Assembly: GCA_022825945.1 (NCBI GenBank)
Contig: JAJDVS010000049.1
Coordinates: forward strand, 1 to 64,000
Reading direction: 5' to 3'
DNA length: 64,000 nucleotides
DNA from: Pseudomonadales bacterium
GTDB taxonomy: Bacteria; Pseudomonadota; Gammaproteobacteria; Pseudomonadales; Pseudohongiellaceae
Notes under the pieces: generated by a model
What the model was told of the DNA's origin: nothing
What the model saw: only the letters and a program-made list of their open reading frames with translations
Database searches by the model: none
Shown: piece by piece, positions 1 through 64,000 of the stretch
Layout: each line of letters starts with the position of its first letter
How positions within the stretch are numbered: position 1 is the stretch's first letter
Made by a program: the position numbers and the translations under genes

Positions 1-3000
1 GCGAGACGGTGACGCTGCCTTTGACGGTCGGGGGCACCGCGGGCCGTTCGGACTACCGTCTGGTCTGCGACGTAGGCATTCCTGCCGTGACCTGCAACGG
101 CTTTGGCGGGGCCAGCCCTTCGCTCACCTTCCACGGCGCGCGCATGCCCTGCAACGAAAGCAGGAATACCTGCCGCCGCATCACCGCTCCGTTCCGGATC
201 CAGATGATCGAGGACAATACGGCGGAATCGGACGAGACGGTCACCCTTCGGCTCGGGGGCGGCAGTCAGTTGAGTCTTACTGTCCGGGACGCGCCGTCGT
301 CGGTGACCGTGTCCTTCCTGCTGGAGCGCTACACGACGACTGAGGGACTCGGCGTGATCCAGCCGTCGCTGCGGGTGGACCCGCTGCCGGGCCGTGACAT
401 CGAGGTGCCGCTGGTCTTCACGGACATCACGGCCACGAAGGGGGAGGATTACACGGCCGTGGCCACGGTGACGTTCGAGGCGAACGGCAACAGCGCCAAC
501 ACTTTCGACCTGCCGCTTCTGGACGACACCCTCTGCGAGGGCGCCGAGACCTTCCGGGTGGCGATCGACGCCTCGAGGCTGCCGGCCGGCGTCAGGGTGG
601 GCGCCCGGAGATCGGCGGTTGTGGAGATCACGGACTACCGGCCCTGCACGGTCAGTCTGGACAGCGACGCCTACAGCGTGACGGAAGGGGGTTCGCTGAG
701 CGTGACGCTGAACATGGACCCGCCGCGGGATGTGCCCGTGGAGGTGGGCATCGTGTACAGCGACGCCGACGACGGCGGCGGCACGGCGCGCAGGCGGCAC
801 CCCAGCTTCGACAGCCAGAAGCGCATTGCCTTCGGCAAGGACTACGAGGCGTCCCCCGAAAGCGTCACCGTGCCGGCCAACGCGGCCTCGCACACCTTCA
901 CCATCCGCACCTTGCCGGACAACCCCGCGGTCCCGGGGGCCGCGCCCGAAAGCGACGAGACCTTTCAGATCGCCATCGACGCGGACGCGCTGCCGCGGGG
1001 GACCTTCGCGGGCAGTCCGTCCGGGGCGACGGTGACCATCAAGGAGGGCGGCGGGCCCTCGGTGACGATCGCGGCGGGCGCGGCCCGGCTGGACGAGGGC
1101 GGCGTGGCGACCTTCACGGTGACCGCCGACCCGCCCCCGGCGAAGCCCCTCGAGGTGAACGTGGAGGTTGTCGAGGACGGGTGGGACCGCTACTCGGTCG
1201 CCGGCGGGGGTCTGGGCCGGAGGAAGGTGGCCATCGGCGCGGACGGCATGGGGAGTTTTTCGGTCGCGACCGTGGACGACGGCACGCAGGAGGTGCACGG
1301 GAGGCTCACCGCGCGGGTGCTGATCGGCCCGGGCTACACCGCGGGCACCGAGTCGCAGGCCACGGTTAACGTGAGCGACAACGACCAGAAGGGCGGATTG
1401 GTTCCCTATACCCTCCGCCGCGAAACCAGGACCCTGCCCGAGGGCGCCGGCGTGGATTTCAACCACCTTCTGCTGTCCAATGACAGGGGTCCCCGGGACC
1501 AGGGATCCGCAACGCCGCAGCCCGGCCAGACGCTGACCCTGCCGCTGGAGGTGGGCGGAACCGCGACGCCGGGGATCGACTACCGCCTGGTCTGTATCGA
1601 GGTCGATCCACCGGGCATCGCCACCTGCAACCGGGACGGGAATGGAAATATTGTCTCGTTCACCTTGGACGGCGCGCTGTTCAAAAGAACCCAATACCGG
1701 ACCACCGGCCCGCTGCGGCTGGAAGCCATCGCGGACGATGACGCGACCGAACCCGACGAGACCGTGGTGCTGACCCTCGGCGGCGGACCCCCGCTGACAT
1801 TGACCCTCGTCGAGGCGCCCGCGTCGGTGAGTCTTTCCTTCACGCGGGACAACTACAGCTGGATCGAGAGCGCGGGAGGCCTCGACGTGATCATCGATGT
1901 CTCCCCGCCGACCGGCAGCCCCATTCCGCTGCCGCTGGTCTTCACCGACCTCACCGCCACGGCCGGCGTCGACTACACGATTCCCCGGGATGTGGTCATT
2001 CCCGCGGATGGCGCCTCAACGGTCAACGTGTTTATCCCCTTTGTGGACGATGACGTGGCGGAGGGCCACGAGGCTTTCAGGGTGGAAATCGACGCGGCGC
2101 GGCTTCCCGCCGGGGTGACCCTGGGCGCGATCCCCTCGACGCTGTTTTTCATCCGGGACGACAATGAGCCGGGACTGATGCTCTCCCGCCGCGCCCTGGC
2201 GGTGGACGAGGGCGGGTCGGCCGAGTACGCCGTCAAGCCCGCCACGCGGCCGTCCGGCACCGAGTTGACGGTGCGCGTCGCTTCCGACAATCCCGACGTG
2301 ACGGTGAGTCCGTCGCAACTGACTTTCTCCATCCAGAGCTCCGCCGGCAATTCCTGGCTCCACACGCAGACGGTGACCGTGACGGCGGCCCAGGACAGCG
2401 GCGACGGCGACGCCGACGACAGCGCGGTGCTGACCCACACCGCCTCGGGCGGCGACTACGAAGGGCTGACCGCGACGCTGGATGTCACCGTGGACGACGA
2501 CGACGCCGCCCCGGACCCGCCCGGCGTGACGGTCTCGCAAACCACGCTCAGCCTGACCGAGGGCGGAGCGGCGGGAAGCTACACCGTCGCGCTCGACGCG
2601 GCGCCGACCGCCAACGTGACGGTGACCGCCACCAGCGGCAACGCCGCCAAGGCGCGCGTCGGCCGCTCCGGGGACACCCCGGCGGCGAGCGCCACGCTGA
2701 CCTTCACCCCGGCGAACTGGAACCAGGCCCAGACCATACTGGTGACGCCCGTGGACGACGCCGACACCAACGACGAGACGGTGACCGTCAGCCACGGCGT
2801 GAGCGCCACCGGCGGCTACGGCGGCGTCACCGCCGCGCCGGTGTCGGTGGCGGTGGACGACGACGACACGACCGTCATGCCGCCGCCCCCGCCGCCCGGC
2901 TGCGTTCCGGCGCAAGTGGAGGCGGACGTGCGCGGCTATGCCGCGGAGACGCACCAGGGCCAGGCCCACGTGGACCGCTGGCTGAAGGTGCTCGCGGCTT

Positions 3001-4232
3001 TCGGGGACGGCAACGGCCATGCGGCGATGACCGCCGCGGAGGCGCGGGGCTACGCCAACCGCGGCTGGACCCGCTGGAACCCGGTGGTGCAGGCCCTCGA
3101 ATGCGTCGAGGGAATCTCCAGCGACCCCCTGGTCTCGGTGACCGGCGGAGCCGCCGTCACCGAGGGCGGGAACGCGGTGTTCACGGTCACCGCCGACCCG
3201 GCCCCGGCATCGAGCCTGACGGTGACGCTGGGCGTCGCGGACGCCCCGGGCGGGGACTTCCTCGCGCCGGGGGACGAGGGCCCGGCGAACGTGACCATTC
3301 CGGCGAACCAGGCCTCGGCACAACTGACGATCGCCACCCGGGACGACAACGTGTACGAGCCGGACGGCGCGGTCACCGCGACGGTGGCGGAAGGCGCCGG
3401 CTACCGGGTCGGCAGTCCGTCCTCGGCCTCGGTGGCGGTGGGCGACGACGACCCGGTCCCGGCGGGCCGGCCGACGCTGACGGTGGGCGACGCCTCGGCG
3501 AACGAGGCCGGCCAGGGCATCTCTTTCGTTGTGACGCTCAGCCGGCCCCTGGGGGACGGCGAGCATGTGAGTTTCGTCTACCGGCTGCGGGAGTCGGACC
3601 CGGTGTCGGCGCGGGAGGGCGGGGACTTCTCGCCGGGCATGGGCACGGCGAACTTCCGGCGCGGGGGAACCAGCCTCCGGCTGCGTTTCCACCTGCGCTG
3701 CGACAGCGTGGCGGAGGGCGACGAGACTTTCGAACTGGTCCTCTCGGCCGTGCAGGGGGCGGCGCTGGCGGGGGACGGGGTGGGCGTCGGCACGATCAGG
3801 GACCGGGGGACGCGCGCCTGCCGGTTCGACCCGAACGCGGCGACCGTCGGGGTTCCGCCCGCGGGCCTGTCCGGCGAGCCGGGCGGGACGAGCGGCCCGG
3901 ACCCGGCGATGGAGCGGGACCGCTGGAATCCGCGGAACGGCGCGGCGGGATTCGCGCCGGAGGCGGCGACGGATTTCGCGGGGGCCTGTGTGCCGCTGCG
4001 GCTGCGGTCCGAGGCGGCGGCAAGGGCGAGGGAGGCCTGGCGCGGGCCGGCCCACGTGGAGCGCTGGCTGCGGGTGGGGCGGACCTTTGCCGGCGGCGCC
4101 AACGACGCCACGGTCGTGACCCCCGCCGAGGCGCGGTTCCACGCCGCAGCCGGCCGCCCCGGCTGGCTGCCGGTGGCCGACGCCCTGGGCTGCCTGGAGC
4201 GGCGGGCGATGGACCAGGCGCTGTCCAGATAG
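1..4232 (+). CDS. Large Calx-beta repeat protein, 5' truncated by window edge
   Basis: Frame is open to the left edge (..GAG ACG GTG ACG CTG..; the GTG at 9 is probably internal). Repeated Calx-beta signatures (DYxxxxxxVTIPAxxxSxTFTIxxxDDxxxExDETF, VTVxDDD). C-terminal Cys-bounded module occurs twice. Confidence 0.85.
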   Translation, partial: ETVTLPLTVGGTAGRSDYRLVCDVGIPAVTCNGFGGASPSLTFHGARMPCNESRNTCRRITAPFRIQMIEDNTAESDETVTLRLGGGSQLSLTVRDAPSSVTVSFLLERYTTTEGLGVIQPSLRVDPLPGRDIEVPLVFTDITATKGEDYTAVATVTFEANGNSANTFDLPLLDDTLCEGAETFRVAIDASRLPAGVRVGARRSAVVEITDYRPCTVSLDSDAYSVTEGGSLSVTLNMDPPRDVPVEVGIVYSDADDGGGTARRRHPSFDSQKRIAFGKDYEASPESVTVPANAASHTFTIRTLPDNPAVPGAAPESDETFQIAIDADALPRGTFAGSPSGATVTIKEGGGPSVTIAAGAARLDEGGVATFTVTADPPPAKPLEVNVEVVEDGWDRYSVAGGGLGRRKVAIGADGMGSFSVATVDDGTQEVHGRLTARVLIGPGYTAGTESQATVNVSDNDQKGGLVPYTLRRETRTLPEGAGVDFNHLLLSNDRGPRDQGSATPQPGQTLTLPLEVGGTATPGIDYRLVCIEVDPPGIATCNRDGNGNIVSFTLDGALFKRTQYRTTGPLRLEAIADDDATEPDETVVLTLGGGPPLTLTLVEAPASVSLSFTRDNYSWIESAGGLDVIIDVSPPTGSPIPLPLVFTDLTATAGVDYTIPRDVVIPADGASTVNVFIPFVDDDVAEGHEAFRVEIDAARLPAGVTLGAIPSTLFFIRDDNEPGLMLSRRALAVDEGGSAEYAVKPATRPSGTELTVRVASDNPDVTVSPSQLTFSIQSSAGNSWLHTQTVTVTAAQDSGDGDADDSAVLTHTASGGDYEGLTATLDVTVDDDDAAPDPPGVTVSQTTLSLTEGGAAGSYTVALDAAPTANVTVTATSGNAAKARVGRSGDTPAASATLTFTPANWNQAQTILVTPVDDADTNDETVTVSHGVSATGGYGGVTAAPVSVAVDDDDTTVMPPPPPPGCVPAQVEADVRGYAAETHQGQAHVDRWLKVLAAFGDGNGHAAMTAAEARGYANRGWTRWNPVVQALECVEGISSDPLVSVTGGAAVTEGGNAVFTVTADPAPASSLTVTLGVADAPGGDFLAPGDEGPANVTIPANQASAQLTIATRDDNVYEPDGAVTATVAEGAGYRVGSPSSASVAVGDDDPVPAGRPTLTVGDASANEAGQGISFVVTLSRPLGDGEHVSFVYRLRESDPVSAREGGDFSPGMGTANFRRGGTSLRLRFHLRCDSVAEGDETFELVLSAVQGAALAGDGVGVGTIRDRGTRACRFDPNAATVGVPPAGLSGEPGGTSGPDPAMERDRWNPRNGAAGFAPEAATDFAGACVPLRLRSEAAARAREAWRGPAHVERWLRVGRTFAGGANDATVVTPAEARFHAAAGRPGWLPVADALGCLERRAMDQALSR

Positions 4233-4381
4233 GACTTTTCAGGGACTGCACGCCGGTGTATCGGCGGGCAAGGATGCCTCCCGCACCGTCGTCGCGAGAG
4301 CGACGGCGGATGCCGGACCTTGAGGCATCCACCGGCTGCGCGGCAGGCGCGCGACCCCCGGATGAAATGGAAAACCCGCCA

Positions 4382-4864
4382 TCAGGCCTTGCGGCGTGGC
4401 AGGCGCAGCACCCGGGTGCCGCTGAGGCGGTCGTGGGCGGTGTCGCCCCGGCTGTCGAAAAACAGCCAGAAGTAACCCAACCCGAACAGAAAGAAGGCGG
4501 GCCAGGCGCAGAGGAAGCGGAGCAGGGCCTGTGTGACGCTCATCAGCCCACCGCTCCTGGACTCCGCCCGGATGCCCCAGGCGAGCATACCCAGAGTCTG
4601 GCCGCCCCGGGTCCAGAACCAGACATAAAAACCCGCCGCGCTGGCGCACATCAGCGCAAACAGCAGCAGCCCGAAAGCCGGGTCGGTCTGCAATCTCCCG
4701 TCAATAATCCGATTGGTTTCCGCACCGGCCAGCAACTGCGCCACAAAGCCAAGCCCCATCCAGATCGCGAGCACCAGAAAAGCATCGTAGAGCAGGGCGG
4801 CCAGCCGCCGGGCAAGCCCCGCCCGGGGAGGCGCGATATTCTTTTCCGGGCGGGTTCGCATCAT
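4382..4864 (-). CDS. RDD family membrane protein
   Basis: MMRTRPEKN..AGLARRLAALLYDAFLVLAIW..WTRGGQTLGMLAWGIRAE..DRLSGTRVLRL: RDD-like N-terminus, GQTLGM motif and TM segments. Start placed at MMRT (ORF extends to 4912). Confidence 0.8.
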   Translation of the reverse strand: MMRTRPEKNIAPPRAGLARRLAALLYDAFLVLAIWMGLGFVAQLLAGAETNRIIDGRLQTDPAFGLLLFALMCASAAGFYVWFWTRGGQTLGMLAWGIRAESRSGGLMSVTQALLRFLCAWPAFFLFGLGYFWLFFDSRGDTAHDRLSGTRVLRLPRRKA

Positions 4865-4949
4865 GATTTTCCCGAAAATTCCGAGTGGCCAACGCGGATT
4901 GGAGTCTTTCATGATACCCGTCTCAAGATGGTCAAGGATGGCCCAGGGG

Positions 4950-5087
4950 TGCGCAGTCGCGGGATCTCATCGCTTGGCTGCTGCAAGGGATTCTGCGACT
5001 ACGCTTCGCTCCGCGCAGAATGACAGGGTGGGGCTTCGCTCCGCGCAGAATGACATGAAGCCTGGAGCGCCAGAATGAGAATTGCCG
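4950..5087. repeat. Hairpin core plus right TIR of the same family, upstream of aroC
   Basis: CGCAGTCGCGGGATCTC-N18-GGGATTCTGCGACTACG..GCAGAATGACATGAAGCCTGGAGCGCCAGAATGAGAATTGCCG; left TIR not found. Confidence 0.7.
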
Positions 5088-5164
5088 GCAGGGTTCAGGA
5101 TGTGGCGACACTGAAGACTTGGTGTACAATCCGTCGGTTTTGGTCTGCGGGCCCGGAGCGGGCA

Positions 5165-6235
5165 ATGTCCGGCAACAGTATTGGAAAGCTGTTCACTGTC
5201 ACCAGTTTCGGCGAAAGTCACGGGCCGGCGCTGGGCTGTATCGTGGACGGCTGCCCCCCGGGAATGGCGCTTTGCGAAGCCGACATGCAGCGCGAACTCG
5301 ACCGGCGCAAACCCGGCAAGTCACGCCACACCACCCAGCGCAGGGAAGCCGACGCCGTGCAAATCCTGTCCGGCGTGTTCGAGGGCAAGACCACCGGAAC
5401 CCCCATTGGCCTGCTTATAGAAAACACCGATCAGCGCCCGAGGGATTACAGCAAAATCAAAGACCTGTATCGACCATCTCATGCGGATTATAGCTATGAT
5501 CGAAAATACGGAAGGCGCGATTACCGCGGCGGCGGACGCGCTTCCGCGCGGGAAACCGCCATGCGCGTGGCGGCTGGCGCCATTGCCGGAAAATATCTCG
5601 CGGAAAATTGCGGCGTCGCAATCCGGGGCTATCTGAGCCAACTCGGCCCCATCGCCATCGACAAGGTGGATTTTGGGGAAATCGACAACAATCCCTTTTT
5701 CTGCCCCGACGCCGGCAAGGTGGCTGAGATGGAGGCGTACATGATCGCCCTGCGGGAAGCCGGCGATTCGGTGGGCGCCGCGGTCTGCGTATCCGCCAGC
5801 GGAGTGCCCGCCGGGCTTGGCGAGCCCGTGTTCGACCGGCTCGACGCCGATCTCGCCAGCGCCCTGATGAGCATCAATGCCGTCAAGGGCGTTGAAATCG
5901 GGGCGGGTTTCGCCGCTGTTTCGCAGAAAGGCAGCGAGCATCGCGATGAAATCACTCCCGGGGGCTTTCTCGGCAACAACGCCGGCGGAATCCTGGGCGG
6001 CATATCCACCGGCCAGGAAATCACCGCGCGAATCGCCCTGAAACCCACTTCAAGCATTCGCATTCCCGGCCGTACCATCAACACCTCGGGTGAGGCTGCG
6101 GAAGTGGTGACCACCGGTCGCCACGACCCCTGCGTGGGCATTCGCGCAACTCCCATTGCCGAGGCGATGATGGCCATTGTGCTGATGGATCATCTGCTGC
6201 GCGACCGCGCCCAATGCGCCGGCGTGCGGCGCTGA
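5165..6235 (+). CDS. aroC: Chorismate synthase
   Basis: [33 protein letters not shown].. and [19 protein letters not shown]-type motif. Start at 5165 rather than the upstream ORF start. Confidence 0.97.
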
Positions 6236-6263
6236 ACGGCAAAACTGACGGAAACCGGAAACC

Positions 6264-7682
6264 ATGAGCGGCAAGACACTGTACGACAAGATCTGGGATG
6301 CGCATCTGGTCAGGCGGCGCGATGACGGCACCGCACTGATCTATATCGACCGGCATCTCATCCATGAAGTCACTTCGCCACAGGCTTTTGAGGGGCTGCG
6401 CCTGGCCGGGCGCAAACCCTGGCGCAGCGGCGCCAACCTGGCGACCCCGGACCATAATATTCCCACCACGGCGGCGGAACGCCGGCAGGGGCTCTCCGGC
6501 ATCAAGGACCCGGTCTCCAGGCTGCAGGTCGCCACGCTCAACGAAAACTGTCGCGAATTCGGCATTACCGAACTCGGCATGGAGGACCGCCGCCAGGGCA
6601 TAGTCCACGTGGTCGGGCCCGAACAGGGCGCAACCCTGCCGGGCATGACCATTGTCTGCGGCGATTCCCACACCTCGACCCATGGCGCCCTCGGCGCCCT
6701 GGCCCACGGCATCGGCACTTCCGAGGTGGAGCATGTGCTGGCGACCCAGTGCCTGCTGCAGAAGAAGATGAAGAACATGCTGGCGCGGGTCGATGGCGAA
6801 CTGGGCGCCGGCGTCACCGCCAAGGATGTGGTGCTGGCGATTATCGGCAGGATCGGCACCGCCGGCGGCACCGGCTTCACCATCGAATACGCCGGCGAGG
6901 TCATCCGCAATCTCAGTATCGAAGGTCGCATGACGGTATGCAACATGACCATCGAAGCGGGCGCCCGGGCCGGCCTGATCGCGGTGGATGACAAGACCCT
7001 GGACTACATCCGGGGGCGGCCTTTTGCTCCTGCCGGCGAATTGTGGGAACAGGCGGAAAAAGCCTGGCGCGAATTGCGCAGCGACGCGGACGCGAGTTTC
7101 GACAAGATCGTGGAATTGCGCGGCGAAGACATCGAGCCCCAGGTGACCTGGGGCACCTCGCCGGAAATGGTGGCGCCGGTGAACTCCGCCGTGCCCAGGC
7201 CCGAAGCCGAGCCGGACAGCATCCGCCGCGGCAACATGGAGCAGGCCCTGGCGTACATGGGACTGGAAGGCGGTACGCCCATCAGCGACATCCGGCTCGA
7301 TTACGTCTTTATCGGCTCCTGCACCAATTCCAGAATCGAGGACCTGCGGGAAGCAGCCCGGGTGGTGGAAGGCAGGCGCGTTGCCGACAACATCGAATGC
7401 GCCCTGGTGGTGCCCGGTTCGGGCCTGGTCAAGGAACAGGCGGAAGCGGAAGGACTGCATCGCATTTTCAGTGAGGCCGGCATGGAATGGCGCGAGCCCG
7501 GCTGTTCCATGTGCCTGGCGATGAATGCCGATCAGTTGCCTCCCGGCAAACATTGCGCCTCCACCTCCAATCGCAACTTCGAAGGACGCCAGGGACGGGG
7601 CGGGCGCACCCATCTCGTCAGCCCCGCCATGGCGGCGGCGGCGGCGGTGCATGGCCGCTTCGTCGATGTGCGCAGCCTCTGA
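6264..7682 (+). CDS. leuC: 3-isopropylmalate dehydratase large subunit
   Basis: [68 protein letters not shown]. Confidence 0.97.
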
Positions 7683-7692
7683 GGAAAAGATC

Positions 7693-8334
7693 ATGAAGGC
7701 ATTTTCGACCGAGGAAGGATTGGTCATGCCCCTGGACCGGGCCAATGTGGATACGGATTTCATCATTCCCAAACAGTTTCTCAAGTCGATACGCCGCAGC
7801 GGATTCGGCGTCAATCTGTTCGATGAGCATCGCTATCTCGACAAGGGCGAGCCCGACAGCGACAACGGCAATCGCCCGCTGAACCCGGAATTCGTGCTCA
7901 ACCAGCCTCGTTACCAGGGCGCATCGATCTTGCTTGCCCGGGACAATTTCGGCTGTGGTTCGAGCCGGGAACATGCTCCCTGGGCGCTGGAAAACTATGG
8001 TTTCCGGGTCATCATCGCCCCGAGTTTTGCCGACATATTTTTTAATAATTGCTTCAAAAATGGAATATTACCTATTGTTTTAGAAAGAGATATTGTAGAC
8101 ATGTTATTCCGGGAAGTGGCCGCGGCGCCAGGCTATCGCCTCAAGGTGGACCTGCCGCAACAGGAAATCGTCAAATCAGATGGAGAAAAAATCGCTTTTC
8201 CGGTTGATGAATTTCGCCGGCATTGCCTGCTCAATGGCCTGGATGACATCGGCCTGACGCTTGAGGATGCGCCGGCGATTCGCGAATTCGAACAGCGCTG
8301 GCGGGAACAGTCACCCTGGTATTTTCACGCATGA
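7693..8334 (+). CDS. leuD: 3-isopropylmalate dehydratase small subunit
   Basis: [48 protein letters not shown]. Confidence 0.96.
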
Positions 8335-9353
8335 ACGCCTGCAATGTGGCCATAGTCGGCGCGACCGGCGCTGTGGGGGAATGCCTGCTCGAAATACTCG
8401 CCGAGCGGGAATTCCCGGTGAAGCAACTGCATGCCCTGGCGAGCGAGCGCTCCGCCGGGACTTCGGTGATGTTCGGCAAGCGTTCCATTACCGTGGAAAA
8501 TCTTGCGGAGTTCGACTTCGGCCAGGTCGAGATCGCCCTGTTTTCCGCCGGCGGAGCGATTTCGGCGGAGTTCGCCCCCAAAGCCGCGGAGGCGGGCTGC
8601 GTGGTGGTCGACAACACCTCACAGTTTCGAGAAGATGTTGATGTTCCACTTGTTGTAACCGAGGTAAACCCTCAAAATATCGCGGATTTTCGAAATAGAA
8701 ACCTGATTGCCAACCCCAACTGCTCCACCATGCAGATGGTGGTGGCGCTAAAGCCCGTTCACGATGCCGCCGGCATTCGCCGGATCAGCGTGGCCACCTA
8801 TCAGGCGGTGTCCGGAGCCGGTCGTTCGGCGGTGGGGGAGTTGGCGTCCCAGACCGCCGGGTTGCTTAATGGACGCCCCGCCCAGGCCGATGTGTTTCCG
8901 AGCCAGATCGCGTTCAATGCCTTGCCCCATATCGATCGCTTCATGGATAACGGCTACACCCGGGAAGAGATGAAAATGCACTGGGAGACCCGCAAGATAC
9001 TTGGCGATGAAAACATTGACGTCAGCGCGACCTGCGTCCGCATCCCGGTTTTCTATGGACATTCCGAAGCAGTGCAGGTGGAAACCCGGCGAGCGATTTC
9101 GGCGGCGGAAGTGCGGGAGTTGTTGCTCGATGCGCCCGGGGTGCGGCTGCTGGATGAGCCTGAATCCAATGGCTATCCCACGCCGGTGGAGCATGCCGCG
9201 GGCGCCGACCCGGTCTTTGTGGGCAGGATTCGGGATGATTTTTCTCTGGAAAATGGCGTGAATCTCTGGATAGTGGCCGATAATATCCGCAAGGGCGCCG
9301 CCTTGAACACGGTGCAGATCGCGGAAATCTTGCTTGCCGAGTACTTATCGTAA
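8331..9353 (+). CDS. asd: Aspartate-semialdehyde dehydrogenase
   Basis: [38 protein letters not shown] overlap with the leuD stop. Confidence 0.96.
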
Positions 9354-9407
9354 ATACTTGCGGGTCTGGAAAGCTGCGCCCGGGAAGACAAATCAGTTGC
9401 CAGCGGT

Positions 9408-10487
9408 TTGAGCGCGAAACGGAATCCAACGATTTTGCGGAACAGGAAACCATACCGGACACTGCTGTTTGCAGGTTTGCTGCTGAGCTTTGCGGCAAGT
9501 CTGGCGCGGGCTCATGCCACTGTCCCGCAACCCGACGGCGCCGGGGTCGCCTCAACCGTCGGCGCCGCCGCGGCGAACCAGCAAAGCCCAGAATCGCTGG
9601 ACCAGCGCATCCTGGAATTGCAAAGCCAACTGGCCCGGGTCGAAGAGGAGGTGGCGCGGGTCAACCGGGAACGCGCGGAATGGCTCGCCCGGCTTGACGA
9701 TCTCGACGCCCAGATCATACTCGCCAGACAACTGGTTGCTTCCCGGTCGCAACAGCTCGCCCCGCTACAGGCCAATCTGGCTGTGGAAGCCAGGCAACAG
9801 GCTCGGCTCGAAGCCGGACAGGAAGCGGCTGTTGTCGCCGCGGCGGAAGCGGAGGCGGAAACCGCCGCCCGGGCGGAACGGGAAGCCGCCGCGGAAGGTA
9901 GCCTGTTTAGTCCCGCAACCATTGTTATCGGTGGGGCTTTGCTGCTGCTCGGTCTGGCTGTGCTGCGGATGTTGCGCGCAACAGGCCCCGAGCAAAATGC
10001 CACAAGAAAAGCGACAGTAACCCCTCCGGGATATACGGATAACAAAACAGCGCAAAAAACGAAAAAACATGCGGAGGTTGGAACGAATACGGAACGGGAA
10101 GAGTTTCCGACGGACAGGGGAGTCCAGGACCACAGCGACGATTTTGGGGAAGAAACCTTCAGGATCGAGCCGGGCGGCGGACCTGAAGACGCTGCGGAAA
10201 TTCCGCCCCCGGAAGGCGAATATGTCGATGACCCGAACCCTCCGCAAGACCCGGGAGAAATCCCGGACGACGAGGACGACTCCGATGCGGACGACGATTA
10301 CGTCATCGAACTCGACAACGGCGACGAGGAGGAAATCGCCGAACGGCTCAATCTCGCCTATTCCTTCCATCGGATGGGGGACAGCGAGCAGGCTCGCAGA
10401 ATTCTCGAGCAGGTCATCCGGGTCGGCAATGAAGCACAGGTCAGTGAAGCCAGGCAATTGCTGGCAATCATTCATGACCTGAACTGA
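9408..10487 (+). CDS. Short FimV/HubP-like protein (signal, coiled coil, TM, acidic linker, C-terminal TPR-like FimV domain)
   Basis: C-terminus EEEIAERLNLAYSFHRMGDSEQARRILEQVIRVGNEAQVSEARQLLAII resembles the FimV C-terminal domain; position between asd and truA matches fimV synteny. Confidence 0.75.
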   Translation: MSAKRNPTILRNRKPYRTLLFAGLLLSFAASLARAHATVPQPDGAGVASTVGAAAANQQSPESLDQRILELQSQLARVEEEVARVNRERAEWLARLDDLDAQIILARQLVASRSQQLAPLQANLAVEARQQARLEAGQEAAVVAAAEAEAETAARAEREAAAEGSLFSPATIVIGGALLLLGLAVLRMLRATGPEQNATRKATVTPPGYTDNKTAQKTKKHAEVGTNTEREEFPTDRGVQDHSDDFGEETFRIEPGGGPEDAAEIPPPEGEYVDDPNPPQDPGEIPDDEDDSDADDDYVIELDNGDEEEIAERLNLAYSFHRMGDSEQARRILEQVIRVGNEAQVSEARQLLAIIHDLN

Positions 10488-10490
10488 TCC

Positions 10491-11321
10491 ATGACCGCCG
10501 TACTTCCCAGCGGCCGGCGCATCGTCCTGCGAATCGAATACGACGGCGCCGCATTCGGCGGTTGGCAAAAACAGTCTTCTCCGGAAATCCCCACCGTGCA
10601 GGGTGTGCTTGAACCCGCAATCAGCCGGGTTGCCGATGCGCCGGTCAAACTTGTCTGCGCCGGCCGAACCGATGCCGGCGTCCACGCCACCTGCCAGATT
10701 GCCCATTTCGACTGCACTGCCGAGCGCAGTCCCCGCGCCTGGACGGCCGGCGTCAACAGTCTTCTGCCCGAGACGGTGAAAATACAGGAAATATGCACTG
10801 TAAGCGGCGAATTCAGCGCGAGATTTTCCGCAATCAGCAGACGATATGCCTACCTGTTGCATCCATCCGGGATCGATTCCCCCCAGTTGGCGGGAAGAGC
10901 CTTGCGCGTGGACGAAACACTGGATCTTGACGCCATGCGGGCGGCGGCCCGATGCCTGGAGGGGGAAAAGGACTTCCGCAGCTTTCAGGCGGCGGGTTGC
11001 CAGTCGCGCTCGTTCCTGCGCAATGTGCGGCACCTGCGAATCTATCGGCAGCGCGGCTTTGTCGTGATCGATATTCGCGCCAACGCCTTTTTGCAGCACA
11101 TGGTTCGCAACATCGCCGGATCGCTGCTCGAAGTGGGCGGGGGCAGGCGGGAACCGGACTGGATGGCTGAAACGCTCGCAGCCAGGGATCGCAAACGGGC
11201 CGGCGCAACCGCCCCGGCCGCCGGGCTGTATCTGATCGGCGTGGCTTATCCCGCCTCCTGCGGCGTACCGTCGCGAACCGTGGCGCCGCCCTTGCTGGAC
11301 CCGCTGCCGGAATTCGCCTGA
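10491..11321 (+). CDS. truA: tRNA pseudouridine(38-40) synthase
   Basis: LRIEYDGAAFGGWQKQ, CAGRTDAGVHATCQIAHFD. Confidence 0.96.
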   Translation: MTAVLPSGRRIVLRIEYDGAAFGGWQKQSSPEIPTVQGVLEPAISRVADAPVKLVCAGRTDAGVHATCQIAHFDCTAERSPRAWTAGVNSLLPETVKIQEICTVSGEFSARFSAISRRYAYLLHPSGIDSPQLAGRALRVDETLDLDAMRAAARCLEGEKDFRSFQAAGCQSRSFLRNVRHLRIYRQRGFVVIDIRANAFLQHMVRNIAGSLLEVGGGRREPDWMAETLAARDRKRAGATAPAAGLYLIGVAYPASCGVPSRTVAPPLLDPLPEFA

Positions 11322-11362
11322 ACAAAGTTTGCTACAATGCGCCGTTTTTCCGGCAGCAGCCC

Positions 11363-11992
11363 ATGGCTGAAATCTGGATCAAGATCTGCGGCGTCACCCG
11401 AAGCGGGGATGCCCGGGCGATATCCGAATCCGGCGCCGATGCGATCGGCCTGGTCTGTTATCCGCCAAGCCGCCGTCATGTGCCGCCGGAGCGCTTCGCG
11501 GAGGTGCTGGAAGGGGTTGGCGGCAAAGTCGAGGTCTTTGCGCTTTTTGTCGATTCCGCCGCCGCCGCCGTGGAGGCCGTGGTGAAAACCGGGCTGGTGA
11601 CCGGCCTGCAGTTCCATGGCGGGGAAAGCGCCGGATTCTGCGAATCTTTCGGCCTGCCGTACATGAAAGCCCTGCGCGTGCGCTGCGATGAGAATCTGTT
11701 GCCGCTGGTCAACCGTTACGACTCGGCGCAAAGCATTCTGCTCGACACCTGGGACAACTCGGCCCCGGGCGGCACCGGCAAGACGTTTCCCTGGGAAGTC
11801 GCCGCCGCACTGGTTGCCGCAGGAAAGGACAATATCGTGCTTGCCGGCGGCTTGCGGGCCGGGAACGTGGCCACGGCCATTCGCAAGGCGCGCCCCCGGG
11901 GCATCGATACGAGTTCCGGCGTGGAGATTGAACCGGGCGTCAAGGATCTGTCCAAAGTAAATGATTTCATCAAGGAAGCCAGAAATGCCTGA
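11363..11992 (+). CDS. trpF: Phosphoribosylanthranilate isomerase
   Basis: [41 protein letters not shown]. Confidence 0.95.
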
Positions 11993-13217
11993 GCCCGCGC
12001 CGGAACTGGGCGCGGAATTTGCGGGCCCCGACGAAAACGGCCATTTCGGGCCGTATGGGGGCGTCTTTGTCGGTGAAACCCTGGTCCGGGCGGTGGCGGA
12101 ACTCGCGGAAGCCTACGCCTCGCTGTCGGCGAAGCCGGAATTCTGGCGGGAATTCGACGTCGACCTGGCGGACTATGTGGGCCGTCCCTCTCCCCTGTAC
12201 CTCGCCGAACGCCTGAGCGAAGCCTGGGGCGGCGCGCGAATCTGGCTCAAACGCGAGGACCTGAACCATACCGGCGCCCACAAGGTGAACAATACCATCG
12301 GCCAGGCGCTGCTTGCGAAACACATGGGCAAGACCCGGCTCATCGCCGAAACCGGCGCCGGCCAGCACGGCGTCGCCAGCGCCACCGTGGCGGCGCGGAT
12401 GGGCCTGGAATGCCATGTCTATATGGGCGCCGAGGACATCGTTCGCCAGGCGCCCAATGTGTACCGCATGAAGTTGCTGGGCGCCCGGGTGATTGCCGTG
12501 GAGTCGGGCTCGCGCACGCTAAAGGACGCCATGAATGAAGCCCTGCGCGACTGGGCCACCCACGTGGATGACACCTATTACATTATCGGCACCGTTGCCG
12601 GCCCCCATCCCTATCCGCGGATGGTGCGGGATTTCCAGAGCGTGATCGGGCGCGAAGCCCGCAGGCAATTTCTCGAACGCACAGGGGTCCTGCCCGATGC
12701 CCTGGTGGCCTGCGTCGGCGGCGGCTCCAACGCCATCGGCCTGTTCCATCCTTTTCTCGGCGACAGTGACGTGGCGATGTACGGCGTCGAAGCCGCCGGG
12801 CGGGGGCTCGATACCCCGGATCATGCCGCCCCCCTGTGCGCCGGCAGGCCCGGGGTGCTGCACGGCAACCGCACCTACCTGATGGTCGATGAGCACGGCC
12901 AGATTCTCGACACCCATTCGGTGTCCGCCGGGCTCGACTATCCCGGTGTGGGGCCGGAGCACGCCTGGCTAAAGGATCTCGAGCGGGTGCGATATGTTGG
13001 CGCCACCGATAGGGAAACCCTGGAGGCCTTTCACCAGCTTACCCGCCTCGAGGGCATCATCCCGGCACTGGAATCGAGCCATGCCCTGGCCTGGGCCGGC
13101 AGACTTGCCGCGAAGATGAAAAGCGGGCAAAACCTGCTGGTCAACCTTTCCGGGCGCGGCGACAAGGATATCGAGGCTGTCGCCAGGCTGGAAGGCGCGG
13201 ATTTCGGAACCGCCTGA
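11985..13217 (+). CDS. trpB: Tryptophan synthase beta chain
   Basis: [53 protein letters not shown] at 11985 overlaps the trpF end. Confidence 0.97.
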
Positions 13218-14047
13218 TGAGCCGGATTGCGCCATGCGCCGCCCGCGCCAGGGAACAGGAACGGGGACTGCTGATTCCCTATCTGGTGGCGGGAGACCCG
13301 GACTTTGCAACCACCCTCGCGCTCATGCGCGAACTCGTGGCCCGGGGCGCGGACATGATCGAGCTCGGCATTCCCTTCAGCGACCCGTCCTCCGATGGAC
13401 CGGTAATCCAGCGCGGCGTAGAGCGCGCGCTTGCCGGCGGGGCCACGCTCGCGGGAGTCCTCGAACTCGCCCGCCGCTTTCGGGACCAGGATGGGCGAAC
13501 ACCGGTCATACTGATGGGCTATCTCAACCCCATCGAAATCATGGGTTATGGGGAATTCACCGCGGGCTGCGCCAGGGCGGGGGTTGACGGCGTGCTCGTG
13601 GTGGACATGCCGCTGGCCGAAGCCGGCGACCTGCCCGCCCTGCTGGCCGGACAGGGTATCGACCGCATTTTTCTCGTTTCACCCACCACAGCCCCGTGTC
13701 GCGCCAGGGAAATCATCGAATATACAAGCGGTTACCTGTATTATGTCTCGCTCAAGGGAGTAACCGGAGCGGCATTGGAAGATCGTGAATCCGTGGCCGG
13801 GAACATCGCCGGGCTGCGGAAACTGACCGATCTGCCCATCATCATCGGCTTTGGCATCCGGGATGAGGAAACCGCCCTGGCCATGAATGCCCTGGGAGAC
13901 GGCGTCATTATCGGCAGCGCGCTGGTGGAGAAAATCGAAGCCCTGCCGCCGGAGGCGACAAGGCATCCGGAAGCGATCGGCGAAGCCGCGGAGTTGATCG
14001 GCAGGGTGCGGCGGGCGCTGGACCACGACGGGAAACGAGTTTCATGA
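13217..14047 (+). CDS. trpA: Tryptophan synthase alpha chain
   Basis: [37 protein letters not shown]. Confidence 0.97.
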
Positions 14048-14916
14048 GTTGGCTGGACAACATACTGCCGTCGATTGCAACGGCGAAGAAAACCGGGGCC
14101 GGCAAGTCCACAGTGCCTGAAGGCGTCTGGAAAAAATGCCCCCGTTGCGACGCCACGCTCTATGGCAAAAGCCTGGAGGACAATCTCGACGTCTGCCCGA
14201 AATGCGATCATCACCTGCGCATTTCCGCCCGCCGCCGCATCGCCCTGTTTCTCGACGAGGACGGACAGCGGGAACTGCTGGCGGACCTGGCGCCGGTGGA
14301 CCTGCTCCGCTTCAAGGACCGCAAGCGCTACCGGGACCGTCTCGGCGCCGCCGAGAAAGTTACCGGCGAAAAAGACGCTCTGGTCATCGTCAAGGGCAGG
14401 CTGCACGGCAAGCCCCTGTTGCTGGCGGTATTCGAATTCGGCTTTATCGGCGGCTCCATGGGCGCCGTGGTGGGGGAGAAATTCGCCCAGGCGGTGAACA
14501 TCTGCATCGAGGAGGACCTGCCCCTGGTGTGTTTTTCCACCAGCGGCGGCGCCCGGATGCAGGAGGCGCTGATTTCGCTCATGCAAATGGCCAAGACCGC
14601 CGCCGCCCTGGAGCGTCTGCGGCGGTACAGCCTGCCCTATGTCTCGGTGCTGGTGGACCCGGTGTACGGCGGCGTTTCCGCAAGCCTGGCCATGCTGGGC
14701 GATGTCAATATCGCCGAGCCCAATGCGCTGGTGGGATTCACCGGCCCCGACGTTATTCGCCAGACGGTCAAGGTAAAGCTGCCGGAAGGTTTTCAGCGCA
14801 GCGAGTTTCTGCTCGAGCACGGCGCCGTGGACATGATCGTGCATCGCCGGGACCTGCGCGAGCGCATCGCATCGCTGCTCGACAAGCTCTGCTGGTTCCG
14901 GCGGGCGGTGAACTGA
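14044..14916 (+). CDS. accD: Acetyl-CoA carboxylase carboxyltransferase subunit beta
   Basis: N-terminal zinc finger [45 protein letters not shown]. Confidence 0.97.
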
Positions 14917-14935
14917 ATACCGGTCGGGTCGCGCC

Positions 14936-16222
14936 GTGAATCTGGCCAGTTGGCTGTCCCATATCGCCGCGGTGCATCCCCGGGAGATCGAACTCGGCCT
15001 TGACCGAATCCGTCTGGTCGCGCAAAGGATGGGGTTGCGTCTGACTCCCGGGCAGCGCTTGCCGGTGGTGTTCACCATCGCCGGCACCAATGGCAAGGGC
15101 TCCGCGGCGACCGCGCTGGAAGCGATCCTGCTGGCTTCCGGCCTGCGCGCCGGCTGCTATCTTTCCCCCCATATCGAGCGATTCAATGAACGCTTCCGCA
15201 TCGACGGCGCCGACTGCGACGATGCCCGGATCTGCGCCGCCCTGGCCGCGGTGGAACAGGCCCGCCGGGGCATATCCCTGAGCTATTTCGAATTCGCCAC
15301 CCTGGCGGCGCTGCAAATCCTCGCCAGCGGCGGACTGGATGCGCTCATACTCGAAGTGGGGCTTGGCGGCCGCCTCGACGCGGTGAACCTCATCGACGCC
15401 GACATCATGCTGATTACCAATATCGACCTGGACCACCAGCACTGGCTTGGCGACAACCGGGAGGCCATCGGCGCGGAAAAAGCCGGTATCCTGCGTCCGG
15501 GCAAGCCCCTGGTCTACGGCGGAACACAGCCCACCGCAAGCATTATCGAGCGCGCCGCGGAACTGCGGGCGCCGGTGTATCGCTACGGCAGGGACTATGG
15601 CGCGGATGCCGGCGCCGATGACTGGCGCTGGTGGGGGAGGGGAACCCGCGGCCCACTTCGCCTCGATGGGCTCAAGCCGCCGCGGATATCCCTGGCCGCC
15701 ATGGCCGCCGCGCTCCAGGCGGCGCATTTATCTCCACTGGCGATCACCCGGGAGGGAATCCGCGCCGCCCAGGAACAGGCGGCACTGCCCGGCAGGCTGG
15801 AGCTGCGCCGCTGCGCCGAGAGCGGAATGCCCGCGCTGCTGGATGTGGCGCATAATCCGGCGGCGGGGCGAATGCTTGCCGGGGAAATCTCCCGCCTGCG
15901 CCGGGAATCGGTTTTTTCCGGCAAACCCGCCGTGGTGCTCGCCATGCTGGCGGACAAGGACATCGAGGGCTTTGCCACGGCTCTGGGGGGGCAGGTGGAT
16001 GTCTGGTATATTGCCGGAATCGACGATTCCCGCGCCATGCCCGTTGCCGAGCAGCGCCGGCGGCTGGAGGCCTGTCTGCCCGGGGCCGCCATCTTCACCG
16101 CGGATTCCGTGCCTGGAGCCTGGCGTGCGGCGCGGGAATGCGGAGCGCCAGGGGTGGTGGTAACCGGCTCCTTCCGCACAGTCGCCGCGGTGCGTCCCGG
16201 GACCGAGGCGCTTTCGAGGTAG
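14936..16222 (+). CDS. folC: Bifunctional folylpolyglutamate/dihydrofolate synthase
   Basis: VFTIAGTNGKGSAATALEAIL, YLSPHIERFNERFRIDG; GTG start at 14936. Confidence 0.94.
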   Translation: MNLASWLSHIAAVHPREIELGLDRIRLVAQRMGLRLTPGQRLPVVFTIAGTNGKGSAATALEAILLASGLRAGCYLSPHIERFNERFRIDGADCDDARICAALAAVEQARRGISLSYFEFATLAALQILASGGLDALILEVGLGGRLDAVNLIDADIMLITNIDLDHQHWLGDNREAIGAEKAGILRPGKPLVYGGTQPTASIIERAAELRAPVYRYGRDYGADAGADDWRWWGRGTRGPLRLDGLKPPRISLAAMAAALQAAHLSPLAITREGIRAAQEQAALPGRLELRRCAESGMPALLDVAHNPAAGRMLAGEISRLRRESVFSGKPAVVLAMLADKDIEGFATALGGQVDVWYIAGIDDSRAMPVAEQRRRLEACLPGAAIFTADSVPGAWRAARECGAPGVVVTGSFRTVAAVRPGTEALSR

Positions 16223-16227
16223 GGTGC

Positions 16228-16758
16228 TTGAAGCAACTTTTCAGACGGATTGTGATTCCCGCCGTGTTCCTGCTGGCTCTCGGGCTGATTTTCCTGCCCA
16301 TGATCTTCGACGGTGAAGAGCCCGCCCAGGCGCCGTTGACGAGCCGCATCCCCGTGCCGCCGGCGGTTCCCGAACTTGCGGAACCCGTGCAAACCCGACC
16401 GGTGATTCTGGCCGATACGCCGGCCATCAATGTGCCCGAAGAACAGCGCGCAGTGGCGGATCCGGCGCAGCCCTGGCGCGAGATTCCGCAGCTCGATGAA
16501 CAGGGCCTGCCCAGGGGATGGGGCCTGCGGCTCGGGCAATTCAGCGATGCGGAGCAGGCGGAACAGATGCTGGAGCGCCTGCTGGCGGCGGGCTACCGCG
16601 CCTATATCCGCCGGCAGCAAGCGGAATCGGGAGCATTGAGCCTGGTATTGGCTGGTCCCTGGCTGGCGCGGGAAACCGCGCTGGGTTACCAGGCCGCGCT
16701 GGCGGAGGAATTGGGCATTTCCGGCGCCATCGTTCCCTATGAGTTGCCGGGGTTCTGA
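16228..16758 (+). CDS. SPOR domain protein (DedD-like)
   Basis: N-terminal TM (LFRRIVIPAVFLLALGLIFLPM) and C-terminal SPOR-like GLRLGQFSDAEQAEQMLERLLAAGYRAYI; TTG start; position between folC and cvpA. Confidence 0.8.
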   Translation: MKQLFRRIVIPAVFLLALGLIFLPMIFDGEEPAQAPLTSRIPVPPAVPELAEPVQTRPVILADTPAINVPEEQRAVADPAQPWREIPQLDEQGLPRGWGLRLGQFSDAEQAEQMLERLLAAGYRAYIRRQQAESGALSLVLAGPWLARETALGYQAALAEELGISGAIVPYELPGF

Positions 16759-16761
16759 GCC

Positions 16762-17331
16762 ATGTCGTTCCAGGAACTGAATGCGGCGGACCTGGTCATC
16801 CTGATCATCATCGGGCTGGCCTGCCTGCGTGGATTGTTCCGGGGGCTGGTGCGATCGGTGCTGTCCCTGGCGACCCTGGCGGCGGCGGTGGTGGTGGTCT
16901 GGCTCTATGCCGCCAGTTTCGCCAACGCCATGGAGGGAATGATCGAAAGCGCGACCCTGCGCGGCGCCCTGGCGTTTCTGGGCCTGTTTCTGGGGGTGAT
17001 ACTGCTGGGCAATGTGGTGCTGGCCAGGCTCTTGACCGGCATCGTCTCGCTCGCCGGGCTGACCGTGATGGACCGGGCGCTCGGCGGCGTATTCGGCGTT
17101 CTGTGGGGAACGCTGCTGGTTTGCCTGGCCCTGGCCCTGCTGCGAATATTCTTCGGCGAAGCCGATTTCTGGGCCGAATCCCTGCTGATTCCCATTGTAT
17201 TCGCCCTGATTGAATGGGCGTCTGCGATTTTTCCCGAATCATCAGGCCTGGTCGCCAGCGCCACAGGAGTTCACGCGCCGCCGGCTCCCGGTTGGCATAT
17301 AATGGCGGCCCCGACCTGGCAGGAGAATTGA
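16762..17331 (+). CDS. cvpA: CvpA family membrane protein
   Basis: [33 protein letters not shown]; immediately upstream of purF. Confidence 0.88.
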
Positions 17332-17333
17332 CC

Positions 17334-18860
17334 GTGTGTGGTCTGGTTGGCGTGGTCGCCGGCAAGGATGTGGGCCTGTGCCTGTACGACACCCTGACGG
17401 TGCTGCAGCATCGCGGTCAGGATGCCGCCGGCATCATGACCAGCGATCATGGCAAGCTCAATCTGCGCAAGGACAATGGCCTGGTCAAGGATGTTTTCCG
17501 CAGCCGCCACATGCGGCGGCTCACCGGACAGATGGGCATCGCCCATGTCCGCTATCCCACCGCCGGCAGCAGCAGCCCGGCCCTGGCCCAGCCGCTGTAT
17601 GTCAACTCTCCCTACGGCCTGGCCCTGGCCCATAACGGCAATCTCACCAACAACCGCGAACTGAGCCGCGGGCTTTTCCGCGACGACCTGCGACATATCA
17701 ATACCGATTCGGATTCCGAAGTGCTGCTCAATGTATTCGCCCACGAGCTGCAGCGCCGGGGCAGGATGTCACCCACCCCGGAAGACATTTTCGCCGCGGT
17801 CACCGGCGTTCACATGCGTTGCCGCGGGGCCTATGCGGTTATCGTGATGATCGCCGGCTATGGCATTGCCGGCTTCCGCGACCCCCACGGCATCCGACCG
17901 CTGGTTTTCGGCAGCCGCAGCCGCGAGGGCCGGCGCGAGTACATGGTGGCCTCGGAGTCGGTGGCCCTGGACTCCCAGGGTTTTGAGATCGAACGCGACC
18001 TCGCTCCCGGCGAAGCGGTATACCTCGATTTCGCCGGCAAACTGCACACCCGGGTCTGCGTGGAACCGGGCATCCACACTCCCTGCATTTTCGAACACGT
18101 CTATTTCGCCCGGCCCGATTCGCTGATGGACGGCATTTCGGTGTACAAGGCCCGGCTCCGCATGGGCGAAAAACTGGCCGACAAGCTCAAGCGCCTGCGC
18201 GCGAAGCAGGATATCGACGTGGTCATCCCGATCCCGGAAACGAGCCGCCCCATCGCCCTGGAACTCGCCAACCGGCTGGGCGTCAAGTTCCGCGAGGGAT
18301 TCGTCAAGAACCGCTACATCGGCCGGACTTTCATCATGCCGGGTCAGGTCCAGCGCAGGAAATCCGTGCGCCAGAAGCTTAATGTCATCGATCTCGAATT
18401 CCGCGGCAAGAATGTCCTGCTGGTGGACGATTCCATCGTCCGCGGCACGACTTCCAGGCAGATCATCCAGATGGCCCGGGACGCGGGCGCCCGCAAGGTC
18501 TACTTCGCCTCGGCGGCGCCGCCCATCCGCTTTCCCAATGTCTATGGCATCGACATGCCAGCCGCCTCGGAACTCATCGCCGCGGGCCGCAGCATCGAAG
18601 AGGTGCAGGAGACCATCGGCGCCGACTGGCTCATCTACCAGGACCTTGAAGACCTCATCGACGCCTGCCGTGAAGGCAACCGCGACATCACCCGCTTCGA
18701 ATGTTCGGTATTCGACGGCGACTACGTCACCTCGGACGTGGACGAAATCTACCTCCGCCGGCTTGAAAACACCCGCAACGACTCCGCCAAACAGGCCTCC
18801 ATCAAGGCCGCCCGCCTCCACGAACAAACCCTCATGGCGGATGTGTACAGCCAGGAGTAG
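17334..18860 (+). CDS. purF: Amidophosphoribosyltransferase
   Basis: GTG-initiated [34 protein letters not shown]; PRTase motif [17 protein letters not shown]. Confidence 0.97.
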
Positions 18861-18929
18861 GGGCACAGGCTCCTAGGCTCTCGACATTGGCGGCCGTGCT
18901 AGAATGCCCGGCCAATCTGGTGGCCGGAT

Positions 18930-20021
18930 ATGACGGAAACGCTTGCGGATTCCGGTGTGGCGGTAGTCGATGAAGATCGGCTGATTGCCGACACCTTGCT
19001 GGTGAAGCGGTATCTCGACCGGGCGGTTCCGCCCGAGGCGCCGAGCGCGCGGCAGCGGGCCGAATACCGCGATGCGATCATGGGCTTGCTCGAGCGCAGG
19101 AAGGCCGCCATCGTCGCCCACTATTATGTCGATGCGGAATTGCAGGAACTGGCCGAGGAGAGCGGGGGATTCGTGGGCGACAGCCTGGAAATGGCGCGCT
19201 TTGGCCGGGATTGCGACGCCGAGGTGCTGGTGGTGGCCGGGGTTCGCTTCATGGGGGAAACCGCCAAGATCCTGAGCCCGGGCAAGACCGTGCTGATGCC
19301 CACCCTGGAGGCCACCTGTTCCCTCGACCTGGCCTGCCCGGCGGATGACTTTTCCCGATTCTGCGATAACCACCCGGAACATACCGTGGTGGTGTACGCC
19401 AACACTTCCGCCGCGGTGAAAGCCAGGGCGGACTGGGTGGTGACTTCAAGCATCGCCGTGGACCTGGTGGATCACCTGTCCGCCGGGGGCGAGCGGATCC
19501 TGTGGGCGCCGGACCGTCATCTCGGCGCCTATATCCAGCGCGTCACCGGCGCCGACATGCTGCTTTGGGACGCCGCCTGCATCGTACACGAGGAATTCAA
19601 GGCCCGGGGCCTGAAGGACCTGATCCAGGTCCATCCCGAAGCCGCGGTGCTGGCCCACCCGGAATCCCCCGCCGGCGTGCTGGAGCTTGCCGATTTCGTC
19701 GGCTCCACCACGCAGATCATCCGGGCGGCGAGCGACTTGCCCAATCGCCAGTTCATCGTCGCCACCGACCAGGGAATTTTCCACAAGTTGCAAATGCGGG
19801 CGCCGGACAAGGAATTCATCGTGGCGCCGACAGCGGGCAAAGGCGCCGAATGCCGCAGTTGCGCGAGTTGCCCCTGGATGGGGCTGAATTCACTCCACGA
19901 GATGCGGGAGACGCTGGAAAACGGCGATAACGAAGTGCTGGTGGATGCGGAGCTTGCCCGGCAGGCGATGATTCCCCTGCGGCGCATGCTCGATTTCGGC
20001 AAGCAGATGGCGGGCGACTAG
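18930..20021 (+). CDS. nadA: Quinolinate synthase
   Basis: [45 protein letters not shown]. Confidence 0.95.
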
Positions 20022-21472
20022 CCGCTCATTTCCGCGATAATCCGTTCGACTTCCCGGATTTTCTGCTGCAGTCCGGCCTGCTCCGTGGGCGATGCGCCGG
20101 CGTCCTGCTCGAGCCGCAAAGCGTACTGCAACTGGTTCCGCGCCGCCGGGAAATCCCCCACCAGGCTGAAATACTCTGCCCGGGCCTGATGCACTTCACT
20201 GATGTTTCCCGCCTGGCCCTGCACTTCCGCAAGCCGATACCAGATGTGGTGGTCGTCCGGGCGGCGCCGGGTATGGGCGTCGAGGGTCATGGCGGCGGCT
20301 TCGTAGGCCCGGGCCTGGATCAGCGCATCCGCCAGGGTCATGGTCAGGGCATGATTGCCGGGATTGATTTCCAGATGCCGGCGCAGGAAGGGAATCGCCT
20401 GACCCTCCTCGTTCCGGCGAATCAGTATTTCGGCCTGGGTCACCACGTAGCTGATGCGGTTGGGGTCCCTGGCGAGCAACCGCGCCAGGGTCTCCGAAGC
20501 CAGCGCGTATTGTTCATTTTCCCAATAGGCCACTGCCAGGCCGTAAATGAAGGCGTCTTCCTCGACGTCGCTGCGCGGCTCTTCCCTGCGGCGCTCATAA
20601 TCCGCCACCAGGGCGCGCTTGTCCGGGGCGTAATGATTCACCACCCGGGCCCGCATGAGCCGGTATTCCAGGTTGTCGAAATAATCCCGTCCGGGATAGC
20701 GCCCCGCCCGGCTGCGGGCGTCGGCCACCCGGGATTCGGTGAGCGGGTGGGACAGCAGGAACTCCGGGGGCCTGCTGCCAAGCCGGTTCAGGGACATGAG
20801 CCGCTCGAACAGCGAGCCCATGGCGGCAGGGTCGATGCCGGCGTTGAACATGGTGTTCTGGCCCACCCGGTCCGCCTCGGCTTCATTGCTGCGGCTGTGG
20901 CGAAGCTGATTGCTTACCGCCATGCCCTGGGCCGCGGTGATCGCCGCCGTACCGTGCTGGGCGTCGGAAGTCGCCATGACGATCACGCTGGCGAGCAGGC
21001 TGGCAAGATACGGAATTCGGCCCGCCTGGGCTTCATCCACGCCCCGGGCGAAATGCCGCTGGCTCACATGGGCGATTTCATGGGCCATGACCGAAGCGAA
21101 TTCGGCTTCGTTCACCGCATGGAGAAACAGCCCGGTATTGACCCCGATAATCCCGCCCGGCGCCGCAAAGGCATTGAGTTCGTCGCTGTCGATGATGACG
21201 AAGGACAGGCGATGGTCCTTGAGTTCGGAACGCGAGGCCAGCCGGTAGGTGATGTTTTCCAGATAGCTGTTGAGCAGGGCGTCCGGAATCGTCGGCGCGC
21301 CGCGGCGAATCTGGGCCAGAAACTGCCGGCCCATGCGGTACTCTTCTTCCAGCGAAACCGTCCCGGAAATCCTGTCCCCGAGCGTGGGCAGCCGCGACTG
21401 CCCGACCGTTTCGCCCGGAACCAGAATTGCACCCACCGCCAACGCAACAGTCGGCAAGATCAACCAGCGCAT
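20018..21472 (-). CDS. bepA: M48 family metalloprotease with TPRs (BepA/YfgC-like)
   Basis: HExxH motif in [18 protein letters not shown]-terminal TPR-like region. Start placed at [14 protein letters not shown] because the longer ORF reads through repeat DNA. Confidence 0.88.
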
Positions 21473-21580
21473 GAAAGCAGCCCGAAACCGTATCCCCGAG
21501 AGGGTACCACAGAATTCCATGCAGAGGCCCGACAGGGAGATTCCGCGACTACGCGCGGAATGACCTGGTGTCGAGATGCC

Positions 21581-21692
21581 GTAGGCCTTTGTTGGCAGGC
21601 GGGGTGCAGCGGGCGTGCGAGGCAGGAAGCCGAGCCCGAAGCCTACAGGGATGTATTCACGGCATCCGCTGCACCCCGCCTGCCAACAAAGG
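21581..21692. repeat. Long inverted repeat (27-bp perfect arms) flanked by 9-bp direct repeats
   Basis: CCTTTGTTGGCAGGCGGGGTGCAGCGG (21586-21612) is the exact reverse complement of 21666-21692; CGAGATGCC at 21572-21580 and 21693-21701. Confidence 0.8.
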
Positions 21693-21770
21693 CGAGATGC
21701 CAGTTTTCGCGGCAACCTGCGCAAGAACCCGGTGCAGACAGTCGAGCCGGCGAGTTGCTAGAATGCGGGG

Positions 21771-22004
21771 ATGAATCCGGCGGCCGATATTGAACTTGAC
21801 CTCAGTGGCCTGCAGTGTCCCATGCCCCTGCTGAAGGCAAAACTCGCCCTCAATGGCATGGCGGCCAGCCAGGTGCTGAAAGTGGTTGCCACCGACCCCG
21901 GCTCGGAAAGGGATTTCCACATGTTCGCCGAACACAGCGACCACCGGATTCTCCATTTCAGCAAGGACGAAACCGCCTATTACTACTGGATCAGAAAAGC
22001 GTGA
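21771..22004 (+). CDS. tusA: TusA/SirA family sulfur carrier protein
   Basis: ELDLSGLQCPMPLLKAKLALNGM..GQVLKVVATDPG-like pattern with the conserved CPxP Cys. Confidence 0.88.
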   Translation: MNPAADIELDLSGLQCPMPLLKAKLALNGMAASQVLKVVATDPGSERDFHMFAEHSDHRILHFSKDETAYYYWIRKA

Positions 22005-22915
22005 AAACTTCGATCGCCGGCAGCATTGTCGCCATGGTCACGCCCATGGCCGCGGCCGGTTCCCTGGACGAGCCGGGCTTCGACCGCCTCCTCGAATGGC
22101 ATATCGCGGCGGGCACCCATGCCATCGTGATTGCCGGCACCACCGGTGAATCGGCGACCCTGTCCCATGCCGAACACTGCGATCTCGTCGCGCGCGCCGT
22201 GGACCGGGCCGCGGGTCGCATCCCCATTATCGCCGGCACCGGCTCCAACAATACCGCCGAAGCCCTGCAGCTTACCCGGGCCGCCGCCGACTGCGGCGCC
22301 GCCGCCGCCCTGCTCGTGACGCCGTACTACAACAAGCCTTCCCAGCAGGGTCTGTACCGGCATTACGCCATCATTGCGGAAACCATCGACATTCCCCAGA
22401 TTCTCTACAACGTTCCCGGCAGAACCGCCTGCGACCTGGAACTCGAGACCGTGCTGCGCCTGGCCGAGTTCGACAACATCGTCGCGATCAAGGACGCCAC
22501 CGGCGACCCGGAACGGGGCGGGGAACTTGTGGAAGCATGCAAGGTCGCAGAAGTTGCGGTCTACAGCGGCGAGGACGCCGTCACCTTGCCCTTGATGCGG
22601 GCCGGCGCCCGGGGAACCGTCTCGGTGACCGCCAATGTGGCGCCCGGAAAAATGGCGAAGATGTGCGAACTCGCCCTCGCTGGAGATTTTGCCCGGGCCG
22701 CCGCTGTGAATGATGAACTCATGCCCTTGCACCAGGGACTGTTTGTGGAAGGAAACCCGGCGCCGGTGAAATGGGCCCTGCGGCGAATGGGCCGGGTTGC
22801 GCCGGGAATCCGGCTGCCGCTGGTGGAACTCCACCCGCGGTTCCACGAGCAGTTGGAACAGGCCCTGATCCACGGCGGAGTCAATATCGAAGATCCGGCC
22901 CCGGAAAATGATTGA
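22001..22915 (+). CDS. dapA: 4-hydroxy-tetrahydrodipicolinate synthase
   Basis: GSIVAMVTPM, GTTGESATLSHAEH, YNVPGRTACDL; GTG start overlapping the tusA stop. Confidence 0.96.
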   Translation: MKTSIAGSIVAMVTPMAAAGSLDEPGFDRLLEWHIAAGTHAIVIAGTTGESATLSHAEHCDLVARAVDRAAGRIPIIAGTGSNNTAEALQLTRAAADCGAAAALLVTPYYNKPSQQGLYRHYAIIAETIDIPQILYNVPGRTACDLELETVLRLAEFDNIVAIKDATGDPERGGELVEACKVAEVAVYSGEDAVTLPLMRAGARGTVSVTANVAPGKMAKMCELALAGDFARAAAVNDELMPLHQGLFVEGNPAPVKWALRRMGRVAPGIRLPLVELHPRFHEQLEQALIHGGVNIEDPAPEND

Positions 22916-24056
22916 CGGCATGACCAGATTCCGAACCATTTTCTGTCTCGTCCTGCTTGCCCTGGTCACGGGCTGCTCGGTCATCGGCGGGGAAGATGGG
23001 CTGTTCGGCGGCGGCGAAGACGAGTCCGGCGAGGACGAGGGCTTTCTCGGCATCGGCGAAGACGGCATCTTCGGCATCGGCGGCAACCCGGAAACCTACC
23101 GCGACGCGCGCATCATGCCCCCCATGGAAATCCCGCCGGAGCTGGACAGCTACACCATCGACGCGCTCTATGTCATTCCCGAAACCCCGCTGATTTCCGG
23201 CGTGACCTTCGCCGACGACATTCCCCTGCCCAAACCCATTGAAACCCGGCGCCGGGAAGGCGTTGTCATCCAGGCCCTTGGCGACCGCCGCTGGATCGTG
23301 ATCGACGCCACCCCGGCCCAGGTCTGGCCGCTGGTGCGGGATTTCTGGAGCCAGCTCAATCTGGAACTCGACATGGCCGACCCGGGCGCCGGCGTCATGG
23401 AGACTGCCTGGCTTGAATCCAGCAATGCGCCGGAGTTGCGGCAAAAGTACCGCGTCGTGATCGAGCCGGGCCTGCATTCGAGTTCCTCGGAAATCACCCT
23501 GCGGCACCAGCAGAACCTGCGCACACAGCCGCCTCCCCTCACCGTGGAGTGGCCCGAAGTTTCCGACGACCCGGACCTGGAACGGCAGATTCTCGACGCC
23601 ATTTCCCAGTATCTCGCCGACCGCAACGACATCTATCAGGCCTCCACCGCCAGCCTGCTCGCCGGCACCATCGAAGGCGCCCGCAAGGCGAATATCGTGG
23701 ACGCCGCCGGTAACCCGCCTTTCCTCGCCCTGCGAATCGATTACGACCGGGCCTGGGTGCAGGTGCGCCAGGCCCTGGACAACGCCGAAGTGGAAATCCT
23801 CGATTCCAGCCGGGAAGACTCGGTGTTCAATGTGCGCTTCGCCGGCATCATCCAGCAAGCCCCGGAACCCGGCTTCTTCCGTCGCCTGATCGGCGGGTCG
23901 AATGACGCGCCGGAACTGATCTACCGGGATTTCACGCTCCGCCTCGAAGACGTTGGCGGCAGCATCAACGTCACCTCGGATGCCCTGGAAGAAGCCGAAG
24001 ACAGCGCCCGGCTCAACCGCGAACTGCTTCAGGTCATCATCGAAAATCTGGTCTGA
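22908..24056 (+). CDS. bamC: Outer membrane assembly lipoprotein BamC-like
   Basis: Lipobox LALVTGC; NlpB/BamC-like body (Y..DARIMPPMEIPPELD..; DRRWIVIDATPAQVWPLVRDFW); directly downstream of dapA. Confidence 0.85.
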   Translation: MIDGMTRFRTIFCLVLLALVTGCSVIGGEDGLFGGGEDESGEDEGFLGIGEDGIFGIGGNPETYRDARIMPPMEIPPELDSYTIDALYVIPETPLISGVTFADDIPLPKPIETRRREGVVIQALGDRRWIVIDATPAQVWPLVRDFWSQLNLELDMADPGAGVMETAWLESSNAPELRQKYRVVIEPGLHSSSSEITLRHQQNLRTQPPPLTVEWPEVSDDPDLERQILDAISQYLADRNDIYQASTASLLAGTIEGARKANIVDAAGNPPFLALRIDYDRAWVQVRQALDNAEVEILDSSREDSVFNVRFAGIIQQAPEPGFFRRLIGGSNDAPELIYRDFTLRLEDVGGSINVTSDALEEAEDSARLNRELLQVIIENLV

Positions 24057-24079
24057 GTTCCAGTTTCCCGGATTTATTC

Positions 24080-24172
24080 CAGCAATTCCCATTATGGCGC
24101 TGGGCGCGCCCACATCAGTCATCCTGCGCGCAGAATGACATGAGGGTTGGAGCGCCAAAATGAGAATTTCTG
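24080..24172. mobile_element. MITE-like element, copy 1 (93 bp)
   Basis: TIRs CAGCAATTCCCATTATGGCGCT / CAGAAATTCTCATTTTGGCGCT (19/22) flanked by exact 9-bp direct repeats GATTTATTC (24071-24079, 24173-24181). Confidence 0.8.
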
Positions 24173-24175
24173 GAT

Positions 24176-24676
24176 TTATTCGCAGTTCTCCGGCGCCTGC
24201 AGGTTCGAGCGGAGCCTTTCCCGCAAGGCTTCGATTTGCGCGCAGGGGATGCCGGGATTGCCTTGCAGATTCACGGAAATCAGATTTTCCAGACTGAGCA
24301 GGGGGGAAACGTCGGTCAGGGCGTTATCCGACAGGTTGAGCGCGCTCAGCAGGGGCAGGTCCTCCAGCGGTGTCACATTGCTGATGTTGTTGCCGCCCAG
24401 GTCGAGAAAGCGCAGCCGCTCCAGCACCGAAACCAGCTCCAGCGAAGCGATTTCCGAAGCCGGGCAGGAAAGCACCGCAAGCTCGGCGGCCTCCACCCCC
24501 TGCTGCTCCATGGCGAAATTGACGCAGCCCTGCAAATCCGCATCGGCAACTTCGCCCGCGGGCAGCCGCCCCTGGGGGTCATAAACCGCCCGATCATTCA
24601 CCGAAACCGCCAGATTCCGCCCGCAGCCCGCCAGAACAGCCGCCAGCGCCGCCACGGTCAGGATCGATCTGCTCAT
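24176..24676 (-). CDS. Leucine-rich-repeat lipoprotein
   Basis: MSRSILTVAALAAVLAGCG lipobox; LRR units LRFLDLGGNNISNVTPLEDLPLLSALNLSDNALTDVSPLLSLENLISVNLQGNP. Confidence 0.75.
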   Translation of the reverse strand: MSRSILTVAALAAVLAGCGRNLAVSVNDRAVYDPQGRLPAGEVADADLQGCVNFAMEQQGVEAAELAVLSCPASEIASLELVSVLERLRFLDLGGNNISNVTPLEDLPLLSALNLSDNALTDVSPLLSLENLISVNLQGNPGIPCAQIEALRERLRSNLQAPENCE

Positions 24677-24813
24677 GGTTTTCACAGTTCCATTCTGGCA
24701 TTTGGGAACCAATATGGATAGCATGCGCATCTCGGGAGATGGCGTGCTCCGCTGGTAACCGGCTTCGGATTCCACCCTGCCTTCTGATCCAGTTCAATAA
24801 TGAGGAAGCAAGC

Positions 24814-25530
24814 ATGAGAATTCTACCGGCGGCACTGCTGGTCAGCGCGGCGCAGGCGGTTTCGTTTTCCGCCGCCCAGGCCCAGGATACAACCAGCCTC
24901 GAAAGCGAAGATGATCGGATCGCCTATGCCATCGGCATGAATGTGGGCATGAACGTCATGTCCCAGGGTTTGCTCGAAGGGCTTGACGTTGACCTATTTG
25001 TGGCTGGAATCACCGACTCCATGGATGGCGAATTCAGCCTGAGCATGGAGGAGATGTCCGCCGCGCTGGATACCTTCCAGCAACGCCAGCAGGAACTGAT
25101 GGAGCAGCAGATGGAAGAAACCCGGGCCGCCGCCGCGGAAACCCTCGCCGCCGGCCGGGAATTCCTGTCCCGGAACGGCGAGCGCGGCGAAGTCGTTACA
25201 CTGGATTCCGGCCTGCAGTACGAAGTGCTGGAAACCGGTCCGGGCGGCGCATCGCCGGGCGCCGGGGATGCCGTACTCGCCCATTATCACGGCACCCTGA
25301 CCGATGGCTCGGTATTCGACAGCTCCGTGGACCGGGGCGAGCCGGCGCAATTCGCCCTGTCCCAGGTGATTCCCGGCTGGACCGAGGCGCTGCAACTGAT
25401 GAGCGTGGGCGACCATTGGCGGCTCTTCATTCCGGCGGATCTGGCCTATGGCGAATCCTCGCCCACCCCGGCGATTCCACCCAATTCGGTGTTGATTTTC
25501 GATGTGGAGTTGCTGGAAATCGTCGACTGA
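24814..25530 (+). CDS. FKBP-type peptidyl-prolyl cis-trans isomerase (secreted, Mip/FkpA-like)
   Basis: Signal peptide MRILPAALLVSAAQAVSFSAAQAQ; GDAVLAHYHGTLTDGSVFDSSVDRGEPAQFALSQVIPGWTEALQLMSVGDHWRLFIPADLAYGE. Confidence 0.93.
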   Translation: MRILPAALLVSAAQAVSFSAAQAQDTTSLESEDDRIAYAIGMNVGMNVMSQGLLEGLDVDLFVAGITDSMDGEFSLSMEEMSAALDTFQQRQQELMEQQMEETRAAAAETLAAGREFLSRNGERGEVVTLDSGLQYEVLETGPGGASPGAGDAVLAHYHGTLTDGSVFDSSVDRGEPAQFALSQVIPGWTEALQLMSVGDHWRLFIPADLAYGESSPTPAIPPNSVLIFDVELLEIVD

Positions 25531-25559
25531 ATAACGGACGCGCCGCCCCGTCTCGCCCC

Positions 25560-26861
25560 ATGACTGATCCGGCCCTGCCCGAGGATTTGCTGGACTTCAT
25601 CCGGCGCTCGCCCACGCCATACCACGTGGTGGACAATGCCCGCCTCATGCTGCGTGATGCGGGCTTTCGGCATTTGGCGGAAACCGAACCCTGGCCCGAT
25701 GCCGTCAGCGCCGGATTCGTCACTCGCGATGACGGTTCCCTGATTGCCTTTCGCGGCGGCCGCAAGCCCTTGCTTGAAAACGGCCTGCGTCTGGCTGGCG
25801 CCCACACCGACAGCCCCTGCCTGCGGCTGCGGCCGGAACCAGTCAGGGAAAGCCATGGATACGGCCAACTCGGCGTGGAAACCTATGGCGGCGTATTGCT
25901 GCATCCCTGGTACGACCGCGACCTGTCTCTGGCTGGCCGCATCAGCGGGGTGGACGATGCGGGCGGCCTGGTCTCCTCCCTGATCGATTTTCGCGACCCC
26001 GTCGCCTTTATTCCAAGCTTGGCCATCCATCTCGACCGGGAAGCCAACAAGGGCCGCGGTATCAATCCCCAGACCGAATTGTCGCCGGTGGTCCTGCGGC
26101 TTGGGGAGGGCGAGTCCTTCGACCTGGAGGAGGTCCTGCTCGAACGCGTCAGGCGCGACCGGCCCGAAGCCGGTTTTGCCAGGGTACTGTCCTGGGACCT
26201 GCTGCTTTACGATACCCAGCCGCCGGCCCGGGTGGGGCTCCATGGCGAGTTTATCGCTTCCGCCCGGCTGGACAATCTGCTGAGCGCCTTTGTGGCGTTG
26301 CGGTCCCTGCTCGATGCGGACGATGAGCACGCTTCGGTGATTGTCTGCAATGATCACGAGGAAGTCGGCAGCGTTTCCGCTTCCGGCGCCAGGGGCACTT
26401 TCCTCAGCACCGTGCTCGAACGCCTGATCCCGGAGGAGGACAAGGGCGCCGGCGGTTTCAGCCGGCTCATGCAAAATTCCCTCATGCTTTCGGTGGACAA
26501 CGCCCACGGCGTCCACCCCAACTTTGCCGACCGCCACGACGGCGGCCATCGCCCCATGCTCAATGGCGGCCCGGTGATCAAGATCAATGCCAACCAGAGT
26601 TATGCCGGCGGCAGCCGGTCGGTGGCGCTGTTCAAGGCGCTTTGCGGGAAAATCGGCGTTCCCTGGCAGTCATTTACCAATCGCGCCGACCTCGCCTGTG
26701 GCAGCACCATCGGCCCGCTCACCGCCGCGGAGATTGGCATTCCAGTGCTCGACATCGGCGTTGCCCAGTTCGGCATGCATTCGATTCGGGAGCTTGCGGG
26801 GAGTGAGGACCCCGGCCATTTGCTGCGCTGCATCACCGCATTCTACAACCGGCTCGTCTGA
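25560..26861 (+). CDS. apeB: M18 family aminopeptidase
   Basis: LLDFIRRSPTPYHVVDNA, LAGAHTDSPCLRL, CNDHEEVGSVSASGA. Confidence 0.94.
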   Translation: MTDPALPEDLLDFIRRSPTPYHVVDNARLMLRDAGFRHLAETEPWPDAVSAGFVTRDDGSLIAFRGGRKPLLENGLRLAGAHTDSPCLRLRPEPVRESHGYGQLGVETYGGVLLHPWYDRDLSLAGRISGVDDAGGLVSSLIDFRDPVAFIPSLAIHLDREANKGRGINPQTELSPVVLRLGEGESFDLEEVLLERVRRDRPEAGFARVLSWDLLLYDTQPPARVGLHGEFIASARLDNLLSAFVALRSLLDADDEHASVIVCNDHEEVGSVSASGARGTFLSTVLERLIPEEDKGAGGFSRLMQNSLMLSVDNAHGVHPNFADRHDGGHRPMLNGGPVIKINANQSYAGGSRSVALFKALCGKIGVPWQSFTNRADLACGSTIGPLTAAEIGIPVLDIGVAQFGMHSIRELAGSEDPGHLLRCITAFYNRLV

Positions 26862-27184
26862 ATCAGGCGCCTTGCCGCCGCAGACTGCGTATCGGAAAAC
26901 GCAGGGGGTCCAGGGCCGTTCCCCGGGCTGCGGCAATCTCTGCCGAATCGGGCTCGCCGGTGCGTACAGGGTATGCGTCCCCGCCGCCGTGCTTGTATTG
27001 GCGTCAGGTTTCGTGAAATTCATTCCCGAGACACTTCCCCCGCTGTCAATAACTCTATCATGGGAGTATGGGCTCATGGCCCTGCCTTTGCCGGGCTGTG
27101 GTTGTTCGCTCGCGGGCGGCATGATAGCTTGACGCCACTCGCCCGTGCCGGAATTGGTCATTGATCTGACGGAGTTTGACTGCG

Positions 27185-27526
27185 GTGAACGCGTTTCGTT
27201 ACTTCCTTTGGGTATTCCTCGCGGCACTGCTGGTCTACACCGCCATGGTGATCCCCAATCACGGCGCCAACCTGTTCCCGGTGTTTTTCGGCGATATGGC
27301 GCGGATGAACTGGGCCGGCCAGTTCAATCTGGATTTCGCCGGTTTCCTGCTGCTTTCGGGTACGTGGACCGTATGGCGCAATGGCTTCACCCGCACCGCC
27401 TGGGGGCTGGGCTTACTCGCCGTCTTCTTCGGCATGCTATTCCTGACGATCTACCTGCTTTTCCTGATCTCGCGGGAACGGGGCGACCTGAAGCGGATAT
27501 TGCTGGGACCCGCGCGCGCAAGTTGA
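27185..27526 (+). CDS. Small membrane protein of unknown function
   Basis: About 113 aa with three predicted TM segments ([52 protein letters not shown]); upstream of prfB. Confidence 0.6.
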
Positions 27527-27554
27527 ATCCCGTTTGCGATAGAATTCACCGGCG

Positions 27555-28674
27555 ATGGAACCGGACGAATCCGCCATGCTCGAAATCAGCAGCCAACTCA
27601 ACAAACTCAGGGAAATCTCCAAGCGTACCGAAAGTCTCAGGGGGTATCTTTGACTATGCCGCCAAACGCGAGCGCCTGACCGAGGTCGAATTCGAACTCG
27701 CCGAGCCCTCGGTGTGGGAAAAGCCCGAGCGCGCCCAGGCTTTGGGCCGTGAGCAATCCGGGCTTGCCGGGGCGGTCGGCGCACTCGACGAACTCGAATC
27801 CGGCGCGGCGGAGTTGCGCGAGTGGTTTGCACTCGCCCGGGAAGCCGACGACGGCGAACTGCTGCGGGAAGCCGACGCCGAACTGGAGAAGCTGCTGGGC
27901 AAGCTCGAGACGCTGGAATTCCGCCGCATGTTCGCCGGAGAAAGGGATCCGGCCAATGCCTGGCTTGAGATTCAGGCCGGCTCCGGCGGCACCGAAGCCC
28001 AGGACTGGGCGGAAATGATGTTGCGGATGTACCTGCGCTGGGCGGAAGACAAGGGTTTCGACACCGAACTCACCGAGGCCTCCGGCGGCGATGTGGCGGG
28101 AATCAAGAGCGCCACGGTGCATGTGCGGGGAGACTACGCCTTTGGTTGGCTGCGCACCGAGACCGGCGTGCACCGGCTGGTGCGAAAGTCGCCCTTTGAT
28201 TCCGGCAACCGGCGCCATACTTCCTTCGCCGCGGTGTTCGTCTCGCCGGAAATCGAGGACGATATCGAGGTGAATCTCGATATGAGCGAAGTCCGGGTGG
28301 ACACCTACCGCTCCAGCGGCGCCGGCGGCCAGCACGTCAACAAGACCGATTCCGCCGTGCGGCTGACCCATGAGCCCTCGGGCATCGTGGTGCAATGCCA
28401 GAACCAGCGCTCCCAGCACAAGAACAGGGAAATGGCCATCAGGCAACTCAAGGCGAAACTCTACGAAATGGAGGAACTGCGCCGCAAGGAGCAGTCCCGG
28501 AACATCGAGGAATCCAAGGACGATATCGGCTGGGGCAGCCAGATTCGGTCCTATGTGCTCGATTCTTCCCGCATCAAGGATTTGCGCACCGGCGCGGAAA
28601 CCAGCAATACCGGCGCCGTGCTCGACGGCAAGCTCGATCCATTCATCGAAGCCAGCCTCAAGTCGGGGCTGTAG
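27555..28674 (+). CDS. prfB: Peptide chain release factor 2, programmed +1 frameshift: join(27555..27650,27652..28674)
   Basis: Upstream frame [32 protein letters not shown] ends at an in-frame TGA at 27651-27653 within AGGGGGTATCTTTGAC. The +1 frame continues [19 protein letters not shown]..; [14 protein letters not shown] motif. Confidence 0.97.
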
Positions 28675-28683
28675 GAATACCCC

Positions 28684-30177
28684 ATGTCGGCACAGGACAG
28701 CGATTCCGAACACCGGCTCACCGCCGAGCGGCGGCGCAAGCTCGCGCTGCTGCGGAAGCGGGGCGGGGCGTATCCCAATGATTTCCGGCCATCGGGCGGC
28801 ACGGGCGAAGTCAGCGAGAATTATGCCGAACACGACGCCGCCTCGCTCAGGACGGAGATGCAACAGGTCAGCCTCGCCGGGCGCATCATTCGCATGCGGG
28901 GGCCTTTTGTGGTGATCGACGACGGCAGCGGCCCGATACAGTTGTATCTCGACAAGCGGCAGTTGGCGCCGGAACTGGCGGCATTGCACAAGCTGCTCGA
29001 TCTTGGCGACATCGTCGGCGCCACCGGGGAACTGTTCCGCACCGGCAAGGGCGAATTGACCCTGCGGGTGGCGGAATTCAGCCTGCTGGGCAAATCCCTG
29101 CGGCCATTGCCCGACAAGTACCGTGGCCTCAGCGATACCGAACTGCGCTATCGCCGCCGCTATGTGGACCTGATCGCCAACCCGGAGACGAGGCGGCGTT
29201 TCGCCCTGCGCTCGCGCATCCTGCGCGCCATCCGCGGCTATTTCGAGGACCGGGGTTTCATGGAAGTGGAAACGCCGATGCTGCAGCTCATTCCCGGCGG
29301 CGCCGCGGCGCGTCCTTTTGCCACCCATCACAATTCCCTGGACCTGCCCATGTACCTGCGGGTGGCGCCGGAACTCTATCTCAAGCGTCTGCTCGTGGGC
29401 GGCTACGGCAAGGTTTTCGAGCTCAATCGCAATTTCCGCAATGAAGGGCTTTCCCCCCGCCACAACCCCGAATTCACCATGCTGGAGTTTTATCAGGCTT
29501 ATGCGGACTACGGCGACTTCATGGACCTCACCGAAGACCTGCTGCGAACCGTGGCCAGGGAAGCCCTGGGCCGGACCCGCATCCACTGGCAGGGCGGCGA
29601 GATTGATCTGACTGGAGAATTTCGCCGCCTGAGCCTGCGCGAGTCCGTTCTGGAGTATTGCAAAAACATTACCGATCCATCGCAGCTTGCCGGGCTGGCC
29701 AATTTGCGGTCCGCAGCCACCGAACTTGAAGTTTCCTTCGATCCGGCCTGGAGCGAAGGCAAGCTGCTGTTGGAGATTTTCGAGCAAAAGGTGGAGCCGC
29801 AACTTTTCAACCCGACATTCATCACCGGTTACCCCATCGAAGTATCGCCCCTGTCCCGGCGCAACGACGAGAACCCGGAGATCGCCGACCGCTTCGAGTT
29901 GTTCATCGCCGGCCAGGAGATCGCCAACGGCTTTTCCGAACTCAACGACCCGGAAGACCAGGCGGAACGCTTCCGCGCCCAGGTCGCCAAACGCGAATCC
30001 GGCGACCGGGAAGCCATGTATTTTGACGGGGACTACATCACCGCCCTGGAATACGGCATGCCGCCCGCCGCCGGCGAGGGGCTTGGCGTCGACCGGCTGG
30101 TCATGCTGCTCACCGACTCGCCCTCCATCAAGGATGTACTGCTGTTTCCCCACATGCGGCCGGAACATGCCGGCTGA
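28684..30177 (+). CDS. lysS: Lysyl-tRNA synthetase (class II)
   Basis: Motifs [52 protein letters not shown]. Confidence 0.97.
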
Positions 30178-30868
30178 GCCGGCCCGCCAGGTCAGGCTCG
30201 AAGCATCCTGGCTGGAACAGCTCGGCGGTGAATTCGAACAATCCCACATGCGCGGTCTCAGCGCCTTTCTGCGCCAGCAGAAAGCCGCCGGCAAAAGGAT
30301 TTTCCCGCCGGGAGAGCGGATCTTTCATGCCCTGGATGCAACGCCATTCCATGCGGTCAAGGCGGTGATTCTGGGCCAGGACCCATACCACGGCCCGGGT
30401 CAGGCGCACGGGCTGTGTTTTTCGGTGCCGCCGGGGGTGGCGCCGCCGCCATCGCTCAGGAACATCTTTCAGGAATTGCAAAATGACCTGGGTTTCGAGG
30501 CGCCGCCACACGGCTGCCTGGAACACTGGGCGCGGCAAGGCGTGCTCCTGCTCAATGCCGTGCTCACGGTGGAAGCGCGCAAGGCGGCGTCCCATCAGGG
30601 CAAGGGCTGGGAGCGGTTCACCGACCGCATCGTGGAAACGCTCAATGCAAAACGCGAAGGGCTGGTGTTTCTGCTCTGGGGCGCCCACGCCCAGCGCAAG
30701 GGGGCGATTATCGACCGTGCAAGGCATCAGGTGCTGAGCGCCCCCCATCCTTCGCCCTTCTCCGCTGATCGGGGCTTTTTCGGCTGCCGGCATTTCTCCC
30801 GTGCCAACGAGTACTTGCAGGCAAATGGAGTGGACGGCATCGATTGGCAATTGCCGTCGCAGTCCTGA
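30167..30868 (+). CDS. ung: Uracil-DNA glycosylase
   Basis: [46 protein letters not shown]. Confidence 0.96.
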
Positions 30869-30991
30869 TTGTTACCGGGAGCCTGCGCCGCGGGAATTCG
30901 CGAAAGCAAAAATTCCTTATCGCCGCGCCCCTGTCCTTGTTGTCATTTTCAGCATACAGACAGGTGCAGCGGCAAGCCCGCCGCAAGATGC

Positions 30992-31348
30992 TCAGCCAGG
31001 GCGATAGCGGCAGCCGCTGGTGCATGTCTCGCGCACTTCGACCTCCACCAGCTCCGGCAGGGAAGGCCGCAGCCGCTCCCAGATCCAGATCGCCAGATTT
31101 TCGCTGGTGGGATTTTCCAGGCCTTCGATTTCGTTGAGATAGCCATGGTCCAGGCGATCAAACAGCGGCTGGAACGCCGCCTTGATGTCGGCGAAATCCC
31201 GTACCCAGCCCTCCGGCTCTGAGAGGGGACCTCGCGCAGTGACCCTGACCTGGAAGGAATGGCCGTGCAGGCGCGAGCATTTGTGCCCGGGCGGCAGATT
31301 GGGCAGGCGGTGCGCCGCCTCAATGCGGAACTCCTTGAAAATCTCCAT
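30992..31348 (-). CDS. queD: 6-carboxytetrahydropterin synthase family protein
   Basis: [34 protein letters not shown] with the CxxxHGH zinc/catalytic motif. Confidence 0.9.
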
Positions 31349-31417
31349 CGACCAAAATGCGCTTTGCCGCAGAAGCGGGCATTTTGCCACAACCCGCACA
31401 CTTTGGCCTGAGCTTTG

Positions 31418-31445
31418 TTGACAGCGAACCTCAAGCAAGTACAAT
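31418..31445 (+). promoter_or_regulatory. Sigma70-like promoter for tRNA-Val
   Basis: TTGACA-N16-TACAAT located 18 nt before the tRNA start. Confidence 0.75.
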
Positions 31446-31463
31446 GCGCCTTCACCTGAGCCT

Positions 31464-31539
31464 GGGTGGTTAGCTCAGTTGGCAGAGCATCGCCCTTACA
31501 AGGCGAATGTCGGGGGTTCAAATCCCTCACCACCCACCA
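31464..31539 (+). tRNA. tRNA-Val (anticodon TAC)
   Basis: GGGTGGT..ACCACCC acceptor stem, TAGCTCAGTTGGCAGAGCA D arm, CTTACAA anticodon loop, GGTTCAAATCC T arm, encoded CCA. Confidence 0.97.
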
Positions 31540-31574
31540 AAGTCATCCTCGACCGGGTTGGCTTGCAGCACAAC

Positions 31575-31651
31575 GGACCGGTAGTTCAGTCGGTTAGAAT
31601 GCCGGCCTGTCACGCCGGAGGTCGCGGGTTCGAGTCCCGTCCGGTCCGCCA
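31575..31651 (+). tRNA. tRNA-Asp (anticodon GTC)
   Basis: GGACCGG..CCGGTCC acceptor stem, CTGTCAC anticodon loop, GGTTCGAGTCC T arm, encoded CCA. Confidence 0.97.
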
Positions 31652-31657
31652 TTTTGC

Positions 31658-31888
31658 TCAGGAATCGTCTCCCGCGTCCGGGCTTGGGCCAGCTTGACGC
31701 GGTGGATTTTCCCGGGACTCTTCCGCAATGGCGGCATCAAGCCACCTGGCCGTGGCGACCCGATCCTCAATGTCATCGAGATATTCCAGGATGGCCTGGC
31801 GGATATGGAACTGAATCGAGTTGCCCGTGAGCACGGCAAGCAGCGCGAGTTCGTTCTCCAGTTCCCGGGGCAAGTTCATTCTTACCAT
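31658..31888 (-). CDS. RelB/ribbon-helix-helix-like antitoxin family protein, no adjacent toxin
   Basis: MVRMNLPRELENELALLAVLTGNSIQFHIRQAILEYLDDIEDRVATARW: RHH N-terminal strand and helix-helix pattern plus typical EYLDDIED tail. Confidence 0.65.
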   Translation of the reverse strand: MVRMNLPRELENELALLAVLTGNSIQFHIRQAILEYLDDIEDRVATARWLDAAIAEESRENPPRQAGPSPDAGDDS

Positions 31889-32167
31889 GGGGCGATCCCT
31901 CCAGAGGGCTTCTGATTTTGGCGAAGTGGGTGCTGATCCCTCTGGTTGGGACTGGCTGTCCATGCGTGAACGATTATATGCGAGAGTCTCGGCAAATCAC
32001 CCGCACCCGAGGCGACATCGGGTTGACAATGACGCGACGAGTCGAAGCGGGCGCATTGTGGCGGGAAACCGGGAAATTCGGCTACACTCCCCGTCGCAAC
32101 CTTGGCGAAAGCCAGCCCCGGTTGCGGCCCGGCAATCCGGCGGAAGCGAACACAGACTGATTGATCC

Positions 32168-35100
32168 ATGCGATTGAAATGTATCAAGCTGGCCGGTTTC
32201 AAGTCATTTGTTAACCCAACCACGATCAACTTTCCTTCCAATATCTGCGCCATTGTCGGCCCCAATGGCTGCGGCAAATCCAATGTGATCGATGCGGTGC
32301 GCTGGGTCATGGGGGAAAGCTCGGCGCACAATCTGCGCAGCAGTCAGATGGCCGATGTCATTTTCGAAGGCACCAGCGAGCGGAGCGCCGTGAGCCTCGC
32401 TTCCGTGGAACTCATACTCGACAACTCGGACCAGAGATTGCAGGGCGAATTCGCCGGCTATGCGGAAATCTCCATCAAGCGCAAGGTCGAGCGCGGCGGC
32501 GAATCACAATACCTGCTGAACAACGCCAGATGCCGGCGGCGCGACATCACCGGCCTGTTTCTTGGCACCGGTCTCGGCCCCCGCAGCTATTCCATCGTCG
32601 AACAGGGCATGGTAAGCCGGCTGATCGAATCGCGACCGGAAGAACTCCGGGTGTTTATCGAGGAAGCCGCGGGAATCTCCAAGTACCGCGAACGCCGCAG
32701 GGAAACCGCCTCGCGCATTGGCAGAACCCGGGACAATCTTGAGCGCCTCGCCGACCGCCGCAATGACTTGCGGAAGCAATTGCAGCATCTGGAACGGCAA
32801 TCCCGCGCCGCCGACCGCTACCGCAAGCTGATGGAACAGCAACGCCTCACCGAAGCCTGGGTCAACGCGCTGAGTTGGCGGGACCTGGCCGGGGACATGG
32901 CCGAATCCGCCCGCAAGCTGTCCGGACTCGATACCCGCAAGGAATCCATTATTGCCAGGCAGCGGGAAGAAGAGGCCGCCATCGAGCGTGGCGGGGTAAA
33001 AAATGAGGAACTGCGCGGCGATGTTTCCAAAATTCAGGACAGGAGCATTGCGATCGGCAACGACACCGCCCGCATCGAACAGGATATCAAGCATCATGAC
33101 GAAAGCATGGAAAAGCTCAGGCAGGACCTGGAAGACACCCGCAGCGACTGGCAGCAGACCCGGGAGGCACTCGATTCGGACCTGGGTCAGATCGCCCGGC
33201 TTGAAGCGGAACTCGAACGAATTGAACTGTCCATCAACACCGCTGCGGAGCAGGAGCGGGAATCTTCCCGGCTGGCGGCGGAAGCCGAAAACCGCCGCCA
33301 GCAAAGCGAGCAGCGCTGGAGCGAATTCAGTCTGGCGGCGGAGCAGCCAAGGCAGACCGCGCAAGTCGAACAGAACAGAATCAGCCAGTTGCAAAGCAAT
33401 CTGGAGCGCGCCCGCAAGAGACAGGAAGCCCTGCGAGGCGAACTTGCCGGGCTGGAAACCGATCCTGCTGATTTCACGGCGGAAGAAGAACGCGCCGCAG
33501 AATTGAAAAAGGATCTGGAGTGCTTGCGCGAACGCCTCGGCAAGGTGGCGCAGGAGCTTGCCAGCGCCAGAAAACTGCTGGAGGCCAGCGGCGAGGAACT
33601 TGACCGGGTCCGGGCCGAAGCCAGGCGGGCAAGCGGCCGCAAGGCCTCGCTCGACGCCCTGCAGCAGGCCGCCTTGGGCGATGACGACGAAGTGCTTGTC
33701 GAATGGCGCAAACGGCATGGCCTGGAAGACCGCGCCCGGCTTGGGGAAACCCTGGAAATCGCCGCAGGCTGGGAAACCGCGGTGGAACTCGTTCTCGGCG
33801 ATCGCCTGCGCGGCATACCCGTGGAAAGCCTGTCTGCCGACTTGCTCGGCGATTTGCCGGGTGCCGATCTGACCTTGCTGGATTTTGCCGGGAAAGCCGC
33901 TCGCGGCAGTCAGGCCGGCTTGTCTGCACTTGCCGATAAACTCAGTCGAAAGACTGCCCTGGGAAGCTTGCTATGGGGCGTGTATGTGGCGGAAAGCCTG
34001 GACGCCGCATTGGCGGCGCGTCCCGGTCTTGCCCCGGGCGAGTCAGTGGTTACCGCCGATGGCGTCTGGGCAGGCGCGGACTGGGTGCGGATCAGCAAGG
34101 CTGATAGTGGGCAATCGGTGATTCTGCGGCAGGCCGCGCTGGATACCCTCGGCGCCGATATCGCCAGGCTTGAGGAAAAATCGCGGTCCCTGGGTCAGAA
34201 ACGCGGCGGCTTTCGCGAATCACAGGCCAAAGCCGAACAGGAGCGCGAAAACTGCCTCGAACAGATTCAGCAAAAGACCGGCGAACTGAACCGGGTGCGC
34301 GCCGAAATCAATGCGCGACAGTCGCGTATTGAAAACGACATCGAACGAAGCCGGCGCATCGCTGAGGAACGCAATGAATTACGGGCGCAAATGGAGCAGG
34401 ATCAGGCCGGTCTTGCCCAGGCTGAGCAAGGTTTGCGGTCCGCCAGGGAACAAATGTCCGCTGACGCCAGCCGCCGCGAGCAACACCGGCAGGACCGGGA
34501 ACGGGACCGGCAACGGCTTGTGGAATTGCGCGACAAGGCGGCCGGGGACAGGCAGGAATTGCATGATCTCGCCCTGAAACAGAATCAGCTCGCCACCCAA
34601 AGGGATTCAACCCGGCAAAACATGGACCGTATGGCGGTGCAGGTGCAACGCGCCGCCGAGCGGATCGGCAGCCTTCAGACCGCGCTTGCGGAGGCGGCCG
34701 GCCCAGGCGAGGAACTGGAGCGGCAATTGCAGGAGAAACTCAAGGCGCATCAGGCCGTGCAGGTGGACCTGCAACAGGCCAGGGCTGTTTACAATGCCGC
34801 GGAAGAGCAACAGCGGGAACGGGAAAAGAATCGCCGGCAATTACAGCAGGAGTTGAATGAAATCAACGAAGAGATCACCGAATGCCGGCTCGAAAGCAAC
34901 AGTGCGGCCACCATGAGCGGGGAAAGGCGCAAATGGCTGGAACAGGCCGGGCTGCAGCCCGAACAGGTGCTGGAGGAGATTCCCGGGGAGCAGACGATTG
35001 CAAGCTGTGAGGAGGAACTGGGGAAAATCAAGTCCCGTATCGAGAGAATCGGCGCTGTCAATCTTGCGGCGGCCGAGGAATTCGAACAGCAGACAGAGAA

Positions 35101-35662
35101 AAAAACCTACCTGGACAAGCAGAATGACGAGCTCGAAAAAGCGCTGGCCACGTTGGAAGACGCCATGCGCAAGATCGACGGGGAAACCCGCTCCCGTTTT
35201 GGAGATACTCTGGAAAGCATCAATCAGGGCCTGAAAAACCTGTTCGCCAGGCTGTTTCGCGGCGGTCAGGCCTGGCTTGAACTGACCGGTGAAGATCTGC
35301 TCAACGCCGGGGTATCGATCATGGCGCGGCCGCCGGGGAAAAAGATCCAGGGCATCATGCAATTGTCGGGTGGCGAGAAGGCGATGACCGCCATCGCCCT
35401 GGTTTTTACGATTTTCCAGCTCAACCCTTCGCCTTTTTGCATGCTTGACGAGGTTGACGCGCCGCTCGATGTGGACAATAACAACCGTTTTATCACCTTG
35501 CTTCGGGAAATGTCGGCGAGTGTGCAATTCATTCTGGTGACCCACAAGACGATCACCATGGAATCCGCGAGCCAGTTGCTTGGCATTACCATGCAGGAGG
35601 CTGGCATTTCCCGGCTTGTGAGCGTTGATATCGACGAGGCGGTGGAACTCGTTGAGGCGTGA
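32168..35662 (+). CDS. smc: Chromosome segregation protein SMC
   Basis: MRLKCIKLAGFKSFVNPT, Walker A GPNGCGKSN, long coiled coil, LSGGEKAMTAIALVFTIF signature, CMLDEVDAPLD Walker B. Confidence 0.97.
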   Translation: MRLKCIKLAGFKSFVNPTTINFPSNICAIVGPNGCGKSNVIDAVRWVMGESSAHNLRSSQMADVIFEGTSERSAVSLASVELILDNSDQRLQGEFAGYAEISIKRKVERGGESQYLLNNARCRRRDITGLFLGTGLGPRSYSIVEQGMVSRLIESRPEELRVFIEEAAGISKYRERRRETASRIGRTRDNLERLADRRNDLRKQLQHLERQSRAADRYRKLMEQQRLTEAWVNALSWRDLAGDMAESARKLSGLDTRKESIIARQREEEAAIERGGVKNEELRGDVSKIQDRSIAIGNDTARIEQDIKHHDESMEKLRQDLEDTRSDWQQTREALDSDLGQIARLEAELERIELSINTAAEQERESSRLAAEAENRRQQSEQRWSEFSLAAEQPRQTAQVEQNRISQLQSNLERARKRQEALRGELAGLETDPADFTAEEERAAELKKDLECLRERLGKVAQELASARKLLEASGEELDRVRAEARRASGRKASLDALQQAALGDDDEVLVEWRKRHGLEDRARLGETLEIAAGWETAVELVLGDRLRGIPVESLSADLLGDLPGADLTLLDFAGKAARGSQAGLSALADKLSRKTALGSLLWGVYVAESLDAALAARPGLAPGESVVTADGVWAGADWVRISKADSGQSVILRQAALDTLGADIARLEEKSRSLGQKRGGFRESQAKAEQERENCLEQIQQKTGELNRVRAEINARQSRIENDIERSRRIAEERNELRAQMEQDQAGLAQAEQGLRSAREQMSADASRREQHRQDRERDRQRLVELRDKAAGDRQELHDLALKQNQLATQRDSTRQNMDRMAVQVQRAAERIGSLQTALAEAAGPGEELERQLQEKLKAHQAVQVDLQQARAVYNAAEEQQREREKNRRQLQQELNEINEEITECRLESNSAATMSGERRKWLEQAGLQPEQVLEEIPGEQTIASCEEELGKIKSRIERIGAVNLAAAEEFEQQTEKKTYLDKQNDELEKALATLEDAMRKIDGETRSRFGDTLESINQGLKNLFARLFRGGQAWLELTGEDLLNAGVSIMARPPGKKIQGIMQLSGGEKAMTAIALVFTIFQLNPSPFCMLDEVDAPLDVDNNNRFITLLREMSASVQFILVTHKTITMESASQLLGITMQEAGISRLVSVDIDEAVELVEA

Positions 35663-35792
35663 ATCCGGGAAAATTTGTGGAATAGTCAAAACAGGGTAAA
35701 AAAATTCGGATTTTTTACTAAAGAATTTGAAGCTGCTGGTGGATATAGCTAATGATTCCAAAAAGAATCGGAAACCGCGTGGTTAACAGATA

Positions 35793-36938
35793 ATGACGGA
35801 CTTGCGTGAACTTCTGATCCTCGTCCTCGCGCTGCTGATCGTTTTTTCCCTGCTGCGCGCTTTTTTTGTCATTCTCCGCCGCAGAAAAGGACAGGTCCGG
35901 CTGTCCATCGACAAGAGCATCGCCCAGTCGATGGAGGTCGAAGAGCCGGAAGCGGAGGAATTCGATGAACTTCCCAACGGCGGTGCCCGGGTGGTTTCCG
36001 CCGTGGAATCGGGACAGGCCAGCGACTCCGAACGCCTCGATACCGAACTCGGCGAAGAGCATGTACCGGTGCTGACCGATGCGGTGGTTCTTTCCACCCC
36101 ATCCGCCCGTGGGGAATCCTCTCGCCTTGAAGCGGCGGAAGCCGGAGAGCCGGCAAGTCTCCCGGAGTTTCCGGAGCCGCAACCGCAACCGCGGCGCGAC
36201 CCGGTGCCCGTCCGCGGCAAACCGAAGCAGAACTGGAAATCGGAAATCCATGCCGCCACCAGCGGCGCCGCGCCCAATGGCGAAGACTCCGATCTGGACC
36301 TCGGCGCGGTTTCCATGACCGCCGGCGAACGCATCGGAGAGCCGCCGAAGCCATCGACAGGCCCCGCATCCCGGCTGGCCCGGGTCACTTCCGGGCCTGA
36401 CAGTCAATCCACGGAAATCGCCGAATCCCAGGTGTCCGAAGCCCCCGCCAAACCGGAAACGCGGCAAGGGGAGGAAAGCCACGAATTCAGCCCTGAACAA
36501 ATCATTGCCATTCATGTGCTCGCCCGGGAAGGCCAGGCATTCAACGGGCTTGAGCTATGGCAGTACCTGCTTGCGGCCAACCTGCGTTTTGACGAAATGA
36601 AAATCTTCAGCAAGTTCGAAAGTCACCGCGAAAACGCCAAGCCGGTGTTCCGGGTGGCCAATTTGGTGAACCCGGGCACATTCGACGCGGACAATATCGA
36701 AGAATTCACCACTCCGGGTGTCAGCATGTTCATGCTCCTGCCGGCGCCCATCGACAATATGCGCGCCTTTGAGCAAATGCTTACCGTGGCCAGGGGCATA
36801 GCGCGAACTTTCCAGGGCCGCCTGCTCGATTCCGCGCGCCAGGAATTGACCCGGCGATCCATCGAACAGGCCCGCCGCGGCATCCGGGAATTCGAAATCA
36901 GCACCTACGGCCCTTCCTCGGTAAACGGCCGAATCTAG
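35793..36938 (+). CDS. zipA: Cell division protein ZipA
   Basis: N-terminal TM LLILVLALLIVFSLLRAFFVILRRRK, variable linker, C-terminal ZipA domain (IAIHVLAREGQAFNGLELWQYLLAANLRF); between smc and ligA. Confidence 0.92.
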   Translation: MTDLRELLILVLALLIVFSLLRAFFVILRRRKGQVRLSIDKSIAQSMEVEEPEAEEFDELPNGGARVVSAVESGQASDSERLDTELGEEHVPVLTDAVVLSTPSARGESSRLEAAEAGEPASLPEFPEPQPQPRRDPVPVRGKPKQNWKSEIHAATSGAAPNGEDSDLDLGAVSMTAGERIGEPPKPSTGPASRLARVTSGPDSQSTEIAESQVSEAPAKPETRQGEESHEFSPEQIIAIHVLAREGQAFNGLELWQYLLAANLRFDEMKIFSKFESHRENAKPVFRVANLVNPGTFDADNIEEFTTPGVSMFMLLPAPIDNMRAFEQMLTVARGIARTFQGRLLDSARQELTRRSIEQARRGIREFEISTYGPSSVNGRI

Positions 36939-38980
<2,042 letters not shown>

Positions 38981-38981
<1 letters not shown>

Positions 38982-39769
38982 TGAGCTGGTGGGGGAGGCT
39001 TGTCGGCGGCGCCTTCGGTTTCATGCTCGGCGGCCCGCTTGGCGCCTTGCTCGGCGCGGCCCTGGGCAATTACTTCGACAGCGGCCTCAATGGCATCGGC
39101 AATGCGGAATCCCTGGGCCGCGGCAATACCGAACGCGTCCAGACCGCGTTCTTCACCGCGACCTTTTCGGTCATGGGCTATATCGCCAAGGCGGATGGCC
39201 ATGTCAGCAAGGAAGAGATTGAACTCGCCGAGCGGGTCATGGGTCAGATGCGGCTGTCGCCCCGGCAACGGCAAGTGGCCATCGACCTGTTCAATGAAGG
39301 CAGGAAAGACGGCTTTCCCCTGCCGCAAGTGCTCGATCAATTCAGGCGGGAAGCCGCCTGTCGCAGCACCCTGCTGCAGATGTTCCTGGAAATCATTGTC
39401 GCCACGGCCTTCGCCGACGGTGAAATCGACGTTGACGAACGGCGGCTGTTACAAAACATTGCATCCCGGCTCGGTTTCGCCGCCACGCAACTCGATGAGC
39501 TGCTCGACCGCATTGCCGGCCAGGCGCGATTCGGCCGCAGCGAATCGAGTCAGGAGCAGTTGCGCGCGGCGTATCAGTTGCTCGGCGTCGGCAGCGGGGC
39601 AAGCGATGGGGAAGTGAAGAAGGCTTATCGCCGGCAAATGAACCAGCATCATCCCGACAAGCTCGTGGCAAAGGGTCTGCCCGATGAAATGATGGAAATC
39701 GCGACCCGCAAGACCCGGGAAATCAAGGCCGCCTACGAACTGATCAAGTCACAGCGGTCAACATCCTGA
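38981..39769 (+). CDS. djlA: Co-chaperone DjlA-like (N-terminal glycine-rich membrane segment, TerB-like, C-terminal J domain)
   Basis: GAFGFMLGGPLGALLGAALGNYFD; AAYQLLGVGSGASDGEVKKAYRRQMNQHHPDKL with HPD. Confidence 0.92.
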
Positions 39770-39811
39770 TTTCTGAAACTCCCTTCCCGTCATTCCGCCA
39801 TTCTGCGCCCC

Positions 39812-39975
39812 CCTTTCCCGTCATTCCGCGCGAAGTCGCAGAATCTCATTGGGAGGCCACTGAAAGAGATTCTGCGACTACGCTTCGCTCCGCGCAGAAT
39901 GACGGGAAGGTGGGTTTCGCTCCGCGCGGAATGACGGGAAGGCGGGTTTCGCTCCGCGCGGAATGACGGGAAGGG
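39812..39975. repeat. Hairpin-core repeat followed by 32-bp tandem repeats, between djlA and the korB-like gene
   Basis: GTCGCAGAATCTC-N18-GAGATTCTGCGAC core; then GACGGGAAGG[T/C]GGGTTTCGCTCCGCGCGGAAT at 39901-39932 and 39933-39964 plus partial units on both sides. Confidence 0.8.
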
Positions 39976-40012
39976 AGAGCGCAGGATGACGGGACCGCTG
40001 AAAAATGACTGG

Positions 40013-41068
40013 CTACATGAAGGTTTCGTTGATGTCGGCGAGCACTTCGCCGCCGGGACAGAGATCGTGCTCATTGAGGCGGTTGAAGGGCTTGTTGACG
40101 GTGTCGGCGAGCTCGTGGAAATCCGACTGGTCCTGATTGATGTACAGCAGCCCCGTGGCGATCTTGCCCTGCTTCTTGTATTCATTCACGTGAAGCAGGG
40201 CATTCTCCCGATTGCCCGGGTCATGGCCCGACCCGGTCTTGTGCAGGTGGATCACCGAACCGTCATGCAAGGTGATTTCCTTGTCCTTGCCTGCTGAATA
40301 TCTCGCGGTGATCTCCTTGCGCATGGGTACGAAATCGATCTCGCTCAGGACGACATTGTTCTCCCAGGTGTTTTTGTAGCCATGAGCCGACAGCGGCGTA
40401 TTGTTAAAGGTGACACAGGGCGAAATCACGTCGATCAGGGCGAATCCCCGGTGGCTGAGGCCCGCCTGAATCAGGGGCACGAGCTGTTCCTTGTCGCCGG
40501 AAAAACTCCGGGCGACGAAACTCGCGCCAAGATCGATGGCCAGGCTGACCAGATCGATATTGTCATACCGGCTTTCCTCTCCGGACTTGGTTTTTGAGCC
40601 AAGGTCGGCGGTGGCGGAAAGCTGACCCTTGGTGAGACCATAGGTGCCGTTATTGGCCACGATATAAAGCATGTTGATGCGGCGGCGCACGATGTGGCAG
40701 AACTGGCCAAGGCCGATGGAGGCCGTATCGCCGTCGCCGGAAATTCCCAGGTAATACAGCTCCCGGTTTGCCAGATTGGCGCCGGTGGCAATGGAAGGCA
40801 TACGCCCGTGAACCGAGTTGAACCCATGGGATCTTTCGAGGAAATACGAAGGAATCTTTGACGAACAGCCAATGCCGGAAACCTTGGCGATTTGATGCGG
40901 AGCCAGGGACATTTCGTGGACCGCATGAATGATCGCGGCGCTGATGGAATCATGGCCGCAGCCGCCGCAAAGCGTCGTCAGGGTGCCTTCATAATCCCGC
41001 CGGGTGTATCCCAGATCGTTCTTCTGCAACTGTGGATGGTGAAATTTGGGTTTGACGATATAACTCAT
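40013..41068 (-). CDS. 2-oxoacid:ferredoxin oxidoreductase subunit beta (KorB-like)
   Basis: CGGCGHDSISAAIIHAVHEM..GIGCSSKIPSYF..GISGDGDTASIGLGQF..NNGTYGLTKGQ TPP-binding motifs. Confidence 0.92.
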   Translation of the reverse strand: MSYIVKPKFHHPQLQKNDLGYTRRDYEGTLTTLCGGCGHDSISAAIIHAVHEMSLAPHQIAKVSGIGCSSKIPSYFLERSHGFNSVHGRMPSIATGANLANRELYYLGISGDGDTASIGLGQFCHIVRRRINMLYIVANNGTYGLTKGQLSATADLGSKTKSGEESRYDNIDLVSLAIDLGASFVARSFSGDKEQLVPLIQAGLSHRGFALIDVISPCVTFNNTPLSAHGYKNTWENNVVLSEIDFVPMRKEITARYSAGKDKEITLHDGSVIHLHKTGSGHDPGNRENALLHVNEYKKQGKIATGLLYINQDQSDFHELADTVNKPFNRLNEHDLCPGGEVLADINETFM

Positions 41069-41082
41069 GATGGAATCGCTCT

Positions 41083-42945
41083 TCAGGCCGAGACTTGTTC
41101 TTGTTCCGGTATTTCCGGCAGGTCCGCAAGTATCGCCGCCTGGATTTGATCGGCGCTGATGACAACGCCGTTGTAGCTCAGCACCGAGCGCATCTTCTCA
41201 TCATTGGCGCCACAGTCGATCTTGAGCAGGCTTTTGAGCTGGGCGTCGCGGTTCTGTTCGATTACGTAGACGACTTCATGCTCTTCGATAAAGCGGGAAA
41301 CCGTATCGTGGAACGGGTACGAGCGGATTCGCAGCGTATCGAGCCTGACGCCCCGCTTGTCGAACTTGTGCCGCACTTCGGGTATGGCGCCAGCCGTGGT
41401 GCCGAAATAGACCATGCCCCGGGAAGCCCCGCCGGCGTGAACTTCGGGCTCCGGCAATACCTTGCCCGCCCCGGCGAATTTTCTGGCGAGGCGGTCCATG
41501 ACTTCGGCGTAGACATTGCCGTCTTCGGTATAGGCCGCCATGGCGTCGTGGGAACTGCCCCGGGTAAAGTAACTGCCCCGTTCGGGATGGGCGCCTGGCA
41601 GGGTGCGCCAGGGCACGCCATCGCCATCCACGTCGAGATAGCGACCGTATTCCTCCAACTGTTCGAGCTGTTCGCCGCTCAGCACCTTGCCGCGATCGTA
41701 CTTGCGGGCGTCCTCCCATTCCAGCGGTTCGCAAACATGCTCATTCATGCCCAGCTCAAGATCGCTCATGACGATCACCGGCGTTTGCAGCCGGTCGGCG
41801 ATATCGAAGGAATCGGCGGCGAATTCAAAACATTCCTTCGGCGTGGAGGGAAAAAGCAGCACCTGGCGGGTGTCGCCGTGGGAAGCGAAGGCGCAGGAGA
41901 GCAGATCTCCCTGCTGGGTTCGCGTGGGCATGCCGGTAGATGGCCCCACTCGCTGGATATTGAACAGCACCACCGGCACTTCGGCAAAATAGGCAAGGCC
42001 GAGAAATTCCTGCATCAGGGAAACCCCGGGGCCGCTGGATGCCGTAAAGGCCCTGGCGCCATTCCAGCCGGCGCCTATGGCGATGCCGATGGCGGCGAGT
42101 TCGTCTTCGGCCTGCACGATGGCGAATTTCCGCTTCCCCGTGCCCGGGTCGATCCGCAGCCGCTTGCAATACTTGCCATAGGCTTCCACCACGGAAGTCG
42201 AAGGCGTCAGCGGATACCAGGAAGCCACCGTGGCGCCGCCGTAGACGCAGCCAAGGCCAATGGCGGTATTGCCGTCCATCAGAATCTTGCCCCTGGCCTT
42301 GCGCGACGGCCGCAGACGGATGGGTAGAGGGCAGTCGAAGTAATCCCTGGCGTAGTGGTAGCCGAGTTCCAGGGCGTGGACATTGGGCAGAATCAGTTTT
42401 TCCTTGCCGCGGAACTGCTCGCTGATCATGCCGGTGAGAATTTCAAAATCGATGTCCAGAAGGGCGGCAAGGGCGCCCACATACACGATATTCTGGAACA
42501 ACTGGCGCTGACCGGGGTGCTGGAACTCCCGCAGGCAGATGTCCTTGAGCGGAATCGGCAGGAAATTCACGTCCTTGCGGATGGGCCGCAGGGCCTTGGA
42601 CGAGTCGTACAGCACAAAGCCATCGGGTATCACCGATTCGATATCGCGGACGATGGTCTGCTCGTTCACCGCCACCATCAGGTCGACGCCTTCCCGGCGA
42701 CCGAGAAAACCCTTGTCGTTGACCCGCACTTCGTACCAGGTGGGGAGGCCCTGGATATTGGACGGAAAGATATTGTGCGGACTCACCGGAATGCCCATGC
42801 GGAAGATCGCCTTGGCGAACAGGTTGTTGGCGCTGGCCGAACCGGAGCCATTGACATTGGCGAACTTGACGACGAAGTTGTTGACTCCCGCAGTCTTTCG
42901 CGTCTTGCCCGTTTTCCGGCTCGCTGCCTGACTGCGGGAACTCAT
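41083..42945 (-). CDS. 2-oxoacid:acceptor oxidoreductase subunit alpha (KorA-like, fused gamma+alpha)
   Basis: Gamma-like N-terminus (GSGSASANNLFAKAIFRMGIPV) and alpha domain (MDGNTAIGLGCVYGGATVASWYPLTPSTSVVEAY). Start at MSSRSQ, 42945. Confidence 0.92.
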   Translation of the reverse strand: MSSRSQAASRKTGKTRKTAGVNNFVVKFANVNGSGSASANNLFAKAIFRMGIPVSPHNIFPSNIQGLPTWYEVRVNDKGFLGRREGVDLMVAVNEQTIVRDIESVIPDGFVLYDSSKALRPIRKDVNFLPIPLKDICLREFQHPGQRQLFQNIVYVGALAALLDIDFEILTGMISEQFRGKEKLILPNVHALELGYHYARDYFDCPLPIRLRPSRKARGKILMDGNTAIGLGCVYGGATVASWYPLTPSTSVVEAYGKYCKRLRIDPGTGKRKFAIVQAEDELAAIGIAIGAGWNGARAFTASSGPGVSLMQEFLGLAYFAEVPVVLFNIQRVGPSTGMPTRTQQGDLLSCAFASHGDTRQVLLFPSTPKECFEFAADSFDIADRLQTPVIVMSDLELGMNEHVCEPLEWEDARKYDRGKVLSGEQLEQLEEYGRYLDVDGDGVPWRTLPGAHPERGSYFTRGSSHDAMAAYTEDGNVYAEVMDRLARKFAGAGKVLPEPEVHAGGASRGMVYFGTTAGAIPEVRHKFDKRGVRLDTLRIRSYPFHDTVSRFIEEHEVVYVIEQNRDAQLKSLLKIDCGANDEKMRSVLSYNGVVISADQIQAAILADLPEIPEQEQVSA

Positions 42946-44717
42946 GCGTTGACGGCCTTGGCGGTATTGAAAAGATACTTCTGCATGTCCCAGGCCGCCG
43001 TGGGGCAGCGCTCGGCGCATAATCCGCAATGCAGGCAGAGGTCCTCGTTCTTGGCCATGATGCGCCCGGTGCCCAAGGTGTCGGACACATAGAGATCCTG
43101 CTCCCCATTCTCCGCCGGCGCCAGCAACCGCTGGCGTAATTCCCCCTCTTCGCCGTTGGCGGTGAAGGTGATGCAGTCGGTGGGGCAGATATCCACGCAG
43201 GCGTCGCATTCAATGCAGGACCTGGTGGTGAAAACCGTTTGCACGTCGCAATTCAGGCAGCGCTGGGTTTCGGCATAGCCAAGATCCTCGTCAAAACCGA
43301 GTTCGACTTCGATATTGATGTCGTTGAGGGTCTTTTCCTTGGCGGCATGGGGCACGACATAGCGGACGTCATTACTGATGTCGTTATCGTAGGACCACTG
43401 GTGAATGCCCATTTTCTGGCTTGCCAGGGTAGTAAGGTCCGCCGGCCGGTCCTTGACGTCGCGCCCTTCGCAAAGAAGGTGGATCGACAGCGCGGCGGCG
43501 TGGCCGTGGGCCACCGCGGTAATGATGTTGTCGGGCCCGAGGGCGGCGTCGCCGCCAAAAAACACTTTTTCGTGGGTGGACTGGAAAGTGGTCTTGTCGA
43601 GTACCGGCAATTCCCAGCGGTCGAATTCGATGCCAAGGTCGCGCTCGATCCAGGGGAAGGCGTTGTCCTGGCCGATGGCGCAAAGCACGTCGTCACAAGG
43701 CAGGACCAGCGGCTCTTCGCCCGTGGGAATCAGCAGGCGCCGGCCATTGCCGTCATATTCCCGGCGCACTTTCTCGAACTCCATGCCGCAGAGCTTGCCG
43801 TCCTTGAGCAGATAGCGCTTGGGCACGCAGAAATTGAGGATGGGGATATCCTCGTTCATGGCGTCTTCGATTTCCCAGGGCGAGGCCTTCATTTCATCGA
43901 AACCGCTGCGCACAACCACCTTGACGTCCTCGCCGCCAAGCCGTTTGGAGCTGCGGCAGCAGTCCATGGCGGTATTGCCTCCGCCGAGCACGATGACCGT
44001 CTCGCCGATGGAGTCGATGTGCTCAAAGGCCACATTGGCCAGCCACTCGATGCCGGTGTGGATATTGGGTTTGGCCTCTGCAAAGCCGGGCAAGTCCAGC
44101 GTCTTGCCCAGCGGCGCTCCGGTACCGACGAATACCGCATCGAAGTCTTCGGCGAGCAACTCTTTCATGCTGGTGATTTCCGTGCCGAAGCGGCGCTTCA
44201 CCCCCATGTGCAGCACGTAATTCAGTTCTTCCTCAAGCACTTCCGCCGGCAGGCGGAAGCGGGGGATCTGGGTGCGCATGGCGCCACCGGCCGCAGCGTC
44301 GCGGTCGAACACGGTAATTTCATAACCCAGCGGCAACAGATCCCGGGCCACGGTGAGGGAAGCGGGTCCGGCGCCCACCAGAGCGATATGGCGACCGTTC
44401 TTGCGTTTGGGAACGCCGGGCAGGCGATCCTTGATGTCCGACTTGTAATCCGCCGCCACCCGTTTCAGGCGGCAAATCGCCACGGGCTGCTCTTCCACCC
44501 TGCCGCGCCGGCAGGCGGGCTCGCAGGGCCGGTCGCAGGTGCGCCCGAGAATTCCCGGAAACACGTTCGACTCCCAGTTGATCATGTAGGCGTCGGTGTA
44601 ACGTTTCTCGGCGATCAGCCGGATGTATTCCGGCACGGGCGTGTGCGCGGGGCAGGCCCACTGGCAATCGACCACCTTGTGAAAATAGTCCGGATTGCTG
44701 ATATCGGTTGGTTTCAT
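42942..44717 (-). CDS. GltD-like FAD/NAD(P) oxidoreductase with C-terminal 2x[4Fe-4S] ferredoxin domain
   Basis: CQWACPAHTPVPEYI, CDRPCEPACRRG, HIALVGAGPASLTVARDLLPLGYEITVFD; C-terminal CIECDACVDICPTDC and CLHCGLCAERCPTAA. Confidence 0.9.
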   Translation of the reverse strand: MKPTDISNPDYFHKVVDCQWACPAHTPVPEYIRLIAEKRYTDAYMINWESNVFPGILGRTCDRPCEPACRRGRVEEQPVAICRLKRVAADYKSDIKDRLPGVPKRKNGRHIALVGAGPASLTVARDLLPLGYEITVFDRDAAAGGAMRTQIPRFRLPAEVLEEELNYVLHMGVKRRFGTEITSMKELLAEDFDAVFVGTGAPLGKTLDLPGFAEAKPNIHTGIEWLANVAFEHIDSIGETVIVLGGGNTAMDCCRSSKRLGGEDVKVVVRSGFDEMKASPWEIEDAMNEDIPILNFCVPKRYLLKDGKLCGMEFEKVRREYDGNGRRLLIPTGEEPLVLPCDDVLCAIGQDNAFPWIERDLGIEFDRWELPVLDKTTFQSTHEKVFFGGDAALGPDNIITAVAHGHAAALSIHLLCEGRDVKDRPADLTTLASQKMGIHQWSYDNDISNDVRYVVPHAAKEKTLNDINIEVELGFDEDLGYAETQRCLNCDVQTVFTTRSCIECDACVDICPTDCITFTANGEEGELRQRLLAPAENGEQDLYVSDTLGTGRIMAKNEDLCLHCGLCAERCPTAAWDMQKYLFNTAKAVNA

Positions 44718-44864
44718 CAGGTTTGGGTGCCAAGTCGATTTGGCGGCGCAGCGGTGAAGGCAAGGGCTCAAAGTATAGAAAATTTTTCCGCCACTGTATG
44801 CGATTAGCGGCATTAGCGCGGTAATACTGAGGAATTTTCAGATTTCAGGGCGAAAAATGCCCGG

Positions 44865-44896
44865 AAAAAAAAGGCCCGGTACCTGCGTACCGGGCC
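44865..44896 (-). terminator. Rho-independent terminator on the minus strand
   Basis: Perfect 10-bp stem GGCCCGGTAC-CTGC-GTACCGGGCC preceded on + by A8, i.e. followed by T8 on the minus strand; downstream of the ilvD/DUF6644 gene group. Confidence 0.85.
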
Positions 44897-45055
44897 AAAC
44901 GCACTATCAAGGGAGAGATAAATGAATCAAGTTCCAGCGAACCGGAAAAAATCCACTTACGCACCATGAGACTGGCCCCCCCGCCAAAAAGTTCCGGCCC
45001 CGCAAAAAATATTTTCCGGAATTGCGCTCCCCGTCATTCCGTGCGCAGTCGCGAG

Positions 45056-45556
45056 TCAAACGATATGCCCCACCCATCTCCCCGCAAGCACCACCCCTGA
45101 CCACAGCGCCAGCGACAGGGCACCGATGATTTTCAGTTGCGGCCCCGGCACCGCCGACTGCCCCTGTTCGTCCAGGCGCCGGTAGATGCGGAAATGAAAC
45201 CAGGCCATGTTGGCGCCGGCGAGGACAAGGAGGGCCATCTTCCACTGGAATGCGGGATTGAGCATGTGCGAGGCGGCGCGGGTGATGAACATGCCGAGGC
45301 CGGTGATGGTGGCGAAGACGAATGCGCCCCAGGTCCAGGGGACGAGTTCCCGGGCCAGTTCGCGGATGGAGTGGCGCATCGCGGCGAGTCCGAGCAGGCG
45401 CAGGTCGACAAAAAGGATCGAGCCGACCAACATGGCGATGGTGATGACGTGGATCGATTCAATAAAGGGAAACAGCCAGGTGCCGCCGATTTCCCAGCTT
45501 ATCGGCCAGTTTTCAACCTCGATCCAGAATGGCGCCCTGAGGAAATCCGAAAGCAT
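45056..45556 (-). CDS. DUF6644-like integral membrane protein
   Basis: Multi-TM; WPISWEIGGTWLFPFIESIHVITIAMLVGSILFVDLRLLGLAAM..LAGRWVGHIV. Confidence 0.7.
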   Translation of the reverse strand: MLSDFLRAPFWIEVENWPISWEIGGTWLFPFIESIHVITIAMLVGSILFVDLRLLGLAAMRHSIRELARELVPWTWGAFVFATITGLGMFITRAASHMLNPAFQWKMALLVLAGANMAWFHFRIYRRLDEQGQSAVPGPQLKIIGALSLALWSGVVLAGRWVGHIV

Positions 45557-45673
45557 GACGCCTACCTTCGTACCTTGCTTCCGTTCCCGCGTAGAACAGA
45601 TTCCAAAAAGATCCTGCGGCTTCGCGCGGGATGACAGGGAAGGGGATGGATTCGCGGTTCGCTGATCATCGCA

Positions 45674-46182
45674 TCAGGCCGGGTAGTGGAGGTATTCGAC
45701 GTAGGCGATCCAGCGGCCCGCCATGGCCGCCATGATCCACAGGCCGAGCGAGAGCAGGGCGGCTGCCTTGACCTTGAATGCCGCGCGCCCGTAGTTGGCG
45801 AAATCCGGCTGGCGGCTCCAGAAATGGATCAGCAGCGTCACCGCAATGGCGCTGAGCAGAAAAACCGCCTTCCCAGCCAAACCGGGTTGTTGAAATAGCG
45901 TAAGGGTCGGGCGAAGACGAAGAAGGAACCCGATACCAGATTCGAGGCCAGCGCCCACCAGAGCCAGGGCAGGAGCCGGTTTGCCATTTCCGGCAGTTGC
46001 TGGGAAGGAACCGCGAGCCCGAGAATGCGCAGGTCGAGCATGACGATGGAGCCCATCACCACCGCGATGCCGAGAATGTGCGCACTCTGGATAATCGGCG
46101 GGAAGCCGGGAATATTGCTTAGCGCCCAAAGCGCCAGGGACTGGCTCATGGCACCGTCGAGAAACTGGCCTGTGGCTGTCAT
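45674..46182 (-). pseudogene. Second DUF6644-like membrane protein, apparently frameshifted near 45868-45876
   Basis: N-terminal frame MTATGQFLDGAMSQSLALWALSNIPGFPPIIQSAHILGIAVVMGSIVMLDLRILGLAV..NNPVWLG. Homology to the neighbouring paralogue continues in another frame (..LAGKAVFLLSAIAVTLLIHFWSRQ..MAGRWIAYVEYLHYPA). Confidence 0.7.
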
Positions 46183-47861
46183 TCCAGCGCCTGGTCGGTC
46201 ACCGCGCCTGTGGACGCCGAGGACACCGTGGCGGCGTATTTCGCGAGCACGCCGCGGGTGTAGCGCGGGGCCGGCGGCCGCCAGTTGGCCAGGCGCGAGT
46301 CGATTTCCTTCCCGTCGAGATCGAGAGTCACGCTGCGGGCGCCGGCGTCGATGCTGATGGGGTCGCCGTCCCTGATGATGGCAATCAATCCGCCATTGAT
46401 CGCTTCCGGCGTGATATGTCCCACCACAAAGCCGTGGGAACCGCCGGAGAATCGGCCATCGGTGATCAACGCCACATCGGCGCCGAGCCCCTTGCCCATG
46501 ATGGCCGAAGTCGGCGACAGCATCTCGCGCATGCCCGGGGCGCCCCGGGGGCCTTCGTAGCGGATGACGATCACATCGCCCCTGGCGATTTGCCCGGAGA
46601 GAACGCCCTTGAGGCATTCTTCCTCCGAATCGAACACCCGCGCCCGGCCCGAAAAGCGGTCGCCTTCCTTGCCGGTCAGCTTGGCCACCGCGCCTTCCGG
46701 GGCGAGGTTGCCGCGCAGTATCACCAGATGGGATTCGGCCTTGATGGGATTGTCCAGGTCCCGCACGATGCGCTGCCCGGGAGGATAATCCGCCACATCC
46801 GCCAGGTTTTCCGCCAAAGTGCGGCCGGTGACCGTGAGACAGGAACCATCGAGCATTCCCGCATCGAGCATGCGCTTCATCAGGGGCTGGATACCGCCGA
46901 TTGCGATCAGTTCCGACATCAGGTAGTTGCCGCTCGGACGCAGGTCGGCGAGCACCGGGGCGTCCTTTCCGATGTGGCTGAAATCATCGAGTTTCAGCGC
47001 AACGCCCATGGTATGCGCCATGCCGAGCAGGTGCAGCACGGCATTGGTGGAGCCGCCGAGGGCGATGACTACCCGGATGGCGTTCTCGAATGCCGCCCGG
47101 GTCATGATGTCGGAAGGCTTGATGTCCCCGGCGACGAGTTTCACGATGGCCGCTCCGGCGCGCTCGCAGTCCGCCTGCTTGGCGCCGGACACCGCATCCT
47201 GGGCCGAACTGTTGGGCAGGCTCATGCCCAGCGCTTCGATGGCCGAGGCCATGGTATTGGCGGTGTACATGCCGCCACAGGAGCCGGGGCCGGGGATTGC
47301 GGTATCCTCGATCCGCTTCAGTTCGATGTCGGAAACCTTGCCGGCGGAATGTCCGCCCACGGCTTCGAACACCGAAACCACGTCGGTGCGTCCGGGGCCG
47401 GGCTGAATCGTGCCGCCGTAGATGAATATCGAGGGCCGGTCGAGCCGCGCCAGGCCCATTACGAGCCCCGGCATGTTCTTGTCGCAGCCGCCGATGGCGA
47501 CGATGCCATCGTGTCCCATGCAGCCGGAGACGGTCTCCACGCTGTCGGCGATGACTTCCCGGGACACCAGCGAATACTTCATTCCCTCGGTGCCCATGGA
47601 GATGCCGTCGGAGACGGTGATCACATTGTAGATCACGCCCTTGCCGCCGGCGGCGTCGGCGGCGCGGTTGACGGTTTCCGCCAGTCTGTCGATGTGCATG
47701 TTGCAGGGCGTGACCATGCTCCAGGTTGATGCGATACCGATCTGTGGCTTGGCGAAATCCTCGTCGGCGAATCCGGCGGCGCGCAGCATGGCCCGGCTCG
47801 GCGCCTGCTCGACGCCATCGACCACCCGCCGGGAGTGCTTGCGCAGATCCTTGTCAGTCAT
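46179..47861 (-). CDS. ilvD: Dihydroxy-acid dehydratase
   Basis: STWSMVTPCNMHIDRLAETV, GGCDKNMPGLVMG, PGPGSCGGMYTANTM, TDGRFSGGSHGFVVGHI. Confidence 0.97.
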   Translation of the reverse strand: MTDKDLRKHSRRVVDGVEQAPSRAMLRAAGFADEDFAKPQIGIASTWSMVTPCNMHIDRLAETVNRAADAAGGKGVIYNVITVSDGISMGTEGMKYSLVSREVIADSVETVSGCMGHDGIVAIGGCDKNMPGLVMGLARLDRPSIFIYGGTIQPGPGRTDVVSVFEAVGGHSAGKVSDIELKRIEDTAIPGPGSCGGMYTANTMASAIEALGMSLPNSSAQDAVSGAKQADCERAGAAIVKLVAGDIKPSDIMTRAAFENAIRVVIALGGSTNAVLHLLGMAHTMGVALKLDDFSHIGKDAPVLADLRPSGNYLMSELIAIGGIQPLMKRMLDAGMLDGSCLTVTGRTLAENLADVADYPPGQRIVRDLDNPIKAESHLVILRGNLAPEGAVAKLTGKEGDRFSGRARVFDSEEECLKGVLSGQIARGDVIVIRYEGPRGAPGMREMLSPTSAIMGKGLGADVALITDGRFSGGSHGFVVGHITPEAINGGLIAIIRDGDPISIDAGARSVTLDLDGKEIDSRLANWRPPAPRYTRGVLAKYAATVSSASTGAVTDQALE

Positions 47862-47941
47862 GGAGATTCCTCATCTTCGAATGGTTCGGGCGACAAGCCC
47901 GAAATATACAACAGCCAGCGGCTGACCGCATTGGCGGGCCT

Positions 47942-48006
47942 GGGAGCCTGCGCCGCGGCGATAGCGAATTTTCGCTTTCGCTAATTCCTGTGGCGCAGGC
48001 TCCTGG
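47942..48006. repeat. REP-like hairpin between ilvD and the DUF3089 gene
   Basis: GGGAGCCTGCGCC..GGCGCAGGCTCC arms; related half-copies at 30877-30916, 51615-51637, 55669-55685. Confidence 0.65.
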
Positions 48007-48127
48007 ACGCGAAAAAGTAGTCACAAAGTAGTGGGAATGCCCCGTGCGCGGAATCGGGATATACTTCCCCCATACCGACTCGCCAGTTTGCCGAGCAAGC
48101 GGTCATCGGCATCAAGGAGCCCTCGAC

Positions 48128-49300
48128 ATGAATCATCTGAATCTGTTCCGCCCGCTCTTGCTCGGGCTGCTGTTTGCCTTGACGCTGCTGCCCGCAAGCG
48201 CCCAGGACATGGACGCTGCGGCAGTGGACTATGCCGATATCGACAACTGGCTTTGTCATCCGGATAACGAGTTGGACGTTTGCGCCCATGATCTGAGCGC
48301 CAGCATTGTCCATGCCGATGGTTCGGTGGAGGTTGAAGACTGGAGCGGGAATGCCGACCCGGCCATCGACTGTTTTTATGTCTATCCCACCACTTCACTC
48401 GATGAAGCGACTTATGCCGACCTCAGGCCCGGCCGCCATGAGGAAATCATCACCACTTTCACCCAGTTTGCGCGTTTTCAGTCGGTGTGCCGAACGTTCG
48501 CGCCGATCTACCGGCAGATCACAATCGCCGGCCTGATGGCCAATGCCGGCAATCTCGCCGGAAACGAGCAGCCCAACTATCGGGATGTGGCCGGCGCCTT
48601 CGATTACTACCTGGAAAATCACAACGAGGGCCGCGGCTTTGTGCTCGTCGGTCATTCCCAGGGCACCGGTCTGCTGGCGGAACTGATTCGCAACGAGATC
48701 GACGGCACGCCACTGCGGGAGCGGCTGGTTTCGGCGGTTCTCGCCGGATTCTCGGTGCTTGTGCCCAGGGGCGAAGTCGCCGGAGGCAGCTTTGACCATG
48801 TGCCGCTATGCGAGTCCGCCGATCAGGTCGGCTGCGTCATCAGCTACGCCAGTTACCGTGAAGACGTGCCGCCGGGCGGCGAAGGCCTCTACCTGTTCGG
48901 GCGCGCGCCGGACGCCGAATCCGAAGTGGCCTGTTTCAACCCCGCCAATCCAGGCGGCGAAGGCGAACTCGACGCCTACATGTCCAACATCGGCGAGATA
49001 TTCCAGGGAGTCGGCCCCATGCCGATGTGGAGCGCCGCCGCGCCTGAAATCACCACGCCATTCGTCAAGCTGCCTGGTCTGCTCAGCGCCAGTTGCGTCA
49101 AGGAAGACGACTTCCACTACCTGGAAATCAGCATCAATGCCGACCCCGCCGACCCCCGCACCGATGAAATTCGCGGCGACGTGCTGACGGAAGGACGGGT
49201 CGCGCCTTCCTGGGGCCTGCATCTCATCGACATGACCCTGGCCATGGGCGATCTGGTGGATATTGTGGGCCGCCAGGCGGAGGCCTACCTGGCAAGGTAG
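48128..49300 (+). CDS. DUF3089 family secreted lipase-like protein
   Basis: Signal peptide; DCFYVYPTTSLD; nucleophile elbow VGHSQGTGLL; PGGEGLYLFGRAP pattern. Confidence 0.82.
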   Translation: MNHLNLFRPLLLGLLFALTLLPASAQDMDAAAVDYADIDNWLCHPDNELDVCAHDLSASIVHADGSVEVEDWSGNADPAIDCFYVYPTTSLDEATYADLRPGRHEEIITTFTQFARFQSVCRTFAPIYRQITIAGLMANAGNLAGNEQPNYRDVAGAFDYYLENHNEGRGFVLVGHSQGTGLLAELIRNEIDGTPLRERLVSAVLAGFSVLVPRGEVAGGSFDHVPLCESADQVGCVISYASYREDVPPGGEGLYLFGRAPDAESEVACFNPANPGGEGELDAYMSNIGEIFQGVGPMPMWSAAAPEITTPFVKLPGLLSASCVKEDDFHYLEISINADPADPRTDEIRGDVLTEGRVAPSWGLHLIDMTLAMGDLVDIVGRQAEAYLAR

Positions 49301-49320
49301 GGGCGACGGCAGGCTCCGAA

Positions 49321-50895
49321 TCAATCGACCTGCAGGAGCTTCAGGGTATTGGTTCCGCCCTGGACATCCTGCAGGTCGCCTTTGGAGAGAATGACCACAT
49401 CGCCTTTGGCGATGGCGCCGGATTGCGCCAGAAATTCCACCACCGCATCGTTGATGAGAGCGTAGTCGAGGTTTCCCGTTTCCAGCAGGCGGGGGTGTAC
49501 GCCCCGGTACAGCGCGGTTCTCGACAAGGTTCGGGAATTGTTGCCAAGCGCGTAGATCGGCAGCCGCGAGCGGCTTCGCGACATCAGCCTGGGCGTATTG
49601 CCGGAAGAGGTCAGACAGGCCACGGCGCGCACTTCGGCGAGACGCTCGGCCGCGGTCATTGCCGCCAGGGCAATCGCTTCATCGATGGCGTCGCAGTCAT
49701 GAGCGAGGCTGGTCTGGGGCGCCGCGAAAGGCGTCGATTCGGCGCCCCGGATTACCCGGGCCATGGCTTCGACGGTTTCCACGGGATATTTGCCGGTTGC
49801 GGTTTCCGCCGACAGCATCACCGCATCGGTGCCGTCGAGCACCGCATTGGACACATCCATGATTTCCGCCCGGGTGGGGTGTGCATTGTGCACCATGGAT
49901 TCCATCATCTGGGTTGCGGTGATCACGCAGCGGTTCAATTCCCGTGAGCGCCGGATAATGTGCTTTTGCATGCCCATCAGGGCCGCTTCGCCGATCTCGA
50001 TGGCGAGATCGCCCCGGGCCACCATTACCGCGTCGCTGGCGCGGATGATGGCGTCCATATTGGCGTCGGAGGCGACAGCTTCAGCCTTTTCGATCTTGGC
50101 GACAAGGGCGCAGGATGCGCCCCGCTCCCGAACGAGCTTGCGGGCCCTGCCGAGATCGTCGGCGGAACTCGTGAAGGAAATGGCGAGATAGTCCACTCCC
50201 TGATCGCAGGCGAATTCCAGATCCCTGATATCCTGCTCGGTGGGTGTCGGCGCCGACAGTCCGCCGCCGCGCAGATTGATCCCCTTGCCGGCTCGCAACT
50301 CACCGCCCGCGGTAACCACGCAGTTCACCCGAGCCCTGTCGATGCCGGTGACTTCAAGCTCGAGCGATTCGTCGCCCAGAACCAGAAAATTCCCGGTCTT
50401 GACTTGTTCGGCAAGCGCCGTGAAGCGGGTGGAGATTTCCCGCTCATTGCCATCGTTTTCCGGGATAGCCGGGTCGATAGAAAACTTCGCCCCGGGCGCG
50501 AGTGAAATGGGCGTCTTGCAGGCGAAACCGCCAATGCGGATCTTGGGTCCCTGAAGGTCGGCGAGAATGGCGACATGGCGGCCGGTTCTGCCGGCAGCCG
50601 CTCGCACTTCCCGGATTCTCGCGGCGTGTTCGGCGTGCACGCCGTAGGAAAAATTGAGCCGGAAGACATCGACGCCGGCCAGTATCAATGGTTCTATCCG
50701 CGGATCGCTGGCAGGCCCTAGAGTCGCCACGATCTTGGTTGCGCGGAGCGCGGAGCGCTTGTTCTCCTCAGGTTTCACCGATAGTTCCTGCACCGTTGCC
50801 ACCGGAATCCGGGAAGTTTCCAGGGGCGCGCATGATACCAGCAGAGCCCGCCGGATTTCCTGTGGCGCAGGCGCCTTCCCGTCAATCCGCGACAT
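49321..50895 (-). CDS. pyk: Pyruvate kinase
   Basis: ATKIVATLGPASDPRIEPLILAGVDVFRLNFSYG, DAVMVARGDLAIEIG, ATQMMESMVHNAHPTRAEIMDVSNAVLDGTDAVMLSAETATGKYPVE. Start uncertain (GTG near 50781 also plausible). Confidence 0.95.
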   Translation of the reverse strand: MSRIDGKAPAPQEIRRALLVSCAPLETSRIPVATVQELSVKPEENKRSALRATKIVATLGPASDPRIEPLILAGVDVFRLNFSYGVHAEHAARIREVRAAAGRTGRHVAILADLQGPKIRIGGFACKTPISLAPGAKFSIDPAIPENDGNEREISTRFTALAEQVKTGNFLVLGDESLELEVTGIDRARVNCVVTAGGELRAGKGINLRGGGLSAPTPTEQDIRDLEFACDQGVDYLAISFTSSADDLGRARKLVRERGASCALVAKIEKAEAVASDANMDAIIRASDAVMVARGDLAIEIGEAALMGMQKHIIRRSRELNRCVITATQMMESMVHNAHPTRAEIMDVSNAVLDGTDAVMLSAETATGKYPVETVEAMARVIRGAESTPFAAPQTSLAHDCDAIDEAIALAAMTAAERLAEVRAVACLTSSGNTPRLMSRSRSRLPIYALGNNSRTLSRTALYRGVHPRLLETGNLDYALINDAVVEFLAQSGAIAKGDVVILSKGDLQDVQGGTNTLKLLQVD

Positions 50896-51020
50896 TGCTT
50901 CGCCTTGCCGGGAATAATGGAAAGTCGCAGTTGCGAAAGCCGTAGTCGCGAATGGCATTGCAATCAGGATGATGCTATTTTGTCCGCATCAATCCGGTTC
51001 ACTCTGACGGACATCAGCAC

Positions 51021-51509
51021 ATGACTACCTATTACACCCGCATGGACAGCCCCATCGGCAGCTTGTTACTCGCAGGAGATGGAAAACGCTTGCACATGCT
51101 GCGATTTCCAGAGGGTAGGCGTCCCCAGGAAATCAAACCGGGCTGGGTCGAGGATTCCGGGAAATTCAAAGAGGAAATCAATCAGTTGCATGCCTATTTC
51201 GCCGGGGAATCAAAACAGTTCGACCTGTCTCTGGCGCCGCAAGGCACCGAGTTTCAGCGCAAGGTCTGGTCCGCCCTGCAATCCATTCCCTACGGCGAAA
51301 CCCGCAGCTACGGCGAACTTGCCAGCCAGGTCGGCAACGGCAGGGCCTCCAGGGCCGTGGGCGCCGCCAATGGCCAGAACCCCATCCCCGTCATAATCCC
51401 CTGCCATCGCGTCATCGGCAGCGACGGCAGCCTCACCGGTTTCGGCGGCGGCCTCGAAACCAAACAGCAACTGCTTGCGCTGGAACAAAACCATTCGGCC
51501 GCCTCTTGA
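51021..51509 (+). CDS. ogt: Methylated-DNA--[protein]-cysteine S-methyltransferase
   Basis: MDSPIGSLLLAGDG, VIIPCHRVIGSDGSLTGFGGGLETKQQLLALE. Confidence 0.95.
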   Translation: MTTYYTRMDSPIGSLLLAGDGKRLHMLRFPEGRRPQEIKPGWVEDSGKFKEEINQLHAYFAGESKQFDLSLAPQGTEFQRKVWSALQSIPYGETRSYGELASQVGNGRASRAVGAANGQNPIPVIIPCHRVIGSDGSLTGFGGGLETKQQLLALEQNHSAAS

Positions 51510-51590
51510 AAACAGGAATGGAGTTGCCTTGAACAGGCCCCAATAAAGCAGATGCCGTAACCTTGAGATTCCAATTCCACACACAACTTC

Positions 51591-51734
51591 CAGCAATTCT
51601 CATTATGGCGCTCCGGGAGCCTGCGCCGCAGGCTCCCAGGCTTCATGTCATTCTGCGCGAAGCGAAGCGTAGTCGCGGAATCTCCCGCAGTGGTCACGCG
51701 ATAAGCGCACCCATTGCCATAATGCGAATTGCCG
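51591..51734. mobile_element. MITE-like element, copy 2 (144 bp) containing a nested GGGAGCCTGC-GCC-GCAGGCTCCC hairpin
   Basis: TIRs CAGCAATTCTCATTATGG / CGGCAATTCGCATTATGG (16/18); flanks CACAACTTC (51582-51590) and CGCAACTTC (51735-51743), 8/9 identical. Confidence 0.78.
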
Positions 51735-51789
51735 CGCAACTTCAGCATTTTTTGGCGAGCCCTTGCCGGAAGAGTAGAATCGCCCGGTC

Positions 51790-52782
51790 ATGCTAAGCAG
51801 TCAGCAAAACATCATCTCCCGGGTTGCGGTCTGGCTTGGCGGGGACAAGCCGGTCTGGCTCGCCACGATACTCAAGACCTGGGGTTCCTCGCCGCGTCCG
51901 GTGGGCTCCATGCTCGCCTGTACCCTGGACGGGGAACTGGCGGGCTCGATTTCCGGCGGCTGCGTCGAAGAGGATTTTCTCGAACAACTCCAGAACGGCA
52001 GCCTGAAGGCGCAGTACGAAGCCGAGGGCAAGCCTTTCCGCATCGTGTATGGCGTCAGCGTCGAGGAGCAGGCGCGGCTCAAGCTGCCCTGCGGCGGCCA
52101 GTTGCATGTCCTGCTTGAGTATCTCGATGCGGACCACGGCAACCGGGAAGTTTTCTCCCGGCTCGCGGCGGACCTCGATGCCCATCAGAAGGTCAGCCGG
52201 GTGGTGGACCTGCAAAGCGGCGGGGTCAGCGCCCGCCCCGGCAGCAACGAGGTTGCGCTGCAGATGGACGAGAAGCGCATGGTGCACAGCCTCAGCCCCA
52301 TGTATCGGCTGCTGCTGCTCGGCGCAGGCGATGTGGCGCGCTATGTTGCCGAAATGGCCCTGGCCCTGGAATACGACGTGACCCTGTGTGACCCGCGGCC
52401 CCGGTATCTCGACAACTGGCATGTGGATGGGGTGGAGACCACCTCGCGTCTGCCCGATGATGTGGTGCGGGAAAAATTCAGCAACGGTTATAGCGGCATC
52501 ATCGCCCTGGCCCATGATCCCCGGGTGGATGACATGGCCCTGATGGAGGCGCTGAAGACCAATGCCTTCTATGTGGGCGCCATGGGCTCGGACCGCACTT
52601 CGGCGGCGCGCCGGGAGCGCCTGCCGGAACTGGGCCTCTCAGAGGAGGAAATCAGCCGCCTGCACGCGCCCATCGGCTTCCGGATTCATTCCAGGACGCC
52701 GGCGGAGATCGCCATTTCCATCATGGCCGAAGTCACCGCCGTGCGTCATTCTCCGAAGTCCGCCTCCCGGGCGGACGGCTGA
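51790..52782 (+). CDS. XdhC/CoxI family protein
   Basis: VWLATILKTWGSSPRPVGSMLACTLDGELAGSISGGCVEEDF; NAFYVGAMGSDRTSAARRERLPELGLS. Confidence 0.9.
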   Translation: MLSSQQNIISRVAVWLGGDKPVWLATILKTWGSSPRPVGSMLACTLDGELAGSISGGCVEEDFLEQLQNGSLKAQYEAEGKPFRIVYGVSVEEQARLKLPCGGQLHVLLEYLDADHGNREVFSRLAADLDAHQKVSRVVDLQSGGVSARPGSNEVALQMDEKRMVHSLSPMYRLLLLGAGDVARYVAEMALALEYDVTLCDPRPRYLDNWHVDGVETTSRLPDDVVREKFSNGYSGIIALAHDPRVDDMALMEALKTNAFYVGAMGSDRTSAARRERLPELGLSEEEISRLHAPIGFRIHSRTPAEIAISIMAEVTAVRHSPKSASRADG

Positions 52783-52805
52783 AGGTCGGACGAACTTTCT
52801 CTCGT

Positions 52806-53951
52806 TCAGGCCAGCACTTTCCGGAACACATCCATCGCCACCGCCATTTCCTCCCGGCTGCCGAGTGAAATGCGGCAGTGGGATTGTTCCAGCGGCGGAA
52901 AATCCCGGCCCACCAGCACATTGTGTTCGAGGCAGGCCGAGCGGAATTGTGCCGCTGGCATGCGCAGGTTGACGAAAATGTGGTTGGTGTTGGAGTCGGG
53001 CGCCTCGTAGCCGAGATCGCGGAAGAAGCCAACAACCTCCGCCCGGATTTCGGCGTTTTCCCGGATTTCCCAGGCCATGTGCTCCTCGTCCTGGAGGGCG
53101 GTCAGCGCGGCGACGGCGCCGAGCATGTTGACGTCGCCCATGCCCCAGGCATCGCGAATCCTGCGCAGGGTTTTCGGCTGCCCCAGGGCAAAGCCGATCC
53201 GCATGCCGGCCAGGCCGTGGGCCTTGGAGAAGGAGCGGGTGATGAAGACGTTTTCGTATTCCAGCGCCAGAGGCAGCGCGGTTTCCATGGCGCCTTCCGC
53301 GGCATAGTAGATGTAGGCTTCATCGATGTGGATAAAGGTATCGGGATTCTCGTCCATTACCCGGCGCACGAAGGCTTCCACCGCCGCGGGGCCATGCACC
53401 GTGCCGGTGGGGTTGTTCGGATTGCAGAAATAGAGCATTCCGGCGTCTTCGGCATTGGCGGCAAGCTGGTCGAGATCGATGCCGAGGTCGCGGCCAAGGG
53501 GCAATTCCACGATGCCGGCGCCGATGGTGCGCGCGGTGGCCAGACTCGTGGAATAGGTGGGCATGGGAGTCACCAGGCCTTTTTCCGCATTGCAGAAGGC
53601 GCGCACCGCGCCTTGCAGCAGCGGCGTTGAGCCAGTGGCGAGCTGAACATTGCTCCGTTCGACGCCGTAATGGTCGGCAAGCCCCTGCTCGAGTTCATTC
53701 ACATGGTCCGGCGCGTAGCCCCGGCCGACGCGCTTGCTGGTGTGGGCGCGAATGGCGTCCATGGTTTTCGGGCCGGGGCCGCGCGCGCTTTCATTCTGGT
53801 TCAACTGGATGATGCCGTTGTCATACATGCCCGCCGAATGGTCGGCCCGGGTCTGGGCATGGGTCTTGCGGCCAAGCAGGGCGGGGCCCGACAGCGCGCC
53901 CACGGCGGCGCCGATGGCAATGGTTCCAAATCCACGTCGTGTCGTTTTCAT
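52806..53951 (-). CDS. Tat-signal PLP-dependent aminotransferase (histidinol-phosphate aminotransferase-like)
   Basis: N-terminus MKTTRRGFGTIAIGAAVGALSGPALLGRKTHAQ; NQNESARGPGPKTMDAI, FCNPNNPTGTVHG, ITRSFSKAHGLAGMRIGFALG. Confidence 0.88.
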   Translation of the reverse strand: MKTTRRGFGTIAIGAAVGALSGPALLGRKTHAQTRADHSAGMYDNGIIQLNQNESARGPGPKTMDAIRAHTSKRVGRGYAPDHVNELEQGLADHYGVERSNVQLATGSTPLLQGAVRAFCNAEKGLVTPMPTYSTSLATARTIGAGIVELPLGRDLGIDLDQLAANAEDAGMLYFCNPNNPTGTVHGPAAVEAFVRRVMDENPDTFIHIDEAYIYYAAEGAMETALPLALEYENVFITRSFSKAHGLAGMRIGFALGQPKTLRRIRDAWGMGDVNMLGAVAALTALQDEEHMAWEIRENAEIRAEVVGFFRDLGYEAPDSNTNHIFVNLRMPAAQFRSACLEHNVLVGRDFPPLEQSHCRISLGSREEMAVAMDVFRKVLA

Positions 53952-54058
53952 TCATTCCTCCCGGGGCCCGGTCAGGGGCTGTCTGGTGAGTTCAGGTGGC
54001 TGCAAGGTCCGCATCATAACCCCGGGGCAAAATCCCGCCAAGCCATTTCCCGCCAATC

Positions 54059-54213
54059 CAGCAATTCTCATTATGGCGCTCCAACCTTCATGTCATTCTG
54101 CGCGAAGCGAAGCGTAGTCGCAGAATCTCCTGCAGTAGCCACCCAATGAGATCCTGCGACTGCGCGCAGGATGACTGATGCGAGCGCGCCCATTGCCAAA
54201 ATGAGAATTGCCG
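54059..54213. mobile_element. MITE-like element, copy 3 (155 bp) with full hairpin core
   Basis: TIRs CAGCAATTCTCATTATGG / CGGCAATTCTCATTTTGG (16/18); exact 9-bp flanks CCGCCAATC (54050-54058, 54214-54222); core hairpin 54089-54175 with an 18-nt loop. Confidence 0.82.
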
Positions 54214-54300
54214 CCGCCAATCCGGTCGATGGGTTATTGATTTACACTGGCGCCTGATTTATAAGGATTCACGGCGAACAGCAAACCCGAGGGGAGACCC

Positions 54301-55656
54301 ATGAGCTACAAATACAAGATTGACCGTCGCGCTTTTATGAAACAGGCCGGCATTGCCGCGGTCGCGGGTTCAGTGGCCGGCGCAGGCAGCCTCAGGGCCC
54401 AGCAGGGCGTTCCCCGCGGCGCCTCTGCCGCAGACTATGACTTTGACGAAATCTATGATCGCATCGGCACCGATTGCAGCAAGTGGGATGGCCAGATCGA
54501 GCGCTGGGGCGAGCAACTGAAAATCCCCATGGGGGTCGCCGACATGGATTTTCGGGTAGCGCCCTGTATCACGGAAGCCTTGCGGGAGCGAATTTCGCAC
54601 GAGGTTTACGGCTATATGGAGACGCCGGATTCCTACCACGATTCGATCGTCAACTGGAACGAACGCCGCTATGGCACGGTGCTTGAGCGCGGCATGCTGC
54701 TCGATTCCCCCGCGCTGCTGCCGGGCCTGCTCGCCGCGCTGCGGGCTTTCAATCCTCCCGGCGCCAGGGTGGTCATGCAGACTCCGGGCTACAACGGCTT
54801 TTTCTCAACCATCCGCAAGGGCTTCGTGATCGAGGAAAACCGCCTGCGGGAAGTGAACGGCGTGTACGAAATGGATTTCGACGATCTCGACCGCAAGCTG
54901 GCCCAGGACGACGTGCATACTTTCATTCTCTGCAATCCGCACAATCCCATGGGCAATTGCTGGGACCGCGCCACCCTCACCGAACTCGGCGAGCTTTGCA
55001 ACCGGCACAATGTCATCGTGCTCGCGGACGAAATTCACTGCGACTTCGTCAATGAAGGCCGGGAATACGTGCCCTACGCCAATCTCGCCGATGAACTCGT
55101 CATGAACAGCGTGACTTTCAAGTCCGCCAGCAAGTCCTTCAATCTCGCCGCCTTCAAGGATGCCTATCTCTTTTCCCACAATCCGGAGCTGATGTCCCGC
55201 ATCCGCGCCGTGGGCGACAATGCCACGATCAACTCCCTCGGCATCATCGCCTCCCAGGCCGCCCTGGAAGAGGGCGGCGACTGGCTCGACGCGGTGCGGG
55301 CCTACCTGTCCGACAATGCAAGGTATGCGTCGAACTTCATCAATGAGCGGGTTCCCCACATCAGCGCCAACGAGCCCGAAGGGACTTATCTGTCCTGGCT
55401 CAACGTGGAGCCCCTGATCGAGCGTCTCGGCGCCGTGGAAACCGCCGCCGCCGAGACTGCGGCGCAAAGCCCGGATGCCGACGAAATCACGCCGGAAGCC
55501 ATCGTCGAGCGCTATTTCGTAGAAAACGCCGGCGTCAAGATCAATCCAGGCTCATCGTACTGGGGCCCCGGCCATATGCGGATGAACCTCGGCCTGGCCC
55601 GCCCCCTCCTCGAAGAAGCCCTGGGCCGAATCGAGCAAGCCGCCCTGCAAGCCTGA
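54301..55656 (+). CDS. Tat-signal PLP-dependent enzyme, PatB/MalY (C-S lyase/aminotransferase)-like
   Basis: N-terminus KIDRRAFMKQAGIAAVAGSVAGAGSLRAQQ; CSKWDGQIERWGEQLKIPMGVADMDF; LCNPHNPMGNCWDR; DEIHCDFV; SASKSFNLAAFKDAY. Confidence 0.88.
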   Translation: MSYKYKIDRRAFMKQAGIAAVAGSVAGAGSLRAQQGVPRGASAADYDFDEIYDRIGTDCSKWDGQIERWGEQLKIPMGVADMDFRVAPCITEALRERISHEVYGYMETPDSYHDSIVNWNERRYGTVLERGMLLDSPALLPGLLAALRAFNPPGARVVMQTPGYNGFFSTIRKGFVIEENRLREVNGVYEMDFDDLDRKLAQDDVHTFILCNPHNPMGNCWDRATLTELGELCNRHNVIVLADEIHCDFVNEGREYVPYANLADELVMNSVTFKSASKSFNLAAFKDAYLFSHNPELMSRIRAVGDNATINSLGIIASQAALEEGGDWLDAVRAYLSDNARYASNFINERVPHISANEPEGTYLSWLNVEPLIERLGAVETAAAETAAQSPDADEITPEAIVERYFVENAGVKINPGSSYWGPGHMRMNLGLARPLLEEALGRIEQAALQA

Positions 55657-55833
55657 TCCGTTCGCCAGGAGCCTGCGCCGCAGACGACTGGGCCACCAGC
55701 ATGCAAAACTCCGTTTTGGCGGGGTTTTGCCGTTTGCGGATTCGTCAAGCCGCGGCGGATTGAGTCGGTTCTGGAAGTGGGCAATGCCTTCGCGGGCATA
55801 AATATCCCGTTTGGCGCCCTGGTCCTTGCGCCT

Positions 55834-57264
55834 TCAGGGGGCGATCCGGGGCCAGGGGGCGGCTTGTTCCAGTTGCCGGGCGAGTTGCAGCAGGCATGAG
55901 TCCCGGCCCCAGGCGGCGGTGAACATGACGCCGGTGGGCAGGCCCCGCGCGGTCCGGTGCAGCGGGACCGACATCGAGGGCTGGCCGGTGCCGTTACAGA
56001 CCGCGGTGAAGCCGCTGTATTGGCGGAAGCGGCTGATGTATTCGCGCTGGTCCTCGCTGTTCATGTCGAGCCAGCCGAGTTTGGCTGTGGTGCGGGCAAG
56101 CACTGGCGAGACGATGACATCGACTTTCTGGTGGACCCGCGCCATCACTAGTTCGGCGAGACGCAACTGATCCCGGGCGGCGAGATAGTCGGTGGCGCCG
56201 ACTTTGCGGCCGCGCCCCGCCATGAACCGGGTCGATCGTTCCACGGGAACCTCGTCGAGATTCATGCCGAAATGCCGCATGCCCCGGCTGATGGCCTGCC
56301 AGACATGAACGCAGACAATCCGCCCCATCGCTACGCTGAGTGATTCGTAATCCAGCGGATGCGCGAAGGACTCGACTTCATGGCCGAGGCTTTGGCAAAG
56401 CTCCGCCGCGCCATGCACCGCCGCGGCGCAGTCTTCATCGAGTTTTTCACCCATGGGATGGCTGTCCTGGATGCCGATGCGAAGTTGCGGGCAGGGTTCC
56501 CGATGCGATGCGAGGAAGGACGCCGGCGCATCGGGGCGGGGGAACAGATGCTGCCCCGGTGGCAGGGTGATCAGGTCGAGAAAGGCGGCGCTGTCCCGCA
56601 CGCTGCGCGATACCACATGCTCCACCGCCATGCCGCTCCAGTTTTCCGATTGCACGGAGCCCACCTCGGTGAGGCCGCGGCTCGGTTTGAGCCCGAACAG
56701 CCCGCAGCAGCTTGCCGGAATCCGTATCGAGCCGCCACCGTCGGAAGCCTGGGCGACGGGGACGATACCGGCCGCCACCGCCGCCGCCGCGCCGCCGCTG
56801 GAGCCGCCGGTGGAATATTCCCGGTTCCAGGGATTGCGCGCGGGGCCGAGCGCCACGGGTTCGGTGGTCAGGGTCAGGCCGAATTCCGGGGTATTGGTCT
56901 TGCCGAGCATGGTCAGGCCGGCGTCTTCGTAGCGTTTCACGATGGGCGAACTGGCTTTGGCTCGATAGTCCTTGAACAACTCGCTGCCAAAACTGGTTCC
57001 CGCGCCACGAAGATTGTCCAGGTCCTTGATCAGGAAGGGAATCCCGGCAAGCGCTCCCGGCGATTCGGCGGCTTCATCCAGCGCCTTCGCCTGTGCAAGG
57101 GCCTGCTCATACAGAGGCAGGTTGATGGCATTGCAATCCGGATTGCGCTGCTCCGCCCGGGCGATGGCGGCCTCGTTCAGCTCGGCCCGGCTGAAATCGC
57201 CACGTTCCAGCCCGGCGGCGCAATCGAGGGCGTCCATGGCAAGGTAGTCATTTTCCCCAAGCAT
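55834..57264 (-). CDS. Amidase (amidase-signature family)
   Basis: PFLIKDLDNLRGAGTSFGSELFKDY; STGGSSGGAAAAVAAGIVPVAQASDGGGSIRIPASCCGLFGLKPSRG. Confidence 0.93.
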   Translation of the reverse strand: MLGENDYLAMDALDCAAGLERGDFSRAELNEAAIARAEQRNPDCNAINLPLYEQALAQAKALDEAAESPGALAGIPFLIKDLDNLRGAGTSFGSELFKDYRAKASSPIVKRYEDAGLTMLGKTNTPEFGLTLTTEPVALGPARNPWNREYSTGGSSGGAAAAVAAGIVPVAQASDGGGSIRIPASCCGLFGLKPSRGLTEVGSVQSENWSGMAVEHVVSRSVRDSAAFLDLITLPPGQHLFPRPDAPASFLASHREPCPQLRIGIQDSHPMGEKLDEDCAAAVHGAAELCQSLGHEVESFAHPLDYESLSVAMGRIVCVHVWQAISRGMRHFGMNLDEVPVERSTRFMAGRGRKVGATDYLAARDQLRLAELVMARVHQKVDVIVSPVLARTTAKLGWLDMNSEDQREYISRFRQYSGFTAVCNGTGQPSMSVPLHRTARGLPTGVMFTAAWGRDSCLLQLARQLEQAAPWPRIAP

Positions 57265-57285
57265 TTCATCTTCTCCGCTGGATTT

Positions 57286-58302
57286 TCATTCGAAGCGGCG
57301 GCCGGTGTACCAGGCGGCCGCCCGCACTTGTTCCGCCACCCTGTCCACCACGCCGAGCACAAGGGCGAACAGCGCCATCCGTACGAGCACGCCATTGTCG
57401 GTCTGGCGAAAAATCGCGAGATTGGGATGCTGGTTCAAATCCTCGTCGAGTTCGTTGGCTTCGGCCCGGGTGTCCCGGGGCAGGGGGTGCATGATGACAG
57501 TGTTCGGCTGGCAATGTCTGGTGTAAATCGCCTGATTGAGGCGGAAGCGGCCGCGGTAGATGTCGGCTTCAAGCCGGCTGTCGAAGCGTTCTTCCTGGAT
57601 CCGGGTCAGATAGACGGTGTCATTGTCGTGCAGGCCGTCGGCCATGTCTTCGGTTTCGCTCACGCTGTGACCCGCGGCGCGCAACTCGGCCACGATTTCA
57701 TCCGGCATCCGCAGTTGTTTCGGCGAGATCAGGTTGAAACTGATATCGCGATAGAGCAGCAGCAATCTCGACAGTGAATGCACCGTGCGGCCGTGCTTGA
57801 GGTCTCCCACCATGCCGATTCGCATACCGTCGATCATGCGTCGCCTTGATTCGAGTTCCTTGCGGATGGTGTACAGGTCGAGCAGCGCCTGGGACGGATG
57901 TTCGTTGACGCCATCGCCGCCGTTGATCACCGGCACGCGGCTCGCTTCCGCGAACTCGGCCACCGAACCGGCCCGGGGGTGGCGCATGACGATGACGTCG
58001 CTATAGCCGCTGATGACTCGCGCCGTATCGTATAGCGACTCACCCTTGGTGATCGAGGATGCCCCGATTTCTGCGGTTTCCCGCACGTGCCCGCCGAGCA
58101 TGTTGAAGGCGCAGCCGAAGCTGACCCGGGTGCGGGTGCTAGGTTCGAAGAACATGTTGCCGAGGATGGCGCCGTCGAGCGCCTTGCTTACTTGTTTTCG
58201 CTGCGCGAAAGGCTCCATACTGTCGGCCACGCCGAAAATCCGCTCGACATCGGGACGCTGGAACTGTTGCACGCTGATGATATGGGCGCCGCGAAAATCC
58301 AT
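57286..58302 (-). CDS. pyrB: Aspartate carbamoyltransferase catalytic subunit-like
   Basis: FFEPSTRTRVSFGCAFNMLGG; SDVIVMRHPRAGSVAEFAEASRVPVINGGDGVNEHPSQALLDLYTI; MVGDLKHGRTVHSLSRLL; MHPLPRD. Confidence 0.88.
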   Translation of the reverse strand: MDFRGAHIISVQQFQRPDVERIFGVADSMEPFAQRKQVSKALDGAILGNMFFEPSTRTRVSFGCAFNMLGGHVRETAEIGASSITKGESLYDTARVISGYSDVIVMRHPRAGSVAEFAEASRVPVINGGDGVNEHPSQALLDLYTIRKELESRRRMIDGMRIGMVGDLKHGRTVHSLSRLLLLYRDISFNLISPKQLRMPDEIVAELRAAGHSVSETEDMADGLHDNDTVYLTRIQEERFDSRLEADIYRGRFRLNQAIYTRHCQPNTVIMHPLPRDTRAEANELDEDLNQHPNLAIFRQTDNGVLVRMALFALVLGVVDRVAEQVRAAAWYTGRRFE

Positions 58303-58445
58303 GAAAATCTTCCGAAAGGAGGCCCGGCTGGCGATTTCCGACTGCCTGCATACTACAACATATCTTCGGATATGAGCATCGAAGAAGAACAGGCGAAACT
58401 CGCCAACCCGAGTCGCCGCCATATCTGTACGGACACCGCCGCACG

Positions 58446-59864
58446 ATGATGGAGAACTCGATCTACTGGTACGACTTCGAAAGTTTCGGCAGCGACGCGC
58501 GCCGGGGCCGGGCCTCGCAGTTCGCCGGATTGCGAACCGATGAGAATCTCCAGCCCATCGGCGAGCCGCTCGTGCTTCACTGCCGGCCCGCGCCGGATTT
58601 TCTGCCGGATCCCGTGGCCTGCCTGATCACTGGAATCACGCCCCGGACCGCCCTGGAAAAGGGCGTGGGCGAGGCCGAATTCATCGGCCGCATCCACGAG
58701 GAATTCAGCAAGCCGGGAACCTGTATCGCGGGCTACAACAATATCCGCTTCGATGATGAACTGACCCGGCAGTTGCTCTACCGCAACTTCTTCGACGCCT
58801 ACGGGCACGAGTGGCGCAATGGCAATTCCCGCTGGGACATTATCGACATGGGCAGGCTTTGCGCCGCCACTCGTCCCGAAGGCGTCAACTGGCCGAAAAC
58901 CGAAGAAGGCGCGGTGACTTTCGGTCTCGAATCGCTATGCGCGGCCAATGGGCTGGAACACGAACACGCCCACGATGCCCTGTCGGACGTCAAGGCGACC
59001 ATCGCCTTCGCGGGACTGATCCGGGAACGGCAGCCGCGGCTGTTTGACTATGTCTACCAGTTGCGACACAAGTCCCGGGTTGCCGCCGGGATGGATCTGT
59101 CCAGCCACAGGCCGGTATTGCATGTATCCGGCAGATACCCCGCGCGGCGAGGCTGCCTGGCGCTGGTGATTCCCCTGGGCGCGCATCCGGTGAACAGCAA
59201 TGGCGTGGTGGTCTACGATTTGCGCATCGACCCCCGGCAGTGGGCGGAACTGAGCCCGGAACAGCTTGGCGAGCGCCTGTTCACGCCCCGGGAACAAGAC
59301 GGCGGCGAGCGCCCGCCGCTGAAAATCATCAGCCGCAATCATTGTCCGGTGGTGACTTCGCCGGCGGCGCTGCCGGCCGAGCGGGCGGCGGAGTTTGGCA
59401 TCGATCATGATGCCTGCCGCGAGCATTGGGAATATCTCACCGCCAGACCGGAATTGATGGAGCGGTTTTGCCGGTTGTATCAGGAGGATGGTTTCCGCAG
59501 CCGGGAAGAAGACCCGGACTTCATGATTTACAGCGGCTTTTTCAGCGACAGCGACCGGACTCTCATGGAGACCCTGCGCGATATAGAGCCCGGTGACCTG
59601 GGCCGGATGAACCTGCCGTTCCGCGACCCGCGCCTGCCGGAAATGCTATTCCGTTACCGGGCGCGCAATTATCCCGAAACGCTCTCCGCGGACGAGACCG
59701 GCAAATGGCGGGATTTTCGCCGCGAGCGCCTGAATGATCCGAAAGCCCTGGCGGACTACGAGCGGTCCCTGGCGGAGGCCGAATCCAGCGAGTTTGCCAA
59801 CCGCGATGCGATTCTTGGCGAAGTGACCGAGTACGTGGCCGGCATTCGCGCCGCGGTTGCATAG
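58446..59864 (+). CDS. sbcB: Exodeoxyribonuclease I
   Basis: IYWYDFESFGSDARRGRASQFAGLRTDENL; CIAGYNNIRFDDELTRQLLYRNFFDAYGHEW. Confidence 0.95.
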   Translation: MMENSIYWYDFESFGSDARRGRASQFAGLRTDENLQPIGEPLVLHCRPAPDFLPDPVACLITGITPRTALEKGVGEAEFIGRIHEEFSKPGTCIAGYNNIRFDDELTRQLLYRNFFDAYGHEWRNGNSRWDIIDMGRLCAATRPEGVNWPKTEEGAVTFGLESLCAANGLEHEHAHDALSDVKATIAFAGLIRERQPRLFDYVYQLRHKSRVAAGMDLSSHRPVLHVSGRYPARRGCLALVIPLGAHPVNSNGVVVYDLRIDPRQWAELSPEQLGERLFTPREQDGGERPPLKIISRNHCPVVTSPAALPAERAAEFGIDHDACREHWEYLTARPELMERFCRLYQEDGFRSREEDPDFMIYSGFFSDSDRTLMETLRDIEPGDLGRMNLPFRDPRLPEMLFRYRARNYPETLSADETGKWRDFRRERLNDPKALADYERSLAEAESSEFANRDAILGEVTEYVAGIRAAVA

Positions 59865-59921
59865 GCCGCCGCAAGCGCCATACTATTTCCGCCTCCGGGA
59901 TTGATGCTCCCCGCCCTCCCC

Positions 59922-61109
59922 ATGGAATCAACACAAACCGACAGCAGGAAGCGGCAGGATCCGTTTTCCTCCATCCGGCCCTACCGTGACCTTGAAATCA
60001 GGCCGGTACTGGATCGCCTGCTGGAAGATCGGGAGTTTCTCGACACCATGGCGGCTTTCCACAGCCCCCGTCTCTCCCGCTGGCTGCCCGGATTGCTGCG
60101 GTCGCTGGTCACCCGCCGCCTGCGCGGTTTCATCAAGCCGGTATGCGATGTGGACAGCATGCAGCAGGTGGTTGCGGTATACATGGACCGCGCCGTCTCG
60201 TCCGCCACCTGGGGGCTGAGCCAGCAGGGCCTGGAAAAGCTTGACCCGGGCAAGTCCTACCTGTTCCTGAGCAATCATCGCGATATCGTCATGGACCCGG
60301 CTTTCACCAATCTGCTGCTGCACCGGGCCGGATTCACCACCCTGCAAATCGGTGTGGGGGACAATCTGCTCAAGCGGCCCTGGGTTGCCGACCTCATGCG
60401 GGCGAACAAGAGTTTTATCGTGCATCGCTCGCTGAAGGGACGCGAGCGGCTGTTGGCGCTAAAGCTGCTTTCGGAATACATCCATCATTGCGTGGCCGGC
60501 GGCGAGAATGTGTGGCTCGCCCAGCGCGAAGGCCGCGCCAAGAATGGCATCGACCGCACCGACCCGACCCTGCTCAAGATGCTTGCCATGGGTGCCAGAA
60601 AACTGCCCCTGAATGAAAGTCTCGCCCGGCTGCATATCGTTCCCGTGGCGATTTCCTATGAGTTCGACCCATGCGACGCCCTGAAAGCCCGGGAATTGCG
60701 GGAAGTGGAAACCACGGGCGGATTCACCCGCACCGAGGCCGGCGACCTGCGCAGCATCGCCGCGGGCATGACCGGCTTCAAGGGCGGGGTGCATGTGGCT
60801 TTCGGCGAAGAACTGTCTTGCGAATCCGATGATGCCGAAGAGTGGGCCGCGGCCATAGACCGGCAGATCATCCACAATTACCGGCTCCACCCGACCAACT
60901 ACCGGGCGCTGGAAATCCTGCTGCGGGAAGGTGAGGTGCTGGCGCCGGAGTTGATGGAAGCGGCAAGCGGACACAAGGGAGACAGCCGTTCCCGGGAACG
61001 TTTCGATCGGCGCCTGGCCAGGGTGGACAAGGATCTGCGCAAGACCTGGCTTTACGGCTACGCCAATCCCGTGATCAGCCGGTTTGCGAACGGGGCGGGC
61101 GCGAATTGA
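59922..61109 (+). CDS. Glycerol-3-phosphate/1-acylglycerol-3-phosphate acyltransferase-like
   Basis: LFLSNHRDIVMDPAFTNLLL (NHxxxxD-like motif), VWLAQREGRAKNG. Confidence 0.82.
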   Translation: MESTQTDSRKRQDPFSSIRPYRDLEIRPVLDRLLEDREFLDTMAAFHSPRLSRWLPGLLRSLVTRRLRGFIKPVCDVDSMQQVVAVYMDRAVSSATWGLSQQGLEKLDPGKSYLFLSNHRDIVMDPAFTNLLLHRAGFTTLQIGVGDNLLKRPWVADLMRANKSFIVHRSLKGRERLLALKLLSEYIHHCVAGGENVWLAQREGRAKNGIDRTDPTLLKMLAMGARKLPLNESLARLHIVPVAISYEFDPCDALKARELREVETTGGFTRTEAGDLRSIAAGMTGFKGGVHVAFGEELSCESDDAEEWAAAIDRQIIHNYRLHPTNYRALEILLREGEVLAPELMEAASGHKGDSRSRERFDRRLARVDKDLRKTWLYGYANPVISRFANGAGAN

Positions 61110-62763
61110 GTCGCTGGCGCAGCTTTTGCAGCCGCTGGCCAAGCGACTTGCGGGCTTGGGGGCTCAGCGGGCCGGAGCAGGCCAAAGCGATTTCCGCATC
61201 CCGCAGGCTGGCCGCGAGTTGCTTGTTGTCCGGTCCGCGTTTGCCAAAGCCGCTGGCGAGTTGCTGCAATTGCAATTCCATGCGCAGGGACTGGTCTTCC
61301 CGCGGCGAATTGAGCCCGGCGTCGATTTCGAACCGGACCAGGGTTTGGCGCTGCCGCCGCTCGCAGGCTTCGGCCTGGGCGCCGAGTTCGGTCAATGAGC
61401 CCACGGCAAGCAAAGCCTGCAGGCGATCGGCGAGCGCCTTCTCGCAGGAATCATCGGTTGCGGGCAGTTGCTCCCAGTCCCCGGTTTCGATGCCCTGATG
61501 CAACTCGCTGAAGTGCTCGGCGTTGCCGGCGCTGAACAGGCTGGCTTCGATCTTTTCCAGAAAACCGGTGCGCGGTCCAAGCCCGGCAAGCTTTTCATCA
61601 TGGCGCCGCTCCGCCGGCGGCCTGGCAAGCTCCCGGCGTTTTTCCCGCTCTTCCCGCTGCTGCTGGAAAATCCCGTCGCAGGCTTTCTGGAACGATTCCC
61701 GCAGGCGTTTTTCCTCGCGAAAATCCGCCGGGCCAATTCTTTTCCATTCGGTTTGCAGCCGCTTCGCTTCATTCGCCGCGCCGGACTTGTCATCCTGCCC
61801 GGCAAGCTGCTGCGCCAGCTTGAGCAGCGAGCGCTTGCGCTGCGCATTTTTTGCCACGGCGTCCTTGCGCAGGCTCGTGAGCTGTTTCAGGGCCGCGTAG
61901 TAGCGTTTCTGCAAGGGCTTGATTTTTGACCGTTCCACCGGGGCGTGCTGCTTCCAGGAAGCATTGCACTCGGAAATCAGCTGATTCAGTTTGAGAATGT
62001 GAATCGGCTGGTCGCCGAGTTCGGCCAGTTTCTGCTCAAGGCGCTCGCAGAGTTCCTCGCGTATCTCCAGGTTCTGCGCCATGAGTTGCTTGCGTTCGCG
62101 AAAATACGCCTTGCAGGGCGCATGGGCCTGATCGGACAGTTTCTTGAATTCGCGCCAGAGCTTTTCGTTCTGCTCGGACCTGCCAAGGGCTTTCCACTGG
62201 TCGTGCATGAGTTGGATCTGCTTGCCCAGGTCGCGGGGCGCGAGCCCTGCCTCGGGAAGCGCTTTCATTTCGGCAATCAACTCCCGTTTTTTTTGCGTGG
62301 CGGCGTAGCTGCGCCATTTGCGGAGTTCCAGCACCTGTCCCTTGCTGGCGTTGGCTTCCTTCTGCATCGCCGTACGCAGCTTGCCGGTGCATTGCTGGAT
62401 ATTGCCCTGGATACGGTCCCACAAGGCCAGGGCGTCCCTGGACTGGCCGGCTTCCAGCGCTTCGGCCAGTTTTTCGAGTTGCTCCTGCAGCCGCTCCCGC
62501 AGTTGTTGCTGAAATTGATGGTTTTTTTCCAGCAGTTGCAGCAGGGCCTGCCAGTGTTCGTTGCCGGAGTTCGGTCTGCCGACTTTTTCGAAGCCGCGGC
62601 GCAGATTGGCAAGTTCCTGGCTCTGCTTGTGGCTGATTTTGGCCAGTTTCGCGATCAACTCGGGCGGGAAATCCGCAGCGGAAACTGCCTCGACGGGCCC
62701 GGAATCGGCAGGGCCCGGCTGCGCGGCCAGGGGTTCTGATTCGGTGGTTTCGGTCGCCTGCAT
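61075..62763 (-). CDS. DUF349 domain protein
   Basis: Repeated basic/aromatic helical DUF349 units (LMHDQWKALGRSEQNEKLWREFKKLSDQAHAPCKAYF; LQTEWKRIGPADFREEKRLRESFQKACDGIF). Confidence 0.85.
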   Translation of the reverse strand: MQATETTESEPLAAQPGPADSGPVEAVSAADFPPELIAKLAKISHKQSQELANLRRGFEKVGRPNSGNEHWQALLQLLEKNHQFQQQLRERLQEQLEKLAEALEAGQSRDALALWDRIQGNIQQCTGKLRTAMQKEANASKGQVLELRKWRSYAATQKKRELIAEMKALPEAGLAPRDLGKQIQLMHDQWKALGRSEQNEKLWREFKKLSDQAHAPCKAYFRERKQLMAQNLEIREELCERLEQKLAELGDQPIHILKLNQLISECNASWKQHAPVERSKIKPLQKRYYAALKQLTSLRKDAVAKNAQRKRSLLKLAQQLAGQDDKSGAANEAKRLQTEWKRIGPADFREEKRLRESFQKACDGIFQQQREEREKRRELARPPAERRHDEKLAGLGPRTGFLEKIEASLFSAGNAEHFSELHQGIETGDWEQLPATDDSCEKALADRLQALLAVGSLTELGAQAEACERRQRQTLVRFEIDAGLNSPREDQSLRMELQLQQLASGFGKRGPDNKQLAASLRDAEIALACSGPLSPQARKSLGQRLQKLRQRLNSRPPRSQTG

Positions 62764-62847
62764 GGCTCTGCCCGTGGTCAGCTATGGCGAACGGTGGCCA
62801 GTGTAACAGAACCCGAAGCTTGCGGCGTATGCCTCCAGGCGGGCTCG

Positions 62848-62946
62848 CCTTTTCCGTCGTTCTGCTTGCAGTCGCAGAATCTCCTTGAGAGGCCACTGCA
62901 TGAGATTCTGCGACTGCGCTTCGCTTCGCGCAGAATGACGGAAAGG
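62848..62946. repeat. Hairpin-core repeat upstream of dinG
   Basis: CCTTTTCCGTCGTTCTGCTTGCAGTCGCAGAATCTC-N18-GAGATTCTGCGACTGCGCTTCGCTTCGCGCAGAATGACGGAAAGG. Confidence 0.78.
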
Positions 62947-63037
62947 GGAACTCCGCGCAGAATACCGGGAATGAGAGTTTCCGGGGCGGGGTGCTATACT
63001 TTGCCGCCGCTTTTTCCGATCGGCAAGGCAAACGCCT

Positions 63038-64000
63038 GTGGACTCCCTCAAACAGCAGATCCAGTCGGAATACCGGCGGATTCTTGCCGCCCGGGATTTT
63101 CGCCCGCGGTCCGGGCAGCGGCAAATGATCGCCGAGATATTCAATACCCTTTCCCGGCAAGGCGAAGAGGGCGAAGGCCCCATCTGCGTGGTGGAGGCGG
63201 GCACCGGCACCGGCAAGACCCTGGCCTATCTGCTCGGCGCCCTGCCGCTGGCCATGGAGTCCGAACGCAAGCTGATTGTCGCAACGGCGACCATCTCCCT
63301 CCAGGAACAGCTCGTCCACAAGGATATTCCGCAACTGTTGGAATCCTCGGAACTGCGTTTCAATTTTGCCCTGGCCAAGGGTCGGGGACGCTATCTGTGT
63401 CGCCTGAAACTGGAAAATCTGCTCCACGGCGACGACAGCCGCGCCGCCCTGCGGGACCTGTTCGCGGAAAACCTGCCGGATGCCGACAGCGCCGACCTCA
63501 AGCTCTGGGAAGAGATGCAGGAGGAACTGGATGGCGGCCATTGGCGCGGCGACCGGGATGAATGGCGCGAGCCCCTGGCCAATGAGCGCTGGCTTCCCCT
63601 TGCCGCCCAGCGCGGCGAGTGTTCCGGGCCACGCTGTCGGTTGTACCGCAAATGCTGTTTCTTCAACGCCAGATTCGATCTCGACAAGGCCGACTGCATC
63701 GTCGCCAACCAAGACCTGGTGCTGACCGATCTGGCCCTTGGCGGCGGCGTGGTGCTGCCGCCGCCGGAAAAAAGCATTTACGTATTCGATGAAGCCCACC
63801 ACCTGCCGGAAAAAAGCAACCGCCATTTTGCCCACGGCATCCGCGTCAAGGCGGAAAGCGTCTGGCTGGAACGCAGCGGGAACATTCTGGGGAAAATGCG
63901 GGATCAGCAGATCATCGAAAGCAGTGATGCCAATGGATTCAACAAGTTGCTGACGGAACTTGGCAATCGCTTGCAAATGGCGTACTTGCTGCTGGAGGAG
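63038..64000 (+). CDS. dinG: ATP-dependent DNA helicase DinG-like, 3' truncated by window edge (missing from the ORF track)
   Basis: GTG start; MDSLKQQIQSEYRRILAARDFRPRSGQRQMIAEIF..VVEAGTGTGKTLAYLLGALPLA..CSGPRCRLYRKCCFFNARFDLDKADCIVANQDLVL..VFDEAHHLPEKSNRH. Confidence 0.93.
   Translation, partial: MDSLKQQIQSEYRRILAARDFRPRSGQRQMIAEIFNTLSRQGEEGEGPICVVEAGTGTGKTLAYLLGALPLAMESERKLIVATATISLQEQLVHKDIPQLLESSELRFNFALAKGRGRYLCRLKLENLLHGDDSRAALRDLFAENLPDADSADLKLWEEMQEELDGGHWRGDRDEWREPLANERWLPLAAQRGECSGPRCRLYRKCCFFNARFDLDKADCIVANQDLVLTDLALGGGVVLPPPEKSIYVFDEAHHLPEKSNRHFAHGIRVKAESVWLERSGNILGKMRDQQIIESSDANGFNKLLTELGNRLQMAYLLLEE

Follow-up and report, generated by a model that had tools for sequence, protein, structure and literature searches.

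A 155-bp MITE in an uncultivated gammaproteobacterium with ends like those of ISNCY-annotated insertion sequences from other phyla

In the 64,000-nucleotide stretch of a Pseudomonadales genome analyzed here (the window), two divergent genes encoding class I/II aminotransferase-fold proteins (PF00155) are separated by a 349-bp gap that holds a short, hairpin-forming segment between inverted repeats. Is this segment a transposon, and if so, what moves it? An earlier note had described a 155-bp element with terminal inverted repeats (TIRs) and exact 9-bp repeats of CCGCCAATC at 54050-54222, and the sequence agrees exactly. The intergenic setting between divergent PLP-enzyme genes that it gave is likewise borne out by the PF00155 domains on both flanking genes. 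The N-termini of both aminotransferase-like proteins resemble, by eye, twin-arginine (Tat) signal sequences, which are unusual for PLP enzymes.

The two 18-bp ends of the element are identical at 16 of 18 positions. Its direct repeat can also be read as 10 bp, with C as the next base on either side; we adopt the 9-bp reading because other copies show 9-bp target-site duplications (TSDs) and ends of the form 5'-CA...TG-3'. Neither a transposase nor any other gene lies inside, and the length is under the MITE size of ~600 bp. The element folds far more stably than shuffled versions of itself (z = -7.2 as DNA, -8.0 as RNA), in keeping with its earlier description as non-coding with a strong hairpin. 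Immediately to its right, TTGATT-N17-TATAAG looks by eye like a promoter for the right-hand gene; this motif is not among the reports of a consensus promoter scan.

Table. Positions of the focal element, its parts and neighbors, related copies in the window and the relative IS on contig C53
Feature	Coordinates	Strand	Evidence and remarks
Complete MITE, 155 bp	54059..54213	+	TIRs, TSD, at least 40 relatives in own genome
Left TSD CCGCCAATC	54050..54058	.	Read from sequence; single copy at the G098:C39 empty site
Left TIR CAGCAATTCTCATTATGG	54059..54076	+	
Non-coding interior	54077..54195	+	Palindromic GTCATTCTGCGCGAAGCGAAG-type repeat, one long hairpin
Right TIR CGGCAATTCTCATTTTGG	54196..54213	-	Forward-strand reading CCAAAATGAGAATTGCCG
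Right TSD CCGCCAATC	54214..54222	.	Read from sequence
Left flanking aminotransferase-fold gene	52806-53951	-	PF00155
Right flanking aminotransferase-fold gene	54301-55656	+	PF00155
Second complete copy, 144 bp	51591..51734	+	TSD CACAACTTC/CGCAACTTC (8/9) at 51582-51590, 51735-51743
Third complete copy, short form, 93 bp	24080..24172	-	TSD GATTTATTC (9/9) at 24071-24079, 24173-24181
One-ended copy: TIR CGGCAATTCTCATTCTGG and two interior repeat units	5004..5087	-	Partner TIR not found
Three tandem interior-type repeat units without TIRs	39883..39967	-	No TIR match nearby
Relative IS, 1620 bp	C53:13325-14557 (L272:1288-2907)		TIRs CAGCAATTCCCGGTAACT/CAGCAATTCCCGCTTGTG; TSD CAAGTAGGG on both sides

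Further copies with the same TIR and TSD structure, for which the earlier note had advised a search, are plentiful. The 16-bp TIR core, at up to two mismatches, has 99 matches in the own assembly (2.64 Mb, 113 contigs) and 0 for a reversed-pattern control, and a whole-element search of this genome found at least 40 related places. Within the stretches fetched around the TIR matches, which are the basis of the paired-copy statistics, 36 copies have paired facing ends; a perfect 9-bp TSD flanks 14 of the 36, and at least seven of nine positions match in 23, where random position pairs match this well in 60 of 29,000 cases (0.2%). Copy lengths include 155, 186, 217 and 248 bp, a series that rises by 31 bp at a time because of a tandem repeat inside the element. 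The position of several copies at contig ends suggests that the assembly was broken by the repeats. The window itself holds two TSD-flanked copies that the earlier note overlooked (51591-51734 and 24080-24172), and the ortholog of the former insertion in the relative G098 is 379 bp long with CACAACTTC on both sides. The variable base of CATTWTGG is A at one end and T at the other in 19 of the 23 own-genome copies with a TSD of at least 7/9; T/T occurs in 0 of 23, and the assignment of A and T relative to the interior goes either way. A 1644-bp TIR pair on C39, considered as an autonomous copy, was rejected, having a poor right end, no TSD and no transposase by tblastn.

Comparison of orthologous loci supplies the empty site that the earlier note had also proposed to look for. 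At G098:C39, where the flanks are about 95% identical, the element is absent and a single CCGCCAATC is present; the ortholog in G096 (C151) is also empty, with a junction short by 2 bp. The TIRs, the TSDs, the copy number and the empty site with its single CCGCCAATC confirm the focal element as a genuine MITE. In G095, a sister species, the identical 9-bp target is occupied in the opposite orientation by a MITE of another subfamily (C55, ~9433-9587; L330:4434-4588). In-situ inversion was set aside because this element is nearer to the own-genome C92 and C19 copies (98.7% identity) than to the focal copy (92.9%), which is itself 97.4% identical to the copy on C9. On the simplest reading, the G095 element is probably an independent insertion into a preferred target, with gene conversion as the alternative. 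Symmetrized TSDs favor G at position 1 and C at position 9, at 0.64 each in the own genome and 0.45 over 54 sites.

The 18-bp end has at least one match in 14 of the 137 family genomes; five of them, all of the same genus (G000, G095, G096, G097 and G098), have at least 10. Single TIR matches in G081 and G134 were discarded as autonomous candidates: a search of the fetched flanks turned up no partner TIR, and nearby ORFs read, from their translations, as PIN-domain-like, subtilisin-like and AbgT-like transporter proteins. Searches of the own assembly and of 136 family genomes detected no transposase from the CTCATTWTGG clade.

Outside the family, when 84,980 species genomes were scanned for CAGCAATTCTCATTWTGGD, at least 120 stretches from many phyla matched. 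Estimated from the specified positions, chance would account for something over ten matches across all of these genomes, and an unpaired end is therefore weak evidence by itself. Of the 120 matches listed, however, 40 are accompanied by a facing end and by a TSD of at least 7/9, and the duplication is perfect in 29 of these. The 40 paired elements are mostly of MITE size (83-304 bp) or else 1418 or 1602 bp long; the five longer ones are ISs from Arthrospira PCC 9108 and Desulfoferrobacter suflitae. Hosts of the 18-bp end include cyanobacteria, Verrucomicrobia, Desulfobacterota, Acetobacteraceae and Methylococcaceae, among others. The load of this end is very high in Candidatus Desantisbacteria CG2_30_40_21 (G141), with 148 in 2.1 Mb, and in Verrucomicrobia bin-117 (G138), with 322 in 8.8 Mb. 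Two IMG/VR contigs with the TIR gave no facing pair in the paired-end screen. The whole element had no counterpart in a plasmid collection, a result that a host-specific interior would predict.

Autonomous ISs bearing this end are 1.4-1.9 kb long, encode a transposase of ~437 aa and are flanked by 9-bp TSDs. The Desulfoferrobacter suflitae IS measures 1602 bp, with a 437-aa ORF and TSDs TCCAGCTGA and CCCAGTCCG; that of Arthrospira PCC 9108 measures 1418-1421 bp and is present in about 15 copies; and the Calothrix, Anabaena cylindrica and Nostoc edaphicum plasmid ISs measure 1865-1890 bp, with ends CAGCAATTCTCATTTTRA and perfect 9-bp TSDs. All IS duplications checked are 9/9 save that of one of five Arthrospira copies. 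The Desulfoferrobacter genome combines its IS with 155-bp MITEs that have identical ends and TSDs of 9/9 and 8/9, and in Arthrospira two 141-bp MITEs stand beside the ISs, one with a 9/9 TSD and the other with no in-register match. An autonomous IS with an identical TIR and a 9-bp TSD, which the earlier note had advised looking for, thus exists in Desulfoferrobacter, Arthrospira and Nostocales; together with the TIR- and TSD-bounded copies and the empty site, it agrees with the non-autonomous transposon anatomy proposed there.

One cyanobacterial relative of the partner transposase, on the Gloeothece verrucosa plasmid Cy782202 (WP_013335080.1), is annotated as ISNCY family. The ends of the G. 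verrucosa copy itself were looked for and not found. The partner transposase falls below the curated cut-offs of IS4 family models (NF033591, 21.7 bits vs 152) and of Pfam IS4-type models (PF01609, 13.1 vs a cut-off of 23; PF13808, 18.8 vs 32.3), and a literature search for the end sequences of ISfinder groups such as ISMae2 and ISNpu3 found none. Both the ISNCY-type TIR CAGCAATTCTCATTWTGG and the 9-bp TSD are present in the window element and the transposase gene is absent; being non-coding, the element is therefore a derivative or satellite of an ISNCY-type IS and not a member IS.

We consider it highly probable that the MITE is moved in trans by a DDE-type transposase of the ~437-aa, ISNCY-annotated type that recognizes 5'-CAGCAATTCTCATTWTGG and leaves 9-bp TSDs. 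Such an enzyme would act on a non-coding element that supplies no protein of its own, mobilize it, and insert it at a presumed staggered cut that would yield the 9-bp duplication. The type is that of the ISs found elsewhere, and it, rather than some other type, would have moved the copies in the own genome. The cognate gene may have been lost there, may never have been assembled, or may have been supplied transiently by horizontal transfer.

A nearer candidate is encoded in the own genome, where the Desulfoferrobacter transposase as query finds only a ~31%-identical relative on C53 and a truncated copy on C60. The C53 IS belongs to the same superfamily with another end type. In favor of mobilization of the MITE by this related but distinct IS are the shared superfamily, the perfect 9-bp TSD (CAAGTAGGG) and the outer 9-10 bp of the TIR (CAGCAATTC) common to both. 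Yet the inner half of its TIR (CAGCAATTCCCGGTAACT; CAGCAATTCCCG...) reads CCGSTAA, as against TCATTWTGG in the MITE, and no copy of the C53-type IS was detected in the MITE-rich relatives G095-G098. Aligned with four relatives, the full-length C53 transposase shows E->G in the RW(R/K)(I/V)ENE motif and LK->PE in the next motif. The E of the former is probably catalytic, by analogy with IS4-like DDE enzymes, and the C53 copy is therefore probably dead; the C60 copy is truncated. We regard mobilization by the C53 IS as unlikely. Less probable still is the use of an IS1634-like transposase, to which we give little credence. In G104:C214 (L148 108-673), an exact 18-bp TIR in right-end orientation does follow an IS1634-like C-terminus at a distance of 135 bp, and plasmid matches are annotated as IS1634 family. 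But there is one such fragment only, it sits at the start of a contig, and its left end is out of view; the own-genome IS1634-like copy at C62:57001 is not among the TIR matches, and all complete autonomous elements with the MITE TIR encode the ~437-aa type instead.

The remaining explanation denies that the element is a transposon: it would be a palindromic repeat of the REP/BIME type that owes its spread to recombination or to a REP-type nuclease, and its direct repeats would be coincidental. The interior palindrome GTCATTCTGCGCGAAGCGAAG is indeed abundant without TIRs too, and the element folds strongly. Against this stand 14 perfect 9-bp TSDs, the exact empty site, and the recurrence of the same ends across phyla around unrelated interiors. 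For the TIR-bounded form, the TSDs and the empty site refute the REP/BIME reading, which we hold to be extremely improbable.

The interior of the MITE has a distribution of its own. The own genome has 251 copies of its repeat TCATTCTGMGCGNAGCGAAG, and the repeat is also abundant in genomes of the same genus that have hardly any MITE ends or none, for example 44 copies vs 3 end matches in the single-contig G134, 37 vs 1 in the single-contig G135, and 241 vs 6 in G108. The GTCATTCTGCGCGAAGCGAAG-type interior grows by 31-bp units in other MITE copies. In the window, the GTCATTCTGCGCGRAGCGAAG repeat is also seen without paired MITE ends at 39883-39967, 62919-62939 and 5004-5054, and some unpaired copies are tandem, at ~30-32-bp spacing. 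The interior repeat thus reaches more of the clade than the MITE does. The MITE has the look of a resident repeat with IS ends placed around it, which suggests that its interior was captured from a resident palindromic repeat. At E 1e-5, the interiors of the cross-phylum set form 20 groups that show no relationship to each other or to the focal interior; the L220 element of the Acetobacteraceae MAG palsa_925 has dozens of relatives. The capture origin is supported in the own clade and only suggested elsewhere. We speculate, tentatively and at somewhat less than even confidence, that one 18-bp end with a 9-bp TSD has, in at least half a dozen phyla, repeatedly built MITEs from the abundant palindromic repeats of its hosts.

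Several described systems resemble the focal family in part. The ISNCY-annotated cyanobacterial ISs and their relatives share the TIR CAGCAATTCTCATTTTGG, identical or near-identical in Calothrix, Anabaena, Nostoc, Arthrospira and Desulfoferrobacter, and the 9-bp TSD seen in the window MITE; they differ in being 1.4-1.9 kb long and transposase-coding, whereas the window element has 155 bp and no coding capacity. Nezha is a cyanobacterial MITE for which mobilization by ISNpu3-like elements has been proposed (PMC3049150; PMC10969869, citing Zhou et al. 2008). The likeness to Nezha, as to prokaryotic MITEs in general, is one of description: small, non-coding, TIR-bounded, TSD-flanked, hairpin-forming, and outnumbering any autonomous partner. 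BrickBuilt of Porphyromonas gingivalis is, like the focal family, an intergenic MITE with an internal tandem minisatellite (PMC4596501), but its unit is 23 bp rather than 31 bp, and its host and ends differ. The focal interior (GTCATTCTGCGCGAAGCGAAG...) is itself a dispersed palindromic repeat of REP type with hundreds of copies in the clade; here it is enclosed by IS ends and TSDs, whereas many interior-type copies elsewhere lack them. The focal MITE is a well-documented further example of a known element type and not a new type.

These results link a MITE from an uncultivated gammaproteobacterium with a family of transposases that is still listed as unclassified, and they provide this family, across phyla, with an end and a duplication length that are diagnostic. 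In Desulfoferrobacter and Arthrospira, IS and MITE occur in one genome, so mobilization in trans is directly testable there. The specialist interest lies in the constancy of the end across phyla while the interior changes: with constant ends around host-specific, unrelated interiors, the origin of bacterial MITEs becomes testable. If the capture scenario is true, satellite transposons would originate when resident repeats are captured de novo and not by internal deletion of a parent IS.
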